Assembly (NCBI GenBank): GCA_016838895.1
Contig: JAEKNU010000010.1
Span: 1-64,000 of the forward strand
From: Chloroflexota bacterium
Lineage (GTDB): Bacteria > Chloroflexota > Anaerolineae > Anaerolineales > Anaerolineaceae
DNA length: 64,000 bases
Direction of reading: 5' to 3'
Shown: positions 1 to 64,000 of the stretch, one piece after another
How the letters are laid out: each line of letters begins with the position of its first letter
How positions within the stretch are numbered: position 1 is the stretch's first letter
The notes under the pieces: generated by a model
Seen by the model: only the letters and a program-made list of their open reading frames with translations
Told to the model about the DNA's origin: nothing
The model's database searches: none
Position numbers and translations under genes: made by a program

Positions 1-10
1 AAATTTTAAC

Positions 11-50
11 AGCCTATGATAAAAATTAATAGGCTTCAGTTCTTTTTCGT
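11..50 (+). terminator. Possible terminator of a gene upstream of the window
   Basis: The arms AGCCTAT (11-17) and ATAGGCT (29-35) form a 7-bp stem, followed by a broken T-rich stretch. This could end a + strand transcript that enters from outside the window. The T run is interrupted, so the call is tentative. Confidence 0.45.
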
Positions 51-63
51 TTGCCCCGCTTTA

Positions 64-91
64 TTGAGATGATACTAGTTATACTTATGAT
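64..91 (+). promoter_or_regulatory. Candidate sigma-70 type promoter for the first gene
   Basis: TTGAGA (64-69) and TATGAT (86-91) are separated by 16 bp. They would start transcription about 12 nt before the ATG at 110. The match was made by eye. The following ATG has only a weak Shine-Dalgarno, which fits a short leader. Confidence 0.45.
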
Positions 92-109
92 TGGGTATCA
101 TGGGTATAT

Positions 110-703
110 ATGTGGCCTTTGGTATATGCCGGATTGGGTATGGGGTTTATCCTGTACGACCAAACAAAACCAAATACAACACTGGCCTGGTTAGGTAGAA
201 TGTGGGTTGGTTTGGCAGCTCTTTTTTCTGCAACATGTTATTCTCTCTGGCAACAAAACAGCCTTTGGTATCACTGGCCGATGATTATCGTTGGCAATGG
301 ATTGATGTTTCTGCTCGTTGGTATTTTGCCAAAATTCCGCGCCTTCCGCATTCCTGGAATATTGCTCAGCGGATTAGGTGCAATATTGATGACCCAATGG
401 ATCACTCACAACTGGCAAAGTTGGAGTTATGTATGGGCGTTAATCCCAGCATTGATTGGCGCGGGTATTTTTAGCGCATCCAGTGGCAAAAGCAAATCAT
501 CTACTGCTGGCATAATTATTTTCGGCATTAGCATCATGTTCTTCCTGATTTTTGCTACGGTATTCTCAGGATTATGGCACATTTTTAGATATTGGCCAGT
601 TTTATTTATACTGTTGGGCATATGGTTTTTGCGAAAAGAATTAATAAAAGAGGATAAAGGTATATTCGACTTTTTCAAAGTAAAAAAAGAAGCGCTGGAA
701 TAG
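110..703 (+). CDS. Small integral membrane protein, LiaI/LiaF-type transmembrane region
   Basis: A 197-residue, almost wholly hydrophobic protein with about six predicted membrane segments and a short charged cytoplasmic tail. The C-terminal motif YWPVLFILLGIWFL resembles the LiaI/LiaF-like transmembrane domain (DUF5668 type) of envelope-stress sensor accessory proteins. The extracellular LiaF C-terminal domain is absent, so only the membrane module is present. A promoter-like pair lies just upstream. The stop codon is embedded in a strong hairpin terminator. No two-component genes lie next to it, so a role in envelope stress is an inference from the domain alone. Confidence 0.6.
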   Translation: MWPLVYAGLGMGFILYDQTKPNTTLAWLGRMWVGLAALFSATCYSLWQQNSLWYHWPMIIVGNGLMFLLVGILPKFRAFRIPGILLSGLGAILMTQWITHNWQSWSYVWALIPALIGAGIFSASSGKSKSSTAGIIIFGISIMFFLIFATVFSGLWHIFRYWPVLFILLGIWFLRKELIKEDKGIFDFFKVKKEALE

Positions 704-716
704 CGCTTCTTTTTTT
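682..716. terminator. Bidirectional terminator overlapping a stop codon
   Basis: AGAAGCGCT (688-696) pairs with AGCGCTTCT (702-710) across a 5-nt loop. The stem is flanked by A7 and T7 runs, so it reads as a Rho-independent terminator on both strands. It ends the membrane protein gene and the convergent metallophosphoesterase-like gene. The TAG of the + strand gene lies inside it. Confidence 0.88.
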
Positions 717-719
717 ACT

Positions 720-1880
720 TTATTGCTTATTTTCTATTTTTCTTTTCCGCTGATGTGAACGTATTCCATAAAACAACACCATAATCACACCTGCAATAAT
801 TCCAACAATTAATATCATGAAATATCTGCATTGCATATGCAAGTTTTCTTTTGCAAAACGGCATGTATCTATTGCACATGCAAATGCCTGATCCATCATT
901 GGGCGGATTTTTTCAAAACGATCAATACCATAGTACACCCAATAATCTTGATCATAATCTTCAATTTTTAACGTTTCTCTTCTGGTAAGTAAATAGGGTT
1001 GTATACTAACATTTTTTCCATCATTTGACACAATCAATACGACATCATCTTCTACATCGCCTAATCCTGATGCGTACATATATAAATTCGCTCGACGATC
1101 TTTTTCATAGTACGGTGATAGGTTTCCATTAAAGGCCCCAACATCACCAGCGAAAATATGTATTGGTTTTTTTCTTGCAGCAGGAACAAGAAGTTGGTCA
1201 ACAATTATGTCAAAATTTGTACCCTGAAACTTTTCTAAATCATTCATACGAACCATGTTCGAATCATTATGATCCATCAAGTAATAGTTCATATAAAGAA
1301 CTTTATGCATCATGATATAAATCGTATCAATAGATTTATCAGCCAATGCACTTGCAATGCCATTCTCTAACATGTTTAATTGATCGTTTTGGATGAAATA
1401 ATCTTCAATTTCAGTGTCTAAAATGAAAATTATTGCATTTGCATAGTGAAAGGAATAAAATGTTTCACCATAGCGGGATGAATACAAAGCTCTATCCTTG
1501 ATATCATGATTCCCAACGGCATTAAACACCGGAACATCAATCCTACTTATTAGTAATTGATCTAAATCATCAAATTGTTGTTCATTGGATTCTTCAACCA
1601 TATCCCCCAATGATATAAAAAATGCTGGTTTCATAGACAACAGATGATCCAAATTATCTCGCAAGTTTACCGAGGGATATTCATCAGGGTCCAGTCCGCT
1701 ACCATATCCATGACCATATACAATGAATTTGAAATTTTCGCTAATTGGTTCTTGAAAATCATTTTGGGAAAGACTTAAATCAGATACATCCGTGGCATCA
1801 TACTCAATATGATTTGTTTTACACCCAGATAATATGTATGCCAACAAAAACGCGATGATCAATATTTTTTGATGGTTCAC
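720..1880 (-). CDS. Metallophosphoesterase-like lipoprotein with degenerate metal site
   Basis: A 386-residue calcineurin-like fold protein. The N-terminus is a lipoprotein signal with the lipobox Cys at residue 20 (ILSGC), and a C-terminal membrane helix is followed by a basic tail. The core carries GDMVE (92-96) and GNHD (123-126), two of the five canonical metal motifs. The first motif, normally D-x-H, reads YGHGYG, and the last, normally G-H-x-H, reads AGDVGAF, so the two-metal centre looks incomplete. The start is a GTG behind a strong GGAGGA. It follows the CotH-like kinase gene by 38 nt, so the two are probably co-transcribed and act together outside the membrane. Catalytic activity is uncertain. 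Confidence 0.7.
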   Translation of the reverse strand: MNHQKILIIAFLLAYILSGCKTNHIEYDATDVSDLSLSQNDFQEPISENFKFIVYGHGYGSGLDPDEYPSVNLRDNLDHLLSMKPAFFISLGDMVEESNEQQFDDLDQLLISRIDVPVFNAVGNHDIKDRALYSSRYGETFYSFHYANAIIFILDTEIEDYFIQNDQLNMLENGIASALADKSIDTIYIMMHKVLYMNYYLMDHNDSNMVRMNDLEKFQGTNFDIIVDQLLVPAARKKPIHIFAGDVGAFNGNLSPYYEKDRRANLYMYASGLGDVEDDVVLIVSNDGKNVSIQPYLLTRRETLKIEDYDQDYWVYYGIDRFEKIRPMMDQAFACAIDTCRFAKENLHMQCRYFMILIVGIIAGVIMVLFYGIRSHQRKRKIENKQ

Positions 1881-1918
1881 TTTTATCCTCCAAACACCAG
1901 TATAGTAATGATTACGAT

Positions 1919-3610
1919 TTAATTTATATCTGAAACAGATATCCAGAAAGTTTTGTTCATCTTCTGTGGCTCAAACAATTCGATATAAATCATCTGCTCA
2001 TCCAAGGCAATACTATCCAGATTAAGGGACAATGGCAATCCTATCGTTGTGAATTGGGATTCTCCTGGTAGCATACAAGGTAATTCAGAATCCAGGTGGA
2101 ATTTCTGAATTACGCGATCGTCATGTCGTATTTCAATTCCAGAAATTTCCAACGGTACCATATATGTGTTTGCAATATTTAAATTGGTAACGTCTGCTTC
2201 CTCAGCCGAAGCATCAAGATAAATTGTTAGATAATTTATTGGATCCAACTGTTCTCTCAGATGATCACGTTGCACATTAAGTTTTTCCCAGTTTATTGTC
2301 GTGTCAATAAAATAGTTTTTATTTAGTGCGTCTGTATAATCGCCTGCTTCCTGAAATAACTCATCCCTCAATGATTCAAGATAACCATCTTCAAGATAAT
2401 CGTGAATAAAGAGATATATTGCTTTCCTGATTTCAGGGTCATTAAATAAAAAATCCTCAGTATTAATTGCATTGAAATTCACTGCTACAAATGGTTCCGT
2501 CATGGGTAAACCATCAAATCCAATTGGTTCCAATAAATTTGTTACTGGATTATAGTAGAAACGTAAATTATGCCAGGCTAGACTGTGTCCAGCACCCCAT
2601 AATTCAGTGATGGCAAAAAATTTGCCCATTTGCTCCATATCAAACACATCAGATGCATTTAACCCACCGGATTGATATCCCCGCAGCATCTCCTGTGCAA
2701 TTCGATATTCATCTTCCAATACTTGATCTGAAAGGATTTTCGTTTTTCCAAACCCTGAAATATTAGCTGCTAAAAAATCCGATTCCATGAAATATCCAGA
2801 TGATCCGGCAGAAGTTCTAAGATCTTCCTTTCCTACAGAAAAGAAGGCTGCCCAATTTTGCCACATATCATCTTCATCATAACGTAAAATCACCCCGGAG
2901 CGCCGTTGTTGTGATTCCATCAACTCTGTGTAAAAGCTTTCCTCCATGGCGTAAATACCTTTATATTCACCATTCTCAATAACATTGATAAAGAAATATC
3001 GTGGTGCGAGTAATCCCTCTTTCATTAAAGTTTGGTGATACGCCCACTCATACACGAATGCACGCGTTTCCGGAGCCTGAATAGAGAATCTACGCATCCC
3101 TTCGATTGCAGAATCATCTTGAATATGAATACGATACGACCATTTTTGGCCTTCCAAATGATCGGTCCAATCCCCTTTCAGTCTTAATTTTACATCCATA
3201 GGAGCAGAATCATCGTATCGAACCGTTGCTGACACATAATCTTCATCAGATGCCAATAGCACTCCGGTTTCGACAGCTTCATCTCTTTTTTGCTGAATAA
3301 CTTGTGTATTTTCAAATGGAATATCAAGATACAAAGTGGAAAGATCATTTTGCTGATATGCATAGGTTTCCGAAGTTATCAGCCCTGATGCTTCTATTAG
3401 CGCTTCCTTTATTGCGCCGTCTGGTAGTTCTTCAACCCTTCCTTGAAGCACATATTTTACCAATGTATGAGCGCCCTGCTGGTATAGACTTTTTCCAAAT
3501 ACAAATGCGCCTGTGATCAAGCCAAAAGCAATTAGCAGATTTCCAACAATTGGTAATTGTCTCGTATTTTTGACTTGAGTATTATTGGGTTTTTTTGAAA
3601 ATATTTGCAT
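1919..3610 (-). CDS. CotH-like protein kinase, membrane-anchored
   Basis: A 563-residue protein of the CotH family, atypical secretory kinases named after the spore-coat kinase CotH. One N-terminal membrane helix (about residues 24-42) anchors it, with the rest outside. Family marks seen are the early LRLKGDW strand, the YKGIYAMEE core and the WHNLRFYYNP...IGFD stretch that carries the metal-binding Asp. About 170 C-terminal residues look like a beta-rich extension. It is the first gene of a two-gene unit with the phosphoesterase-like lipoprotein. Kinase activity is known for CotH homologues. The substrate here is unknown, and spore formation is not implied. Confidence 0.78.
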   Translation of the reverse strand: MQIFSKKPNNTQVKNTRQLPIVGNLLIAFGLITGAFVFGKSLYQQGAHTLVKYVLQGRVEELPDGAIKEALIEASGLITSETYAYQQNDLSTLYLDIPFENTQVIQQKRDEAVETGVLLASDEDYVSATVRYDDSAPMDVKLRLKGDWTDHLEGQKWSYRIHIQDDSAIEGMRRFSIQAPETRAFVYEWAYHQTLMKEGLLAPRYFFINVIENGEYKGIYAMEESFYTELMESQQRRSGVILRYDEDDMWQNWAAFFSVGKEDLRTSAGSSGYFMESDFLAANISGFGKTKILSDQVLEDEYRIAQEMLRGYQSGGLNASDVFDMEQMGKFFAITELWGAGHSLAWHNLRFYYNPVTNLLEPIGFDGLPMTEPFVAVNFNAINTEDFLFNDPEIRKAIYLFIHDYLEDGYLESLRDELFQEAGDYTDALNKNYFIDTTINWEKLNVQRDHLREQLDPINYLTIYLDASAEEADVTNLNIANTYMVPLEISGIEIRHDDRVIQKFHLDSELPCMLPGESQFTTIGLPLSLNLDSIALDEQMIYIELFEPQKMNKTFWISVSDIN

Positions 3611-3860
3611 TAAGGTTCACCATTGAAAACAATATAATAATCAGAAAAGAAGCTTTTCACTGTCCAAAGATCAAGCTCCTGAGTAATTTCATAAACTGTA
3701 ATCTGGTTCATTGACAGATGATTCGAACCACTGTACCATGAACGCACACATAAGGTGGATATTCGCCCATGAAGATTTTACTCCAAATCTGAGTATTAAT
3801 CACTTCCATATTAAAAAATTATAATCCCGCCTGTCAAACTAAACAAACCGGATCAACTTA
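3611..3860. other. Divergent intergenic region, CotH-like / MATE
   Basis: A 250-bp gap between divergent genes that must hold both promoters. I see a short dyad, GAAAAG-AAG-CTTTTC, near 3647-3661 on the CotH side, and A+T-rich sequence before the MATE gene. No tRNA or other RNA gene was found. Confidence 0.4.
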
Positions 3861-5231
3861 ATGCAGCACAAAACAAAAAGCCAGGATTTTTACAATAAAC
3901 TAGTTCGCATTGCCTTGCCCATAGTAGCTCAGGAATTCATCATTATGGCCCTTAACCTGGTAGATATAATGATGATTGGTCAAAAGGGAGAGGTCGCAGT
4001 TGCATCTGCCGCATTGGCAAATCAGATCACCTTTATTCTGATTATTTTAATGTTCGGCGTTGGTAGTAGTGCTTCCGTCTTTGCTGCACAATATTGGGGC
4101 AAAAAAGATGTGTCAAGTATTCGCAAAATTGTTGGCATTAGTTTAATCATAGCAATCAGCAGTGCAACAGTCATCGTTGTGTTGAGCAGAGTGTTTCCAC
4201 AACAAATTATTGGATTATATAGCAATGATCCTCAGGTTATCGCCCTTGGCGGAAAATATCTGCAAATCGCATGTTTAGGATATATTCCCATGGCAATCAC
4301 CAGTTCATTTTCTGCTGCATTGCGCAGCACGGAAAATGTGCGCTTGCCTATGGTAACCAGTATCATCGCATTAACCATAAACACATTCCTAAATTACTGT
4401 CTGATTTTTGGCAATTTTGGATTTCCGGAAATTGGTGTTCTGGGTGCCAGCATCGCTACTGTAACATCTAGAATCATTGAATGCCTGATCATTGTTTTTG
4501 TTACCTACAGATTCAAAACACCTGTTGCAGGGAAAATAAATGAGTTTCTCAGTTTTAATAGAGATTATTTAATCCGCTATATTAAAATTGGTAGCCCAGT
4601 AATCTTGAATGAATTGGTTTGGGTATTAGGTATCTCCATTTACAATATGGTTTATGCTCACATCAGCACCGAATCAATTGCAGCCTATAATATTTCCTCG
4701 TCGATTGAAGGGTTAGCCTTTACACTATTCATTGGCTTAAGTCACGCCAGCGCCATAATTATAGGAAATCAAATTGGTGCAGAAAAATATGATCTGGCAT
4801 TCTATGATGCAAAAAAAGCCCTAAAATTGGCTGCTATTGGCGCAGTAGGTTTAGGCATCATAGAAATTCTCATTTCCAGTCATATTGTTTCAGTCTATCA
4901 AATCTCTGAGTCTGCTTATATTTCAGCACGAAATCTGCTTATTATATCTGGGGCTGTATTATGGATGCGTGCCTGTAATATGCTCATATATATTGGAATC
5001 ATCAGAAGCGGAGGAGACACCCGCTTTGGCCTATTTACTGAACTGGTAACCATCTGGCTCATCGGTGTTCCGCTTGCTCTAATAGGCGCTTTTGTCTTCC
5101 ATTTAAATGCTCCACTCGTTTATGCAATGGTAACGATTGAAGAAGCCGTAAAACTGGTCATCGGTTTTCGCCGTTTGCATTCCAAAAAATGGATTCATAA
5201 TTTGGTAAGTCATAGTAGTACTTTGACATAA
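3861..5231 (+). CDS. MATE family multidrug/cation efflux transporter
   Basis: A 456-residue, twelve-helix membrane protein of the MATE family, which expels organic cations and drugs in exchange for Na+ or H+. The two repeated halves are visible, each starting with an inward-facing loop: the N-terminal half has ALPIVAQEFIIMALNLVDIMMIG and the second begins near IKIGSPVILNELVWVLGISIYN. Length is normal for the family. It is a monocistronic gene, divergent from the CotH pair. Substrate cannot be told from sequence, and DinF- or NorM-like subtypes are both possible. Confidence 0.88.
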   Translation: MQHKTKSQDFYNKLVRIALPIVAQEFIIMALNLVDIMMIGQKGEVAVASAALANQITFILIILMFGVGSSASVFAAQYWGKKDVSSIRKIVGISLIIAISSATVIVVLSRVFPQQIIGLYSNDPQVIALGGKYLQIACLGYIPMAITSSFSAALRSTENVRLPMVTSIIALTINTFLNYCLIFGNFGFPEIGVLGASIATVTSRIIECLIIVFVTYRFKTPVAGKINEFLSFNRDYLIRYIKIGSPVILNELVWVLGISIYNMVYAHISTESIAAYNISSSIEGLAFTLFIGLSHASAIIIGNQIGAEKYDLAFYDAKKALKLAAIGAVGLGIIEILISSHIVSVYQISESAYISARNLLIISGAVLWMRACNMLIYIGIIRSGGDTRFGLFTELVTIWLIGVPLALIGAFVFHLNAPLVYAMVTIEEAVKLVIGFRRLHSKKWIHNLVSHSSTLT

Positions 5232-5352
5232 AGTGTGCTTTATCTAAATGAACATTTCTAGATAATTAATTAAATTTATATTCATTTGTGGAGTTAATTT
5301 GTGCTACCCTGTAACATATAAATTTTTATAATTTTGAACAGGGAGAATATGA

Positions 5353-6273
5353 ATGCACAAAAGACAACAATATCTTGCTTTATTCCTCATTGCTGCTGTC
5401 ATCATGTTAAGCTGCAGCTCACTTCCATTCCATTTAGGAGATGGAGGGAATGGCAATGCTGAAATAACTATTAATAATGCCCCGGTTGAGGAAAATCAAA
5501 CTGTAGAAATTGAAGCGCCAGCGGAAATAATCCAACCCACGCCAGATGGAAACTTAATCTGTAATAATATATTTTACCCATTGGTTCAAAACAATCAATG
5601 GATCTATGAATATGAAAGCGAAGGCGAAACCAGTCAAATGGGTCTGAGCATTTCCGAATTGGATACTGGTGATATCGCGATAAATATGTTGAGTATGGAT
5701 AGTGGCCTGATAACACAAACAAAGATCGATTGTGAAGACACTGCCATCATGAATTTTCCACTACTCACTTTGAATTTGCTTATGGGTGATTATGTAGATG
5801 GCAGCATAGAGATTGAACGCTCATCAGGACTGTTTATGCCCAATGAAGCTGCATTTACAAACTCGAATTGGGCAACGGATTGGTCTGGCGAGTACACCGC
5901 CAAAGGGGAAATATTTGTCAGTTATGAAGATGATGATCTAAAGATCCTGTTAGATGACAGCCCTGTTCGTTTACATTGGGCAGTCCCCGAAGAAGGACAA
6001 ACTACATATGAGACAATTACTGTAAAAGCCGGAACATTTAATGATGTAATTCGCATGCATCGCACAGTTGAAGTCGATGCCACAGTAAATATGGCCAGCG
6101 ATGGCAATACATTATTGGTAAATGGTACAATCATCTTGGAACAAACATTGTGGTATAAAGCACAGGTAGGTTTGATTAAACAACAAATTAATGAAGCCAA
6201 TATAAAAGTATTCGGCATTGAATATCCGGTTTTTTTGGGTGGTACTGTTGAATTAATTGAATTTAAAGAGTAA
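5353..6273 (+). CDS. Lipoprotein with a YxPL...NxW-type beta domain
   Basis: A 306-residue exported lipoprotein: the signal peptide ends in MLSCSS, with Cys about residue 21, followed by a low-complexity linker. The mature domain begins FYPLVQNNQWIYEYES, a pattern common in uncharacterised secreted proteins of many phyla. It continues with ITVKAGTFNDVIRMHRTVEV and closes with LWYKAQVGLIK, which belong to the same fold. No catalytic residues are recognisable. It stands alone, with a strong terminator after it. A surface binding or sensing role is a guess. Confidence 0.6.
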   Translation: MHKRQQYLALFLIAAVIMLSCSSLPFHLGDGGNGNAEITINNAPVEENQTVEIEAPAEIIQPTPDGNLICNNIFYPLVQNNQWIYEYESEGETSQMGLSISELDTGDIAINMLSMDSGLITQTKIDCEDTAIMNFPLLTLNLLMGDYVDGSIEIERSSGLFMPNEAAFTNSNWATDWSGEYTAKGEIFVSYEDDDLKILLDDSPVRLHWAVPEEGQTTYETITVKAGTFNDVIRMHRTVEVDATVNMASDGNTLLVNGTIILEQTLWYKAQVGLIKQQINEANIKVFGIEYPVFLGGTVELIEFKE

Positions 6274-6301
6274 TTGAATTACGATCTCTGCACGTTCAAT
6301 T

Positions 6302-6337
6302 AAAAGAAATGCCTCCAAATGGGAGGCATTTCTTTTT
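6302..6337 (+). terminator. Rho-independent terminator
   Basis: GAAATGCCTCC pairs with GGAGGCATTTC across a 5-nt loop (6317-6321), followed by T6. It lies between the lipoprotein and the ABC exporter. The longest ORF of the exporter would start inside this hairpin, which argues against that start. Confidence 0.9.
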
Positions 6338-6363
6338 TCGCTTTTATGCAAATTTGGAGCAAA

Positions 6364-8097
6364 ATGAATACACTTAAACGATTCATAAAATTTCTGAAGC
6401 CCTATCAAAAATTGTTGTTTTTCGTCATGTTTGTGCTCTTCCTGGAGATCTCATTTGAATTGAGCACCCCGCTTATCCAAAAGATCATTATTGATGATGT
6501 AATTTCGCAGGGCGATTACAACCAATTGATTACATTGTTAATTATTCTGGCGATCCTATATGCATTGAAACAATTAGCCAACTATATACAAAATTATTAT
6601 CGGCATGTCTTGGGAGGTCGATTTATTCTTGACCTGCGTGTGCGCATGTATGCCTATCTTCAAAAGCTATCCCTTTCGTACTTTGAAAAAATCAGTACCG
6701 GGGAATTAATGTCCAGGGTTACCAATGATGTAAATGCACTTGAAAACTTTGTTACGCATGGGGCTGCTTTTCTTGTGATTGATTTTTTCCGTCTCACAGG
6801 TGCTGTTGTCATTTTGTTATTACTCAACTGGCAGCTCGCCTTGCTGGTTTTCATTCCCATTCCATTTATTGCTGTCTCATTACGGGTTTTTAACAATAAG
6901 ATTCGTCCGGTTTACCGTAATATACGTGCCCGCCTTGGAGATATAAACTCAAAATTACAGGACAATCTCTCCGGTATCAGAGTCATCCAAATTTTCCGCC
7001 AGGAAGAAAAAGAGTTGAAATTTTTCAGTGAAGAAAGTGAAAAATATTTCAATGCTCAGGTAAAAGCAATAAAATTATGGTCGGCTTTTTTCCCGGCAAT
7101 GGGATTTTTATCAAGCGTAAGCACCATTCTGGTATTGGGTGTTGGCTCATGGATGGTGATGCAAAAACAATTAAGTCTGGGTGGATTAGTTGCTTTTATT
7201 TCTTATATGGTATATCTGTTCGCCCCGATTAATCGTTTGATTGATATCGACAATGTATTTCAGGATGCCATCGCATCCGGGGAACGTATCTTTGAAGTGC
7301 TAGACCAGGAGACAACGATAAAAGATGCCGAGTTTGCCAAACCATTGCAAGATATTCAAGGGAAAATAGAATTTGATCATGTTACTTTCAGTTATCAGAC
7401 AAATGAAACGGTATTACAAGATGTAAGCTTTGTTATCAATCCTGGAGAAACAGTTGCTCTAATCGGTCCAAGTGGGGCTGGGAAATCCAGTATTGCTAAT
7501 CTACTTTGCCGATTTTATGATCCTGATACTGGACAGATAAAAATAGACAACCAAAACCTGCAAGATACTCATTTATCTGATATTCGTAGTCAGATCGCCA
7601 TCGTTCTGCAGGACACTTTCCTCTTTAATTCCACCATTCGAGAAAATTTAACCTATGGAAATCCGAATGTGTCGGATGAGATCATGATTGAGGCAGCAAA
7701 AACAGCATACGCGCATGACTTTATTATGAATTTTTCTGACCAATATACCACTGAAATTGGTGAACGGGGCATCAAACTCAGCGGCGGCCAAAAACAAAGA
7801 TTAGCGCTTGCCAGAGCCATTTTAATGAATCCACGCATTATCATTTTGGATGAAGCCACATCTTCAGTGGATGCAGAAGCGGAATTCCTCATTCAACAAG
7901 CATTGGATGCTGTCTTAAAAGATCGTTCAGCGCTGGTTATCGCCCATCGCCTGAGTACCATACGTAATGCCGATAAAATCATCGCCATTGATCAGGGAAA
8001 AATTGTAGAAATTGGAAATCATGATACGTTAATCAAAATGGATGGTTTGTATAAAAAGCTGGTTGAAAAACAACTATCCTACACCACAATAAAATAA
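6364..8097 (+). CDS. ABC-type multidrug/lipid exporter, fused permease and ATPase
   Basis: A 577-residue half-transporter of the MsbA/BmrA type, working as a homodimer in the membrane. Six helices fill residues 1-310. The nucleotide-binding domain follows with Walker A GPSGAGKSS, signature LSGGQKQR, Walker B IIILDEATSS and the H-loop AHRLST. All catalytic parts are intact. The ORF track starts at 6319, inside the preceding terminator. The ATG at 6364 behind GGAG is preferred and gives the usual N-terminus. The gene stands alone. Drug, lipid and peptide export are all possible. Confidence 0.9.
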   Translation: MNTLKRFIKFLKPYQKLLFFVMFVLFLEISFELSTPLIQKIIIDDVISQGDYNQLITLLIILAILYALKQLANYIQNYYRHVLGGRFILDLRVRMYAYLQKLSLSYFEKISTGELMSRVTNDVNALENFVTHGAAFLVIDFFRLTGAVVILLLLNWQLALLVFIPIPFIAVSLRVFNNKIRPVYRNIRARLGDINSKLQDNLSGIRVIQIFRQEEKELKFFSEESEKYFNAQVKAIKLWSAFFPAMGFLSSVSTILVLGVGSWMVMQKQLSLGGLVAFISYMVYLFAPINRLIDIDNVFQDAIASGERIFEVLDQETTIKDAEFAKPLQDIQGKIEFDHVTFSYQTNETVLQDVSFVINPGETVALIGPSGAGKSSIANLLCRFYDPDTGQIKIDNQNLQDTHLSDIRSQIAIVLQDTFLFNSTIRENLTYGNPNVSDEIMIEAAKTAYAHDFIMNFSDQYTTEIGERGIKLSGGQKQRLALARAILMNPRIIILDEATSSVDAEAEFLIQQALDAVLKDRSALVIAHRLSTIRNADKIIAIDQGKIVEIGNHDTLIKMDGLYKKLVEKQLSYTTIK

Positions 8098-8111
8098 CAA
8101 TATCAAATAAA

Positions 8112-8145
8112 AGAAGCAGATGCCATGATCATCTGCTTCTTTTTG
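8112..8145. terminator. Terminator between convergent genes
   Basis: AGAAGCAGAT (8112-8121) pairs with ATCTGCTTCT (8131-8140) and is followed by T5. A-rich sequence on the other side makes it usable on the minus strand too. Confidence 0.85.
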
Positions 8146-8162
8146 TTTTCCGATATACAAAT

Positions 8163-8630
8163 TCACTTTACACAAACAATGTTGCAATTTGTCATCTCAA
8201 CGAGTTGTTTTACGCTAATTTGAAAAATCGCATGCGCTGTCCCGCCCGCAGCCCAAACAAACTCATATTGTTGTAAATCCTCATCCAAATATGTCCTGAT
8301 CCCTTCAACATGTGCCACTGGAGGAATCCCGCCAATAGCGTAACCGGTTACCTCACGAACAAAATCTGCTTCAGCTCTTTTTAGTTTTCCACCCAACAAC
8401 CGTCCTAATCGCTTTTCGTGTACTCGATTCGCCCCACTAACCAAAACCAAAACCGCTTCACCTGCAGGTTCCAACTTAAAAATTAATGATTTTACAATTT
8501 GTCCTAATTCGCATCCAGCTGCTTCTGCAGCTTCAACCGCAGTGCGTGTGCTTTCCTGTAGCTCCAGAATCTCCCCTTCAAAGCCCATATCTGTCAATGC
8601 TCGGTATACCCGTTCTGAACTTGGATGCAT
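8163..8630 (-). CDS. YbaK/EbsC-type aminoacyl-tRNA deacylase
   Basis: A 155-residue protein of the YbaK/ProX family, stand-alone editing domains that remove wrongly attached amino acids, classically Cys-tRNA(Pro). The conserved lysine lies in IVKSLIFK, and the family signature VTGYAIGGIPPVAH is present about residues 91-104. Length is that of a complete single domain. It follows the MntP gene by 16 nt and has its own GAGGGAAG ribosome site. Which mischarged tRNA it clears cannot be told from sequence. Confidence 0.85.
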   Translation of the reverse strand: MHPSSERVYRALTDMGFEGEILELQESTRTAVEAAEAAGCELGQIVKSLIFKLEPAGEAVLVLVSGANRVHEKRLGRLLGGKLKRAEADFVREVTGYAIGGIPPVAHVEGIRTYLDEDLQQYEFVWAAGGTAHAIFQISVKQLVEMTNCNIVCVK

Positions 8631-8646
8631 TCTTCCCTCTTTTCCA

Positions 8647-9204
8647 CTACATCAAATGAGTAATAACGATTCGGATGCCTATGCCGACCAATAAAGCACC
8701 TCCTAGCACTTCCATCCCTTTCCCAAATCGTTTTCCCAATTGATTCCCTAAACTTAATCCTAGAATTGAGAGAAGTACAGAAGCTATGCCTATCATCAGT
8801 ATGGCGCTTGAGATATTAACTGTGACCATTGCCATACTTATTCCCACTGCCAGCGCATCAATACTGGTTGCCACACATAGTACAACCAACATTTTCCCTC
8901 GTGAAGGATCCCGTCCGCAACCATCATGATTGGCGTCCAATCCTTCCCTGATCATACGCCCGCCAACAAAGGCTAATAGTACAAAGGCGATCCAGTGATC
9001 TACTGTTGAAATATATTCTACAATGGTCTGGCCTGCCAGCCAACCGATAAAAGCCATCCCCCCTTGAAATAAGCCAAAATGATAACTTACTCTAAAATAG
9101 GTTCGAATATTTTTCTCATAATATCCCGAGCCAACCCCCAATGAAACCGCAAAACAATCCATTGCCAAACTGATAGATATGATCAACAGGGTAATAAAAT
9201 CCAA
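8647..9204 (-). CDS. mntP: MntP-family manganese efflux pump
   Basis: A six-helix membrane protein (DUF204/MntP) that exports Mn2+. The two repeated halves each carry the family motif: SLAMDCFAVSLG near residue 10 and ATSIDALAVGIS near residue 112, with the conserved Asp residues. The ORF track starts five codons earlier with TTG. A TTG at 9204 behind AAAGGTG gives the family's usual start (x-DFITLL) and is preferred. I looked for a yybP-ykoY Mn riboswitch upstream and did not see one. Confidence 0.85.
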   Translation of the reverse strand: MDFITLLIISISLAMDCFAVSLGVGSGYYEKNIRTYFRVSYHFGLFQGGMAFIGWLAGQTIVEYISTVDHWIAFVLLAFVGGRMIREGLDANHDGCGRDPSRGKMLVVLCVATSIDALAVGISMAMVTVNISSAILMIGIASVLLSILGLSLGNQLGKRFGKGMEVLGGALLVGIGIRIVITHLM

Positions 9205-9327
9205 CGATGCACCTTTCAATGAAATGATTTTGACCCATTATACCGCACTAAATTTTCTACCTTATCAAAAATTCAGCGAGTATAATGGAGCAGTCGTATG
9301 TGATCAATTTGTCACGGAGGTTTTCCA

Positions 9328-10425
9328 ATGAAATCATACCCAATACCCATGGTTCCCGGACCTGTCCAACAACCCCCGGAAGTATTAAAAGCATTGAAGA
9401 CATGTTACGGGTCTCCGGATATGGAAACAGATTTTTTGGAACTATATAATCAAACAGAAAAATATCTGCAAGAAATCTATGGGACAAAGAATCAAATTGC
9501 CATTTTAAGTGGAGAAGGCATGCTTGTTCTTTGGGCAGCAATAAAAAATTGCCTGCTGCCTGGCGATAAGGTTATAGCCATTTCGACTGGATTATTTGGC
9601 TATGGACTGGGTAAAATGGCGCAAGCTATTGGTGCAGATGTCCGCTTTATTGAATTTCCTTTTAATGAAACCGTTCATGATTACGAACGAATCGAACAGG
9701 TGATCAGCGATTTCAATCCAAAAATGATTACCTTGGTTCATTGTGAGACACCCTCAGGCACCTTGAATCCGATAAAGAAGATAGGCGAATTGAAACAGAA
9801 ATTTGACGTTCCACTGCTGATCGTGGATAGTGTAGCCAGTGCGGGTGGCGCAGAACTAAAAACAGATGACTGGCATATTGATATGGCCTTAGGTGGCTCA
9901 CAAAAATGTATGTCGGCACCTGCCAGTTTATCATTTACCTCAATCAGTCCAGCCGCCTGGGATATTATCAATCAGGTAAATTATATTGGTTATGATTCTT
10001 TGAAAGGATTCAAAGATGCTCAGGAAAATTTCTACTTTCCGTACACACCTAACTGGCACGGCATTGCAGCATTAAATGCCGGTGCAAAACGAATCATTGC
10101 TGAAGGTTTAGAAAACGCTTTTGAACGTCACAAAAAAGTAGCAGCGTATACGCGTGAACGTCTGATCCAAATGGGATTAACATTGTTCCCCGCAGTAGAA
10201 GCCATCCAAAGTCCAACAGTAACCGCGGTAAAAGTACCAGATCATATTGAGTGGCAAAAATTGGACAAAGCATTTCGCAAACATGGTCTGGTGGTTGGTG
10301 GTAATTATGGGCAATTGGCCGGAAAAGTATTCCGTTTAGGGCATATGGGTTTTCAGGCTGATAAGAAACTGGTCAAAAAAGCCCTTGATATCATCGAAAA
10401 TGTAATGAGAAAATATCGTAATTGA
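9328..10425 (+). CDS. Class V PLP-dependent aminotransferase (serine/alanine-glyoxylate type)
   Basis: A 365-residue fold-type I PLP enzyme of the serine-pyruvate / alanine-glyoxylate / (S)-ureidoglycine aminotransferase group. The start PMVPGPVQQPPEVL is typical. The Asp that binds the PLP ring nitrogen lies in LIVDSVASAGG and the Schiff-base Lys in GGSQKCM. The C-terminal small domain is complete. A strong GGAGG precedes the ATG. It is a single gene, so the amino donor (serine, alanine, ureidoglycine or an aminophosphonate) cannot be fixed from context. Confidence 0.85.
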   Translation: MKSYPIPMVPGPVQQPPEVLKALKTCYGSPDMETDFLELYNQTEKYLQEIYGTKNQIAILSGEGMLVLWAAIKNCLLPGDKVIAISTGLFGYGLGKMAQAIGADVRFIEFPFNETVHDYERIEQVISDFNPKMITLVHCETPSGTLNPIKKIGELKQKFDVPLLIVDSVASAGGAELKTDDWHIDMALGGSQKCMSAPASLSFTSISPAAWDIINQVNYIGYDSLKGFKDAQENFYFPYTPNWHGIAALNAGAKRIIAEGLENAFERHKKVAAYTRERLIQMGLTLFPAVEAIQSPTVTAVKVPDHIEWQKLDKAFRKHGLVVGGNYGQLAGKVFRLGHMGFQADKKLVKKALDIIENVMRKYRN

Positions 10426-10521
10426 TATCCGTCCAGCGCTTATTTGCGTTATAAGATAGTTCTTAATAATTATGATATAATCTCTCGTAATTGTTTAGCC
10501 TAACAAATATCGGAGTAAAAT

Positions 10522-11049
10522 ATGGCAGAAAAAGAAAACCTGCAGATTGCAGATAACGTTGTTGTTAGCATGGACTACAACTTAACGGTTGATAGCGAAA
10601 TCATTGATACAACAGATCATTCGGAACCTATTCAATTTATTCAAGGACATGGGAATATTATCCCAGGACTTGAAAAAGAGTTGCATGGGCTCAAAATTGG
10701 CGATAACAAAAAAGTAATTGTACAACCAGCCGAAGCCTATGGTGAATTTGACGAAAATGCTTTTACGGATGTTAGTAAAGATCAGTTTCCTGCTGATTTC
10801 GAAATCCGCCCTGGTGGAGAAATTCGTGTTCGCACAGTCAGTGGACAGTTCATTAGTGCAATAATCGAATCCGCAGATGATGAAATGGTCAAACTGAATC
10901 TCAATCACCCTCTTGCAGGAAAAGAATTATTGTTTGATGCAAAAATTGTTAACCTCAGAACGGCAACCGAAGAAGAAATTAGCAATGGTCGCTTGGGTGG
11001 TGGCTGTTCAAGCTGCTCGGGTGGGGATTGCAACTCTGGTTGTTGTTAA
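10522..11049 (+). CDS. slyD: SlyD-like FKBP peptidyl-prolyl isomerase with Cys-rich tail
   Basis: A 175-residue cytosolic FKBP with an inserted IF chaperone domain, as in SlyD. The FKBP part starts VVSMDYNLTV and contains IIPGLEKELHGLKIGD, and the insert is around residues 70-130. SlyD usually ends in a His-rich metal-binding tail. Here the tail is GGGCSSCSGGDCNSGCC, with six cysteines in 17 residues, suggesting binding of a thiophilic metal such as Ni, Zn or Cu. Start: ATG behind CGGAG. A TATAAT at 10476-10481 may be the -10 element. Confidence 0.88.
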   Translation: MAEKENLQIADNVVVSMDYNLTVDSEIIDTTDHSEPIQFIQGHGNIIPGLEKELHGLKIGDNKKVIVQPAEAYGEFDENAFTDVSKDQFPADFEIRPGGEIRVRTVSGQFISAIIESADDEMVKLNLNHPLAGKELLFDAKIVNLRTATEEEISNGRLGGGCSSCSGGDCNSGCC

Positions 11050-11076
11050 ACCAATAAAAAAAAATTTCACTTAAAT

Positions 11077-11110
11077 CAATGAGGAACACCACAATCGGTG
11101 TTCCTCATTG
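11077..11110. terminator. Strong 14-bp hairpin after slyD
   Basis: CAATGAGGAACACC and GGTGTTCCTCATTG pair perfectly around a 6-nt loop. No T run follows on the + strand. On the minus strand, T9 begins about 12 nt beyond the stem. It may be a processing or stabilising hairpin, or a weak shared terminator for slyD and the convergent receiver gene. Confidence 0.6.
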
Positions 11111-11210
11111 TACCAATAACTTTCCAGGAAACCACTTCCACCAATAAATAATTCCTGTCCTTCAATACTCACTTTCACAGGTCACCGCCAGGTCCACCCG
11201 TAAAAAATGA

Positions 11211-11642
11211 CTATTCCAAAATATATGTTGGCTCGTTTTGCATCACGCCAGTTTCACGCTGCATCTGATATGCCTGTGCTTTGAAAATAACTTCAAGCAG
11301 TTCGTTGCCTGAAAAACCTCTCAATAAGACATGATCAGCACCGTTTTGCTGTGAAATTCTACCAATTCGTACTGTATCCACAACCGATAAACAATAAGCA
11401 TTATCATTCGCACGCTTGATCGCTGGTATTAATGAATGTAAACCCTCTTCACCTGAAGCCATGTCTAGCAATACCAAATCTGTTTTCTTATCAATAATCG
11501 TACTTATTGCTTCATTTGGATCCTGAATACGATCAATTTCCTTGATCATTTGCATTCCGGACAACAATGACAGCAACGCATCACTCATCCGATCTGGTCT
11601 TGCATAAACGAGTACCGATAATGGTTTTCCATTTGTATACAT
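11211..11642 (-). CDS. Stand-alone response-regulator receiver domain
   Basis: A 143-residue CheY-like fold with no output domain. The phospho-acceptor Asp is in VLLDMASGEEG, about residue 71. The conserved Lys near the end of the fold is replaced by Arg (HVLLRGFSG), and the acidic pair at the N-terminus is not clear, so phosphorylation is uncertain. The ORF track begins at a TTG at 11663. ATG 11642 behind AAGGA is preferred. No histidine kinase is nearby. Confidence 0.6.
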   Translation of the reverse strand: MYTNGKPLSVLVYARPDRMSDALLSLLSGMQMIKEIDRIQDPNEAISTIIDKKTDLVLLDMASGEEGLHSLIPAIKRANDNAYCLSVVDTVRIGRISQQNGADHVLLRGFSGNELLEVIFKAQAYQMQRETGVMQNEPTYILE

Positions 11643-11745
11643 GTTAATAAATATCCTTACCAATGAAGTAGTTTACATTTCTATTATCACCAAATGATAT
11701 AAATAGAACAAGGTAAGAATCCCCCAATTTAAACAAGCAATTTAC

Positions 11746-11777
11746 GGAAAAAAAATCAGGTAAAATTACCTGATTTT
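11746..11777 (-). terminator. Rho-independent terminator of the dehalogenase-like gene
   Basis: AAAATCAGGTAA (11752-11763) and TTACCTGATTTT (11766-11777) form a perfect 12-bp stem. A T run follows on the minus strand. The gene's stop codon lies in the stem. Confidence 0.88.
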
Positions 11778-13142
11778 ATGTTGTATCGAGCACATCCATT
11801 TGGGCGGCGTTCGCCTGGATGGTTTCTTACCATAAAAGAAATCATCCATATTCAGTGCAAATCGGCGAAATAACCATGATTTCTTAATCCCCCAACGAAT
11901 ACCTTTATGCAGATAATTATCTTTGTGTGCGTATGGACATATTGTCATGCATCGGCCGCAATCTGTACCACATTGCACCCAATACTTAAAACATCTGTCA
12001 GAATCTAATTTCCAACGCAATGCCCCATCAATATCCTGGCGAGCTTCAAAAGAAATTGCCTGAGTCGGACAACCCGATGCGCATTTTCTACAGATATTAC
12101 AGAAATCAATGACAGATGGATCAAGATTGCGATCATCAATTTTTAAAGGAAGATTTGTGGTTACAACACCCAGGCGCACCCGCGGACCTAAATTCGGCGT
12201 TATCAACAAACCCATTCTGCCAATTTCTCCCAATCCGGCATCTCTGGCAATAAGTGGTGCAATGACCCGATAGTTTCCATCAATATGTGCGCGTGCTTCA
12301 TATCCCATTTCCCGGATCGTGGCAGCAATTACAACCGCAATTTTGGCTGCTTCAATATATTCTCGGGCAGATTCTACAACACCCGGTGCCAATGGATTCG
12401 CTCCGATCATCTCATAATCCATCTCAACAGAAAAGACCAAAGCATATTTATGTTCAATTTTTATTTCATCACCGTAAACACCAGTACCACGCCCAATATG
12501 AGAATAATAATGGTAAGGTTTTGTTTTTGCGATGCCGACATGGATGGCCCCCATATACCTGGCCAATGACTTCATGTAGGAAGACAAATCCATGTTGCTC
12601 GTATCAACTTTTGATCCAGCCACCGCGCCATCAACTGTATCACGTAATGCTTCGGTCAGAAAAAATCCGCCTTTGCTGGTGGAAAATAAAATTGGATCAT
12701 AAAATCTGGCTTTTTCATTGAGCAATCCTGGTTCTTTTCTAAATAAATCATCGCGAATTTTAGTTTCTGGTTTAGTTTGATAATAGTCCTCATAGGCCGC
12801 TGACCCAGGTTGTAAACGGGCTCGTGCAAACATGATATCGCGCTCATCCACACGTTTTCCCGGTTTTGCATCCGGCTGAACAATCGTTTTAAATGGCAGG
12901 AAAAATAGAATGACAGATATCAATACGACAGCAAATAATACGTAAGCAAGGATACTCCTGCCTTCAACAGGAAGAAGAAACGCTGTACTAAATAACACGG
13001 CTGAAACAACAGCCAATACAAATGATATGTTAGCAGCACGCATTTCCTTTTCTATCAGGCTTGAAATCCCAAAAACAAAAAAGAAACCTGCAAAAATAAT
13101 ACCTGTGAGTATAAAAAAAACATTTGTCCAATGAAATAGCAT
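11766..13142 (-). CDS. Reductive-dehalogenase-like protein with N-terminal membrane helices
   Basis: A 458-residue protein with about three N-terminal membrane helices (residues 4-27, 37-55, 64-84) joined to a catalytic region of the reductive dehalogenase (RdhA) family, corrinoid and 4Fe-4S enzymes. Family marks are DERDIMFAR near residue 98, the GLGEIGRMGLLITP...RVRLGVV stretch, and two cluster motifs: C-x2-C-x2-C-x3-CP (CNICRKCASGCP) and a second ending CGRCMTICPY. Respiratory RdhA proteins have a Tat signal and a separate anchor RdhB. Neither is here. The track's first Met (13280) runs into the divergent gene, so ATG 13142 is used. Dehalogenation is not proven, and a distant QueG-like reductase is the alternative. 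Confidence 0.75.
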   Translation of the reverse strand: MLFHWTNVFFILTGIIFAGFFFVFGISSLIEKEMRAANISFVLAVVSAVLFSTAFLLPVEGRSILAYVLFAVVLISVILFFLPFKTIVQPDAKPGKRVDERDIMFARARLQPGSAAYEDYYQTKPETKIRDDLFRKEPGLLNEKARFYDPILFSTSKGGFFLTEALRDTVDGAVAGSKVDTSNMDLSSYMKSLARYMGAIHVGIAKTKPYHYYSHIGRGTGVYGDEIKIEHKYALVFSVEMDYEMIGANPLAPGVVESAREYIEAAKIAVVIAATIREMGYEARAHIDGNYRVIAPLIARDAGLGEIGRMGLLITPNLGPRVRLGVVTTNLPLKIDDRNLDPSVIDFCNICRKCASGCPTQAISFEARQDIDGALRWKLDSDRCFKYWVQCGTDCGRCMTICPYAHKDNYLHKGIRWGIKKSWLFRRFALNMDDFFYGKKPSRRTPPKWMCSIQHKIR

Positions 13143-13260
13143 CGTGATACCGATCCAATCAAGGAATAGTTGTAATGTAAGTATATATTGTATCCGAATT
13201 GGTATAGAAACTACCATGAACAATCCATCCACGATACAATACGTTTGTGGAGAAGGTTTA

Positions 13261-14652
13261 ATGAACAAAAAAGTTATCATTATCGGAGGTGGTATAGCAG
13301 GATTAAGTGCAGCCTGTCTGGCTTTGCAGCGCGGATTTCATGTTGAGCTATACGAGCAGAATAATAATTTGGGTGGTGACAGCCATTTTACAACAATTGA
13401 AGGGTTTTCATTCGATATCAATCCCAAATTTTATCCTGCACCTTATCTATTTGATTCACTCATCCGTACAAATGAGAAAAGCAGTATGTTGTCAGAATTA
13501 TTTTCTCAAGCGATACCTACGGCACAGGTGTTGTTTGCGGATGAAAAAATGATGCGTCTGGTCTCCGATGTAGAGGTTTCTGATTTACCCGAATCAATTG
13601 CAACAATTACACCGCTAACCGGGGATGGTGCCTATCACAAATTAGATGGCGTCCTGCAAGAGATTTTGGATCGTTTTTCAGGGAAAAGGTTGCCTATTTG
13701 GCAACAACTATCCAAAAACAGAAAAGGAAATTTGCAACAAATGCTGCTCCCTATGATTGGGGACTTCAGCAGTGATCCTTATTTTCAGCAATGCCTGGTT
13801 GCAATTGCAGCGATATCCGGTATACCTGTACCCAATTTGCAAATCAGGGATCTATTCATGCCTGCATTAGTGCGGCGCTCAGGTCTATCGTTACCTACAC
13901 ATGGCATGAAATCCGTTATAGATGTGCTTGAAACCTATATCAATAATGCCAAAGCAAAAATTTTTACAAGTACTCAGGTAGATGAAATATTGTCACAAAA
14001 CAATAACGTTTGTGGCATACGCCTGGCAGATCAAAGTCAACAATGGGCCGACTATGTACTGAATACATCATCAAGCCTGGCACCTGAGGCATTGCAGGTT
14101 CATTTAGCACAGCCAGCGATGGTATTGCATTTAGGTATCAGTAACAAAGAGTTATTAAAAGATTTCCAACTACAAAACATTCTCATACTAAATAACAATT
14201 TCCGTAAATGGGATACCCAATCAACGATATCACACCGTTGGCTGCCCGATTATATCTACCTGCAACAGCCAACCCTGATTAATCCATCCCTTGCTCCGCA
14301 AAATTGCGGTTTACTTTCTATTCGCTTTTCAATCCCGCAGATAACTCTCGACTACAGAGAAAAAGAAATCATTCGAAATAATCTTTTATCTTTTTTGGAA
14401 CAACATTACATTCCGGATTTAAAGCAAAACATACGAATGGAATCCATTCATATGCTTTCCGATCAATATACACAAGATGACCGAACCAGACAACCTACGA
14501 TACGTAGTGAGATGCAAACTCCCGCATTCTTGTTGCAGAAGAACACGCACATTGCTCATTTACATCAGTATTATGAAAACCGCCGCCCAATTGTGCCTAT
14601 TATTCTATTTGCTACTCAACAATGGATAGAAACCATTGCTGATAAATCCTAG
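13261..14652 (+). CDS. CrtI-like FAD-dependent desaturase/oxidoreductase
   Basis: A 463-residue flavoprotein of the phytoene-desaturase superfamily. The dinucleotide motif is at the N-terminus (VIIIGGGIAGLSAA), followed by LYEQNNNLGGDSH, and GLSLPTHGMKSVIDVLE in the middle fits the CrtI/CrtN fold. It is shorter than typical CrtI (about 490-510) and the C-terminal FAD motif is not clear. Start: ATG 13261 behind GGAGAAGG, not the upstream 13144. It diverges from the dehalogenase-like gene and is followed in the same direction by a UbiA prenyltransferase, consistent with isoprenoid or carotenoid modification. No phytoene synthase is in the window. Confidence 0.7.
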   Translation: MNKKVIIIGGGIAGLSAACLALQRGFHVELYEQNNNLGGDSHFTTIEGFSFDINPKFYPAPYLFDSLIRTNEKSSMLSELFSQAIPTAQVLFADEKMMRLVSDVEVSDLPESIATITPLTGDGAYHKLDGVLQEILDRFSGKRLPIWQQLSKNRKGNLQQMLLPMIGDFSSDPYFQQCLVAIAAISGIPVPNLQIRDLFMPALVRRSGLSLPTHGMKSVIDVLETYINNAKAKIFTSTQVDEILSQNNNVCGIRLADQSQQWADYVLNTSSSLAPEALQVHLAQPAMVLHLGISNKELLKDFQLQNILILNNNFRKWDTQSTISHRWLPDYIYLQQPTLINPSLAPQNCGLLSIRFSIPQITLDYREKEIIRNNLLSFLEQHYIPDLKQNIRMESIHMLSDQYTQDDRTRQPTIRSEMQTPAFLLQKNTHIAHLHQYYENRRPIVPIILFATQQWIETIADKS

Positions 14653-14856
14653 TCAGGCGGATTTTTGAACCAATTGGCCAGTACCATCTAAACGCGGCAT
14701 GCTTTCTATTAATTCCACGATAGCTTCACCCTGGACCTCGGCTACTTCTTGCTGTTGTTTCATCACTGCAGTTGCCAGCTCCAATTGAACGTTTTGTCCA
14801 GTCTGCCAAGCTTCCAATAATGGATTCTGCCCCTGAACCGGATCAATTCCTTCCAT
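14653..14856 (-). CDS. Small YjfB-like putative motility protein
   Basis: A 67-residue, mostly helical protein. The central pattern ATAVMKQQQEVAEVQGEAIVELIESMP resembles the YjfB family (uncharacterised small proteins near motility genes). A good GAGGTG lies 6 nt before the ATG. It sits between two + strand genes, so it has its own promoter. No flagellar genes are in the window, so the family name says little about function. Confidence 0.55.
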   Translation of the reverse strand: MEGIDPVQGQNPLLEAWQTGQNVQLELATAVMKQQQEVAEVQGEAIVELIESMPRLDGTGQLVQKSA

Positions 14857-15019
14857 ATTTCACCTCATACCCAAATATTGTACCAATAGTACATAGTTAC
14901 CTTATCGGCAGAAAACTCAGTGGCATGAATTACTGCCCATTTGTAATACATTTGCCATTTAATGTTTTTGGATGAAGTTTGCTACAATAAAACAGATTAA
15001 TGAAATATGAGGAGTAAGC

Positions 15020-15916
15020 ATGCGTAAAGTACTTGAAAAAATATTTCCAGCATCATGGGTCCCCTATCTGCTCCATTTACGTCCACGCGCCTGGTTCATC
15101 GTGATTGCGCACATGAGTGTGGGATTCATCATTGCCAATGGCTACGATCAGATTTTCATGCACTGGAAACAATGGCTACTGGCGGCGATCACCTGGGGCA
15201 TCTTTGGGAATGGCGGCACATTGGCAATCAATAGTGCTTATGATAAAGACGAGGGAGATATCGGCTATCTGGAAAATCCTCCACCCGTTCCAACTCATCT
15301 GGCTCGTTTCTCATTAATTTTGCTTGGGATCGGTGCTATCCTATCCATTCCGCTTGGATTAACCTATTTTCTGGCATATTTGCTATGCGCAATATTGTCA
15401 ATCCTTTATTCGGTACCACCAATGCGTTTGAAAGCGCGGGCTGGCTTTGACGTGGTGATTAACTGCATCGGATACGGCGGATTAACCTTATTTGCCGGTT
15501 GGGCTGCCGCTGGCCGCAGTATCGAAGCACCCATCATCAATCTGTTCTTTGCTTTTTTCTTTCTCTTTCTGGGCTTTTATCCCCTCACTCAAATCTATCA
15601 AATTGAAGAAGACGTACGCCGTGGAGATCATACCCTGGCGATCGCCTTAGGAAAAAAGCGTGCCTTACAGCTGGCTCTATTAAGCGTGAGCCTGGCGTTT
15701 TTCTTTATTGGATACGAGGTCTTTGCTCACTACCTTAATATTCGTTCGCTTACTCTCCTGATCGCGATCGGCGCATGGGGATTACTGCTTATCCCATGGT
15801 ATCGAAAACATGCCATCTGGAAAATGCTTCAGGAACAAAAAGGATTTTATCAAGCGCTAACTGCCTGGGCTATTACTGATGTTGCTGTAATTATTTCCAT
15901 GACACAACTCGCCTGA
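15020..15916 (+). CDS. UbiA-family prenyltransferase
   Basis: A 298-residue membrane protein with 8-9 helices. The two Asp-rich Mg-prenyl-diphosphate motifs are present: NSAYDKDEGD about residue 74 and YQIEEDVRRGDHT about residue 194. UbiA enzymes attach a prenyl chain to an aromatic ring, a chlorin or, in lycopene elongases, a carotenoid. With a CrtI-like desaturase upstream and a Rieske oxygenase downstream, a carotenoid or chlorin-like substrate is the leading inference. Quinone biosynthesis (UbiA/MenA) is the alternative. AGGAG precedes the ATG. Confidence 0.8.
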   Translation: MRKVLEKIFPASWVPYLLHLRPRAWFIVIAHMSVGFIIANGYDQIFMHWKQWLLAAITWGIFGNGGTLAINSAYDKDEGDIGYLENPPPVPTHLARFSLILLGIGAILSIPLGLTYFLAYLLCAILSILYSVPPMRLKARAGFDVVINCIGYGGLTLFAGWAAAGRSIEAPIINLFFAFFFLFLGFYPLTQIYQIEEDVRRGDHTLAIALGKKRALQLALLSVSLAFFFIGYEVFAHYLNIRSLTLLIAIGAWGLLLIPWYRKHAIWKMLQEQKGFYQALTAWAITDVAVIISMTQLA

Positions 15917-15940
15917 TTAATAAAGTGTTTGCATTGACTA

Positions 15941-15978
15941 AACAGGAACAAATTCTGTACTACTGTTCCTGTTTTTTT
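15941..15978 (+). terminator. Terminator of the UbiA gene, overlapping the Rieske gene end
   Basis: AACAGGAACA (15941-15950) pairs with TGTTCCTGTT (15964-15973), followed by T7. It overlaps the last codons of the convergent Rieske gene. Confidence 0.88.
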
Positions 15979-16928
15979 GCGCGCATTTGCCGATAGGTGA
16001 CAACAGCCCGATCTCCCTGTAAAAGAATGTCTCCATCCTTTAGACTGCTTGCTTTTGGGGTAATATGAGTAACAACACGCTGATCCTGTCCTGCGATAAC
16101 CAAACTGCCAATTTTTCCCCACCAGTTGATGATTTGCTTAACCAATGGCATTTTGTTTATACGTTGATAAAATCGACCATAGAAAATACTATGTTCATTG
16201 TCTATTGGAACAAAAGCTGCCAGAACACGAACATCATCACTGATCCAGTTATGCCATAAATTTGGAAAAAGAAATTGCAAAGCGGGATGCCGATCAGGAG
16301 GTGTTATATCACTGGCCCGTTTTGCAGGCACACCATCATCTAGACGATTCATCACCCACACCTGAATCATATCATCGTCTGCAACAACAATGGGACCATC
16401 CACAACCGTTTTTCCACTACGCCCAATGGTCGTTGCGTGAACAAAGGGCAAATGCATTACATCCAACTGATTCTCAGCCATTCGCGAATAATGAATATCC
16501 CATTGTTGTTGGAAGGAGATATATGAAAAATCATCTGTAATCGCCTCAAAAAAAAGTGGGGGATTTTCTGGCAACGCATCATCATTTGTTAACCAGAGCC
16601 AGATGAATCCAGCTTGTTCATGCACACGATAAGAGATCACATGTAATGCCCGTGGAATTTTTCCATGCCGACCTAATGCAGGAACATACTTGCAAATACC
16701 TAGGCCATCAAATTCCAGTCCATGAAATGCACAGGCGATATGCCCTTCATGAAGCTTCGCTTGTGACAGGGCAGCCCCCATATGCGGACAACGATCCTCC
16801 ATAACATGCACTTTTTGCTCTTCATCCCGCCATGCAATCAGTTTTTTTTCCAAACGCATCACCGATACGATCTTCCCCATTTTTACTTCACTTGATTCCA
16901 ATATCACATACCATTGATTATTAATCAT
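15960..16928 (-). CDS. Rieske non-haem iron oxygenase
   Basis: A 322-residue oxygenase alpha-type subunit. The Rieske [2Fe-2S] motif is CPHMGAA...CAFHGLEF (C-x-H, C-x2-H, about residues 45-68). The mononuclear iron site is NQLDVMHLPFVH (H-x4-H), about residue 150. Such enzymes use O2 and electrons from a reductase to hydroxylate or cleave aromatic, sterol, chlorin or carotenoid substrates. The track ORF (to 17249) is an artefact; ATG 16928 behind GAGGAAG overlaps the photolyase stop by 8 nt, so the pair is translationally coupled. The need for O2 means the host sees oxygen at least part-time. Confidence 0.82.
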   Translation of the reverse strand: MINNQWYVILESSEVKMGKIVSVMRLEKKLIAWRDEEQKVHVMEDRCPHMGAALSQAKLHEGHIACAFHGLEFDGLGICKYVPALGRHGKIPRALHVISYRVHEQAGFIWLWLTNDDALPENPPLFFEAITDDFSYISFQQQWDIHYSRMAENQLDVMHLPFVHATTIGRSGKTVVDGPIVVADDDMIQVWVMNRLDDGVPAKRASDITPPDRHPALQFLFPNLWHNWISDDVRVLAAFVPIDNEHSIFYGRFYQRINKMPLVKQIINWWGKIGSLVIAGQDQRVVTHITPKASSLKDGDILLQGDRAVVTYRQMRAKKQEQ

Positions 16929-18330
16929 CTCGTCTTCCTCTATCTCGTTTGCGGAATAATTCCAAAGCCCTGATTCTTGCAGTCTCATGCATAACAAGTG
17001 GTGCAGGATACGCCTTTCCAATTCGGCAATGGGTATGAATTTGTTCTTGAATATCCATTTTCCATGGCTCATGAATGGAAACTGTTTTAACTTTTGCCAA
17101 CTCAGGCAACCATGAACGAATATAATTTGCCTGAGGATCATACTTTTTACTCTGCGTAATAGGGTTGAAAATTCGAAAGAATGGTGCTGCATCAGTGCCA
17201 ATACCAGCAGCCCACTGCCAATTGCCATGATTTGCTGCCGGGTCACCATCCGCTAAATGCTTCATAAACCATCGTTCGCCGTGATGCCACCATAAAAACA
17301 AATCCTTTACCAAAAAGGACGCCACCACCATGCGCGCCCGGTTCGGCATCCAGCCTGTTTGTCGTAATTGACGCATCGCTGCATCAATCAGCGGATATCC
17401 TGTCATACCATCCTGCCAGGCATTCAATTCTGACCTGGATTCCCGCCATTGCACATTACTGCCGTCTTTATTCGCAAATCTTTCTTCAGAACTCTTATAT
17501 GAATCCATCAAATGATTGAAGAATTCCCGCCAAATCAATTCATTTAACCAGGTTTGATATCCTGAACATTCTTTTGGGTTATTATTCTCTAACAATAAAT
17601 TCTGTACACATTTTACGGTTTTGCGTGGGGAGAGTAATCCGAAACGGAAAAGATGGGAACAATGTGAGGTGTCATCCAAATCAATACGATTTCTTAAATT
17701 TTCATAGTCTTTGATTGCTCCACTAAGAAAACTATCCAAAATATTTTGCGCATTTTTACTTGAAAATGAATCTATTACACCCTTCACAGGAGGAAAAGAA
17801 GGGAAAGGCATTGTAATAGCTGGCGTATTTGGTAAAAACTTGCCAGATAATTGATAAGATACTTCATCAGGCAAATCTAATTTTATCCACGTATTTCGAT
17901 AGGCTGTATATTTGCGATACGGGCTACCGTCAGGCTTACGGACTTGATCAGGATTATAAACAGTCACAGCCTGTATGGTTTTTAAAGGCGCGATTGACAC
18001 CAGCTTCTTTTCATATGTTTTTCCCAGTAACGTCACTTCCTGTTCAGTCACAATCTGAACAATATTCAGTTGGGCTGAAAGCAGATTAAATACATCCTCT
18101 ATAGACGCATACATCGTTAATAATGCACTCCCAATAGCGTGCAATTCTTCATCCAATCCTCTCACTGCCCGTAATAAAAAATCGGTTCGGCGCATGTCCA
18201 CTTTAAATAAATCCGGATCAAAAATGTAAACTGGAAGAACTGGCAGACCACGTTCGAGTGCCGCTTTCAAAACAGGGTTATCATCCAGTCGAATAATACG
18301 TCGAATCCACCAGATCACTACACTCATCAC
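16921..18330 (-). CDS. phr: Cryptochrome/photolyase family DNA photolyase
   Basis: A 469-residue protein of the class I photolyase type that uses blue light and FADH- to split pyrimidine dimers. The N-terminal antenna domain begins WWIRRIIRLDDNPVL, where most relatives have FRRDLRL. The C-terminal FAD domain has WREFFNHLMD, TGWMPNRARMVVASFLVKD, and NHGNWQWAAGIGTDAAPFFR, all strongly conserved. Length is full. It lies upstream of, and overlaps, the Rieske gene. Linkage of phr with carotenoid genes is known in Thermus and Myxococcus as a light-response theme. Confidence 0.92.
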   Translation of the reverse strand: MMSVVIWWIRRIIRLDDNPVLKAALERGLPVLPVYIFDPDLFKVDMRRTDFLLRAVRGLDEELHAIGSALLTMYASIEDVFNLLSAQLNIVQIVTEQEVTLLGKTYEKKLVSIAPLKTIQAVTVYNPDQVRKPDGSPYRKYTAYRNTWIKLDLPDEVSYQLSGKFLPNTPAITMPFPSFPPVKGVIDSFSSKNAQNILDSFLSGAIKDYENLRNRIDLDDTSHCSHLFRFGLLSPRKTVKCVQNLLLENNNPKECSGYQTWLNELIWREFFNHLMDSYKSSEERFANKDGSNVQWRESRSELNAWQDGMTGYPLIDAAMRQLRQTGWMPNRARMVVASFLVKDLFLWWHHGERWFMKHLADGDPAANHGNWQWAAGIGTDAAPFFRIFNPITQSKKYDPQANYIRSWLPELAKVKTVSIHEPWKMDIQEQIHTHCRIGKAYPAPLVMHETARIRALELFRKRDRGRRDD

Positions 18331-18399
18331 ATCTCCACATTTCCGATATGATTAATAATATAATACTTTTATATAAATTATCGGTTTTAAGGAGAAGGA

Positions 18400-19482
18400 A
18401 TGAAGCGAATTGCAATTCTTACCGGCGGTGGTGATGCACCTGGCCTAAATGCTGCCCTGCGAGCAGCAGTGAAAACAGCCATCAATGAGTATCATCTGGA
18501 AGTCATTGGCATTCGCAATGGCTTTGATGGTTTCCTGCAGGAAAATGGCATGATTCCGCTGGATCAAAAAAGTGTTCAGGGTATTTTGCCGCGTGGCGGG
18601 ACAATATTAGGTACAGCCAACCGCGGCAATCCATTCGCCTATCAAATTGAAAAAGACGGAAAAACCATCACGCTTGACCGGTCTGCTGAAACCATTGATC
18701 GCATCCAATCGATTGGCATTGATGCTCTGATTGTGATTGGTGGGGATGGTACTTTACGCATTGGCTGTGAATTGTGGGATCAAGGTATTCCGGTTGTTGG
18801 TATACCCAAAACAATTGACAATGATATCAATCTAACAGATTTTACCTTCGGTTTTGATACTGCTGTTAATGTTGCCGTCGATGCTTTTGACCGCTTGCAC
18901 ACTACAGCCGAATCACATCACCGTGTGATGGTATTGGAATTAATGGGGCGTGATGCAGGATTTATCGCTTTATACGCCGGAATTGCCGGTGGAGCCGACG
19001 TCATTCTCATTCCTGAAATACCATTCCATTACGAAAGCATACAGGAAAAAATAAATCAACGTATTTCAGCCGGAACCCATTTCTCTTTAATCGCTGTCTC
19101 TGAGGGAGCATTTCCCTATGGGGGTGAAAAAAAATATTGGATGCAGGAGAATCAGGTTTATGCCGGTCGTTTAGGCGGTATGGCAGAACAGATCATGCAT
19201 ACACTGATCGAACAATCCGGACTGGAAGTGCGCACCACTGTGTTGGGCCATTTACAACGAGGTGGTACACCCACTGCTTTTGACCGCTGGCTTGCCACCC
19301 GTTTTGGAGTAGCCGCTGTAAATATGGTCGTAAATCGTCAATTTGGTCGTATGGCAGCCTTACATAGCAATAAAATTGATCATGTTTCCCTTAGAGATGC
19401 ACTACTGGAACCCAAGCGAGTCAATACTCTTGGAGATACTGTCAATAGTGCCAGATGTGTAGGCATATCTTTAGGTGATTAA
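18400..19482 (+). CDS. pfkA: 6-phosphofructokinase, mixed-type (group III) signature
   Basis: A 360-residue glycolytic kinase that phosphorylates fructose 6-phosphate. The N-terminal ILTGGGDAPGLN, GGDGTLR, PKTIDNDI and MGRDAGFIA motifs are all present. The phosphate-donor residues are mixed: Gly in GGDG is the ATP-enzyme state, while Lys in PKTIDND is the state common in PPi enzymes. This pairing is known in group III PFKs, many of which use ATP. Start: ATG behind AAGGAGAAGG. A TATAAT lies at 18359-18364. Confidence 0.93.
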   Translation: MKRIAILTGGGDAPGLNAALRAAVKTAINEYHLEVIGIRNGFDGFLQENGMIPLDQKSVQGILPRGGTILGTANRGNPFAYQIEKDGKTITLDRSAETIDRIQSIGIDALIVIGGDGTLRIGCELWDQGIPVVGIPKTIDNDINLTDFTFGFDTAVNVAVDAFDRLHTTAESHHRVMVLELMGRDAGFIALYAGIAGGADVILIPEIPFHYESIQEKINQRISAGTHFSLIAVSEGAFPYGGEKKYWMQENQVYAGRLGGMAEQIMHTLIEQSGLEVRTTVLGHLQRGGTPTAFDRWLATRFGVAAVNMVVNRQFGRMAALHSNKIDHVSLRDALLEPKRVNTLGDTVNSARCVGISLGD

Positions 19483-19515
19483 AAAAAATCAACGCCATGA
19501 TCATGGCGTTGATTT
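19481..19515 (-). terminator. Terminator for a short minus-strand transcript
   Basis: A perfect 30-nt palindrome (AAATCAACGCCATGA and its complement, 19486-19515) is followed on the minus strand by T8. On the + strand it is followed by TCACTTC, so it fits a minus-strand terminator better than a pfk terminator, although it lies right after the pfk stop. The only minus-strand candidate it would serve is the tiny ORF at 19545-19604. Confidence 0.75.
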
Positions 19516-19529
19516 CACTTCATGTGTAG

Positions 19530-19574
19530 GCTGCGGCATCCTTTTTAAAAAATACTCAGGAGGGATGCCGCAGC
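19530..19574 (-). repeat. 12-bp inverted repeat across the tiny ORF and its stop
   Basis: The arms GCTGCGGCATCC (19530-19541) and GGATGCCGCAGC (19563-19574) are perfect complements with a 21-nt loop. One arm is the Ala-Ala-Ala-Ser codons of the tiny ORF. The other lies after its stop codon. No T run follows, so it is not itself a terminator. Confidence 0.7.
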
Positions 19575-19604
19575 GCTACGTTTATTACTAAAATCCATTG
19601 GCAT
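19545..19604 (-). CDS. Candidate 17-19 residue peptide with perfect Shine-Dalgarno
   Basis: On the minus strand AAAGGAGGTG is followed by two in-frame ATGs (19604 and 19598) and an ORF that translates as MPMDFSNKRSAAASLLSIF. The second ATG is 8 nt from GGAGG, the ideal spacing, giving 17 residues. GCTGCGGCATCC within the ORF pairs with GGATGCCGCAGC just past the stop, forming a 12-bp hairpin that translation would open. A promoter-like pair lies upstream and a terminator 30 nt downstream, so it looks like a self-contained unit of about 170 nt. Not in the ORF track, and I recognise no family. It could be a small peptide, a leader, or an RNA. Confidence 0.45.
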   Translation of the reverse strand: MPMDFSNKRSAAASLLSIF

Positions 19605-19656
19605 CACCTCCTTTGTTTTTAAAATAGCAAAATAAACTATGCTTCTATATGATCAT

Positions 19657-19685
19657 AGTATGACCGAAATATTACCCTAAGTCAA
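19657..19685 (-). promoter_or_regulatory. Candidate promoter for the tiny minus-strand ORF
   Basis: TTGACT (19685-19680) and CATACT (19662-19657) are 17 bp apart on the minus strand, about 50 nt upstream of the tiny ORF's start codon. The -10 match is only moderate. Confidence 0.35.
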
Positions 19686-19739
19686 GTAGCGCAATCAAGT
19701 ATTAATAAATAATTAACAGGCTCAATTTGTATGAATGAC

Positions 19740-19768
19740 TTGCATGTATTTCATATCATTCATATAAT
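19740..19768 (+). promoter_or_regulatory. Candidate promoter inside the DUF2085 ORF start
   Basis: TTGCAT (19740-19745) and a perfect TATAAT (19763-19768) are 17 bp apart. Transcription would begin near 19775, only a few nt before the ATG at 19779. If real, it rules out the track start at 19731. Confidence 0.5.
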
Positions 19769-19778
19769 GAAACATATT

Positions 19779-20585
19779 ATGGATACAGAGAAGATTTCAA
19801 AGAAATATACGTTTGTTAAAATATTGCTGGCCATTGCAGCGATTGCCTTATTTGGTGTTTGGCTATGGTTTAGTCCCCCTGGTATTTTCGGAAAAGCCGA
19901 TGCCGTTGGTTATGCAGTTTGCCATCAGATTCCGGAACGTTCCTTCATCATTGGAGAACGCGTATTTCCATTATGTGCTCGCTGTTCCGGCATGTATCTG
20001 GGTGCTTTTATTGGATTTCTTTTTCAATTAAAACGTAAACGACATGGTGATTTGCCACCAAAAAAATTATGGTTTGTTTTTGGTGCCTTATTCCTGTTTT
20101 TTGCGGTTGACGGCAGCAATTCATACTTACATTTTTTCGAGAATGCGCCCTCACTCTATGAGCCCAATAATAATTTACGATTAATCAGCGGCTTAGGGCT
20201 TGGTGTGGGTATGGCAGCAGTTTTGTATCCAATTTTTCATCAAACCATGTGGAAAGATTGGATCGAACAACCTTCTTTATCATCTTACGTAGATGTTATT
20301 AAGCTGGTATTGCTAAATGCCATTATGTTTTTTGTTGTTAATTCCGGCATTATGCCGGTGATGTTCCTGATGGCATTAATCAGTACCGGTACAATTGTTT
20401 ATATGTTATCGTTAATTTACACGATCCTGGTAACCATGATTCTTAAGAAGGAAAATATATTCTCAACAATCAGTGATACCAAATGGATGGTACTAGCCGG
20501 TTTTTGTTGCGCAATCGCACAAATCGCATTGATGGACTTCATCCGCTTCAAATTAACAGGTACATGGGCCGGCTTCTCTTTTTAG
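19779..20585 (+). CDS. DUF2085 membrane protein
   Basis: A 268-residue protein with about six membrane segments. The DUF2085 signature is clear: AVCHQIPERSFIIG then FPLCARCSGMYLG, a Cys-His/Cys-x2-Cys arrangement suggestive of metal or haem binding at the membrane face. Function is unknown for the family. The track begins at 19731, but a near-consensus promoter lies between that codon and ATG 19779, so the shorter form, possibly with almost no leader, is preferred. It is 13 nt ahead of a DUF4126 gene, likely one operon. Confidence 0.7.
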   Translation: MDTEKISKKYTFVKILLAIAAIALFGVWLWFSPPGIFGKADAVGYAVCHQIPERSFIIGERVFPLCARCSGMYLGAFIGFLFQLKRKRHGDLPPKKLWFVFGALFLFFAVDGSNSYLHFFENAPSLYEPNNNLRLISGLGLGVGMAAVLYPIFHQTMWKDWIEQPSLSSYVDVIKLVLLNAIMFFVVNSGIMPVMFLMALISTGTIVYMLSLIYTILVTMILKKENIFSTISDTKWMVLAGFCCAIAQIALMDFIRFKLTGTWAGFSF

Positions 20586-20598
20586 TATTGGAGGAAAT

Positions 20599-21165
20599 AT
20601 GGAGATTCTCAATGTTTTTACCGCTTTTGGGCTTTCTGCAAGTGCAGGCTTAAATGCTTATATCCCTCTATTGGTAGTTTCTCTTTTGGCAAAATTTACC
20701 AATTTAATCACATTAAAAACACCCTGGGATACACTAACCAGCTGGTGGATAATCGGTTTACTGATTTTCTTATCTGCGATTGAATTCTTTGCAGATAAAG
20801 CCCCTGCTATCAATCATATCAATGATATTATTCAAACTTTTGTTCGCCCAGCAGCGGGTGCAATTGCATTTGCTGCCAGTGCACATGTGCTTACTGATAT
20901 TCACCCCATACTTTCATTGGGTGCCGGGCTGCTAATCGCCGGGGGCACTCATGCCGCTAAATCATTAGCCATACGTCCCGCTGTGACCGCCACAACAGCC
21001 GGCGTAGGGAATACTCCGGTTAGTATTCTTGAAGATCTTACATCAACAGTGTTATCTGTTTTGTCGATTGTCATCCCAATCGTTGTCGCTTGTATTTTAG
21101 TTCTAGCCACAGCCTGGATTATTTTTATTATGCTAAAACGTCATCAGAAAAAAATGGCAATTTAA
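20599..21165 (+). CDS. DUF4126 membrane protein
   Basis: A 188-residue membrane protein with 5-6 helices. The start TAFGLSASAGLNAYIPLL and the IEFFADKAPAINHINDIIQTFVRP stretch match DUF4126, a family of unknown function widespread in bacteria. Gly/Ala-rich helices suggest a channel or small transporter, but nothing is proven. GGAGG precedes the ATG. Likely co-transcribed with the DUF2085 gene. Confidence 0.78.
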   Translation: MEILNVFTAFGLSASAGLNAYIPLLVVSLLAKFTNLITLKTPWDTLTSWWIIGLLIFLSAIEFFADKAPAINHINDIIQTFVRPAAGAIAFAASAHVLTDIHPILSLGAGLLIAGGTHAAKSLAIRPAVTATTAGVGNTPVSILEDLTSTVLSVLSIVIPIVVACILVLATAWIIFIMLKRHQKKMAI

Positions 21166-21244
21166 ACGCAAATTTCATTTTTCCTATATAATAAAGCTAT
21201 TGGAATCATCTTTTCAATTAGATAACCACACTTGGAGGAAAAAT

Positions 21245-21505
21245 ATGAGTGATTTTGATTTGCCAGATCCCGTTGAAGGTGCCCCAGCAAGTGCATCAAA
21301 CTTTGATTTACCTGATGGTTTAGAACCAGGTCCAGGCGAAATTACCGGTGAGAAAAAAAGCAAGAAATGGATTTGGATCGTCGTTATCGCATTAGTATTA
21401 CTATTATGTTGTTGCTGTGTTGTAGGCAGCTATATGGTCATGCAATCAGCAGAGGGCATGAATTTTAATAATTTATTGAATGAATACTCAATGTTGATTC
21501 CTTAG
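21245..21505 (+). CDS. Small single-pass membrane protein with Asp/Pro-rich N-terminus
   Basis: An 86-residue protein: two copies of FDLPD in the first 25 residues, a basic EKKSKKW stop, one membrane helix, and five cysteines in a row at its end (LLLCCCCVV contains four of them next to one another). The start at 21245, not 21200, is set by GGAGGA. TATAAT at 21187-21192 may be its -10. No family recognised. The Cys run could be palmitoyl-like modified or metal-binding, but this is speculation. Confidence 0.55.
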   Translation: MSDFDLPDPVEGAPASASNFDLPDGLEPGPGEITGEKKSKKWIWIVVIALVLLLCCCCVVGSYMVMQSAEGMNFNNLLNEYSMLIP

Positions 21506-21544
21506 ATACAGGAATTGATGTCGCACATTTGAACACGTTTAAAT

Positions 21545-21577
21545 AAAATGGTAATTCTTTTTTACCATTTTTATTTT
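21545..21577 (+). terminator. Rho-independent terminator
   Basis: AAAATGGTAA (21545-21554) pairs with TTACCATTTT (21562-21571), and the T-rich run continues. It separates two small + strand genes. Confidence 0.8.
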
Positions 21578-21607
21578 CTAAAAAAACAATTTGTGAGGAA
21601 ATCAAAT

Positions 21608-22273
21608 ATGCAAAAGAAATGGTTATACATTTTGCTAACCTTTACTATCGGCATTAGTACGATGGCTTGTTTATCCAGCTCAATTACATCAGATGCTACT
21701 GAAGATAGTGCCGCAGAACCCAAACAGCAAGTATTGCTCGAAGAGGATTTCTCAAAAGACAATACTGGATGGGATATCTACGAAGACGAAACAATTTCAA
21801 TGGCATATGAAAATGATATGTATGTTGTCGTGGATCAAGATCCACAATTCTATGCATACGGATATGCCAATAAGAATTTTGCTGACACCAGTATTGAAGT
21901 AGAGAGTACATTGCTCTCCGGACCTATGGATGTTGAATCAGGAATTATTTGCCGTAGTTCCTATGATAATTTCTATTTCGGTATCGTCAGTATTGATGGT
22001 TATTATGGGATTGTCAAAGCCATTGGGGATGATTTTTCACTCATACAAATGGATTCCATGCCTGCCAATTCTGCTATCAATCAGGGAAATGAAATGAACA
22101 AAATTCGTTTCGATTGTATTGGCAACAGTCTTTCATTATATGTCAATGGAGAACTGTTGACCTCTGTCACTGATGATGAACTCACTGATGGTGATATTGG
22201 CTTTATTGTGGGCACCTACGATGAAGGCGGTGCAAAATTCGGTTTTGATAACCTGGTTGTCACCAAACCATAG
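21608..22273 (+). CDS. Lipoprotein with concanavalin-like (LamG/DUF1080-type) domain
   Basis: A 221-residue lipoprotein. The signal ends STMACLSS, with the lipobox Cys near residue 21. A Thr/Glu-rich linker leads into a jelly-roll-like domain: EEDFSKDNTGWDIYED, SGIICRSSYDNFYFGIVS, LSLYVNGELLTSV and FGFDNLVVTKP, as in LamG or DUF1080 glycan-binding modules. Start ATG 21608 behind GAGGA, not 21548. A carbohydrate- or surface-binding role is an inference from the fold. Confidence 0.6.
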   Translation: MQKKWLYILLTFTIGISTMACLSSSITSDATEDSAAEPKQQVLLEEDFSKDNTGWDIYEDETISMAYENDMYVVVDQDPQFYAYGYANKNFADTSIEVESTLLSGPMDVESGIICRSSYDNFYFGIVSIDGYYGIVKAIGDDFSLIQMDSMPANSAINQGNEMNKIRFDCIGNSLSLYVNGELLTSVTDDELTDGDIGFIVGTYDEGGAKFGFDNLVVTKP

Positions 22274-22280
22274 CGTTAAT

Positions 22281-22760
22281 TTACACTTTATTAAACCAAC
22301 CTGATAAAGGTTGAAAATTGAATTTCTCAAAAAGCAAGAGAATGTCATCAATTGATTTTCTTGCTTTTTGTTTTATTTCGGCGGGTAGATCTAATTCGGC
22401 AAATTCATCTTCATCTAATATCAGATAATGCTGATCAGCAAAAACTAAAATATCCAGTGCTAAATCACGATAGCGTATCTCGTTCTCATTTATATACGCC
22501 GGATAAGTAACATTGCAATACCACCCTTTTAACTGGTCTGTTTCTCCCTGATAAATTTCAAAAATATTGAACCATTGCATGCGATAATAGGCTTCAATGA
22601 AACGATCCCCTTTACACAACGACATACCATTGAAAACACCATCTTCACGGTTAAATCTGGCATCCATTAAAATTACATTTTTGTAATCCTTGATCAAAGT
22701 CCCTTCATAACGCCAAACTTCATTGCCAATTTCATCTTCCTTGATGATCTGCCATTGCAT
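22281..22760 (-). CDS. DUF402 / FomD-like protein at the end of the thiamine operon
   Basis: A 159-residue DUF402 protein. The diagnostic stretch KGWYCNVTYPA...IRYRDLALDILV is complete, with the Asp and Glu residues that bind metal in characterised members, which hydrolyse nucleoside di- or triphosphates or, in FomD, a CMP-phosphonate. It starts only 2 nt after the stop of the ABC ATPase, with its own AAGGAG, so it looks like the last gene of the TPP-controlled operon. A link to thiamine phosphates is an untested inference. Confidence 0.8.
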   Translation of the reverse strand: MQWQIIKEDEIGNEVWRYEGTLIKDYKNVILMDARFNREDGVFNGMSLCKGDRFIEAYYRMQWFNIFEIYQGETDQLKGWYCNVTYPAYINENEIRYRDLALDILVFADQHYLILDEDEFAELDLPAEIKQKARKSIDDILLLFEKFNFQPLSGWFNKV

Positions 22761-22762
22761 GG

Positions 22763-23809
22763 CTACTCCTTAGCTTCTGGTAAACAGATGATTGCGTCTG
22801 GCTGGATTTCATATCCTGTTTTGCTGCCTGCCTCAAATGGCTTTCTGGATAGTACTTTGATGTTCATATCTTCAATCTTCAGGCTGATCCGATACATCTC
22901 ACCGGAAAATACACAGTCCAGAATCTGTGCTTTTTGCCCGGTCCAGTGTTCTGGCTTTAATATCAAACCAGCTGGCTTTAGAATTAAACTCACCTGCTCG
23001 CCAGGCTGGAATTTGTTTTTTGAACATGCACCCAATGCGATCTGGCCCAATGCGGAATTTACGACCAGCGGAGAAACTGATGTTACCTTACCTGAAAAGC
23101 GATTGGTTAATCCTAAAAACTCGGCCACCCATTCACTTTGTGGGTTTTCATACAGTTGCTGCGGTTTCCCGGATTGAACTACTTTGCCCTCATTTAACAA
23201 CATCATACGATCCGCAATCGTATAGGCTTCTTCCTGGTCGTGAGTAACATATATTGCGGGAATACCACTTTTTCTTAATATTCTGCGCAAATCAAATATC
23301 AATTGATCTCGCAAGCCACGATCCAGGGCACCTAACGGTTCATCCAGCATTAGTAAACGAGGTTGAGGAGCCAATGCTCTGGCTAAGGCAACCCGTTGTT
23401 TCTCTCCACCGGATAAATCAGTCACACTGCGCTGCGCAAATTGGGTTAATTCAACCAGATCTAGTGCATCGGCAACTTTTTTCTGAATGATTTCCTTGGG
23501 CAGCTTCTGCATTTCCAGTCCAAAGGCTACATTCTGGGCAATACTACGATGGGGAAATAAAGCATACTCCTGAAACATTAAACCAAAATTGCGTTTATGT
23601 ACCGGTGTGTCGGCTAAATTTTGATCCTGCCAAAAAATTTGCCCCCCTTCAGCTTCTTCCAACCCGGCAATAATTTTAAGCAGCGTGCTTTTTCCACTCC
23701 CGGATGCGCCCAATAAACAAACGGTTTCATGTTGTGCTACCTCTAGAGAGATATGATCCAAAAGAATATCACCGTCATAGTATTTAACAATTTGTCGGAC
23801 AGATAACAT
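22763..23809 (-). CDS. ABC transporter ATPase, thiamine/iron importer type
   Basis: A 348-residue importer ATPase. Walker A GASGSGKST, signature LSGGEKQR, Walker B LLMLDEPLGALD and H-loop THDQEEAY are intact. The C-terminal 110 residues are a TOBE-like regulatory domain. It resembles FbpC/ThiQ/PotA. Start ATG 23809 behind GAGGA. It sits with its permease and binding protein under a TPP riboswitch, so thiamine or a thiamine precursor is the likely cargo. Confidence 0.88.
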   Translation of the reverse strand: MLSVRQIVKYYDGDILLDHISLEVAQHETVCLLGASGSGKSTLLKIIAGLEEAEGGQIFWQDQNLADTPVHKRNFGLMFQEYALFPHRSIAQNVAFGLEMQKLPKEIIQKKVADALDLVELTQFAQRSVTDLSGGEKQRVALARALAPQPRLLMLDEPLGALDRGLRDQLIFDLRRILRKSGIPAIYVTHDQEEAYTIADRMMLLNEGKVVQSGKPQQLYENPQSEWVAEFLGLTNRFSGKVTSVSPLVVNSALGQIALGACSKNKFQPGEQVSLILKPAGLILKPEHWTGQKAQILDCVFSGEMYRISLKIEDMNIKVLSRKPFEAGSKTGYEIQPDAIICLPEAKE

Positions 23810-23829
23810 CAACTGATTCCTCTAATCTA

Positions 23830-25545
23830 TTATACTTCGCGGATCGCATTGGCCTGAACACTTTCCATCAAATAAATACTTATCCCGCAAACCACCATCA
23901 GGATATTCGCCATTGCCAAAGCCTGTCCATAATTTAACGCACCAGGTTGGGACAAGTAGCGATATATCGCTACCGGGATAGTGGGGAATTCAGGTCTGGC
24001 CAGGAACGAGGTTGCACCAAACTCACCCAGTGAGATCGTAAAAGAGAAAATGGCTGCCACAAATGCCGCCCGAGCAATGATGGGGAAATCTACATGTTGC
24101 CAAACTTTCATTGGTGCTGCACCTAATACGGCTGCTGCATTCTTCAGGGAGCGTGGTACGCTTTGTATCGCTGGCAGCAAAGTGCGAATAACAAAAGGTA
24201 AAGCAACCAGACTATGAGCGATTGGCATCAATAAAGGAAAAGATCTCACATCCAGTGGTGGTTTATTGAATACCAGGATAAATCCGAGCCCCAGTGTTAC
24301 GGCAGATGTACCCAACGGCAACATTAATATCGGATCCAATATTTTATTGACCCATATTTTTTTACTCAATGCATATGCAGCCAGCAACCCGGTAAACAAT
24401 GATATTAATATCGTCACACCTGCATACAGCATGGAATTACGAACTGCAGCGATAGGTGGCACATAAAAAATGGAACTACGTGGATTCTGAAATAAACTGG
24501 CATAATAATCAATGGTGATGCCCGTGTCAACAATGGTTCGTTGTCCCCGTTCAGCTTCAAGCCGCGTAAAAGATCGGACTGATAAAGCCGCCAGCGGCGT
24601 AACTAACAAGGTGAATAGTAAAAATACCATTATCCAGACAAACAACTTTTGACGGATCGTTCGGGCACTGCGTTGTTCTTCATCTAACACGCGAGGTTGA
24701 GTTTGATACGCGGATTTGCGAACCAATCTGGAATATACGATTGTGAGGATTAACGTAAATCCTAATTGAATAGCTGATAATAATCCGGCCAAAGGAAGAT
24801 TTAGCATGTGCATGGCCTGAATATATATCTCGACTTCCATAGTAGCATACGCTGGACCGCCCAACAGTAAAACCACACCAAAACTGGTGAAGTCGAAAAG
24901 GAAGACTAATAATGCTGCCGCCAGAATGGGTGTTTTTAATAGCGGAAAAGTTACCTTCCACCAGGTTTTCCAGGCTGATGCACCAAGTGAGCGAGCTGCA
25001 TGCTCCAATTGAGGGTCTAATTGTTCCCAGGCGCTGCCAACCATTCGTAAAATCACCGATGTATTATAAAAAATGTGTGCCAGTACAATGGCAGCTAATG
25101 TGTTCAATATGCGAATGGGTGCATCATCCAGATCAAAAAATCCCATCAAAAAGTAATTTAGTAATCCTTTCGGCCCTAACAAAGCATTGAAACTGGCTGC
25201 GACAACAACAGTAGGCATTATAAACGGAATGGTACTGGCAGCTTTTAATAACTTCTTTCCCTTGAATTTGAAGCGTGAAAAAAGAAATGCGCCTGGCAGG
25301 CCGATTAACAAAGTAAAAAACATAGAAATAAATGCTTGTGTAAATGTAAAATGGATGGATCGCCAAACCCGTTGCCAATTGGCTGAAGAAAACGGTGAAT
25401 CAAGCGCCTGTACCACTGTGATTTCGAAAATTTCCTTTAGGGGAATAAAAAAGAAAACAACAAAGAATAGAATAGGAATCACCCATAATAATCCCGCGGA
25501 CCATATGGGTGATTTCTTTTTATACTGAGGAAGTGTGCTGTTCAT
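23830..25545 (-). CDS. Two-domain ABC permease, thiamine/iron type (ThiP/FbpB-like)
   Basis: A 571-residue permease made of two fused halves, about 12 helices. Each half has an EAA loop that docks on the ATPase: the first at EHAARSLGASAWKTWWKVTFP, the second at KNAAAVLGAAPMKVWQHVDFP. This two-in-one layout is typical of ThiP and FbpB. It is separated from the ATPase gene by about 20 nt and from the binding protein gene by 8 nt. Confidence 0.9.
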   Translation of the reverse strand: MNSTLPQYKKKSPIWSAGLLWVIPILFFVVFFFIPLKEIFEITVVQALDSPFSSANWQRVWRSIHFTFTQAFISMFFTLLIGLPGAFLFSRFKFKGKKLLKAASTIPFIMPTVVVAASFNALLGPKGLLNYFLMGFFDLDDAPIRILNTLAAIVLAHIFYNTSVILRMVGSAWEQLDPQLEHAARSLGASAWKTWWKVTFPLLKTPILAAALLVFLFDFTSFGVVLLLGGPAYATMEVEIYIQAMHMLNLPLAGLLSAIQLGFTLILTIVYSRLVRKSAYQTQPRVLDEEQRSARTIRQKLFVWIMVFLLFTLLVTPLAALSVRSFTRLEAERGQRTIVDTGITIDYYASLFQNPRSSIFYVPPIAAVRNSMLYAGVTILISLFTGLLAAYALSKKIWVNKILDPILMLPLGTSAVTLGLGFILVFNKPPLDVRSFPLLMPIAHSLVALPFVIRTLLPAIQSVPRSLKNAAAVLGAAPMKVWQHVDFPIIARAAFVAAIFSFTISLGEFGATSFLARPEFPTIPVAIYRYLSQPGALNYGQALAMANILMVVCGISIYLMESVQANAIREV

Positions 25546-25553
25546 TCTGTTAT

Positions 25554-26615
25554 CTACCTTAGCATGGTGCTATCCCAAATCTCCAGCCAGGCTTCCCGAT
25601 TTTCTGCAATCTGATCAGGCTCCAGGTTGGCTGGCATATCAGGTGATTGTGTGTGCATGTCAAATTCTTCAGGCAGTGCTGCATTCTGATTTACTGGATT
25701 TACAAACATTTGCATTGGCAGGTCTTCTTGCATAGGAACATCCAAAGCAAAATCAACAAACTTTTCTGCCATGCTGCGGTTTTCTGTCCCTGCCAGAATA
25801 CCGATGAACTCAATTTGGCGGAAACACATTTGATCCCCCACCAAAGAGGCTGTGGGCGCTTCCGTCAACACTGTTTCAGCGAATATCACTTCCGCTGCCG
25901 GGCTCGTGCCATAAGAAACCACCATGGGTTGTGCACCTTGTCCTGAGGAGCCGCTAAAGTTCGTATAATAAGCTGTTTCCCAGTCATTGACAATGTGCAC
26001 TTCATTTGCCTTTAATGCCTCCCAAAAGGTCGGGAAATCGTCCCCATAAGCGGAAATTGTAGCCAGCAAGAACGCCAGGCCAGGCGAGGAGGTCACTGGA
26101 TTCTCAACTACCAACAAGCCTTTGTACTCTTCCAGGGTTAAGTCATCCAAGGTTTGGGGAATGGCCAGCTCATTTTCGATGAAGTAAGCTTTATCGTAAT
26201 TGATACAAACATCGCCATAATCCATAGGCAATGCCCCATTTGAAGCATCCAATTTGAACGCTTCAGGTATTTCTGCTAGTTTTGGGGAAGCATAAGGTTC
26301 AAAAATACCGGCATCTACTGCTCTGGAAAGAAAAGTATTATCTACGCCATAGAATACATCTGCAATTGGGGTATCCTTGGTTAAGACAGCGCGATTTAGC
26401 GCTGCACCGGTATCACCGCTTTTTATAAATTCAACTTTTACATTGTTTTGCGTTTCGAATTGTGCAATGACATCTTCGCTGATGGCAAAAGAATCATGAG
26501 TCATCACAGTGAGCGTTTGCACGTCAGAACTTGTTTGCTCAGTCCCTTTACAGCCACTGAGCATAAATAAGCCCACAAGAAATACTACATTGAATACGAT
26601 AAATCTTTTTTTCAT
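25554..26615 (-). CDS. Thiamine-type ABC substrate-binding lipoprotein (TbpA/ThiB-like)
   Basis: A 353-residue binding lipoprotein, lipobox MLSGC. The mature part starts LTVMTHDSFAIS, then ADVFYGVDNTFLSRAVDAG and LPMDYGDVCINYDK, closely patterned on thiamine-binding TbpA/ThiB. Start ATG 26615 behind GGAG rather than the GTG at 26624. The operon begins with thiamine diphosphokinase and a TPP riboswitch, which supports thiamine over iron as ligand. Confidence 0.88.
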   Translation of the reverse strand: MKKRFIVFNVVFLVGLFMLSGCKGTEQTSSDVQTLTVMTHDSFAISEDVIAQFETQNNVKVEFIKSGDTGAALNRAVLTKDTPIADVFYGVDNTFLSRAVDAGIFEPYASPKLAEIPEAFKLDASNGALPMDYGDVCINYDKAYFIENELAIPQTLDDLTLEEYKGLLVVENPVTSSPGLAFLLATISAYGDDFPTFWEALKANEVHIVNDWETAYYTNFSGSSGQGAQPMVVSYGTSPAAEVIFAETVLTEAPTASLVGDQMCFRQIEFIGILAGTENRSMAEKFVDFALDVPMQEDLPMQMFVNPVNQNAALPEEFDMHTQSPDMPANLEPDQIAENREAWLEIWDSTMLR

Positions 26616-26658
26616 TTTGAACACTCCTTCATAGTTTCCGAAGTTGTGCTCGGCGAGA

Positions 26659-27309
26659 TCATTTTCCCTGGCGTGTGTGTATACACAATAAGTGTCCTCC
26701 CTTTATTTCTATCTCAGCAGTTTCTGATAACATAACATTGCTGATACCCCGGGTTTGATGGATATACAAATCTTCATCATTTAATGGATATGCCAATTGA
26801 TGCGTGCGAACTCCCTGTACAACAGGCTGCAATGGAATTAGCGAGATGATATCTCCTGGCTTGCCATCAATTATTTGTCTTCGACGAATTAAGCACACTT
26901 CCTCTTTGCCATCATCAAAACGAACATCTAAATCATGCAATCTTGGATCCAGCAAAATGAAACTATTCGCCAAAGTCTGGTCAAGCCGACCACCCAATGC
27001 AGCAACAATTCGTATTTTTGCACACTTTTCCAACAAGGCAAAAGATAAAGCCAATTCAAAATCAGTTTCATCCTTCGCAATCGGGTATTGCAAAATGCGA
27101 GTATGTTGTTCTTCCGCCCAGATTCGTTCCGTGGGAGAAATCGAATCCAGATCACCAATTAATATATCCGGGGGGATTTCAGCCAGATGGAAATAATGTA
27201 ATCCACCATCCACTGCAATTTTTAACCAGGCAGGAGTATTAAAGGATGCAAGGAAGTCAGGATCATGGAGTTCACCATTCAGCACCAAAACTGCTTGTTT
27301 ATCATCCAT
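26659..27309 (-). CDS. thiN: Thiamine diphosphokinase
   Basis: A 216-residue enzyme that turns thiamine into thiamine diphosphate with ATP. Seen: KIAVDGGLHYF, PDILIGDLDSIS, AKDETDFELALSFA and ALGGRLDQTLAN, the full active-site set. Start at ATG 27309; the track's upstream start (27348) lies in riboswitch-linked leader and is rejected. The SD, AGAGGG, sits in a hairpin just before the ATG. First gene of the thiamine import operon, so imported thiamine is activated at once. Confidence 0.92.
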   Translation of the reverse strand: MDDKQAVLVLNGELHDPDFLASFNTPAWLKIAVDGGLHYFHLAEIPPDILIGDLDSISPTERIWAEEQHTRILQYPIAKDETDFELALSFALLEKCAKIRIVAALGGRLDQTLANSFILLDPRLHDLDVRFDDGKEEVCLIRRRQIIDGKPGDIISLIPLQPVVQGVRTHQLAYPLNDEDLYIHQTRGISNVMLSETAEIEIKGGHLLCIHTRQGK

Positions 27310-27314
27310 AAGAA

Positions 27315-27337
27315 ATACCCTCTGCCGTAGAGGGTAT
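27315..27337 (-). promoter_or_regulatory. SD-sequestering hairpin, TPP riboswitch expression platform
   Basis: On the minus strand ATACCCTCT pairs with AGAGGGTAT across a 5-nt loop. The second arm holds the ribosome site (AGAGGG) of thiN, 5 nt before its ATG. No T run follows, so translation rather than termination is likely to be controlled. Confidence 0.7.
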
Positions 27338-27357
27338 AGAAGAGACACGCCAAGTGT

Positions 27358-27448
27358 GTTTTCCCTCCGCCGGCATTATCCGGATCAGGTAATGCGGGTC
27401 GAGGATTCAAGATCCTCCTCTCAGCCTGTTTGACTCAGGCTCCCCGTA
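27358..27448 (-). ncRNA. TPP riboswitch (THI element)
   Basis: Minus-strand sequence carries the conserved THI-box parts in order: GGGGAGCC at the 5' side, CTGAGAGGAGG in the centre, then ACCTGATCCGGATAATGCC and GGCGGAGGGAA at the 3' side. It lies 50 nt before thiN and the thiamine ABC importer. Binding of thiamine pyrophosphate should reduce expression. Confidence 0.97.
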
Positions 27449-27496
27449 ATGCAATATGCGCAGTATAGAAGATTATCAGATGTTTGTCAATAGACA

Positions 27497-27524
27497 GAAA
27501 AAAACAGCCGCAAAATGCGGCTGT
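27497..27524 (-). terminator. Rho-independent terminator of the FxLYD lipoprotein gene
   Basis: ACAGCCGCA (27504-27512) pairs with TGCGGCTGT (27516-27524) around a 3-nt loop, and a T7 run follows on the minus strand. Confidence 0.9.
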
Positions 27525-27544
27525 ATCGACTTGTTTGTAAAAAT

Positions 27545-28597
27545 TTACTGTGCCTGATATTCAATAACTGCATACTCAGGACAATCCCAAATGGTCAATT
27601 CAAATGTACCAGTACCATTTGCAGGCAATGAGTCTTCCTCAATAAATCCCCATTCAGCTGCAACCAATTTTCCATTCTCATCATACAAACTGGCAACAAT
27701 GTTTACATAGGTATGTTCGATATCAGTTTCATTTTTCACAGTACCGGTGAAAATAACACTGTAATCATCCTGTGTTACCTCAACACCACCTACAGTAATC
27801 ATGGGAGCATCTTCAGCAGCAATTGAACTTTGAACAATTAATGCATACTCTGTATCCGATCCCCAATTCTGACTCATATACATCTTAAACGGCGATTTTC
27901 CACCAGCAGGAATGATATCCAGCATGGAATACGTACTCACTACATCAATTAAGATGTCGTTTTGATCGTATAAACTGCTGGCTACATGTACCCACTCCAT
28001 GGGTTGATCAGAGGTGTTTTCAATTTCGCCAATGATGGTCATGTTATATTCATCCAGAATAGCAGTATCATATACAATTTCTAATCCTGAAGGGATCTCT
28101 TCATCAGATTCATACCATTCATCCACAACAATTTCATAGCTTGCAAAATTATTCAGATTTTCAGAGCTAAAATAAAATGGAACATCTTTTCCAGGAGGTA
28201 AAAGAGATAACTGTGGATAAATCGACTCAGTGGCAATGATTTTGCCATCACCATCAAATAAAATCATTGAAATATCTACACTGGAAACAACAACGTCCAT
28301 ATTATTGCGGACGTGCCCTACAAAGGTTACCCAGCCGTCCGAATCATAATGGTTGACATTATATACTTCTATATCTCCGCCTGTTGTCCCATTTTTAATG
28401 GCAGGTTCAGGCGCTTCATTTTCCATGGGCACTGGTTCTTCAATTTTTTCAGCAGGTTGGATATCAACAGTACTTACCTCATTCTCTGTATTTTCCGGTA
28501 GAAAATTTTTCAAACCGGGTGCCCCACAAGTACACGACATTGTAAATATGATTATTAATGGAAGAAAAATCAATCGTTTTTTTTCTCTTTTCATCAT
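27545..28597 (-). CDS. Lipoprotein with three FxLYD-type beta repeats
   Basis: A 350-residue lipoprotein; lipobox FTMSC, then an acidic Pro-rich linker. Three repeats of about 90 residues follow, each with a strand like TFVGHVRNN, then ILFDGDGKII, SSLYDQNDIL or ASLYDENGKL, and a closing LPxG turn. These match FxLYD domains, surface beta-sandwiches of unknown role. Start ATG behind AAAGGA. It lies 60 nt after the last gene of the signalling operon and may belong to it. A strong terminator follows. Confidence 0.7.
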   Translation of the reverse strand: MMKREKKRLIFLPLIIIFTMSCTCGAPGLKNFLPENTENEVSTVDIQPAEKIEEPVPMENEAPEPAIKNGTTGGDIEVYNVNHYDSDGWVTFVGHVRNNMDVVVSSVDISMILFDGDGKIIATESIYPQLSLLPPGKDVPFYFSSENLNNFASYEIVVDEWYESDEEIPSGLEIVYDTAILDEYNMTIIGEIENTSDQPMEWVHVASSLYDQNDILIDVVSTYSMLDIIPAGGKSPFKMYMSQNWGSDTEYALIVQSSIAAEDAPMITVGGVEVTQDDYSVIFTGTVKNETDIEHTYVNIVASLYDENGKLVAAEWGFIEEDSLPANGTGTFELTIWDCPEYAVIEYQAQ

Positions 28598-28657
28598 AAT
28601 TTTCCTTTATAAAATTATGTTACCCGAAGAGAATTAAATTCCCCTGGAAATTTTATA

Positions 28658-29449
28658 TCAGCGTACGCGGCGAATCCACTTATCTTTCAGGGTAATATTT
28701 CGTGGACTTACCTCTTTTTCCAGCATCAGGAAATCCACCAACAATCTGGAAAATTTACTACTATCTTCCAGCATGGGATAATGCCCACCTCCCTCAATTA
28801 ATATGCCGTGCATATGATCTTCTAGTACAAGAAATCGTCGTTCTGATGGACTTACAATTGCCTGATCCTGGACACCATGTACAAATAAACTACGATGTTG
28901 ACCAACTTTCCATAAATTGATCAAATCCATCTGCTTTACTTCCTGCAATGAGACCCGTAACGATTGCAGATCGATTTTGTGTATTTCTTCCAATACAAAG
29001 TGAGCATCTTCATCTTTATCCAACAACCAATTTACTAAGTCATATGGTGTATCTTCAAACAAGCGCTCATTTAATGAAGTGTCAGACATCGGACAAGAGA
29101 CTAAAAACAAACGATCAACACTATGATAATATTGCTTGGCAAAATTCATGGCGATTACAGCACCAAGACCATGCCCCACTATAGCCACTTTTTCAAGCTT
29201 CATTTGAGTTAAGAATTTAGCAATTAATCTTGTCTGATCCTGAATACTATAAGCACGTTTGTTCCTGGCTGTATCTCCGAACCCCCACAAATCAACTGCA
29301 ATCGTCTTATAATTTAATGATGAAACAATCTGCATGGCTGGCATCCAGTATCGCCAGGTACCTAACCAATCATGAAGAAATAAAACAGGGCGACCGTGAC
29401 CCATCACTTCATAATGGCATACTTCATTATCGATGACAACTCCACTCAT
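28658..29449 (-). CDS. Alpha/beta-hydrolase fold protein lacking the nucleophile Ser
   Basis: A 263-residue alpha/beta-hydrolase. The fold is clear: VLFLHDWLGTWRYW, VDLWGFGDT, and a C-terminal GGGHYPMLED with the catalytic His. At the nucleophile elbow it reads VGHGLGA, residue 94 being Gly where the enzyme family has Ser. So it is probably a non-catalytic binding or signalling form. Its relative at 32184-32981 in the same operon keeps the Ser. The ATG overlaps the TGA of the receiver gene by 4 nt. Confidence 0.82.
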   Translation of the reverse strand: MSGVVIDNEVCHYEVMGHGRPVLFLHDWLGTWRYWMPAMQIVSSLNYKTIAVDLWGFGDTARNKRAYSIQDQTRLIAKFLTQMKLEKVAIVGHGLGAVIAMNFAKQYYHSVDRLFLVSCPMSDTSLNERLFEDTPYDLVNWLLDKDEDAHFVLEEIHKIDLQSLRVSLQEVKQMDLINLWKVGQHRSLFVHGVQDQAIVSPSERRFLVLEDHMHGILIEGGGHYPMLEDSSKFSRLLVDFLMLEKEVSPRNITLKDKWIRRVR

Positions 29450-29832
29450 AGTACACTCCCTGCTCCATTTGTATTAACCAATTCATTTATTTTTGATATC
29501 AGGTATAAAAAGTCAAACGGTTTTTCAATCACTGTGTCTACACCTAATGAGCGACTTGTAGCAAGCTCTGATTGCTCAATTTTTGCAGAAATAAAAATCA
29601 CTGGTGTCTGTTTTATGGATGGGGTTTGACGGATTTTTTCGCAAACTTCAAATCCGTTCAGATGTGGCATAGTAATATCCAGTAAAACAATATCAGGATT
29701 TTCTTGTATTGTCTTATCCAGGGCATCCTGCCCATCAAATGCTTCAACAACTTCCATTTGTTGAAGCCGTAAAGCCATTGCAATCAGCTTACGAATGTCA
29801 ACATCATCTTCGGCAACCAATACAACGGTCAT
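29446..29832 (-). CDS. Single-domain response regulator (CheY-like)
   Basis: A 128-residue receiver. Acidic pocket EDD (8-10), phospho-acceptor Asp at 52 in VLLDITMPHLNG, and Lys in VIEKPFD are all in place, so it should be phosphorylatable. No output domain. It sits between the receiver-GGDEF-like gene and the Gly-elbow hydrolase, overlapping the latter by 4 nt. No histidine kinase in the window. Confidence 0.88.
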   Translation of the reverse strand: MTVVLVAEDDVDIRKLIAMALRLQQMEVVEAFDGQDALDKTIQENPDIVLLDITMPHLNGFEVCEKIRQTPSIKQTPVIFISAKIEQSELATSRSLGVDTVIEKPFDFLYLISKINELVNTNGAGSVL

Positions 29833-29860
29833 TTTTCCAGCCTTGGATCATTGTGTAGTG

Positions 29861-30751
29861 TTATGCGGCGGCTGCTTTCTTCCTTTCGTCAGCAGCAATT
29901 TCGGTAATTTCCCTGATATCAGCAAAACGATATTGCGATGGAGAAACCGTTCCAATAGATAACGTCATCAGATTATGTTGTTCTTCCTCGCCATTTTTCT
30001 CCAACATCATAAATCCCTGATCCCGATCAGTGAAATTATAATACGTTGCGATATCCTTATTGAAACGCGCCAGCAGTTCTGTGTATACAGTTTGCATGAC
30101 GTCTTCCTGAGTAATTATCACAAAATTTTCACCACCAGCATGACCGACAAAATCATCAACGCTGCCAAATTCATTGCAAACCTCTTGCATGGTCATGGCG
30201 ATAAAACGTAGTACATCAGACGCGGCCAAAAAGCCATATTTCTCTTTAAAAGATTGGTATTCATTTATATGAATATCCATGAAACTCCAGCCACTTGTTT
30301 TAATGACCTGGCGCAAGTAATCTTCAATTATTCGTACGGATGGTAAACGGGATTGAGCATCAGTGAAACTTTCTCGTTCACTGCGATTTAGAGCATTTTG
30401 AATGCGTAATTGTAATTCTTCAATATCAAAAGGCTTCGTAATATAATCATCTGCACCCATCTCTAAACCTTGCAGTTTGTCTTTACGGTCATTCTTTTGA
30501 GTCAGGAAAATAATGGGGACAAACTTTGTGCGAAAATTGTGACGAAGTCGTCTGCACACTTCATAACCATCGATATCAGGTAAAATAATATCAAGAATAA
30601 TTAAATCAGGCGGATTTTCAATTGCTTTTGCTACTGCATCTTCTCCGCGAGAAGTGATCGTAACCCCATATTGCTTCCGATCAAAATATATTTGTAACAT
30701 TGATACAATATCAGGTTCATCATCAACGATCATTAATCTTACATTTTCCAT
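29861..30751 (-). CDS. Receiver plus degenerate GGDEF domain protein
   Basis: A 296-residue two-domain protein. Residues 1-120 are a full receiver (DDE at 10-12, Asp 54 in LIILDIILPD, Lys in YITKPFD). Residues 140-290 have the diguanylate cyclase fold, but the signature loop reads AGGENFVII where active enzymes have GG[DE]EF. The metal and catalytic acidic residue is in doubt, so it may bind GTP or act only as a scaffold. It is part of the GTPase operon. Confidence 0.8.
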   Translation of the reverse strand: MENVRLMIVDDEPDIVSMLQIYFDRKQYGVTITSRGEDAVAKAIENPPDLIILDIILPDIDGYEVCRRLRHNFRTKFVPIIFLTQKNDRKDKLQGLEMGADDYITKPFDIEELQLRIQNALNRSERESFTDAQSRLPSVRIIEDYLRQVIKTSGWSFMDIHINEYQSFKEKYGFLAASDVLRFIAMTMQEVCNEFGSVDDFVGHAGGENFVIITQEDVMQTVYTELLARFNKDIATYYNFTDRDQGFMMLEKNGEEEQHNLMTLSIGTVSPSQYRFADIREITEIAADERKKAAAA

Positions 30752-30802
30752 GCAGCCTCCATCCAGATTTTACCAATGAAATTCAAGAACACCGCGATAA
30801 TT

Positions 30803-32083
30803 TTACCAACTCTCATCCACCATCTCACCCATACGCGGGTATAATCGACGATGTTGACCTTTTGCTGGTAATCCGTGGTGATCGGATTCTTCATAAGTTA
30901 CATCTTTATCAATAACAGGTCGGTCTCTTGAAGCAATCAAGACTACATCCGATTCAATTGTTCGTGCCGGGTAAACAATAATACCTGAACCAATTCGACA
31001 ATTATGTCCAACACAACCACCTAAAACCGGACGATTGGAATCTGACAATTTTCCACTGCCATCCAAAGCCCTAATCTGATCTGAAAGTAGGTTGAAATCA
31101 GTAAATGTTGTGCCCGCTCCAACAAATGAATTTCGTCCAATAATGCACATTTGTAAACAGGCATTTTGCGCAACCATGGCATTATCCATGAGTGTCGTCA
31201 TAAACAGAGAAGCGCGGAAAGGTAAAAAAGTACCATCACAGACCACACTGAGCATCAATTGGCAGCCCTGTGAAATATTAACATTATCCCCGATAATACA
31301 ATTTTCAATCACCGCGCCAGCGTTAATCGTTACATTGTCACCAATGCTGGTGGGACCATGAATGATCGCACTGGGGTCTATAATACAATTTTTTCCAATC
31401 GTCACTAGAGCAGAACTATCCAGCACCTGTTTACCTTCAAAAATAGCTCTTGCGACAACTTTCAGTTTAAAAATCACCTCATTATTAATGCGGCTCTCAA
31501 ATCGAGCTCCCCTGCCGAATAAACCAAACACCATATCGGCAATAAACAAATGCACCCAGGAATCAATGGCCATCATACTGCGTAGTGGGACATAATAAAT
31601 CAGATCCCCCACTTGCGTAGCCATATAAGTCGGCACGTGATAGTAGCCAATCTCTCTCGCCTGCAAATCAATGATTAATGGCTCAACCTCGTCATCGACT
31701 GGACCATTAGGGTAATACCACAAATCGGCGAAATATAAATCGTCTTTCTTTGTATAGGAACTGGAAAGTGGCAGACAATGTTCCCGGAAAGCGGGATCAT
31801 CCAATGAAAATGCTGCTCTTACAGGATTATTTTGTTTCGTCGCTTCTGTTAAAAAAGCTTCAATGTATTGCATATCAAAAAACAAATTATCTCGATATAC
31901 AATGCTGGGTTCTTTTACACGAGGTATTTTCTCGCCTTCAGGAATTTCCATTTCTCGCCGGACAAAGGGTGTGAAAGCATCCCGTTGATGTAACCATAAA
32001 GGTTTATTCTGAATACGGAGATCACGTGCCGGCTCATTGAACGGTGTTATTTGTTTAGTAGATTGCAAAATAATTTTTAGCAT
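30803..32083 (-). CDS. Left-handed beta-helix (hexapeptide repeat) protein
   Basis: A 426-residue protein. Roughly residues 1-190 have no recognised domain. Residues 220-395 are hexapeptide repeats of the GlmU/LpxA type: IGKNCIIDPSAIIHG, IGDNVTINAGAVIENCIIGDNV, IGRNSFVGAGTTFTDF, VGHNCRIGSGIIVYPA. Such domains are acyl- or nucleotidyl-transferase parts, but the N-terminal nucleotidyltransferase motif is absent. It is in the operon with the Cvn-type GTPase; its substrate is unknown. Confidence 0.65.
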   Translation of the reverse strand: MLKIILQSTKQITPFNEPARDLRIQNKPLWLHQRDAFTPFVRREMEIPEGEKIPRVKEPSIVYRDNLFFDMQYIEAFLTEATKQNNPVRAAFSLDDPAFREHCLPLSSSYTKKDDLYFADLWYYPNGPVDDEVEPLIIDLQAREIGYYHVPTYMATQVGDLIYYVPLRSMMAIDSWVHLFIADMVFGLFGRGARFESRINNEVIFKLKVVARAIFEGKQVLDSSALVTIGKNCIIDPSAIIHGPTSIGDNVTINAGAVIENCIIGDNVNISQGCQLMLSVVCDGTFLPFRASLFMTTLMDNAMVAQNACLQMCIIGRNSFVGAGTTFTDFNLLSDQIRALDGSGKLSDSNRPVLGGCVGHNCRIGSGIIVYPARTIESDVVLIASRDRPVIDKDVTYEESDHHGLPAKGQHRRLYPRMGEMVDESW

Positions 32084-32183
32084 GAAAAATCCTCGTTTCC
32101 ATTAGATCAAAAAACCCAACCTTCTATAAAGGAAGGATGTGATGAAAGTAAAGCTATATTATTTACTTGTCCATGCATATTGG

Positions 32184-32981
32184 TCAGGATGCGGTTGTTT
32201 CGTCCTGTAGAAAATCGAAAATCTTTTCTTTAAAAGCTTTAGGTTCATCCAACATAATGAAGTGACCAGCTTTCTTGAATATTTCGATTCGTGAATGGGG
32301 GATTCCTTGTTGAAGGACTTTCCATTGATTCGGATTAACGATAATATCCCGCAGACCAAACATGCCCATAACCGGTAATTGCACCTGGGTTATTTCTTTA
32401 CGAATATCCCAGCGATGCAATGACGAAATGCTGCGAAAGAAAGAATCCATAGTGGTTTTTGATAAATCACGATCCATCATTTCAGGGAAATCTTCACCAC
32501 GGCTAATCAACGGTGAAGCTGCTTTCATACCCATGCGGAATAATCCCATTGAACTGAATAATAGACGGGCAATTGGAGGAATACCAGCTAACTTGAGGGC
32601 TAATGCTAACGATGAACCGACAATCGGCGATCCAATAATGACGACTTTATCCACCCGATCAGGGAATTGGCAGGCATAAGATAAACTAACCGTGCCCCCC
32701 ATACTATGACCAATTAACGGCGCACTGGCAATTCCCATCTGATCCATGAATTGCCGAACCATTAAAATAAAATCTTGAACTTGAAAAGTGGAATTCTGTT
32801 TACCGGAGTCACCAAAACCCCAGAAGTCAAGGGCATACGTGCGGTAGGATTGACCGAGGCTGGCCATTACATCCTGCCATAAGCCCCACGTACCCAACCA
32901 GCCATGCAGCAGGATAACAGGTTTCCCTCTGCCATAAACTTCGTAATGTAAAACCCCTTGAGCAGTAGTAATGGATGACAA
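32184..32981 (-). CDS. Alpha/beta hydrolase with intact Ser-Asp-His triad
   Basis: A 265-residue hydrolase close in layout to the one at 28658: shared VILLHGWLGTWGLW and LDFWGFGDSG. Here the elbow is LIGHSMGG with Ser 93. An Asp (GLRDIIV) and a His (AGHFIMLDEP) complete the triad. The likely start is TTG 32981 behind GAGGAG. Esters or lactones are the usual substrates, but none is indicated. It follows the GTPase gene by about 30 nt. Confidence 0.85.
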   Translation of the reverse strand: MSSITTAQGVLHYEVYGRGKPVILLHGWLGTWGLWQDVMASLGQSYRTYALDFWGFGDSGKQNSTFQVQDFILMVRQFMDQMGIASAPLIGHSMGGTVSLSYACQFPDRVDKVVIIGSPIVGSSLALALKLAGIPPIARLLFSSMGLFRMGMKAASPLISRGEDFPEMMDRDLSKTTMDSFFRSISSLHRWDIRKEITQVQLPVMGMFGLRDIIVNPNQWKVLQQGIPHSRIEIFKKAGHFIMLDEPKAFKEKIFDFLQDETTAS

Positions 32982-33012
32982 TGCGGATGCTCCTCAGACT
33001 AACTTATTAAGT

Positions 33013-33546
33013 CTAGCCTTCTTCCATTTCAGAAAGGATGCTATATAAAAGCTCTAATAATACATTTTTAACAGATTCTTTATCAATGGCAACACAGGGT
33101 AAAAATTTGATATTCTGATCCAAGCGCAGAGCTAAGCGCATATCTTCCAGATCCCAGGCATCAGGCAGGTCTTGTTTATTCGCTGCAACAACATATGGGG
33201 TAGGGGAATAAGCTCTGAAAGTCTCTAATATCATTCTGGCTTCGCGGAAAGTTTCAGGACGATTGCTGTCAACAATCACTATAAAACCTAACATCCCTTC
33301 AGAGAGAATTTCCCACATGAAGTCAAAGCGTTTCTGTCCAGGCGTACCGAATAGGTACAACACCAGATCTTCATCCACTGTTATACGTCCAAAATCCATG
33401 GCAACAGTGGTCGAGTCTTTTACCTTTTCCTTAGCAGATGATATCTTCTTCTCAGTAGAGACAACATCAATCTCACTTACAGATTGGATAAACTCTGTTT
33501 TGCCTGCATTAAATGGCCCAGTAACAACGATTTTTACCGTTTGCAT
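33013..33546 (-). CDS. CvnD-type small GTPase (COG2229)
   Basis: A 177-residue Ras-like GTPase. G1 GPFNAGKT (10-17), the family stretch VAMDFGRITVDEDLVLYLFGTPGQ with G3 at 67-71, and G4 NKQD (123-126). This is the pattern of CvnD, the GTPase of Streptomyces conservons. The start is ATG 33546, not the TTG at 33564. It lies 24 nt after the DUF4388 gene. No roadblock protein (CvnB) or sensor kinase is in the window, so the partner set differs from a canonical conservon. Confidence 0.88.
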   Translation of the reverse strand: MQTVKIVVTGPFNAGKTEFIQSVSEIDVVSTEKKISSAKEKVKDSTTVAMDFGRITVDEDLVLYLFGTPGQKRFDFMWEILSEGMLGFIVIVDSNRPETFREARMILETFRAYSPTPYVVAANKQDLPDAWDLEDMRLALRLDQNIKFLPCVAIDKESVKNVLLELLYSILSEMEEG

Positions 33547-33570
33547 CAAATATATGCCCTTCAATATAAA

Positions 33571-34386
33571 TTAGATTGATCGGATCCTTTTTACAATCCG
33601 GTTCAATAATGTTTTTTGTTCCGCTTTATCATTTGTCGGGAACATCGGTCCAACTGCCTTACGCTGTTGAATTTCCGGTCGAACCAGTTCCACCAATCCC
33701 GCTTGCAACAACCCATAAACAACACGTCTAATTTGAGCATCATTCATTTTTGCAGCCTTGGCAATTTGGGCGATGGTATTCTTCGGGCTGACATAAGAAA
33801 CAACCTGCCATTCTTCCACACTCAAATTAATATCCCGTATGTTTGTTCCCGGACGATCCGTGAAGCGCATGGTCATATCCAAACTGGGAATCTCATCCTG
33901 AAGCTGTTCAATGGCTTTCAATTCTCTTGATGCTTCAATAATTAAATTTTCAAGGTCTATACGTACCGTAATTTTGTCTTCTGGCGGAAGAGAAACCATG
34001 TCAAAGTAAAACCCACCCTCAAACCAGGAGAATGTTTCACGCACATGGTTCACAAAGTGATTTTGCAAACTGGAGATAATATCACTTTGTGTAAGGTAAC
34101 CTGCATTAATCAATAATAAGCCCAACTCCTTATCCTTGAGGTTATCAGAGCGTTGCTTTAAGATACGATATTGATTCGCTGTAATTTTTCTATTCTGCTG
34201 TAAAATGCCGGCTAAACTATTATCTCGGTCGTCGATTTGCGAGTATGCCAACTTACCTTCTTTGAAAGTGATCAAGGCTTTATGTCGGGCTGTCTCGATG
34301 ATCATCGTCCCGGTTTTTTTGGCAAGGTTTACAAGCGTTAATAATTGTGTAATCGAAAAATCTTGTAGCTTACCCTGTAACGCCAT
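33571..34386 (-). CDS. DUF4388 (PATAN) protein with C-terminal winged helix
   Basis: A 271-residue protein. The N-terminal DUF4388/PATAN domain starts LQGKLQDFSITQLLTLVNLAKKTGTM, typical of signalling proteins paired with GTPases and receivers. The C-terminal 70 residues resemble a winged helix: EWQVVSYVSPKNTIAQIAK and RRVVYGLLQAGLVELV. First gene of a run of seven on the minus strand, directly ahead of the GTPase. By analogy, it may be the scaffold or output of the GTPase switch. DNA binding is uncertain. Confidence 0.8.
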   Translation of the reverse strand: MALQGKLQDFSITQLLTLVNLAKKTGTMIIETARHKALITFKEGKLAYSQIDDRDNSLAGILQQNRKITANQYRILKQRSDNLKDKELGLLLINAGYLTQSDIISSLQNHFVNHVRETFSWFEGGFYFDMVSLPPEDKITVRIDLENLIIEASRELKAIEQLQDEIPSLDMTMRFTDRPGTNIRDINLSVEEWQVVSYVSPKNTIAQIAKAAKMNDAQIRRVVYGLLQAGLVELVRPEIQQRKAVGPMFPTNDKAEQKTLLNRIVKRIRSI

Positions 34387-34608
34387 ACGTTATTCCTTTA
34401 TTTACCAGAAAAATAATAGTACGTGTTTGATTATACATCCAAGAGGTATACCAGTCAATTAATTGTGCAATGCAATAATAGCTGCTCCACCGATTAAAAA
34501 AACCAGTGTAACGGTGAAATCAATTCAGTTTCTCTTTATCTATAAGTATATGATAACATTAAGAATTCCTTTTAATTTAACCCTTGCAAATCTGTTGAGT
34601 TGTTATTA

Positions 34609-36267
34609 ATGCCAGATATTCGTCAATCATTACAGGGAAAAGACATACAATTCTTACAGCAAATCGCTGCGATTTGGGGCATTGAGCTGCAGGCCAATGA
34701 TTTGCGTTCTACAATACAACAATTAGCTGCTGAGATGGATCAGAAAGAGCAATTCCTGGAAATAATCGAGGCTTTCTCCGAAGAGAGCAGAAATGCTCTG
34801 CTTGAGTTAGCTCAGACTGATGGAAAACTCCCCTGGACGTTGTTTCTGCGAAAGTATGGTGACATCCGTGTAATGGGGGTAGCTCGCCGTGAGAGAGAAC
34901 GGCCCAATCTTCATCCTGCAAACGCTACTGAGGTCTTATGGTACAGTGGTTTGCTCAGTAAAGCCTTCTTCAATATTCAAAAAGAACCCCTGGAATATGC
35001 TTATCTGCCGGATGAATTTTTCCATTTTTTATCACAGCAGGAACCACCAATACATGCGCCTCATCTACCCGGTAGACCAGCTACATCATCTGAGAAAGCA
35101 AAGCTCATACCAGCAAATGATCACATTCTGGATCATATGACCACCTTGCTAGCTTCCATCCGTACCGGGCAGCCAATTGATTCAATTCCATGGAATAATA
35201 AACACATACCTGTTGCATTTTTATTGCAAATTGCACAAAGCACCCATTTACTTGATGAAAATAATACTATTCAACCTGCTCAGGTTCGTCAATTTATGGA
35301 AAGTGACCGTGCAGACGCATTATTAACCCTGGCAAATGGCTGGTTAAGTAATACATTCAATGATTTACGCCAACTACCCGGTTTCGTATTCGAGGGTCCC
35401 TGGCAGAATCAGCCCGATGAAACCAGGCAATACCTGCTTGCGGAATTATCAAGTATTCCAAAACAAACCTGGTGGAGCTTTTCAGCATTTCTCTCCTATA
35501 TCAAACAAAACAACCCAGATTTTCAACGTCCAGCTGGTGATTATGATTCATGGTATATTCGCCGCAATCATAGTGAAGATTATTTGCGTGGTATCCAACA
35601 CTGGGATGAAATCGATGGTGCACTAATCCGCAGAATCATTTGCCAGCATATGCATTGGTTGGGATTAACGGATCTGGGAACCACAACCTCTTCATCGCTA
35701 ATCAGCGCATTTCGATTCTCGGCGTGGGCTGAAAATCTTTTATCGAATATTGCGCCAGACGGACTGCGCAAGGAACAGGGAGAATTTAAGGTGCTTACAG
35801 ATGGCACCATTCAAGTTCCAAGCCAAGTCTCCAGAGCTATCCGTTATCAGGTGGCACGTTTTTGTCATCTGCTTCAGGAAACGGATAGCGGATATAAATA
35901 TCAAATCCAACCTGATTCTTTATCCAGCGCACTAAAAGCAGGACTTAAAATTGAGCAATTTATCAACCTTTTACAAAAATCCGCGCAAAAACCAATACCA
36001 CCATCCATTTTCAATTTACTTGATAATTGGAAAAATGATGGTGTGCAGGTCAGCTTTGCACCTGTGATGTTGTTAACAACCAAAGATCCGCACATCATTA
36101 ATCATCTGCTTTCATCCAGAGCCAGGAAATATTTGGGCGAACGTCTCAATGAATACACAATTTTAATAAACGAAAAGCAAATAAAACTGGTGATGTCTAT
36201 CCTGACAGAGTTAGGATATTTATCCAACGTGCAAACCACAGGGTTGGTTAAAATAAGAAAAGAATAG
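34609..36267 (+). CDS. Helicase-associated (XPB/Ssl2 N-terminal-like) domain protein, no motor
   Basis: A 552-residue protein without Walker motifs. The C-terminal 90 residues ([21 protein letters not shown]...[12 protein letters not shown]) fit the XPB/Ssl2 N-terminal, Helicase_C_3 type domain seen as a separate protein next to bacterial XPB-like helicases. The N-terminal part has [12 protein letters not shown] and [14 protein letters not shown], also of that family. Start ATG 34609 rather than the TTG at 34600. No helicase gene is next to it. Divergent from the signalling operon. Confidence 0.6.
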
Positions 36268-36299
36268 CATTCAAAAATAAATGGTCTAAAGGACATACA

Positions 36300-37481
36300 A
36301 TGAGCGATCAATTGAAGTGGATTCAGGAAGAGCTTGATCAGTTGAAATCGGCTGGCTTATATAACACCATCCGCACCATCAACACACCCCAAGGTGCCTG
36401 GCTGCGTGTGGATGGAAAAGATGTGCTCAATTTTTGTTCAAATAACTACCTCGGGTTAGGTAACAATTCCGAAATGATTGCTGCCATGAAAAAAGCGGCC
36501 GATCAATATGGTGTTGGACCAGCTGCAGTACGCACCATTGCCGGTACCATGGATATTCATCTGGAGCTGGAAAAAAGAATGGCAGCATTTAAAGGGGTAG
36601 AAGATGCCGTTACTTTCCAATCCGGGTTCTGCGCCAATCTTGCCACCCTGCCAGCGCTGGTTGGCAAGCAAGATGTAATTTATTCTGATGAATTAAATCA
36701 TGCCAGCATTATTGATGGTTCGCGTTTGTCCGGCGCCAAAATTATCCGCTTTGCCCACGCTGACGCCAGAGACCTTCTGCAGAAAATAACTGAAAATCAG
36801 GCAAATTTCCGCCGCGGATTAATTGTCACAGATGGAGTTTTCAGTATGGATGGCGATATCGCCCCATTGGATCAAATTTATGAAGTTGCGCAAGCAACCG
36901 GCACGATTTTAATGGTAGATGACGCCCACGGTGAAGGGGTATTAGGCAAAGGTGGCCGTGGCATTGTCGATCACTTCAACTTGCACGGCAAAGTTGATGT
37001 AGAAATTGGCACCATGTCCAAAGCATTTGGTGTGGTTGGCGGTGTGGTTGCCGGTAAAAAAGTCATCATCGATTGGCTGCGTCAACGCGGGCGCCCGTTT
37101 CTATTCTCCTCAGCCGTTACCCCGGCAGATGTGGCAGCCTGCATTACCGCTATTGATATTCTGGAACGCTCCACTGAACTGGTTGATCGTTTGTGGGAGA
37201 ATGCCAAATATTTCAAAAATATTCTAAAAACAATGGGCTTTGATATTGGCATCAGTACCACACCGATAACGCCCGTTATGCTGGGTGAAGCACCGTTGGC
37301 GCAACAATTCAGCCGCGAGCTTTATGATGAAAGCATCTTCGCTATGGCATTGGGTTTTCCCACTGTTCCGCGAGGCAAAGCCCGTATCCGTGTGATGATC
37401 TCAGCAGCCCACTCTGTGGATGACCTGGATCAGGGTCTGGCTGCCTTTGAAAAAGTTGGTAAAAAACTTGGCGTAATCTAA
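36300..37481 (+). CDS. kbl: 2-amino-3-ketobutyrate CoA ligase (glycine C-acetyltransferase)
   Basis: A 393-residue alpha-oxoamine synthase that cleaves 2-amino-3-ketobutyrate with CoA to glycine and acetyl-CoA in threonine breakdown. Seen: [51 protein letters not shown] and the PLP Lys in TMSKAFG. Length is exactly family size. No threonine dehydrogenase is adjacent, so 8-amino-7-oxononanoate synthase (BioF) remains a possible alternative. Confidence 0.85.
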
Positions 37482-37492
37482 CCCATATCTTA

Positions 37493-37540
37493 TTAACCAC
37501 AAAATCCTCAGAGCAAATGCTCTGAGGATTTTGTGGTTAA
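37493..37540 (+). terminator. 23-bp perfect hairpin after kbl
   Basis: Arms of 23 bp (TTAACCACAAAATCCTCAGA... and complement) with a 2-nt centre. No T run follows, but the stem itself holds T4. It probably ends the kbl transcript or stabilises its 3' end. Confidence 0.8.
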
Positions 37541-37633
37541 TTCCGCCTTTTCTGAAATTTTTTTTCTAATAATTTTCTATGAAACTGATTGGATTTTTTT
37601 GATATTTATTCAGTACAATTAAAGTATTAGGAA

Positions 37634-37660
37634 TAAGTATGCAAATCATTTGCATACTTA
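37634..37660. promoter_or_regulatory. 27-bp perfect palindrome before the metallopeptidase, candidate operator
   Basis: TAAGTATGCAAAT (37634-37646), a central C, then its exact complement ATTTGCATACTTA (37648-37660). It ends 13 nt before the ATG, just upstream of the ribosome site. No T run follows, so an operator or RNA hairpin controlling translation is more likely than a terminator. Confidence 0.6.
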
Positions 37661-37673
37661 GAAGAGGTTGATT

Positions 37674-38375
37674 ATGTTTGGCGGTTATGGTTTATATTTT
37701 CTATTCAGTTTACCTGCTTTATTGCTCGGATTATGGGCACAGGCAAAAGTAAAATCTGCTTTTGCAAAATACAGTAAAGTACGCAGTTACACCGGATTAT
37801 CCGGTGCGGATGTAGCCCGGCGCATGTTGGATCAAAACGGTTTGCAAAACGTGCAAATTGAACATACAAAAGGCATGTTGAGTGATCATTACGATCCACG
37901 CACGCGTACTTTGCGACTCTCCGGCGATGTGTACCAAAGCAATAGTCTGGCTGCAGCTGGTGTAGCAGCCCATGAAGCCGGACATGCTATACAACACAAA
38001 GACAGCTATATGCCATTACAATTCCGTAGTTTTATGGTGCCTACCGTACAGATCGGAAGCTGGTTAGGTCCAATTGTTTTCATGATCGGGTTATTGTTCT
38101 CATCATCCGATTTGGGATTAAATATTGCCTGGCTCGGTGTAGCTTTGTTCAGTGCCACCGCTGTTTTTGCTGTGATAACCTTGCCTGTGGAATTAAACGC
38201 TACAAAACGCGCAAAAGAATGGCTCATTGATTCCGGTGTAATTTCCATGACAGACCGGCAAGGCGTCAACAGCGTTCTGGATGCTGCCGCCTTGACATAC
38301 GTTGCTGGTGCCATTCAAGCAATCACAACCGTGCTATATTACGTGTTTTTGTTACTGGGTCGTCGCAGGCGATAA
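37674..38375 (+). CDS. YugP-family zinc metallopeptidase, membrane bound
   Basis: A 233-residue membrane protein of the YugP / Zn_peptidase_2 family. A first helix, then a cytosolic domain holding the zinc motif HEAGH (about residue 103), then two or three more helices. The SGADVARRMLDQNG and HYDPRTRTLRLS stretches are typical. Start ATG 37674 behind GAGG; the ORF track begins two codons earlier at a TTG. A 27-bp palindrome lies directly upstream. Substrate unknown. Confidence 0.88.
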   Translation: MFGGYGLYFLFSLPALLLGLWAQAKVKSAFAKYSKVRSYTGLSGADVARRMLDQNGLQNVQIEHTKGMLSDHYDPRTRTLRLSGDVYQSNSLAAAGVAAHEAGHAIQHKDSYMPLQFRSFMVPTVQIGSWLGPIVFMIGLLFSSSDLGLNIAWLGVALFSATAVFAVITLPVELNATKRAKEWLIDSGVISMTDRQGVNSVLDAAALTYVAGAIQAITTVLYYVFLLLGRRRR

Positions 38376-38395
38376 CAAATCATTGTTTACCAAGC

Positions 38396-38434
38396 AAAAG
38401 AGCTGCTCCTATTCACTGGAACAGCTCTTTTTTT
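38396..38434. terminator. Terminator between convergent genes
   Basis: AAAAGAGCTG (38396-38405) pairs with CAGCTCTTTT (38422-38431), followed by more T. It serves the metallopeptidase gene and probably also the MerR gene on the other strand. Confidence 0.85.
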
Positions 38435-38447
38435 AGTAGCGGGCTGA

Positions 38448-39212
38448 TTATGAAAAATCAGCATATCCTGTTTTTCCCTCACAATATATGTTGATTGCTT
38501 TCTGGAAGAATTCGGGCATATCCGGATGAAAGGCTTCATAATTCGCGCGGAAGGCCGCATCATCTACATATAACTGTCCCAGACCTTTGGCAATTTCATA
38601 CGAGCAGAGATAAAAATACTCGATATGCTTGTGCCAAGCTTTTACCACTTCCTGCACTTCCTCACTGGCGGGGTCTTTATCCATCAAACTCGCTAAAGCA
38701 CGCGTATTCGCAGCACCTTCCTCCAGAATTTTATTCTTTTGTTCTTTAGAATAACTTTTCCAACGATTCACAGACTCATCCACCGCCTTTGCATCATAGC
38801 GCTGACGGGCTTCCTCCGTATATCGTTTTTCTTGTTCTTCACTGAAGCCGCCATAATATTCTCCTTCAGTCATGGTTGTCTCTCCTCTTAAATGTTTCAC
38901 TGTTTTCTCGACCGTCTCAACAAGATGATTCAATCGTTGTACTCGCTGCAGCAAGTTTTTACGATGCACCTCCAAGGCGTTGAGCACATCAAAATTTGGG
39001 CTATTTATGATCTCCTGAATATCTTGCAAACTAAAATCCAATTCCCTGAAAAACAGGATCTGTTGTAATTGCAACAATGTCGCTGCTGAATACTCTCGAT
39101 ATCCATTATCAGGATTTCGGGTTGGATTCAATAACCCAATCTGATCATAATAGCGTAATGTTCGTGTGCTCACGCCAGCCAGGCGTGAAAGTTGTTTGAT
39201 TGTGTACACCAT
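38448..39212 (-). CDS. MerR-family regulator with TipAS ligand domain
   Basis: A 254-residue activator. Residues 1-70 are the MerR winged helix (YTIKQLSRLAGVSTRTLRYYDQIGLL), then a dimer coiled coil, then a TipAS domain (residues 130-254), which in TipA binds thiopeptide antibiotics. The start is ATG 39212: the track's 39242 start lies upstream of the -10 box. Its promoter has the 19-bp spacer of MerR-controlled genes, so autoregulation is likely. Confidence 0.9.
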   Translation of the reverse strand: MVYTIKQLSRLAGVSTRTLRYYDQIGLLNPTRNPDNGYREYSAATLLQLQQILFFRELDFSLQDIQEIINSPNFDVLNALEVHRKNLLQRVQRLNHLVETVEKTVKHLRGETTMTEGEYYGGFSEEQEKRYTEEARQRYDAKAVDESVNRWKSYSKEQKNKILEEGAANTRALASLMDKDPASEEVQEVVKAWHKHIEYFYLCSYEIAKGLGQLYVDDAAFRANYEAFHPDMPEFFQKAINIYCEGKTGYADFS

Positions 39213-39230
39213 ATCAATAACCTCAGCAAT

Positions 39231-39261
39231 ATCATAAACCATTACGTAACGTTAATGTCAA
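39231..39261 (-). promoter_or_regulatory. MerR-type promoter with 19-bp spacer
   Basis: TTGACA (39261-39256) and TATGAT (39236-39231) are near-perfect boxes but 19 bp apart. The spacer contains the palindromic core TTACGTAA. This is the layout that MerR regulators twist into activity. It drives the TipA-like gene itself, with GAGG and ATG following. Confidence 0.85.
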
Positions 39262-39294
39262 GAGTGAATTTGCATGTTTTCTGGAAATAAAATC

Positions 39295-39336
39295 AAAAAA
39301 ATAGATCGCCAAGTTTGCGGGGGAACAAACTTGACG
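39295..39336 (-). terminator. Minus-strand terminator
   Basis: CAAGTTTG (39310-39317) pairs with CAAACTTG (39326-39333), and on the minus strand a T7 run follows 5 nt later. Likely end of the YacP transcript or of a small RNA. Confidence 0.65.
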
Positions 39337-39394
39337 ACCATGTGGGAGGGAACTACCGTTCGTTTCCATTGATTTGATCATAGTAACAGTAGCC

Positions 39395-39464
39395 GACACC
39401 GAATATATACCAATAAATACAACCATTAAAATTTCATAATACCAATAAGATGGTATTCGGTGTC
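39395..39464. repeat. Inverted repeat GACACCGAATA with internal direct repeats
   Basis: GACACCGAATA (39395-39405) and TATTCGGTGTC (39454-39464) are perfect complements, 48 nt apart. ATACCAATAA appears twice in the same direction within the interval. Role unknown. Confidence 0.6.
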
Positions 39465-39544
39465 ATAATTAATCATATCCATGATTCTTTTTTTTGGGTA
39501 TTAAGATCAACCAAAAAGAACATTAAGAAAGTGTCGGATTTTCA

Positions 39545-40042
39545 TTAATTTTGCGTAAAGAGATCGTTTTCATCACCTTTGTGAGAGAATAGCTGCATCC
39601 ATTCATCTACTTCATCAGCAGATAGCTTTTCCTCCTTGATTGGCGATTGATTGCTTGAAGAATATGCACTTTCTTCCAAATGCCCGGCAAATGTTGCTGA
39701 TGAGATCACTTTTGCCCCCAGTGTGCGTGCCTCAGCAATAATTTGTCGATCTGACGAAACCACCTGCCAATTTTTGGCTGCTTTGCCCAATTGACGCAAT
39801 CTGGTTTTAATTGCATCATCCGCCGTCTGTCCCTGACGAACGAAAACGGCTGTCAAGCGGCCGTATTTCTGCCTGCCCTGATAGCCTGCCGGGGCACCAT
39901 CAAAGTAGACGATTACGTTTTTTTGACGTGTCCGACAGAAAGTTTGCAGTTTTTCAATTAATATTTCTTCGTCATTGATCTGCCGTAAATTCATCCCGCG
40001 AATTTTCGGAATCAGGTTATGTCCGTCAATTAAATAACTCAT
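39545..40042 (-). CDS. YacP-like NYN-domain ribonuclease
   Basis: A 165-residue PIN/NYN fold protein of the YacP group. Catalytic acidic residues are in place: YLIDGHNLI at the N-terminus, VIVYFDGAP, and ADDAIKTRL and VVSSDRQI later. Relatives are linked to rRNA or mRNA cleavage. The tail (about 40 residues) is acidic. It diverges from the lamin-tail gene. Confidence 0.82.
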   Translation of the reverse strand: MSYLIDGHNLIPKIRGMNLRQINDEEILIEKLQTFCRTRQKNVIVYFDGAPAGYQGRQKYGRLTAVFVRQGQTADDAIKTRLRQLGKAAKNWQVVSSDRQIIAEARTLGAKVISSATFAGHLEESAYSSSNQSPIKEEKLSADEVDEWMQLFSHKGDENDLFTQN

Positions 40043-40110
40043 TTCCTATGCACTTCCAACCAGTATTTTATCTAAAAATATGCTATCATTCAAAAAGGAA
40101 AGCAACCAAT

Positions 40111-40626
40111 ATGAGGCAAAACATTTCCAAATTCTGGTTCTATCTGATCATTAATGTAATTGTATCAGCTTTAACTACAATCATCATTTTGTCGATTTGG
40201 ACTGCAAATAGGCAGGATAGTCCGGCTTATTCATTGCTGCTTACCCCGCAATCCGCCGAGGAAATCAATTTCACGGATGCAGAAATTGAACAACCTACCC
40301 TGCCAGCCATGGATTCCCCTACACTTGAAATTAAATATGTATATGGATTTGGTGACCTGCAAACCGAATTTATTCAAATTCATATGATTGGAACGGATGA
40401 ATTGTGGCTAACCAACTGGCAAATCAGCAACGGCGCAAAACACGTTTATACCTTCCCCCGTTTACAACTAAACAGCGGCGGGACAGTGAACCTGTATACT
40501 AAATTAGGCGTGGATTCTGTAACCGATTTATACTGGGGCGAATCAGAACCCGTTTGGCAAAGCGGTGATACCGTCACCCTGCTGGATTCCGAAGGCAATG
40601 TCCGCGCCACATATCTAGTCGAATAA
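40111..40626 (+). CDS. Membrane-anchored lamin-tail-domain (LTD) protein
   Basis: A 171-residue protein with one N-terminal membrane helix (residues 8-30) and a C-terminal lamin-tail-like beta domain: EFIQIHMIGTDELWLTNWQI, TFPRLQLNSGGTVNLYT and PVWQSGDTVTLLDSEGNVRATY, the classic LTD closing strands. Start ATG 40111 behind AAAGGAA; the track's 40048 is too far upstream. LTDs occur in secreted proteins as attachment modules. Function unknown. Confidence 0.7.
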   Translation: MRQNISKFWFYLIINVIVSALTTIIILSIWTANRQDSPAYSLLLTPQSAEEINFTDAEIEQPTLPAMDSPTLEIKYVYGFGDLQTEFIQIHMIGTDELWLTNWQISNGAKHVYTFPRLQLNSGGTVNLYTKLGVDSVTDLYWGESEPVWQSGDTVTLLDSEGNVRATYLVE

Positions 40627-40725
40627 TTTCGTCTTGTTCATATTTTAAGATTCTCTCGTAAGATTTTTCTTCAAGCAATGATACAATTTTAGCAATACAC
40701 AAAAATCAATCATCAGTGAGATTTT

Positions 40726-42366
40726 ATGTCACAAGCATTGTATCGAAAATGGCGTCCGGGCACCTGGGATGAGGTCATCGGACAGGAACATATCATCCAA
40801 ACCATCAAAAACGCGATCCACAGCGACAAAGTAGGCCATGCCTACTTGTTCGCCGGACCGCGTGGTACAGGCAAAACAACTACTGCCCGTCTGCTGGCAA
40901 AAGCGGTTAACTGCCTCAATGAAGACCCAACCCAGCGGCCCTGTAATCAATGCGCTAACTGCCAGGCCATTCAGGATGCCCGTTTTCTGGATCTGATTGA
41001 AATTGATGCAGCCTCCAACACCAGCGTGGAGGACATCCGTGATTTACGGGATAAAATCAATTTCTCGCCCGGTCAGGGAAGATTCAAGGTCTACATTATT
41101 GATGAAGTGCACATGCTCTCCACAGCGGCTTTTAACGCGCTGTTAAAAACACTCGAAGAACCCCCTGCTCATGCCATTTTTGTATTGGCAACCACAGAGA
41201 TTCATAAAATTCCGGCTACCGTGCTCTCACGCTGCCAGCGCCATGAATTCCGCCGTATCCCTGTCAAGGAAATTACAGCCTATCTAAAAGAGATGTGCGC
41301 ACAGGAACACTTTACCATCAGTGATGACGCGCTGATCTCCATCGCCAGGCACTCCACCGGCTGTATGCGGGATGCCATCTCCCTGCTGGATCAATTGACC
41401 TCCAGTGGCGTGGATATTGACATCGCCAACGTGCATGCCGTTTTAGGCACAGCCACCAATCAGGTCGTGCTGGACCTGTTATCTTCCATCCGGAATGATG
41501 AAATGGGCAAAGGCCTGACCTCCCTGCACCAATCCATGGATGCCGGTAGTGACCCTCGCCAGCTTGCCCGACAGATTGTGGATTACTTGCGCAATCTACT
41601 GCTGATCAAAATGGGCAATGTCAATCAGGTGGATGACACCCCGGAAATGATAAAACAAATGCAAAACGACAGCAAAGCTTTCGATATGGCGGACCTGATT
41701 CGTTTTGTAAAGCTATTCAACGAAGCTGCCAGCGGGCAAACCAGCAGCAATCAACCCGGACTGGCCCTCGAATTGGCTTATGCACAAGCTGCACTAAAAA
41801 ATCAACCTGCTCCGGTTGCAGCGGCAAAAGAGCCGGTAAAGACAGAAGCATTACCCCCAACCCGCAAAGCAACCACAAAAGACACTACGCAAAAGAAGAT
41901 TGCCCCTGTCGTAGATACTCAAAAAAAGGAAGCTCATCCCGTAAATGTAGAACCAACGCAGGAAGCCCCAACAGCGCCTGTTCAGGCTGGCAAAAGTGCC
42001 GATGGGTTAACCCTCAACACCCTCCTGGAACAGTGGCGCCAGATTCGGGCAATTGTCAAGAAACATCGCCCGGCAACAGAGGCATTGCTCAATTCCTGCA
42101 AGCCCCTTTCCATTAAAAAAGGTGTTCTCAGCCTGGGTTTTGCCAGTGAGGTTTTACGCGGCCGCATGGATCAACTGGAAAACACTGATCTTGCCCGGCA
42201 GGCGATTGCTCATTTATTTGATGCCGACGTACAGATACGCTGCGTGGTAATAAAAGAATCTCAGAATACAGATAACACGGTCACTGCACCTGATGAAAGT
42301 ATGCTCAAAACCGTATTGGATTTAGGTGGAAAATTAGTGCCACCGGATGCCAATCCGGAAAAATGA
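40726..42366 (+). CDS. dnaX: DNA polymerase III subunits gamma/tau
   Basis: A 546-residue clamp-loader ATPase. Walker A GPRGTGKTT (about 45), a zinc module with four Cys (65-80), DEVHMLS, sensor FVLATTEIHKIP and SRCQRHEFRR are all visible. The middle is Ala/Pro/Lys-rich (residues 365-430) and the C-terminal domain is tau-like. It heads the conserved dnaX-ybaB-recR block. Base composition is G+C richer than its neighbours. Confidence 0.96.
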   Translation: MSQALYRKWRPGTWDEVIGQEHIIQTIKNAIHSDKVGHAYLFAGPRGTGKTTTARLLAKAVNCLNEDPTQRPCNQCANCQAIQDARFLDLIEIDAASNTSVEDIRDLRDKINFSPGQGRFKVYIIDEVHMLSTAAFNALLKTLEEPPAHAIFVLATTEIHKIPATVLSRCQRHEFRRIPVKEITAYLKEMCAQEHFTISDDALISIARHSTGCMRDAISLLDQLTSSGVDIDIANVHAVLGTATNQVVLDLLSSIRNDEMGKGLTSLHQSMDAGSDPRQLARQIVDYLRNLLLIKMGNVNQVDDTPEMIKQMQNDSKAFDMADLIRFVKLFNEAASGQTSSNQPGLALELAYAQAALKNQPAPVAAAKEPVKTEALPPTRKATTKDTTQKKIAPVVDTQKKEAHPVNVEPTQEAPTAPVQAGKSADGLTLNTLLEQWRQIRAIVKKHRPATEALLNSCKPLSIKKGVLSLGFASEVLRGRMDQLENTDLARQAIAHLFDADVQIRCVVIKESQNTDNTVTAPDESMLKTVLDLGGKLVPPDANPEK

Positions 42367-42420
42367 GAGTAAAATTATCTCGGGATGTTGATCATCCCGC
42401 ATGAATTGGAGGTATTTATT

Positions 42421-42780
42421 ATGGCAAAAGGATACGGAAGACAAGCAGGCGGACGTAAAGGCATGCCAGGGGGCGGTGCCGGCGGCGGAAATATGATGAA
42501 TCAGCTCAAGGCCATGCAGGAGCAAATGGAAGCTGTGCAGGCCCAGGTTGCCCAGGAAACCGTGACCGCCAGTGTCGGCGGCGGTATGCTCAAGATCACC
42601 ATGACAGGTGACCAGGTCTGCCAGTCAGTAGAGATTAACCCCGAGATGTTGACTGACATGGATGCCGAAATGTTACAGGATTTATTGTTGAGCGGCATTA
42701 ACAGCGCATTGGAACAATCCAAAGAGCTCTCCAGCAGCCGCATGTCTTCTATTACCGGCGGCATCCCTGGAATAGGTTAA
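42421..42780 (+). CDS. ybaB: YbaB/EbfC family nucleoid-associated protein
   Basis: A 119-residue DNA-binding protein. The N-terminus is Gly/Arg-rich, followed by the helix MNQLKAMQEQMEAVQAQV and the family strand TASVGGGMLKITMTGDQ. Length fits, although the basic N-terminal tail is about 20 residues longer than in E. coli YbaB. Start ATG 42421 behind GGAGG. It lies between dnaX and recR as in most bacteria. Confidence 0.93.
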   Translation: MAKGYGRQAGGRKGMPGGGAGGGNMMNQLKAMQEQMEAVQAQVAQETVTASVGGGMLKITMTGDQVCQSVEINPEMLTDMDAEMLQDLLLSGINSALEQSKELSSSRMSSITGGIPGIG

Positions 42781-42789
42781 TAAAGAAAA

Positions 42790-43401
42790 ATGCCTGTACT
42801 CCCCCAACCTGTTCAGGATTTAATCGCTGCTTTCGAGCGCCTGCCCGGTATTGGTCCAAAATCGGCCTCCCGATTGACCTTCTACTTACTGCGCGCCGCA
42901 GAAGACATCACTGATAACCTGACAGAAGCCCTTTCCGCCATCAAACGCAGCACCGGCTCCTGTTCTGTATGTCATAACATTACCCTCGCTGAGCAAGATG
43001 TCTGTGAACTGTGCAGTGCCGAGGATCGTGATGAGAGCATCGTGTGCGTGGTGGAAGAACCCATCGATGTGCTCATGCTGGAACGTACTGGCGGCTTCTT
43101 CGGCCGCTATCATGTACTGCACGGCGTGCTCTCCCCCATTGAAGGTGTCGGCCCGGATGATATCAAAATGGCCAGCCTGGTCGAACGTGCCAAAACCGGC
43201 AAGGTCAAGGAAGTGATCGTGGCCACCAACCCCAGCATGGAAGGCGACGCCACAGGGCTTTATATTCAGCAGCAGTTGGCCCCTCTGCCCAACGTGCGCG
43301 TCACGCGCCTGGCACGCGGCCTGCCCGTCGGCGGCGACCTGGAATACGCCGATCAAAACACCCTGCTCAGGGCGTTGGCAGGACGACAGGAAATCAATTA
43401 A
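42790..43401 (+). CDS. recR: Recombination mediator protein RecR
   Basis: A 203-residue RecR: helix-hairpin-helix FERLPGIGPKSASRLTFYLL, a four-Cys zinc finger CSVC...CELC, and a Toprim domain with VCVVEEPIDVLMLE. RecR works with RecO/RecF in gap repair. Ten nt after ybaB. Richest in G+C of all genes here. A strong terminator follows. Confidence 0.97.
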   Translation: MPVLPQPVQDLIAAFERLPGIGPKSASRLTFYLLRAAEDITDNLTEALSAIKRSTGSCSVCHNITLAEQDVCELCSAEDRDESIVCVVEEPIDVLMLERTGGFFGRYHVLHGVLSPIEGVGPDDIKMASLVERAKTGKVKEVIVATNPSMEGDATGLYIQQQLAPLPNVRVTRLARGLPVGGDLEYADQNTLLRALAGRQEIN

Positions 43402-43423
43402 TTACTTGACACTGAGCGAAATC

Positions 43424-43462
43424 AAAGTGCCGCTTGAGGAAATCCTCAAGCGGCACTTTTTC
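43424..43462 (+). terminator. Terminator of the dnaX-ybaB-recR operon
   Basis: AAAGTGCCGCTTGAGGA and TCCTCAAGCGGCACTTT form a 17-bp perfect stem. It is followed by T2-C-G-T3 and ends the recR gene 25 nt after its stop. Confidence 0.88.
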
Positions 43463-43466
43463 GTTT

Positions 43467-43535
43467 CGTAGGATGGGTAAAAGAGCGATTTTAAAAATAT
43501 TACTTATCATACCAACAGCAGCTCTGTAACCCATC
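43467..43535. repeat. REP-like imperfect inverted repeat (GTAGGAYGGGT family)
   Basis: CGTAGGATGGGTAA opens an imperfect dyad: GATGGGTAAAAGAGC (43472-43486) against GCTCTGTAACCCATC (43521-43535). The remainder of the gap up to the HAD gene (43536-43703) is A+T rich and holds no gene I can support. Similar GTAGGA[CT]GGG words occur at 45849 and 46011. Confidence 0.55.
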
Positions 43536-43703
43536 ATTTTCCTGTAAAACACATAACTATTCTCTGACATGCGCCTGTTGTAGGGTTGCGGAGCCTGAAT
43601 AATACCAACAAAATTGAATTCCAATCATCACCTTCACCCAACATTCACAACCCTAACAAAAATCCTGCTACAATAAAAACTATCTATCACACAGGGATAC
43701 ACA

Positions 43704-44423
43704 ATGCAAATTCAAGCCATTCTATTCGATCTCGGCAACACATTATCCAAAAGCGCCTCCTTTGTTGAGGCCTTGCTTCAACTGGAGAACACCCCCTTCA
43801 GCCAATCTCTGGGATTGGATAGGGAAGCTTTAACCACCATCGGGGAAGAATTCGGAAAAAACATACGTGAGCTATACAGTAAAGATGATCTCACCCAACC
43901 CCATTGGTTTGATGTCTGGCAGGCAGCAGCCATCAATAGCAGCATTAACCTCACGGATGTGCAAATCACGGAACTCAGTTATGCTCATTTGAATGCGTTC
44001 TTACAGCAGAGCCAGGTAGAACCTTATGCGATACCTTTGTTATCCATGATAAAAGAAAATCAGATTCCATTGGGGCTGATCTCCAATGTCACCGGACCGG
44101 TTGAACTCTTTGCCGCCGACTTCCAGAACAAAGGGATGGCAGATTATTTCGACGTGATCATATGGTCCAATGTGATTGGTGTTCGCAAACCAGACAAACG
44201 CATTTTTCAAACCGCGCTGGATGGATTGAATTTACAAGCCAGCAAGCAAATCATTATGGTGGGCGACAATGAAACAGCTGATATCCTGGGTGGCAATGCC
44301 ATGGGGTTTACCACCATCAAAGTCATTGATGATGAAACACAAGAAGACAGTGCCGCGGATTATGTGGTTAATAAAGTGGGAATGATTGAGTTTTTCAAAT
44401 CTAATATTATTGAAACGATATAA
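43704..44423 (+). CDS. HAD-superfamily hydrolase
   Basis: A 239-residue HAD phosphatase-like enzyme. Motif I is ILFDLGNTLS, with the nucleophile Asp but Gly at the second Asp position, a known variant. Motif II SNVTG, motif III Lys in VRKPDKRIF, and motif IV MVGDNETADILGG. The cap is helical (residues 15-90), class C1. Start ATG behind AGGGA. Substrate not evident. Confidence 0.82.
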   Translation: MQIQAILFDLGNTLSKSASFVEALLQLENTPFSQSLGLDREALTTIGEEFGKNIRELYSKDDLTQPHWFDVWQAAAINSSINLTDVQITELSYAHLNAFLQQSQVEPYAIPLLSMIKENQIPLGLISNVTGPVELFAADFQNKGMADYFDVIIWSNVIGVRKPDKRIFQTALDGLNLQASKQIIMVGDNETADILGGNAMGFTTIKVIDDETQEDSAADYVVNKVGMIEFFKSNIIETI

Positions 44424-44441
44424 GCCTATTGTCGGGTTTCG
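44421..44441. repeat. Direct repeat, copy 1, TAAGCCTATYGTCGGGTTTCG
   Basis: A 21-nt sequence at the HAD gene stop, matched with one mismatch at 45916-45936. The two copies lie in the same orientation on either side of the opine-dehydrogenase-like gene. Confidence 0.7.
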
Positions 44442-44483
44442 CTGATATTCAGCTTTGATCAGGTTTTGACTGAGCACTTGGAC

Positions 44484-45695
44484 CTAATCAACAATATCAT
44501 CAATGGTCCGATAACCATAGAAATGCGGAATGCCTGATTTATATTTCTGTTTCAGATCTTCACTATCTAATTTCAGTTCACCATTTTCAATTAATACTTC
44601 CTGGCGTAATTCCTGTGCCCACTTGATAATTTCATCAATGGTAGGAACATCTATAGCTAAACGATCTGCTGCCCACTTTGCGATACACAATCCATAATGT
44701 ATATCATCCGTGAAAAAACGATGATTTGTATTGATCTTCCATGTCCCCGCTGGTGTTTTCACAGTGGGTGGTTTGATAGCCCCTAACGTCCTGGACAATT
44801 GGAACGATTCAACAATATTATATACTTCTGTCTCATTTGTTGTAAAATCCAGCGTCAGATAGTCCAGCATGTAGGTAAATTTTTTCTGCGGGTATTTTTC
44901 CTTGATACTCTGACGAATTTTTGAATAGTCCGCGTCCAATCTGATGAGAATATCAGCAGATAATTGATCAAAATCTCTGTAAAAGTATGGAATAGTTGCA
45001 GCTTTATCCCATTCACCACCATGTTTTATAAATAACCCATAGCATCGTGAAGGATGGATGATTTGGTTATCTACTGATAATGTCAAGGACAAAAAATTAT
45101 CAGCTTGCCGTACTTCACTTTTTCCGAACCATCCCACACAAACTTTTTCGAGGATTTTCTGGTTCAACCCTTCAAATTCCCCTTTGGGTGCTACAGCAGC
45201 AATATTTATCGGCTTGATTCCATACGTGATCCCTATTTTGCCATACTCTTGAATTCTGCAAATCCACGGGATTAAACCAAAACAAAACGTGACGATTTTT
45301 TCCAACCCAAAAGCATGCTTCATTTCATCAACCATCCAATTGAAACCCGCCTGACCATATACCGTGCCTACGTATACCTTCTTTTCAGGATTCAGATGAG
45401 CTCCCATACGATGAAGCGCATTTCTGTATTGGCTTACTGGCATACATAATATAATCACATCTGATTCATAAATGAAATCTTTTGGATTTGAACTTATTTT
45501 GGATAATTGGCCTTCAAACTTTTCAATGACATCTCCGTCTGCGGACTGATACTGCAATTCGATTTGTTTTGACCAACGTTCTGGCTTTCTTGTCAATAGA
45601 TTTACATGATAGTTTGCAGCAGAAAGCAAGGGAATCAGAGTATGTGCACTTGCTCCTCCGCCTACAATTGTTACCGTTAAGTCTTCTGTCTTCAT
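44484..45695 (-). CDS. Opine (octopine/nopaline-type) dehydrogenase family protein
   Basis: A 403-residue NAD(P)-linked dehydrogenase of the octopine/nopaline family, which joins an amino acid to a 2-oxo acid. The Rossmann motif VTIVGGGASAHTLIPLL is at the N-terminus; the family's core NQIIHPSRCYG is near residue 215, with the His proposed to be catalytic. GGAGGG precedes the ATG. Alone on its strand between direct repeats and repeat-rich DNA, so horizontal gain is possible. Opine, metallophore-type or other products cannot be told apart. Confidence 0.78.
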   Translation of the reverse strand: MKTEDLTVTIVGGGASAHTLIPLLSAANYHVNLLTRKPERWSKQIELQYQSADGDVIEKFEGQLSKISSNPKDFIYESDVIILCMPVSQYRNALHRMGAHLNPEKKVYVGTVYGQAGFNWMVDEMKHAFGLEKIVTFCFGLIPWICRIQEYGKIGITYGIKPINIAAVAPKGEFEGLNQKILEKVCVGWFGKSEVRQADNFLSLTLSVDNQIIHPSRCYGLFIKHGGEWDKAATIPYFYRDFDQLSADILIRLDADYSKIRQSIKEKYPQKKFTYMLDYLTLDFTTNETEVYNIVESFQLSRTLGAIKPPTVKTPAGTWKINTNHRFFTDDIHYGLCIAKWAADRLAIDVPTIDEIIKWAQELRQEVLIENGELKLDSEDLKQKYKSGIPHFYGYRTIDDIVD

Positions 45696-45750
45696 ATTAA
45701 ATATTTCCCTCCAAAACTAAAACATCATCATTCCTGTTTTTGCCACCCAA

Positions 45751-45828
45751 CTGGTTGATTAAGCAACATCTTAATGCGCGAAATCAAACAACTCAACTTT
45801 ATCCTTGCTGGATAAAATCCCCTCCCTC
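45751..45828. repeat. Long repeat, copy A
   Basis: Begins CTGGTTGATTAAGCAACA and includes TTAATGCGCGAAATCAAACA. About three quarters of its bases match copy B at 46029-46106. A degraded third match lies near 46240-46290. Confidence 0.6.
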
Positions 45829-45845
45829 ACCTGAACAACAAACCA

Positions 45846-45864
45846 GTCGTAGGACGGGTTGAGC
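45846..45864. repeat. REP-like word GTAGGACGGGTTGAGC
   Basis: Nearly the same 16-mer recurs at 46011-46027 with an extra G, and a related word opens the dyad at 43467. An inverted CCCGACCTACG lies near 45983. Confidence 0.55.
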
Positions 45865-45897
45865 AGATTGACAATGACCTTTTCAACGATTCCATGC

Positions 45898-45936
45898 GAA
45901 ACCCGTCGAAGGGCATAAGCCTATCGTCGGGTTTCG
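45898..45936. repeat. CGAAACCCG dyad containing direct repeat copy 2
   Basis: CGAAACCCG (45898-45906) pairs with CGGGTTTCG (45928-45936). The second arm is the end of TAAGCCTATCGTCGGGTTTCG (45916-45936), the partner of the repeat at 44421. Confidence 0.65.
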
Positions 45937-46028
45937 GTTCTCGTTTTTTTCTAACAAGCATCATTCCCGACACCACCTCTACCCGACCTACGCATGCGCC
46001 GACTGTAGGACGGGGTTGAGCAAATCGG

Positions 46029-46106
46029 CTGGTTGATTGATCAACAACTTAATGCGTGAAATCAAGCAAAACCACTTTGTCCTCAATGGATATATACCCT
46101 TCATCC
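46029..46106. repeat. Long repeat, copy B
   Basis: Begins CTGGTTGATTGATCAACA and includes TTAATGCGTGAAATCAAGCA. Same orientation as copy A. Confidence 0.6.
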
Positions 46107-46273
46107 ATCCGAATGGAGAAGAATTCAAATTAACCCACATACAAAAAGATTTAATTCTGGTGGGTTCTTTGGGATCTAGGAAAATAGAAGTGCTTCTCTA
46201 TATTGATCACAATACCACAACTATTCACTCACCATTTAACAAATCAACGACCCAATGCATGAAACACCACCCC

Positions 46274-47914
46274 TCACCCAAACAATAACACCGCCTGCTG
46301 CAGGGTGTACCCAAAACCAATCGCCAGTGGAATACCCACCGCCAACCAGGCCAGAATCACAACAATCAATGGACTTCCAGACGACTTACCAATGCTTTGA
46401 TTGCTTTTGCTGAAACCTTCTGCAACACTGCGGTCACTGGCAACTACTTTTTCTTCGGTTAACTCCTCATCAGTCATAAAATGTTCATCTGCAACCGGTT
46501 TGATCATCATGTTCAAAAGCAATCCCAGCACCAGTAAACCCGCCAGGATATACAGGGTAGTATCATATGCATTTGCCCTTGAAACCCCATTTGCAAGTTG
46601 ATATTCACGAATATAATTGACCAACACCGGTCCAAGCACACCGGCGGTTGACCAGGCGGTCAGCAACCTGCCATGGATCGCGCCAACCATCTGGGTGCCG
46701 AACATATCCGCCAGATAGGCCGGAATGGTTGCAAAACTACCGCCATACATGGAAACAATAATGCAAAATGCGCCGACAAATAAAGCCAGCGAGCCCGTGC
46801 TTCCAAAGGTTGGCGTTAAAGCATACAGCAGAATGCCAAAAATAAAGAAAGCGGCATAGGTTGCTTTACGTCCGATAAAATCCGATAAAGAAGCCCACAA
46901 AATACGGCCGGCGATATTAAACAGGGACAACAAACCAGTAAAACTTGCCCCGATAATTGCAATCTGCCCTATTTGATCCACACTCAGCTCATTAAAGCCA
47001 AGCTGGATCCCGATCAGCTTGCCGCCAAAGACTTCCTGTAAAAGCGGAGACGCCATGCCGATGATCCCAATACCGGCAGTAACATTCAAACACAGTACCC
47101 CCCAAATCAACCAGAATTGGGGAATTTTTAATATTTTGGACAAATGTACATGCTTCAAGGTGATCATCCGATTGGTACTACCCGCTGCAGGTGCCCAACC
47201 CGCAGGCTGCCACCCTGATGGAGGAATCCGATAAGCCAGCGCACCGCCGACCATGAATATAAAATAGATCCCTGCCAACATCAGAAAGGCTTGCCAAACC
47301 CCAACACTGCTGGAGGACGCAAAAGTACTCATCAGGCGATTGGCCAACGGCGCGCCAATCATGGCGCCGCCGCCAAAACCCATGATCGCCATGCCTGTCG
47401 CCATACCGCGCCTGTCCGGGAACCATTTAATTAGTGTTGAAACCGGCGAGATATAGCCCAATCCCAAACCGATCCCGCCAATTACACCCGAACCAAGCCA
47501 TAACAACCAGATCTGATGCAAATAAACACCTAGCGCTGAGATAACCAGGCCACCGCACCAGCATAATGCGGAAACAACCCCAGCTTTACGCGGTCCGGCA
47601 TGTTCCAGCCAACCGCCCCAAATGGCAGCCGATGAACCCAGAAACACGAAAAAGAGTGTATACATCCAGCCCAGCATGGAGATAGGCCAATCACAGGTGG
47701 TTGTGAAAATTTTGGCAACAAAACTCATGTTTTCAGGGCAGGCTACTGCCTCTTGAACCCCAATCGCTTTTGATAGCGGCAGCCAGAAAACAGAAAAGCC
47801 ATAAGCCATACCGATACATAAATGAATGGCCAAAGCGGCTGGCGGAACCAGCCAACGATTGAAGCCAGGCTTTGCGATTGTGCGCTCTTTTTGAAAAAAA
47901 TCCCAAAATGCCAT
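46274..47914 (-). CDS. OFA-type MFS transporter (oxalate/formate antiporter-like)
   Basis: A 546-residue, twelve-helix carrier. The N-terminus GMAYGFSVFWLPLS, the long loop with CPENMSF and the GWMYTLFFVFLGSSAAIWGGWLE, GLGLGYISPVSTLIKWFPDRRGMATG stretches are typical of the OFA family. It has an extra C-terminal helix and a hydrophilic loop before it. AAAGGAG precedes the ATG. OFA members move monocarboxylates such as oxalate, formate or lactate; the cargo here is unknown. Confidence 0.86.
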   Translation of the reverse strand: MAFWDFFQKERTIAKPGFNRWLVPPAALAIHLCIGMAYGFSVFWLPLSKAIGVQEAVACPENMSFVAKIFTTTCDWPISMLGWMYTLFFVFLGSSAAIWGGWLEHAGPRKAGVVSALCWCGGLVISALGVYLHQIWLLWLGSGVIGGIGLGLGYISPVSTLIKWFPDRRGMATGMAIMGFGGGAMIGAPLANRLMSTFASSSSVGVWQAFLMLAGIYFIFMVGGALAYRIPPSGWQPAGWAPAAGSTNRMITLKHVHLSKILKIPQFWLIWGVLCLNVTAGIGIIGMASPLLQEVFGGKLIGIQLGFNELSVDQIGQIAIIGASFTGLLSLFNIAGRILWASLSDFIGRKATYAAFFIFGILLYALTPTFGSTGSLALFVGAFCIIVSMYGGSFATIPAYLADMFGTQMVGAIHGRLLTAWSTAGVLGPVLVNYIREYQLANGVSRANAYDTTLYILAGLLVLGLLLNMMIKPVADEHFMTDEELTEEKVVASDRSVAEGFSKSNQSIGKSSGSPLIVVILAWLAVGIPLAIGFGYTLQQAVLLFG

Positions 47915-48250
47915 CAGATTTACTCCTTTTCAATGAGTCAATGGATGCATGGGAAAGCCGGTTTGTTCAAGAAAATCATGTCGTAGATGCAAATACAATA
48001 TAACATGTACTCATGTCGATCACTCGGATCATACGCCAGTATGCTGCGAAGATGATGTAGATGTGCCTGGTTCAAACGTGGGTATATACAGATTATAACA
48101 AATCCTACTTCTCATGCACCTGTACAATTGAATTAGTCTGGGAAAATGTTTCAGGAATTACGATAATGAAATATCTACAGCCCAAGTGTAAAAGCCGACC
48201 TTTGCAGGTCGGCCTTTTTACATAATTATGCTATCAAATTTTGTTCTGGA
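47915..48250. other. Upstream region of the OFA gene
   Basis: 336 bp. It holds the presumed minus-strand promoter of the OFA carrier and, at 48190-48220, a terminator of the MFS gene that follows. No ORF or RNA gene that I can support. Confidence 0.5.
48190..48220. terminator. Terminator of the tandem MFS genes
   Basis: GCCGACCT (48194-48201) pairs with AGGTCGGC (48206-48213), with A4 before and T5 after. It reads as a terminator for the minus-strand MFS gene and is symmetric enough for the other strand. Confidence 0.8.
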
Positions 48251-49522
48251 TTAACATGCAATTTGCCCATCATTAGCATTAAATAGCTGTTTTTCCGCTA
48301 CCTTCCCCGCCAAATAGGCCAGAAAAACGCCAATGCTCAATAGAATCATATTCAACACAAAGGGTAGCGCTTTCTCCTGTGCAGAAAGCAATCCGGCAAT
48401 CCAGCCAAATGGCGAGGTGATCAAAATCACCGCTACATATAAAATGGATTGTATACGCGCGCGTTCCTTGGCATCAATGGTCACAATCGTCATCTGTTCC
48501 AGCAATGGGGTTACTGTTGCCAGGCTGCAAGCCTCAAACAAAATACTGATCAACAACACCCCGTAGTTAGCCTGTGGCACCAGCACCAGAATCAATTGAC
48601 TGAATAGGAAACCGCTGAAACCAACCATCATGGGAATTTTGAAATTTACCGTTTTCATTCTTGGAATCACTAAAAAGAAGAATAATAGCATCACAATCGA
48701 TTTTGCAAAGGGATAAATGGCAATATGCTCGGCAGGGATGCCAATTTTCTCCGTCACAATCACCGACCAGAACGTCCCATTAATCGTCGTACTGATACTC
48801 ATGATCGCCATAATGCCCATGGTAATCAGGGAGGCGGGGTTATTGAATATTATTTTAAATACCCCGTCATATTCCTTCAAACTGGAGAATAAACTTTTCC
48901 CTCGGGTTTGTTCCATGCGCACCAATCCTTGCGTTGTTTCCGTGGTCAGACGATAGGTCAGAAATGCCTTCACAGTAAACGACAACGCTGCAAACAGGTA
49001 CATCATACGTACTGCAGGGATGAGATCAAATTTCATTATCAACAATCCGGCCAGAGGAACAAAATATGCAGAGGTTAAGCACATAATTTGAATCCAGGTG
49101 AAAATATCAATCAGCTCATCTGCCTCGGCATCCTCCACCATCAGGCAGGTCCAGGCATTCGCTGCCACGCGCAGGAAACTGGCCATCACAGCAGCTGCCA
49201 AAAAATGCCAATAGGTTTGTGCAAATGCAAAAATGATTGCCGGAATCGTCCAGGCAAAAATATCAAATATCAACGTCGTTTTTCGACGACCCAGCTTATC
49301 GGTAATCACACCCCCAAAGACCGCCATAATTAGTTGAAACACCCAGCCAACACTCAACCATAAACCAATTTGTTCATCATTGATCCCCAATGCCAGCATA
49401 TACACTGAAACATATGGGGCTAATAAACTGTTCGGAATACCATTTAAAGCTTCAGTATAAACACAACCACGCGCATTGCCTTTAAAATTAATCAATGTTT
49501 TAAACATAGGATGGATTTTCAT
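48251..49522 (-). CDS. MFS transporter, tandem paralogue 2
   Basis: A 423-residue, twelve-helix major facilitator. Motif A is GGVITDKLGRRKT. It is a close paralogue of the next gene (shared KGNARGCVYTE, IDIF[TS]WIQI, INGTFWSVIVTEKIGIPAE and AGLLSAQEKALPF). Start ATG 49522; the track's start is 15 codons earlier and lacks the paralogue's MK[IV]HPMFKTL beginning. A hairpin leader (49551-49580) is 29 nt upstream. It follows glucosidase genes, so sugar or glucoside uptake is likely. Confidence 0.85.
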   Translation of the reverse strand: MKIHPMFKTLINFKGNARGCVYTEALNGIPNSLLAPYVSVYMLALGINDEQIGLWLSVGWVFQLIMAVFGGVITDKLGRRKTTLIFDIFAWTIPAIIFAFAQTYWHFLAAAVMASFLRVAANAWTCLMVEDAEADELIDIFTWIQIMCLTSAYFVPLAGLLIMKFDLIPAVRMMYLFAALSFTVKAFLTYRLTTETTQGLVRMEQTRGKSLFSSLKEYDGVFKIIFNNPASLITMGIMAIMSISTTINGTFWSVIVTEKIGIPAEHIAIYPFAKSIVMLLFFFLVIPRMKTVNFKIPMMVGFSGFLFSQLILVLVPQANYGVLLISILFEACSLATVTPLLEQMTIVTIDAKERARIQSILYVAVILITSPFGWIAGLLSAQEKALPFVLNMILLSIGVFLAYLAGKVAEKQLFNANDGQIAC

Positions 49523-49550
49523 TAGGCTGCGGTTCCTTGTAACCGAAAAT

Positions 49551-49580
49551 TCTCCTCCAACACACATGTGTCAGAGGAGT
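49551..49580 (-). promoter_or_regulatory. Leader hairpin before MFS paralogue 2
   Basis: On the minus strand CTCCTCTGACACA pairs with TGTGTTGGAGGAG, allowing G-U pairs. It ends 29 nt before the ATG. A matching hairpin lies 30 nt before the other MFS gene. Confidence 0.5.
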
Positions 49581-49746
49581 TTATTTTACTGGACTATCTG
49601 ATGATTAACAAAGATTTTTCAGACACAATTTTAATATATATATATGCAACTAAATTTTGGCCGGATAATTTACTGCTTACATCATTCACTATGAATTTGG
49701 TAAACGGAGAGTTCACATTTACCGATTTTGAGCAATTTTCCTACAA

Positions 49747-51015
49747 TTATTTTTTCCCTCCAACATTCGACAAAATCAGCTTCTTCTCAGCCACATTACC
49801 CGACAAATAGGCCAGCAATACACCAATACCCAATAACACTATGTTCAGTATAAAAGGCAAGGCTTTTTCCTGTGCAGAAAGCAAACCGGCAATCCAGCCA
49901 AAGGGAGAAGTAATCAGAATAATCACCACATACAAGACAGATTGAATACGAGCACGTTCCTGGGGGTTAATGGTCAGCACAGTCATCTGGTCTACCAATG
50001 GGCTGAGGGCTGCCATACTGGCAGCTTCAAAGAGTATACTGATCATCAAAATCCAATAACTATGGATTGGCACCAGCACAAGCAGAAATTGACTAAGTAA
50101 AAATCCGCCGAAACCCAACATAAGAGGAATTTTGAAGTTTATCTTTTTCAATCGTGGAATAATCACAAAGAAAAAGATCAGCATCACCAATGACTTGGCA
50201 AAGGGATAAATGACGATATTCTCCGCTGGGATACCGATTTTTTCGGTAACAATCACCGACCAAAAGGTACCGTTGATCATGGTTGTAATACTCATTACCG
50301 CCATGATGCCCATAGTATACAGGGTGGCGGGTGTGCTGATTAAAATCTGAAAAACACCTTTGTATTCCTTCAAGCTGGAAAAGATACTTATGCCTTTGGT
50401 AGCCTGCATACGCACCACTCCCTGACGCGTTTCCGTAGTCATGCGGTACGTTAAAATAGCTTTTACGGTGTATGAAATTGATGCAACCAGGAGCAGAATT
50501 CGCAATGCGGGCACTAGGTCAAATGCTTTGATCATCAATCCGGCCAGCGGTACAAAATACCCCGAAAACAGGCAGGCAATTTGAATCCAGGAAAAAATGT
50601 CGATCAATTCATCCGGCTCTGCATCCTCAATCATCAAACAGGTCCAGGAATTTTGGGTGATGCGAATAAACGAGCCTATCATGGCTGCGGCTAAAAAATA
50701 CCAGAAGTTTTGTGCAATAGCAAATATCAAGGTTTGCACACTTGACGCCAGGATATCAAAAATTAAGGTGGTTTTACGGCGGCCTAATTTATCAGTGATC
50801 ACCCCACTGAACAAGGCCATAACCAGTTGAAACCCCCAACCCACACTCAGTAAAAAACCGATTTGCGGTTCACTAATCCCCAATGCCAGCATATACACTG
50901 CCACATAGGGTGCTACTAAATTTGCCGGTATTCCGTTTATTGGTTCAGTATAAACACAGCCGCGCGCATTCCCCTTGAACTCAATCAAGGTCTTAAACAT
51001 AGGATGTACTTTCAT
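49747..51015 (-). CDS. MFS transporter, tandem paralogue 1
   Basis: A 422-residue twin of the previous carrier, starting MKVHPMFKTLIEF. Motif A is SGVITDKLGRRKT. Aligned by eye, most positions are shared with no gap over the full length, so this is a tandem duplication. It follows the GH31 gene, with a hairpin leader upstream (51045-51074). Substrate unknown; alpha-glucosides or products of the nearby glucosidases are likely. Confidence 0.85.
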   Translation of the reverse strand: MKVHPMFKTLIEFKGNARGCVYTEPINGIPANLVAPYVAVYMLALGISEPQIGFLLSVGWGFQLVMALFSGVITDKLGRRKTTLIFDILASSVQTLIFAIAQNFWYFLAAAMIGSFIRITQNSWTCLMIEDAEPDELIDIFSWIQIACLFSGYFVPLAGLMIKAFDLVPALRILLLVASISYTVKAILTYRMTTETRQGVVRMQATKGISIFSSLKEYKGVFQILISTPATLYTMGIMAVMSITTMINGTFWSVIVTEKIGIPAENIVIYPFAKSLVMLIFFFVIIPRLKKINFKIPLMLGFGGFLLSQFLLVLVPIHSYWILMISILFEAASMAALSPLVDQMTVLTINPQERARIQSVLYVVIILITSPFGWIAGLLSAQEKALPFILNIVLLGIGVLLAYLSGNVAEKKLILSNVGGKK

Positions 51016-51044
51016 GAAGCAAGAATTCCTTAATTATGGGTCAT

Positions 51045-51074
51045 TCTCCCCTGACAAAGAACTGCCAGAGGAGA
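51045..51074 (-). promoter_or_regulatory. Leader hairpin before MFS paralogue 1
   Basis: On the minus strand TCTCCTCTGGCA pairs with TGTCAGGGGAGA through G-U pairs. It ends 30 nt before the ATG, the same placement as in the twin gene. Confidence 0.5.
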
Positions 51075-51087
51075 TACATTTACATAA

Positions 51088-53892
51088 TTATTGGATTTTG
51101 ATCGTCTTCATGTTACAAGTTTCAGGAAAATGGATGATGACTTCCTCGAGCTCTGCATGCCAATACCAGGCGGCCTGTAACCCAAACGACTGGTCATTAT
51201 TAATACGTAGTAATGCTTTGTCATCAATCATTACACATCCTGGTTCCTTGGTATAAAGAATCAGATCTACTCCAATAGTCAACGCAGGAAGCATTATTTC
51301 AATAGTGCTTCCATCTGCATTCTGATTCACCTCAATGTTCACAGATTCATTGATCTCTGGCAGTTTTATGCTTTCATTGATTATTCCACCAGGAAAAATC
51401 CGCAGTGTGAGGTTGGTGAATGCATCAGTACGATTGCCAACAGGACTACCTAATGAGCCGGTTGCATCCGTTTGCAATGCAACCATACTGCTTTTACGTT
51501 GATATACCGGAATAAAATCTCGGGGTGCTTCTACTTCTTTGGTAATTGGTCCTTGAATCATTTCACCTGTCCAAAAATCACGCCATTCTCCTGCGGGCAG
51601 GTAAACTTTCCAGGTTTGTGCATTTTCTTCAACTACGGGTGAAACCAGCAAGGCATCTCCAAATAGATACTGCCAGGGATATGCCCGGCATTGCTTATCT
51701 TTGGGAAACTCCAAAGCAAGCGCACGCGTCATCGGCAAGCCACTTTGGCTGCTTTTATAAGCCTCATTTAAAATATATGGCATTAAGTTCATGCGAACAT
51801 TGGTAAACCAGCGAAATACCGGAATAACATCTTCATCGCCACTCTGTTCCTGCATATTCCAGGGAGTGCGATCCCGGCTGGGTTTACGCTGATGATTAAC
51901 ATCTGAGTGATATTGCATAATCGGGCAAAATACCGAGAAAGCCGTGGCGCGCAAGTACAGTTCACTGGTTGGTATTGGGCCAGCGAATCCGGCGATGTCC
52001 CAACCAAAGAAGGGCACACCACTGATGCCCACATTCAGCATGGCATTGATGGTTGCTCGGAAAGCTTCCCAGGTGGAATTCTCGTCTCCAGCCCAATGGC
52101 AGGGATTTACCTGTGCACCGGTATACCCAGCCCGACTGAACAAAACGAAATCATCCCCGCGATATTTTTCCATAAACTTGCGGTATGCTTCTTCATAATC
52201 TACTGGATATCGATTGATACTGCGATGTCCTCTCATCCCGTTATGGAAAACAGTATTCAAATCCCAGATGTGTTCACCGCCATCGGTCTTGAAACCATCC
52301 ACACCCATTTCCTGTACCAAATAGGCTCGTTTGCTAAACCACCAATCTTCGGCCCCAGGGTTGGTAAAATCCAGCACCAGGCTGTCACCGAACCAGGGCA
52401 TATGGCTTTCCACCCGATGTGGATTTTCATCCTCGTTTCTTACCACGAACCCTTTTTCAATCACATAGATTTGATCTTGCTGATTCAGTTCCTGATCGAG
52501 ATGCTCATCTTCTCTAGCCTGCTTGATTGCCGGATTTTGCCACAATACCAAACGAATACCGGCTTGATGAAGTTCATCTACCATGGCTTTCGGATCAGGC
52601 CAACGCCCCTCGTGCGGAAAAGTGAAATCTGCCAGCGCTAATACTTCAGATGAAGGTTTCATCTCATACTGTGCATCATTCCAAATATAAAAATTGATCT
52701 CGTCACTCCAGGCTTCAATAACCAGCACGGTAGCGGGGATGTCATATTCATCGGCAAGTTGTAGTTGATGTAATACTTCCTTTTGGCTGTTCCAATCATT
52801 GCTGCTCATCCACAGACCAAACACCCAATCCGGAGGTAATTTCGGCATACCCGTCAGTTTTGTAAATGTTTGCACAATTTCTTTTGGAGACGCCTGCATT
52901 AGGAAAATCATTTCAAGCTGAGCGTGCTCACCGGTTGCTTCACCAATCACATACCATCTATCCGGTGATTCTGCGGCCAGATCAAACTCAGCCTGACGAT
53001 CTGTTTTCAGCCACATACCATAACCACGGGATGAAAGATAAAAGGGAATTGGCATGTAGGTACGCTTACCCTGACTGGTGTATTGACCATACACCCGGTT
53101 ATCCAAATGTTGTCCACGCTGATCCAAGGCATTAAAGCGTTCCCCAAAACCATAAAAACCCTCATCCTCTGGGCTGTCAAAACACAGACGATACTTTATC
53201 ACATTACCCTGTGCATCGATCAGCACCTGTAATGCCGAAGTACTTTGCAGTATCAACCCATCAGAAGTGCGGTGCAGCACAAAGCGCAATGGATTATTGA
53301 AAATTGAGAGATGCAGATTTCCCCATTGCGCGCTGACCTGGTCTAGCTTTCCATCATCAGCAGGTCTGATCTTTTCAGATACTTTGCTGAGTTGCACTCT
53401 TAACGATTCATTTTGAGTTTCCTGCACAACAAGGCGGATGAGTAAATCATCATGTTCAGTTCTCAGAATGACAGATATCTGATCCACATTTTCTTCCTGT
53501 CCGACCACATCAAGAATGTTAATCCATCGAGTGACATGAAATGAAAATTTTTGGCTTTCCACATGCTGGTTTGCATTTTCTGCCAGAAAACGATACTGAA
53601 CCGATTCTCCACCAATGAATGCAGGTAATTCAACCTGCCAGATATCTGTTTCTTCATCGGAAGATAATTTCACTGCGTCCGAGCAGGTATGCAGCGGATC
53701 GCTGTCAATTTGCCACAGACAACTAACGGATTGAACTGCAGCGTTTTTTTCGGTCTCAACTTGCAAGGTAATTGGCTCTCCACTGGCAGGATCACGCGGG
53801 CTGCGCTCACAAGTCATTGGAATATACGGATGATTCTCGCCATATGGCTGATGCAGTATAGAAAAGGGGTTGGCTTTATTTTGATCAGTCAT
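51088..53892 (-). CDS. GH31 alpha-glucosidase/alpha-xylosidase (YicI-like)
   Basis: A 934-residue glycoside hydrolase of family 31. An N-terminal beta region, then the (beta/alpha)8 barrel: PDWVFGLWMSSNDW, the nucleophile in GVDGFKTDGGE, and the acid/base Asp in WAGDENSTWE; GISGVPFFGWDIAGF is also conserved. The GFKTDxGE form is usual in alpha-xylosidase-like and related enzymes. Start ATG 53892 overlaps the GH15-like gene end by 8 nt behind AAAGGA. No signal peptide, so it acts in the cytosol on imported oligosaccharides. Confidence 0.9.
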   Translation of the reverse strand: MTDQNKANPFSILHQPYGENHPYIPMTCERSPRDPASGEPITLQVETEKNAAVQSVSCLWQIDSDPLHTCSDAVKLSSDEETDIWQVELPAFIGGESVQYRFLAENANQHVESQKFSFHVTRWINILDVVGQEENVDQISVILRTEHDDLLIRLVVQETQNESLRVQLSKVSEKIRPADDGKLDQVSAQWGNLHLSIFNNPLRFVLHRTSDGLILQSTSALQVLIDAQGNVIKYRLCFDSPEDEGFYGFGERFNALDQRGQHLDNRVYGQYTSQGKRTYMPIPFYLSSRGYGMWLKTDRQAEFDLAAESPDRWYVIGEATGEHAQLEMIFLMQASPKEIVQTFTKLTGMPKLPPDWVFGLWMSSNDWNSQKEVLHQLQLADEYDIPATVLVIEAWSDEINFYIWNDAQYEMKPSSEVLALADFTFPHEGRWPDPKAMVDELHQAGIRLVLWQNPAIKQAREDEHLDQELNQQDQIYVIEKGFVVRNEDENPHRVESHMPWFGDSLVLDFTNPGAEDWWFSKRAYLVQEMGVDGFKTDGGEHIWDLNTVFHNGMRGHRSINRYPVDYEEAYRKFMEKYRGDDFVLFSRAGYTGAQVNPCHWAGDENSTWEAFRATINAMLNVGISGVPFFGWDIAGFAGPIPTSELYLRATAFSVFCPIMQYHSDVNHQRKPSRDRTPWNMQEQSGDEDVIPVFRWFTNVRMNLMPYILNEAYKSSQSGLPMTRALALEFPKDKQCRAYPWQYLFGDALLVSPVVEENAQTWKVYLPAGEWRDFWTGEMIQGPITKEVEAPRDFIPVYQRKSSMVALQTDATGSLGSPVGNRTDAFTNLTLRIFPGGIINESIKLPEINESVNIEVNQNADGSTIEIMLPALTIGVDLILYTKEPGCVMIDDKALLRINNDQSFGLQAAWYWHAELEEVIIHFPETCNMKTIKIQ

Positions 53893-55036
53893 GTTGCTTT
53901 CCTTTGTTGATTTCATTTACAAGAATGATGTACATGGCGTGGGACCATAATAGAGGTTTAGCAACCACTCCCCATTTCTCCACCCAGGGTTGATAATGAT
54001 GAGGTAATAAAACATAATCATTGATCTGTTCTGCAAGCAGCTCATTTTCATCCGCACAGGCTTCAATCCATGCTTGCAGGATTTCCGCTTTATCAATCCT
54101 GCCGGTTTTGGCATAAATCCAACCCAACCAGGCAGTTAATAGAATCCATTCGCCGCCGCCATAGTATTCATCCGTTGTATAACGGTAAATTCCTCCCTGC
54201 GGACGCAGTAAATCTTGTTCAATTTTCTTAAGTGTATTTTGCATGATTTCGCTGTTCATATCAAATACACCATATGGAAGCATCAGGCCCAACAAACTGG
54301 CGTCTACGCCTATATCCATTATCGGGAATGGCTCATGATCATTCGTTGCGGGTTGAATCATTTTCGCCAATCGCTGATCTGCTACCGCATACTTCTCAAT
54401 GAATGCCTTTACTTCCAACGCCTTTTCAGCGGCAGGAAAATCAAACGCTGTCAGCCAACCTTCATTCATCATAGTGGCAGCAGCCTGGAACCCTGCATAA
54501 ACCGCACCCAACGAATAAGTGTGAATATACTCAGGATGTTCTTCCCAGCAATCATAATTAGGTAATGACCAGACCAGCCCCAGATATTCCAGCGTAATCA
54601 ATATTGCAGGGCGCACTTCCTGTAGGATCTTTGTATCGTCAGTGATGCGCACATGCTCAGCCAAAGCCCACAACCAGGTACCATAACCATCCACCTGGAA
54701 ATTACCCCAGCTTTCATCTTGTGTGTCTTCCTTCCCATCAAGCGTGAAGCGAGTGTGTAACACATCATCTTTACCGGGAAGAAGCCCTTGATCAAGGGTT
54801 TGCCTAATTTGCTCTAGCTTTGGGGCATACTTTCCAATGGTATTGCCTAACCATTGGAAAAAAGAGGTGGCACTTTCGTGTTCACCGGCAGTATCCATGG
54901 CATGCGCAATAAAGCTGCCGTCTCTTAGCCAACTAAAATGGTAGGTTGGAAAAGCTGGCGAGGCAATATACGAACCCCACTTACTTTGATTTTCGAGAAT
55001 TACCTGTCTGGATTTTGTATATAATCTACCACTCAT
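53885..55036 (-). CDS. GH15-like (glucoamylase-type) glycoside hydrolase
   Basis: A 383-residue alpha/alpha-barrel enzyme of the GH15 type. Visible: FHFSWLRDGSFIAHAMD is close to the family's W-x-RD start, NFQVDGYGTWLWALAEHV, the likely acid in YDCWEEHPEYIHTYSLGA, and a C-terminal PLLWSHAMYIILVN. It is shorter than fungal glucoamylases and has no starch-binding domain or signal peptide. It is likely a cytosolic glucosidase that removes glucose from imported dextrins. It overlaps the GH31 gene by 8 nt. Confidence 0.82.
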   Translation of the reverse strand: MSGRLYTKSRQVILENQSKWGSYIASPAFPTYHFSWLRDGSFIAHAMDTAGEHESATSFFQWLGNTIGKYAPKLEQIRQTLDQGLLPGKDDVLHTRFTLDGKEDTQDESWGNFQVDGYGTWLWALAEHVRITDDTKILQEVRPAILITLEYLGLVWSLPNYDCWEEHPEYIHTYSLGAVYAGFQAAATMMNEGWLTAFDFPAAEKALEVKAFIEKYAVADQRLAKMIQPATNDHEPFPIMDIGVDASLLGLMLPYGVFDMNSEIMQNTLKKIEQDLLRPQGGIYRYTTDEYYGGGEWILLTAWLGWIYAKTGRIDKAEILQAWIEACADENELLAEQINDYVLLPHHYQPWVEKWGVVAKPLLWSHAMYIILVNEINKGKQHD

Positions 55037-55048
55037 TAATGAAAACCT

Positions 55049-55909
55049 CTAACCTTTTAATCCAGTTAGCTTTATGCTCTGGACAAAATATTTTTGTAAA
55101 ATGAAGAACAATATTAAAATGGGTAATACAGTCAGCACCGAGCCGGCCATCTGCAGATCCCAACGGGTGGTGTACTGCCCAACCAGGTATGATAAACCTA
55201 CCGATAATGTCCTTTTTTCCGGACTGCTGAGCATAACCAGCGGCCATAGAAAATCATTCCAGACACTCTGGAAGGTCATCACAGCCAAGGTAGCCAATAT
55301 CGGTTTGGAACTGGGCAATAAAATACGCAAATAAAACATCAATGGATTACACCCGTCCAATTTAGCGGCATCTTCCAATTCTTTGGGGAAGCTGAGGAAA
55401 AACTGACGCATTAGGAAAATACTGAAACCATCTGCTACCTGGGGGAGAATTACACCCAGATGCGTATTTACCAGATCCATGTAACGCATAATGATGAAAT
55501 TTGGAATAATGGTGATTTGCGAAGAGATCATCATGGTTGCCAGGGTCAGTACAAAAAGAAAATTACGCCCGGGAAATTTCATACGGGCAAAGGCATAACC
55601 TGCCATAGAGCAGATGATTAACCGAACAATGGTAACCGTAACTGTAATTTTCAGGGTATTCCAGCTATACAGGCCAAAATTAATGCGACTGAATACCTCA
55701 GTGTAATTGCTCCACACGAATGGGTTGGGCAGCCAGTTTGGCGGCCAGGCAAATAATTGTTGTTGATCCTTCAATGAAGTGGAAATCATCCAGATAAAGG
55801 GCACAATCATGATCAAGGCGCCAAGCGTCAATAAAACATACGCTGACACTTTTCCAAACGAGATTTTCTTTTTCTTCTTTTCAGAGGAATGAATAACTAT
55901 TTCGCTCAT
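55049..55909 (-). CDS. Sugar ABC transporter permease, MalG type
   Basis: A 286-residue, six-helix permease. The EAA loop (ELEDAAKLDGCNPLMFYLRILLP) is typical of MalG/CUT1 permeases. It lies 3 nt after the partner permease and 12 nt before the GH15-like gene, so all are one transcript. Confidence 0.92.
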   Translation of the reverse strand: MSEIVIHSSEKKKKKISFGKVSAYVLLTLGALIMIVPFIWMISTSLKDQQQLFAWPPNWLPNPFVWSNYTEVFSRINFGLYSWNTLKITVTVTIVRLIICSMAGYAFARMKFPGRNFLFVLTLATMMISSQITIIPNFIIMRYMDLVNTHLGVILPQVADGFSIFLMRQFFLSFPKELEDAAKLDGCNPLMFYLRILLPSSKPILATLAVMTFQSVWNDFLWPLVMLSSPEKRTLSVGLSYLVGQYTTRWDLQMAGSVLTVLPILILFFILQKYFVQSIKLTGLKG

Positions 55910-55912
55910 TTT

Positions 55913-56845
55913 CTACTCCTCCCCATAAACCCATCTACTGCGCATTTTCCATTGAATAATGGTCAACACCAATAAGATTGCCATCAAGGCAAAGGACAAG
56001 GCCGCAGCATATCCCATTTTTGAATATTTAAAGGCATTCTGCCAGATATAAAAACCAACTGTACTGGTGGCACGTGCCGGTCCGCCTTCATGTTTCATGG
56101 ACATGTTGTAAACCAGGTCAAAGGTCTGTAATGAACCAATGATGCCCATTACCGCAGTAAAAAATATCGCCGGGCTAATCAGCGGCAGGGTGATATTTTT
56201 AAAGATACTGCCCTCATTGGCCCCATCCACTTCTGCTGCATCTCGCAGTTCACTCGGAACATCCTGCAATGCAGCCAGGAAGATGACAACGTTGAAGCCC
56301 AGATTTTTCCAAACATCCACTATTGCAATGGATGTCAATGCATATTTGGTATCATGCAAGAAATTAATTGATTCCAATCCAATATTGGTCAAAAAGGTAT
56401 TGATCATGCCAAAATCTGACAGCAGCCAGACCCAGATAGCACTAACCGCTACTGATGCCGCCACTACCGGTACATAATATGCCGTGCGGAAAAAGGCTAA
56501 CCCCTTTATCTTCTGATTAAGTGCGATCGCCAATCCCAAAGAGATAACCAGATTTAGCGGAACGCTTAATGCGGCATAATAAAAGGTATTGCCAAATACC
56601 TTTTGCGTGGTCGGGTCTGCAAATAAACGGACATAGTTGGTCAGTCCGATGAATTCAGGGGATGAAAGAAGATTCCAATTCGTAAATGAAATGATAAATC
56701 CAATAACCAGAGGAATTAATTTAAAAAACAATATGATCAGCATGCTGGGCAAGATAAACAAATATCCCCAAAAATATTTTCTTACCATCTTAAGCAATCG
56801 TTGCCATAATGTTGGTTTCATTTCAGTCATATGGTCGTTTTCCAT
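55913..56845 (-). CDS. Sugar ABC transporter permease, MalF type
   Basis: A 310-residue permease with six helices and the EAA loop ELRDAAEVDGANEGSIFKNITLP. Several in-frame ATGs exist. ATG 56845, six nt after GGAG, is chosen over 56863. It pairs with the next gene to form the membrane pore. Confidence 0.92.
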   Translation of the reverse strand: MENDHMTEMKPTLWQRLLKMVRKYFWGYLFILPSMLIILFFKLIPLVIGFIISFTNWNLLSSPEFIGLTNYVRLFADPTTQKVFGNTFYYAALSVPLNLVISLGLAIALNQKIKGLAFFRTAYYVPVVAASVAVSAIWVWLLSDFGMINTFLTNIGLESINFLHDTKYALTSIAIVDVWKNLGFNVVIFLAALQDVPSELRDAAEVDGANEGSIFKNITLPLISPAIFFTAVMGIIGSLQTFDLVYNMSMKHEGGPARATSTVGFYIWQNAFKYSKMGYAAALSFALMAILLVLTIIQWKMRSRWVYGEE

Positions 56846-56882
56846 AGCTGACTCCATAAACATGCGGATTTTGTATTAATGA

Positions 56883-56907
56883 CGAAGGGCAGACTGGCTG
56901 CCCTTCG
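56883..56907 (-). other. Intercistronic hairpin between binding-protein and permease genes
   Basis: CGAAGGGCAG and CTGCCCTTCG form a 10-bp perfect stem with a 5-nt loop. No T run follows on either strand. It lies 26 nt after the binding-protein stop, where such hairpins are known to protect the upstream mRNA and let the binding protein be made in excess. Confidence 0.7.
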
Positions 56908-56932
56908 CTCGTCCATGAGGAAAGACTTAATT

Positions 56933-58276
56933 TTATTCAGCTAAAATGGGGGCGATTGCATCGCAGGCAGCTTGCATGGCTTCCGGAACGGTGATGTCGC
57001 CCAGTAAAGCGGAATCTAATTGGGAGGAAATCGCATCTGAAATTTCTGACCAGCGGGCATGGGTTGGTACGCTCTTAGCAAATTCAGCAGATTCAAGGAA
57101 TACTGCAGCATTGACGGGTTTCTTGCCTTCCATGGCGCTCAGGAAAGAACCTTCAGCTACCGCTTTGATCGGTGCAATTTCGAAACCTGCATCCTGACGG
57201 ATTTGATCGCCTTCTGCACCGGTGACGAATTTCATGAATTCAAAAGCCGCATCCTGCTGTTCAGAGCTGGAAAGAACTGAATAGGCATTTCCAAACAAGA
57301 ATGTTGCTTTTTCGCCTGTGGGACCATAAGGTAAGGTGGTGGCATCCCAATCGAAATCGACGATTACTTCATTGAATTCTGAGATAGACCATGGACCAAT
57401 AGGATACATAGCGATACGTCCACCTTCGAACATGTGCCAGTCATCCTGAGCAGCCAGATCATTTGCTGAAGGAGCAACATAGTCGGTCAGGGTCAGATCA
57501 ACCATGGCCTGGAAACCGTCAATCGCTGCTTGTTCGGTCAATGTACATTCCGTTGCATCAGCATTGAAAGGCGTTGCGCCGGTCATCAGCATATAGTATG
57601 GCCACCATAAGCGCGAGGTACCAAAGATATCGATGTTGCCGTCTCCGTTGGTATCCTGGGTCAGCTGTTTGTTATAGGCCATGAAAGTATCCCAATCCAT
57701 GGTGTCATCCGGGTAAGGTAAACCGGCTGCATCAAATAAACTTTTGTTGTAAAACAATACTACATTGGAGTATGACGCGGGTAAACCATACTGGCCGCCA
57801 TTATTTTGGAACATATCCAGTGTGCTTTGATAGTAGGCGCTGAGATCATATCCATCGGCTTCAATCATGGGATTCAAATCAAGCAGAGCGCCACTGGCTG
57901 CCATCTCTTGCAGCATGGAAAGATCAAGGGAAGCAACATCAGGAGCGGTTCCTCCGGCAATCCAGGTCTTCAATGAAGTGAAGTAATCTGCGTAGGCGAG
58001 CAATTGGAAATCTACTACGATTTCCGGGTGAGCTTCCTGGAAAGCAGCTACAACGGCTGCTTCAGCGCCTTCTTTGTTTTCATCATAGGTCAAGAAACTG
58101 ACCACTTTGATGGTGACAGGTTCTGCTGATGAACCATCTGCAGCAGATTGACCTGCCTGGGCTTCGCCACTGGCAGCAGATTCATTAGCCGGTTGAGCGG
58201 TTGAGGCGCATGCCCCTAAAAGAACACTCATGACAATCAATAGGGAAAGCAACATAAATGGTAAGCGGTTTTTCAT
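56933..58276 (-). CDS. Sugar-binding lipoprotein of the ABC importer
   Basis: A 447-residue CUT1-family binding protein. Lipobox LLGACAS, then an Ala/Ser/Glu linker. VVSFLTYDENKEG and the WKTFAYNKQLTQDTNGDGNIDIFG stretch, with a Ca-like DTNGDGN loop, fit oligosaccharide binders. AAGGAG precedes the ATG. Its promoter holds a likely ROK operator. No ATPase gene is in the locus, so a shared ATPase must supply energy. Confidence 0.92.
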   Translation of the reverse strand: MKNRLPFMLLSLLIVMSVLLGACASTAQPANESAASGEAQAGQSAADGSSAEPVTIKVVSFLTYDENKEGAEAAVVAAFQEAHPEIVVDFQLLAYADYFTSLKTWIAGGTAPDVASLDLSMLQEMAASGALLDLNPMIEADGYDLSAYYQSTLDMFQNNGGQYGLPASYSNVVLFYNKSLFDAAGLPYPDDTMDWDTFMAYNKQLTQDTNGDGNIDIFGTSRLWWPYYMLMTGATPFNADATECTLTEQAAIDGFQAMVDLTLTDYVAPSANDLAAQDDWHMFEGGRIAMYPIGPWSISEFNEVIVDFDWDATTLPYGPTGEKATFLFGNAYSVLSSSEQQDAAFEFMKFVTGAEGDQIRQDAGFEIAPIKAVAEGSFLSAMEGKKPVNAAVFLESAEFAKSVPTHARWSEISDAISSQLDSALLGDITVPEAMQAACDAIAPILAE

Positions 58277-58345
58277 CTTCTACTCCTTGTGCTAGGTAGG
58301 GTTGATTTTCTGTACTGTAGCTACAGGGTAACCATTACTTTATAC

Positions 58346-58358
58346 AGTGAATAAATAA
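58346..58358. promoter_or_regulatory. Candidate ROK operator upstream of the ABC operon
   Basis: AGTGAATAAATAA. It matches AGTGAATGAATTA at 59590 in 11 of 13 positions. It lies 70 nt upstream of the binding-protein gene. Confidence 0.5.
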
Positions 58359-58380
58359 ACTTAATTTAAAAAAATTTCAA

Positions 58381-59571
58381 TCAAACAGCGTCACTCTCCT
58401 CCTTCTGGATAGGTGAACTGAAAATTTCAGCGATGACCAGGCTGGCGGCACCTAATGCCCAAATATCATCTCCCCAGGAATCAATGCGGATTTCAGTATC
58501 TTTAGCCAATCCGGGCATAACATGTTGATTAAATGTACTGTGCACAGCAGAGAAAAAGACTTCGCCCATACGAATCCCCTCTCCGCTGATGATGATCAAT
58601 TTTGGATCAAATAAGCTGACCAGATTGGCAATTTGTCCGCCCAAAAGTTTTCCTGCACGAGCCAGAATATTGGCTGCTTCTGAATTGTTTTCTGCTTTCA
58701 GGATAAGATCATCCAGATTTTTGATATTCGGATCAATTTGTTTGCGTGCTTGCTCTACTAACGCACGGTCGCCCAGAAGGCTTTCCAGGCAGCCACGCTT
58801 ACCACAATCGCACAACGGACCATCCGGATCCACCATTACATGGCCCAACTCACCAGCTCCTCCGCCCTTGCCACGGTAAATCTGTCCGTTGATTACAATG
58901 CCCATACCAATACCACGTCCAATGGTAATTACAATGAAATTATCTTCCATCAAGCCTGGCTCCAGCCATTTTTCACTGAGGGTCAGGGTATTTACATCAT
59001 TATCAATATAGACAGGCACACGCATTTTTGATTTCAGCAAATCACGCAGCATGATGTTTTTCCAACCAAAAAATGGATTCTGTTTGACAACGCCATGTGC
59101 AAAATCGACCACGCCTGCCAGACCAATTCCTACCCCCATAAGTTGTTTCTTCCTAATACCACTGCTTTTGATCAGCAGTGCGACTAAAGTTGTTAAGGCT
59201 TCTACACTGGACTCTAACTGATGATCTGGTAATTCAATGGTATCTTTTGCTAAAATAGAGGCATTCAAATCCGTCAGCGCCCCAACAGCATGGTCTTCCA
59301 TCAGCTTGATGCCAATCACAAAACCACCACGCGGGTTAAGCGCCAGCATAATCGGTGGGCGACCGCCAGTAGAATCACCGGTGTTCTTTTCAAAGATCAT
59401 GTTCTCCTGAATCAACTGCCCAGTGATAGCGGTAACGGTAGCCGGACTAAGCCCGGTCATATGTACCAGTCCAACACGAGAAACGGCTCCTTCGCTCTTA
59501 ATGGCGTTTAACAGGAGAGATCGGTTGATACTTCGGATGAGTTCGCGATTTGCGCGTGGCATTTTGTTCAT
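58381..59571 (-). CDS. ROK-family transcriptional repressor (XylR/NagC type)
   Basis: A 396-residue regulator. An N-terminal winged helix (ELIRSINRSLLLNAIKSEGAVSRVGLV) is followed by a sugar-kinase-like ROK domain with GVGIGLAGVVD, IDNDVNTLTLSEKW, and the zinc motif GELGHVMV...CDCGKRGCLE. It lies between the ABC operon and the second GH31 gene and is divergent from the latter. Candidate operators flank it on both sides, so glucoside-induced derepression of both units is likely. Confidence 0.92.
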   Translation of the reverse strand: MNKMPRANRELIRSINRSLLLNAIKSEGAVSRVGLVHMTGLSPATVTAITGQLIQENMIFEKNTGDSTGGRPPIMLALNPRGGFVIGIKLMEDHAVGALTDLNASILAKDTIELPDHQLESSVEALTTLVALLIKSSGIRKKQLMGVGIGLAGVVDFAHGVVKQNPFFGWKNIMLRDLLKSKMRVPVYIDNDVNTLTLSEKWLEPGLMEDNFIVITIGRGIGMGIVINGQIYRGKGGGAGELGHVMVDPDGPLCDCGKRGCLESLLGDRALVEQARKQIDPNIKNLDDLILKAENNSEAANILARAGKLLGGQIANLVSLFDPKLIIISGEGIRMGEVFFSAVHSTFNQHVMPGLAKDTEIRIDSWGDDIWALGAASLVIAEIFSSPIQKEESDAV

Positions 59572-59589
59572 GGTATAATTACTTCGTTT

Positions 59590-59602
59590 AGTGAATGAAT
59601 TA
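59590..59602. promoter_or_regulatory. Candidate ROK operator between the ROK and GH31 genes
   Basis: AGTGAATGAATTA. Same core as the site at 58346. It lies 19 nt upstream of the ROK gene and 60 nt upstream of the divergent GH31 gene. Confidence 0.5.
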
Positions 59603-59661
59603 TGTTTCTATTATAGGATCATTTCTCAGATTGTCAATACCCACTTCTGGAGTTGTGTTTT

Positions 59662-62253
59662 ATGGCTTTATCTTCTCTCTTTATTCCCTCGCCTTTTGAT
59701 GCGTTGACAAATGCTCAATCCGTCTTTCATTTTGATGGCGTGCGCTTTTCATTGCTCACTGAACGATTAATCCGCATTGAAATCAGCCCATCAAATCAAT
59801 TCGAAGATCGTCCCAGCCAGGTATTCTGGTATCGCAATCAAACCACCCCACAGGCCAAAATTGAATATCAGGCACAAAACCTGAAGATTGAAACAGATCA
59901 TTTCATACTGGCCTATCAGGAAACAACCAACCAAAAGATCCAGGAAAACATCAGCATTCTGATTAAGAAAACCGGGCAATCCATCCAACTGAATGCATCC
60001 AATCCGGGACAATTGCCAGGCACAACGCGCACACTGGACGAGGTTGATGGGGCCACTGAGTTACAACCCGGATTAATTTCACGGGACGGTTGGGTACAAA
60101 TTGATGACACCTCCAGCCTGGTTTTTAACCCACAAGGATGGTTGGAAGAGCGTCCTGATGTAAAAGGGTATCGTGATTTATATCTACTCATCTATGGTTC
60201 GGATTACAAAGCTGCCCTGCAGGATTATCAACACATTGCCGGCACACCTCCTCTGCTGCCACGTGCTTTTTTGGGGAACTGGTGGTCACGTTATTGGCCT
60301 TACTCACAGGAAGACATCACAGATCTGGTGAATCAATTCCAACAAAAGGAGATTCCCTTATCTGTATTGATCATCGATATGGATTGGCATATTACCCAAA
60401 CCGGGAATCAATGTAGCGGCTGGACAGGATTCTCCTGGAATCATGAACTCTTTCCCGATCCCGAAAAAATGATCCATTGGCTGCATGAGCAAAAATTAAT
60501 CACTTCCATGAATCTTCACCCAGCCGAAGGGATTCATGCACATGAAGCGCAATACAAAGCTGCATCTAAAGCCATGGACATGGATCAGTCTGATATAAAT
60601 CCCATTCCCTTTAATATCGCTGACCCCTTATTTGCAAAAACCTACTTTGAACAGTTGCTTTATCCATTGGAAAAGCAAGGCGTGGATTTCTGGTGGCTTG
60701 ACTGGCAACAAGGGGAAAGTACCGCGCTCAAAGGGTTGGACCCTCTGTGGTGGTTAAATCACCTGCATTTCTATGATCTGGGTCGCTCAAATGTCAAAAG
60801 ACCCATCATTTTCTCGCGTTGGGGTGGCGCGGGCAATCACCGCTATCCCATTGGTTTCTCCGGGGACACAATCATCACCTGGGCATCCCTGGCTTTTCAG
60901 CCTTTTTTCACTGCCAGTGCCGCCAATACGGCTTACGGCTGGTGGAGTCATGATATCGGCGGTCACATGCACGGCATTGAGGACGGTGAACTATATGCCC
61001 GCTGGTTACAATTTGGCGTAGTAAGCCCGATCATGCGCCTGCACTGCGCCAATGACCCCTGGATTGATCACCTGCCCTGGGCATACGATGCCGAGATTGA
61101 GCGCATCTCCCGAGAGGCGATGCAATTCAGGCATGCCCTCGTGCCATATCTATACACGATGTCCAGACGAAATGAACGGGAAGGTCTACCACCCATTACA
61201 CCCCTGTATTACGAGTGGCCGCATGAAGAAGCCGCTTATCAGGCACAAAATCAATATCTATTTGGATCGGAAATGATGGCCGCGCCAGTGGTTAGTCCGA
61301 TCATCCCTGAGTTGAAACAAGCCCGCCAACCCATCTGGTTCCCGCCCGGAAGCTGGTTTGATTTCTTTACTGGCGAGGAAATTCATGGGAATGAGTGGCA
61401 AGTCCGTTTGTACTGTCTGGATGAAATTCCATTGTTTGCCCGGGCTGGTGCCATTGTGCCGCTGCAGAAAAACGTAACACAAAATGGCTGTGACAATCCT
61501 GATGAAATTGATTTACATGTGTTCTCGGCAGGCGATGGTCAATTCAGTTTGTACGAAGATGATGGTGTTTTCCAAAAATATAAAACCCAAGGTGGATGCA
61601 TAACCGGCTTTGATTCCAAATGGACAGGAAAAGCCCATCAATTTGAGATCTTCCCCGCAGTAGGAGATACAAGTACAATTTCACAAGAACGCACTTTCCA
61701 TATTCACTTTCGTGGTGTTCGAGAACCATCACATGTACAAATCCGACTTGATGGAGAGGAAATCACCCTCGATGCTACATACGATGCTGCTACCCTCACA
61801 TTTCTCATTCCGAACATTCACATGGGCCATCAGCAGTATTTACATATTTCTATTGACACGAATCACGATAGCCTGATCACCCCAGTCCCAAAATCAAGCA
61901 TGAGCATAGAACAGTTCCTGCGAAGAATGCCGATGAAACCCGATCAGAAACGGGAAATCATGAATCATTTACCCGCTTTATTGTTGGATATTCGGAACAT
62001 CAAGAAACTAAAAATGCCCATGCGAAAAACGCAGAAAATCGCCTTAATCGAAGAAATCTGTGGTGTGGCGGCTGCCCCATTGACCTCTCCCACAGGACAA
62101 AAACATGTCGTCCTATGCAATCCAAATCAGACAGCAGGCTTCACCTGTGAGGTAATTAACCCGATTGATATACCGGCAACTGGTGTATTGATTGAAAAAA
62201 ATCAATCCCCCATTGAGATAAATTATTTTGACATCTTCAACAATAAATACTAG
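59662..62253 (+). CDS. GH31 alpha-glucosidase, WWxDWQQ subtype
   Basis: An 863-residue GH31 enzyme. RAFLGNWWSRYWPYSQEDI, nucleophile in VDFWWLDWQQGES, then HDIGGHMHG and a conserved SPIMRLHC. This subtype differs from the GFKTDxGE type of the neighbour. About 130 C-terminal residues (from SMSIEQFLRRMPMK) form an extra helical part not typical of GH31. Start ATG 59662 behind GGAG. No signal peptide. Divergent from the ROK gene. Confidence 0.9.
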   Translation: MALSSLFIPSPFDALTNAQSVFHFDGVRFSLLTERLIRIEISPSNQFEDRPSQVFWYRNQTTPQAKIEYQAQNLKIETDHFILAYQETTNQKIQENISILIKKTGQSIQLNASNPGQLPGTTRTLDEVDGATELQPGLISRDGWVQIDDTSSLVFNPQGWLEERPDVKGYRDLYLLIYGSDYKAALQDYQHIAGTPPLLPRAFLGNWWSRYWPYSQEDITDLVNQFQQKEIPLSVLIIDMDWHITQTGNQCSGWTGFSWNHELFPDPEKMIHWLHEQKLITSMNLHPAEGIHAHEAQYKAASKAMDMDQSDINPIPFNIADPLFAKTYFEQLLYPLEKQGVDFWWLDWQQGESTALKGLDPLWWLNHLHFYDLGRSNVKRPIIFSRWGGAGNHRYPIGFSGDTIITWASLAFQPFFTASAANTAYGWWSHDIGGHMHGIEDGELYARWLQFGVVSPIMRLHCANDPWIDHLPWAYDAEIERISREAMQFRHALVPYLYTMSRRNEREGLPPITPLYYEWPHEEAAYQAQNQYLFGSEMMAAPVVSPIIPELKQARQPIWFPPGSWFDFFTGEEIHGNEWQVRLYCLDEIPLFARAGAIVPLQKNVTQNGCDNPDEIDLHVFSAGDGQFSLYEDDGVFQKYKTQGGCITGFDSKWTGKAHQFEIFPAVGDTSTISQERTFHIHFRGVREPSHVQIRLDGEEITLDATYDAATLTFLIPNIHMGHQQYLHISIDTNHDSLITPVPKSSMSIEQFLRRMPMKPDQKREIMNHLPALLLDIRNIKKLKMPMRKTQKIALIEEICGVAAAPLTSPTGQKHVVLCNPNQTAGFTCEVINPIDIPATGVLIEKNQSPIEINYFDIFNNKY

Positions 62254-62261
62254 TTAATATA

Positions 62262-62316
62262 AAAAAAAAGCCGTTCACACTTCGACAATAGCTCGGTGAA
62301 CGGTTTTCTTTTTTTG
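62262..62316. terminator. Terminator between convergent genes
   Basis: CCGTTCAC (62271-62278) pairs with GTGAACGG (62296-62303), with A9 before and a T-rich run after. It serves the GH31 and the HerA-like genes. Confidence 0.88.
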
Positions 62317-62319
62317 AAA

Positions 62320-64000
62320 TTATGCTACACGAAAAGCAGGGGCGAGTTTTGCTCTATCATCATCAACAAGCTGATAATACGGCATCCACAGCACACTGAA
62401 CACTGCCATATAAATATCTTTTTTATAGGGTGTTACTGATATTTCTGTGCTGTCATCTACAATATTTGCCCATTTATCATTAAGCTCTTTTAAGACATCT
62501 TCCTTCTCCGCCATCAAGTCTTCCAATTGAGCCTGCATATCTTCCAGCTCCTGGGTTTCCTGTTCCAGTTCTGCTTTTGCTTTAGACGTCATACGACGTT
62601 TGGTCATAGAAGACGATAAACTGGCTTTTTTGGAACTTAACATTTTCAACAACACCGATCCGGCTGTGCCAATCTCTTCCATACGCCGTTGGCCTAATTC
62701 TGCTTCCTGCTGATCCACTTCCATTTCCTGACGCTTGATACGTGTTTCCAGCGTTTGCAGTTTTTTATCAAGTGCCCGTTCTAATTTTTGCGCTTCCTGA
62801 TCACGAGCATCACGCGCTGCATCTGCACAACGTTTGCGAAAATCCGCTTTTCCTTCTTCCGGGTCCATGGCAACATTTAAAGTTTCATTGACCGTCAATG
62901 TTGCTGCACCTGTACGATATATCCAATCGATCAAGGCATTGTCCAATCCCTGAATCGATTTGGCATTACTAAACCCATCAGGTAAAGTGGCAAACAACCC
63001 ATTCGATTCTGCACTGGTCAGGAAATCCTGCTCATCCAGGGGCTCCACTGACAATTCTTCCCAACGCGGGCTACCGGAAGGTAATTCATGAATCATCGCT
63101 GCATGTTTCTTGTGCATGGTCAGGTTAAATTTTTTGGCATAATAAGTGGTTTCGGTTTGCAAATATACCGCCGGTTGATATACCACTTTCAGATCAGATC
63201 GCTTGATTTCAGCACCATATCCAGCGTCAGCTGGATCAAGCTTTATTCCTAAAAACTGTTCCTGTATACCACCAGGAATGCCCGGCCGACTTTGCGAAAA
63301 GCGACTGCTGGCCACCGTACTGGATGGTTTTGCAGCTTTTATCTCTGTTGAAGTCTTTGCAGACCCAGCCGCCGTTTTCCGACCGATAACTTTGCTTACC
63401 CCCATTAATTTGTTTAATGCGGGAATCTGCGTCCGAGTAAGCGGCCCTGCCAGATAGTTCATTACCCAGCGCGTCTGAAATAACTCAGGTTTCTTCTCAT
63501 GCACATTGTGCAGCAAGAATACGCGCTTCTGTAAGCCTGAAATCATCTTGTCATATTCTTTTGCTGAACCTGTTCCAGCAACCCCTTCCAGGCCATCCAG
63601 TAAGCGCTGCTTGTCTCGTTCAGTTTGTAAGCGGCCAATCATCCAGGTCCCGATATTGGACAGCGCTTTATAGTCCAGATCAACCGGATTCTGTGTGGCC
63701 AGTACCAATCCTACGCCAAAAGCACGCGCTTGCTTGAGCATGCGCAGCATAATCGGCCGTGAGGGTGGATTAGCAACCGGCGGTAGATACCCCAGGATTT
63801 CATCAAAGTAAATCAATGCACGTAGTCCACTGGAGCCACGCTGCATACGCATCCAGGATTCAATCGCCGCAAATAATAACGTAACAAAGAACATGCGCTC
63901 AGCATCATCCAGGTGTGCAATATAGAAAACACTGTGACGCGGTTTGCCATCAGGTGTATATAGGATAGAAGCAATATCCAATGACTGCCCATCCATCCAG
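62320..64000 (-). CDS. HerA-like ATP-binding protein, C-terminal part (gene runs off the window)
   Basis: At least 558 residues; the N-terminal end, with the Walker A, lies beyond 64000. A Walker B-like ALIYFDEILGYLPP, then LVLATQNPVDLDYKALSNIGTWMIGRL, as in HerA/VirB4-type hexameric ATPases. Residues 390-500 of the visible part form a long charged coiled coil, followed by a C-terminal domain with PYKKDIYMAVFSVLWMPYYQ. Relatives translocate DNA or proteins. The start and the full domain order cannot be given. Confidence 0.75.
   Translation of the reverse strand, partial: WMDGQSLDIASILYTPDGKPRHSVFYIAHLDDAERMFFVTLLFAAIESWMRMQRGSSGLRALIYFDEILGYLPPVANPPSRPIMLRMLKQARAFGVGLVLATQNPVDLDYKALSNIGTWMIGRLQTERDKQRLLDGLEGVAGTGSAKEYDKMISGLQKRVFLLHNVHEKKPELFQTRWVMNYLAGPLTRTQIPALNKLMGVSKVIGRKTAAGSAKTSTEIKAAKPSSTVASSRFSQSRPGIPGGIQEQFLGIKLDPADAGYGAEIKRSDLKVVYQPAVYLQTETTYYAKKFNLTMHKKHAAMIHELPSGSPRWEELSVEPLDEQDFLTSAESNGLFATLPDGFSNAKSIQGLDNALIDWIYRTGAATLTVNETLNVAMDPEEGKADFRKRCADAARDARDQEAQKLERALDKKLQTLETRIKRQEMEVDQQEAELGQRRMEEIGTAGSVLLKMLSSKKASLSSSMTKRRMTSKAKAELEQETQELEDMQAQLEDLMAEKEDVLKELNDKWANIVDDSTEISVTPYKKDIYMAVFSVLWMPYYQLVDDDRAKLAPAFRVA

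Follow-up and report, generated by a model that had tools for sequence, protein, structure and literature searches.

Seven minus-strand genes of a Chloroflexota bacterium (assembly GCA_016838895.1) appear to form a reduced copy of a signaling module conserved in this phylum, in which a two-component system and a small GTPase would be linked to a signal of hydrophobic or acyl nature. We hold this reading with about even confidence. Gene content, gene order, co-occurrence, and the intact or lost catalytic residues of the module were observed directly. The stretch analyzed, hereafter the window, comprises the first 64,000 nucleotides of contig JAEKNU010000010.1. A sequence-only reading had placed seven genes with short gaps at 28658–34386, and both the ORF coordinates and the Pfam domains bore it out. 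The features are as follows:

34430..34458, minus strand: TTGACT-17-TATAAT, candidate promoter some 44 bases in front of the PATAN gene (11/12 matches)
33571..34386, minus strand: PATAN/DUF4388 protein with a C-terminal winged-helix-like region, 271 aa (PF14332, E 5.8e-19)
33013..33564, minus strand: MglA-family small GTPase, 183 aa (PF03029, 1.1e-20; Ras, 1.7e-10)
32184..32981, minus strand: alpha/beta hydrolase 1, HydC, with GHSMGG (Abhydrolase_1, PF00561, 1.1e-30)
32084..32183, minus strand: 100-base gap, site of the V4R gene in relatives (58/66 related loci)
30803..32083, minus strand: LbH, putative degenerate nucleotidyltransferase plus left-handed beta-helix, 426 aa (Hexapep, 2.2e-14)
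29861..30751, minus strand: response regulator with a degenerate GGDEF domain (Response_reg, 7e-29; GGDEF, 1.6e-8)
29833..29860, minus strand: 28-base junction, site of the giant multi-GAF histidine kinase in relatives
29446..29832, minus strand: single-domain response regulator (PF00072, 2.3e-26)
28658..29449, minus strand: alpha/beta hydrolase 2, HydG, with GHGLG (PF00561, 9.9e-14)

Successive genes, from first to last, are separated by 6, 31, 100, 51, and 28 bases, except for the final pair, which share a 4-base overlap. TTGACT-17-TATAAT is the best sigma-70-like site of the region, in which promoter-like sites occur at chance level (27 found vs. 23.9 ± 5.1 expected), with no excess of internal promoters. 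The 5-bp hairpin with a T-rich tail in the HydC–LbH gap (32136–32120) is likewise not above chance.

The order PATAN–GTPase–HydC–LbH was found in 66 of the 69 related loci with enough flanking sequence, and the receiver/GGDEF regulator lies downstream of LbH in 65 of 70 loci. As it recurs in dozens of genomes, this gene order is far beyond chance. Among 399 genomes of the phylum, the GTPase is present in 74 and LbH in 69, all nested within the 74; these co-occurrence counts share ancestry, and p-values derived from them overstate independence. Co-inheritance of the module genes is strongly supported. The hydrolases and the beta-helix gene are conserved beside the GTPase and travel with it in distant Chloroflexota, in line with the recurrent system that the sequence-only reading had proposed. 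In more distant families, LbH is not linked to the GTPase gene. Other classes carry V4R–LbH–regulator–kinase or LbH–regulator–kinase apart from PATAN–GTPase, and several of them have a HydG-type gene. The window species, Thermanaerothrix, and Anaerolinea thermolimosa are each devoid of some parts, which argues that no single accessory gene is essential.

The full operon reads PATAN–GTPase–HydC–V4R–LbH–(acyl-ACP reductase)–receiver/degenerate GGDEF–giant multi-GAF histidine kinase–receiver–HydG. An unlinked second operon encodes an MglB-like roadblock protein and another V4R protein, joined in relatives by a further receiver/GGDEF-like protein. We infer the protein contacts, the ligand, the direction of the signal, and the transcriptional output of the module as follows. 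The kinase and the receivers would feed the signal to the GTPase, whose nucleotide state would be controlled by the roadblock/V4R pair. V4R and HydG may bind a hydrophobic, probably acyl-derived ligand, made or removed by HydC and the reductase. The GTP-bound GTPase would then act through PATAN, with its winged helix probably on transcription, and through LbH as a scaffold.

The two hydrolases differ at the nucleophile, as had been noted from the sequence. In HydC (GHSMGG), the triad Ser93-Asp212-His240 is conserved in 95 of 95 aligned sequences, and this intact triad predicts an active hydrolase. In HydG, the Ser is replaced by a Gly (GHGLG), with Asp195 and His223 kept. The same position is Gly in 25 of 27 orthologs, including those of Chloroflexia, Ser in one, and Ala in one. 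Judged by these residues, HydG is a conserved pseudo-hydrolase. The best folds matched by the AlphaFold model of LbH (pLDDT 83) are ST0452, GMPPA/GMPPB, and GlmU. LbH has the two-domain fold of these proteins but not their GxGTR nucleotide-binding loop, which was found neither at its N terminus (MLKIILQSTKQITPF) nor in 119 aligned rows; His360 and Asp329 are invariant (119/119). From sequence and model, LbH can be described as a degenerate GlmU/GMPP-type nucleotidyltransferase, and, being devoid of the loop, it probably either is a pseudo-enzyme or acts solely as a transferase.

Most Anaerolineales loci harbor in the operon an acyl-ACP-reductase-like gene, with the catalytic Cys present in 67 of 67 sequences. 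Its product is similar to PigE and to the cyanobacterial AAR, which are acyl-thioester reductases. It aligns with the cyanobacterial acyl-ACP reductase and the N-terminal domain of PigE over most of its length, but scores below the curated TIGR04058 cut-off. No match was found in the window's own genome, nor in its family within the sample, and in other classes the reductase is not a stand-alone gene of the operon. The reductase, the HydC triad, and the V4R proteins described below give weight to the link with acyl or ester chemistry suggested by the sequence-only reading. The genes might also form a lipid-metabolism operon, with HydC, the reductase, and LbH producing or recycling an acylated or fatty-aldehyde-derived compound, and the role of the GTPase, receivers, and kinase confined to the control of its expression. 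The frequency of the reductase gene in Anaerolineales, the intact triad, and the GlmU-type fold of LbH all fit such an operon. However, the family of the window has no reductase, other classes have none as a separate gene of this operon, two of the "enzymes" look non-catalytic since LbH has no nucleotide-binding loop and HydG no nucleophile, and the most constant members are signaling proteins. We therefore regard a lipid-metabolism operon as unlikely.

In 58 of 66 related loci, a V4R gene lies between HydC and LbH. All 16 members searched match PF02830 at E up to 0.1, not all of them above the Pfam cut-off; the Cys pattern of the zinc site is conserved, and a distant similarity to MJ1460 and MopR was detected. 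In the window genome, the MglB-like roadblock gene is located on another contig (C34), where it adjoins another V4R gene. This adjacency is shared by ten relatives. A roadblock domain was identified in 19 of 19 tested genomes with the GTPase and in none of the three without it, and it is linked to the GTPase in four loci (L034, L085, L092, and L093). In L034 (family f24), PATAN–GTPase–roadblock–roadblock–V4R–LbH–HydC form one run, which ties the two operons together. The Anaerolineales roadblock ortholog was found in 127 of the 130 genomes with HydG. Since it is more common than HydG (203 vs. 130 of 250 genomes), it may also serve other GTPases.

V4R is a prokaryotic relative of Bet3, a subunit of TRAPP, whose eukaryotic core consists of a longin pair flanked by Bet3-type subunits and acts as the GEF for Rab (PMC2253512; PMC10933270). 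The likeness to TRAPP is here one of gene adjacency alone, a V4R gene adjoining a roadblock gene and also a Ras-like GTPase gene, and the GTPase is a bacterial one, of the MglA family and not a Rab. As a speculative and rather improbable extension of the preferred signaling module, the roadblock/V4R proteins and the GTPase could be the bacterial counterpart of the TRAPP–Rab pair, with an acyl-loaded complex as exchange factor or GAP and the active/dead hydrolase pair setting or reading the ligand.

All G motifs of the GTPase are intact (GPFNAGKT, TTVAMDFG, GTPGQ, and NKQD) and invariant or nearly so in an alignment of 98 sequences. In these sequences, G3 reads GTPGQ and a Thr replaces the Group 1 Arg in G2, the combination that distinguishes MglA Groups 2–5. 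By its motifs, the GTPase is thus of the MglA family, GTPGQ/TT type, and its sequence appears most like Group 5, which has been reported from Chloroflexi (Wuichet and Soegaard-Andersen, PMC4316618). Few branches are supported in the 23-row tree; the Chloroflexi taxonomy and PATAN neighbor fit Group 5. With members such as the Thermus plasmid set DUF4388-GTPase-roadblock-protoglobin, the module has in common GTPGQ, a TT where Group 1 has its Arg, an immediately upstream PATAN gene, and a roadblock partner, but in Anaerolineae the roadblock gene is unlinked, and V4R, LbH, the two hydrolases, the reductase, and the giant kinase are absent from the text of that paper (PMC4316618).

A Ras-like GTPase, a roadblock protein, and links to response regulators also characterize the MglA–MglB systems (Group 1) of Myxococcus and Thermus, and the genes might belong to a polarity or surface-motility module of this type, controlling type IV pili or gliding. 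It would suit such a module that an MglA-family GTPase has its roadblock partner elsewhere in the genome. In cyanobacteria, PATAN proteins have a role in type IV pilus control. In Myxococcus, response regulators bind MglA (PMC4316618). However, the Chloroflexota GTPase has neither the Group 1 Arg finger nor TVPGQ, and of 47 genomes tested only one yielded PilT, in a search whose control was positive in known genomes. A motility module thus seems improbable.

The receiver/GGDEF protein has an intact phospho-acceptor, Asp54 (101/101). Its GGDEF signature is degenerate, GGENF in the window and mostly GG[D/E]NF in relatives (N at the fourth position in 82/101), and does not conform to the GG[D/E]EF of diguanylate cyclases. 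In every related locus that contains this regulator and extends past it, a giant ORF comes next, encoding in relatives a kinase with HisKA, HATPase, and five to seven GAF domains. The single-domain receiver follows, between the kinase and HydG, at the same place as in the window. That HydG and the lone receiver are additions specific to the window was considered and rejected: in longer loci of relatives, both are present some 10 kb downstream, on the far side of the giant kinase.

The window genome is the only one devoid of the kinase among the close kin checked; all eight loci examined in its family (L237–L244) keep it. As synteny is retained down to the thiamine genes, we attribute the absence of the kinase and of the operon V4R to deletions in the window genome. 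A draft assembly might also hide the two genes in a species that has the full operon. The presence of the kinase in all eight family loci and the state of the genome (162 contigs, 5.7% contamination) would allow this. However, both junctions are clean, with ORF ends and starts intact, the genome is 99% complete, and its other contigs gave no match to the N-terminal part of the kinase, only general kinase-domain or GAF matches. We judge such an artifact very unlikely. If the module is indeed reduced in this species, its receivers must either depend on a different kinase or work with none.

A true conservon (CvnA–D; Group 2) with swapped partners is highly improbable: it would likewise unite a histidine kinase, a roadblock protein, and an MglA-family GTPase with GTPGQ, but no operon protein matched DUF742 (CvnC), the three CvnD compared form a separate clade (support 100/99) devoid of the NKxD that the window GTPase keeps as NKQD, identity is 39–42% to them versus 42–44% to Group-5-like GTPases of Thermus and Deinococcus, the kinase, a giant multi-GAF protein, is missing from the window and lies farther downstream in its relatives, the roadblock gene is unlinked, and PATAN, V4R, LbH, and hydrolases are found instead. 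The sequence-only reading had taken the GTPase for a CvnD with replaced partners; this identification is abandoned, as are the replacements, the roadblock protein being encoded elsewhere beside V4R and the kinase being the usual neighbor in relatives, lost here.

No description of the full gene set was found in literature on DUF4388 with GTPases, V4R with roadblock proteins, or Chloroflexi MglA, and the module looks like an undescribed signaling system. The novelty does not extend to PATAN adjoining MglA-family GTPases, already reported (PMC4316618). Apart from those of Myxococcus, Thermus, and Streptomyces, bacterial Ras-like small GTPases have hardly been studied, and this module names concrete candidate partners. 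Across much of a deep phylum, it ties a GTPase to a kinase, a roadblock protein, V4R, a predicted pair of active and dead hydrolases, and a putative pseudo-nucleotidyltransferase, and offers a bacterial setting for examining the origin of TRAPP-like GTPase control.

The PATAN gene adjoins the GTPase gene in nearly every locus, Chloroflexia and Thermus included, and its product is probably the direct partner of the GTPase. Its DUF4388 domain was as first read (5.8e-19). Support is weak for the winged helix and hence for a transcriptional output: MarR_2 matched below cut-off (E 0.0039), and in searches with the structure model (pLDDT 84) MarR-type winged helices, like NPRL2/NPRL3 of GATOR1, gave weak, non-significant matches that were not used as evidence. 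In distant families, the PATAN–GTPase pair is adjoined by mnmA and DUF1385, which are conserved and housekeeping-like.

The seven open reading frames claimed by the sequence-only reading lie at the places, on the strand and in the order it gave, and its domain assignments were upheld. The window lies on contig C49 of a 4.95-Mb genome in 162 contigs. Besides a DUF4388 protein (PATAN), a GTPase, a single receiver and a degenerate nucleotidyltransferase with a left-handed beta-helix (LbH), the set encodes:

32184-32981, minus strand: alpha/beta hydrolase HydC, with a GHSMGG motif
28658-29449, minus strand: alpha/beta hydrolase HydG, with a GHGLG motif
29861-30751, minus strand: receiver/GGDEF protein, with GGENF in its GGDEF domain

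Among named relatives, the LbH search put Levilinea, Ornatilinea, Longilinea, Anaerolinea, and their kin nearest, which places the genome in or near the Anaerolineaceae. Among 399 sampled Chloroflexota genomes, LbH was found in 69 and the GTPase in 74, and all 69 LbH genomes are within those 74 (hypergeometric p ~5e-72, assuming independent genomes, which these are not). Their absences coincide as well: within the window's family, seven sampled genomes have neither gene. An LbH profile search of the GTDB genome set gave 510 relatives, of which the best 80 were retrieved; counts over these 80 loci are not fully independent, as two (L110 and L111) share one contig and some duplicate genomes of the 399-genome sample. 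The order PATAN-GTPase-HydC-LbH on one strand is conserved in 66 of the 69 loci with enough upstream sequence, with HydC and LbH separated by a V4R gene in 58 of these 66. Where downstream sequence suffices (70 loci), the receiver/GGDEF gene is present in 65 and is preceded by an acyl-ACP-reductase-like gene in 48. Inheritance of these genes as a single module is strongly supported and very probable. The L110 and L111 loci of Levilinea saccharolytica (NZ_LGCM01000042.1) are two operon copies in opposite orientation, ~15 kb apart, representing either an inverted duplication or an assembly artefact. One genome (G150) retains PATAN and LbH and carries a GTPase homolog with degenerate motifs, ALPGG replacing GTPGQ (L095:9704-10213).

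Every related locus with the receiver/GGDEF gene and any further sequence shows a giant open frame directly 3' of it, in Anaerolineae and more distant families alike. In three fully read loci, this frame encodes a histidine kinase that carries five to seven GAF domains and is 1,644-1,800 aa long. A single receiver and then HydG follow the kinase in relatives, and most compared genomes of the order have HydG on the strand of LbH, ~10 kb further downstream. As gene order and the thiamine genes found beyond HydG in the window match those of several relatives, the window is syntenic with its relatives but lacks V4R (a 100-base gap remains), the kinase (a 28-base gap remains), and the reductase. 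The reductase is absent from the window's whole family as sampled; the kinase is retained in all eight examined loci of that family (L237-L244). A search of the rest of the window genome gave no ortholog of the kinase: no match spans its N-terminal part.

Next after HydG, across a gap of 61 bases, comes a gene for an FxLYD/DUF3426-type secreted protein (27545-28597, minus strand), with the region's best terminator (27524-27504) beyond it. The secreted-protein gene may have been added to the operon locally, since in the relatives checked the thiamine pyrophosphokinase-like gene is mostly nearer to HydG than in the window. That gene, with those of an ABC substrate-binding protein and a permease, occupies 23830-27348 (minus strand); the trio recurs behind HydG in several relatives, so synteny extends past the seven-gene set. 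Upstream, a divergent pair (34600-37481, plus strand) encodes a 555-aa Helicase_C_3-domain protein and a 2-amino-3-ketobutyrate CoA ligase-like protein, and is found in the same opposite orientation in many loci of the window's family.

The GTPase belongs to the MglA family, its closest solved structures being MglA; it carries the signature of Groups 2-5 (PMC4316618), and its G1, TT, GTPGQ, and NKQD motifs are practically invariant. It shares 42-44% identity with Thermus/Deinococcus GTPases, one of which adjoins DUF4388 and roadblock genes, and 39-42% with CvnD proteins, which lack NKxD. The proposed comparison with conservons holds as an analogy (kinase, roadblock, GTPase) but not as membership. 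PATAN genes beside Group 1 and Group 5 MglA-family genes were already reported (PMC4316618); a limited literature search found no paper on the gene set described here.

The roadblock partner, which the sequence-only reading took to be replaced, is in fact present: contig C34 of the window genome has a roadblock gene with a V4R gene after it. This pair occurs in ten relatives, mostly followed by a receiver/GGDEF gene, with V4R on the opposite strand in one. Roadblock domains were found in 19/19 tested genomes with the GTPase and 0/3 without it, and an ortholog of the C34 roadblock in 127 of the 130 genomes of the order having HydG, the three exceptions being incomplete bins. One locus of family f24 (L034) groups PATAN, GTPase, two roadblocks, V4R, LbH, and HydC in a single run, and in families f16 and f82 a roadblock adjoins the GTPase, which unites the two operons as one system. 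The V4R proteins match PF02830 in 16/16 members (E up to 0.1, not all above the Pfam cut-off), conserve a Cys zinc site, and are distantly similar to the V4R protein MJ1460 and to MopR. V4R is a known relative of TRAPP Bet3 (PMC2253512), and earlier work in Asgard archaea dealt with roadblock/TRAPPC3/GTPase proteins (PMC10933270).

HydC, a general alpha/beta hydrolase, keeps its catalytic triad in 95/95 sequences. HydG has Gly at the nucleophile position in 25 of 27 orthologs, distant families included, with Asp and His retained, which suggests a pseudo-hydrolase by design and not by decay. The LbH model (pLDDT 83) best matches the folds of ST0452, GMPPA/GMPPB, and GlmU; its nucleotide loop is lost, and His360 and Asp329 are invariant. 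In the receiver/GGDEF protein, the receiver is intact and the GGDEF domain degenerate, making cyclic-di-GMP synthesis unlikely. The reductase of relatives resembles PigE and cyanobacterial acyl-ACP reductase, with the catalytic Cys in 67/67. It is a stand-alone gene in Anaerolineae; in distant Chloroflexota genomes (e.g., G166 and G118) a reductase-like domain lies within open frames of ~690-780 aa.

Judging from the protein families, the module probably constitutes a two-component/GTPase signalling pathway. V4R, the hydrolase pair, and the reductase hint at a signal that could be hydrophobic or acyl-derived, a tentative reading. Transcriptional output through PATAN is weakly indicated and rather doubtful. 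An output through pili is disfavoured, PilT being found in just 1 of 47 tested genomes.

A 2.5-kb stretch elsewhere in the window genome (C107:2504-4979) holds both a roadblock gene and a second small GTPase-like gene, which is diverged (22% identity); the two are perhaps another GTPase-roadblock system. A Thermus plasmid carries a DUF4388-GTPase-roadblock-protoglobin run (L232:4372-6501), in which a sensor-type protein again adjoins the roadblock gene.
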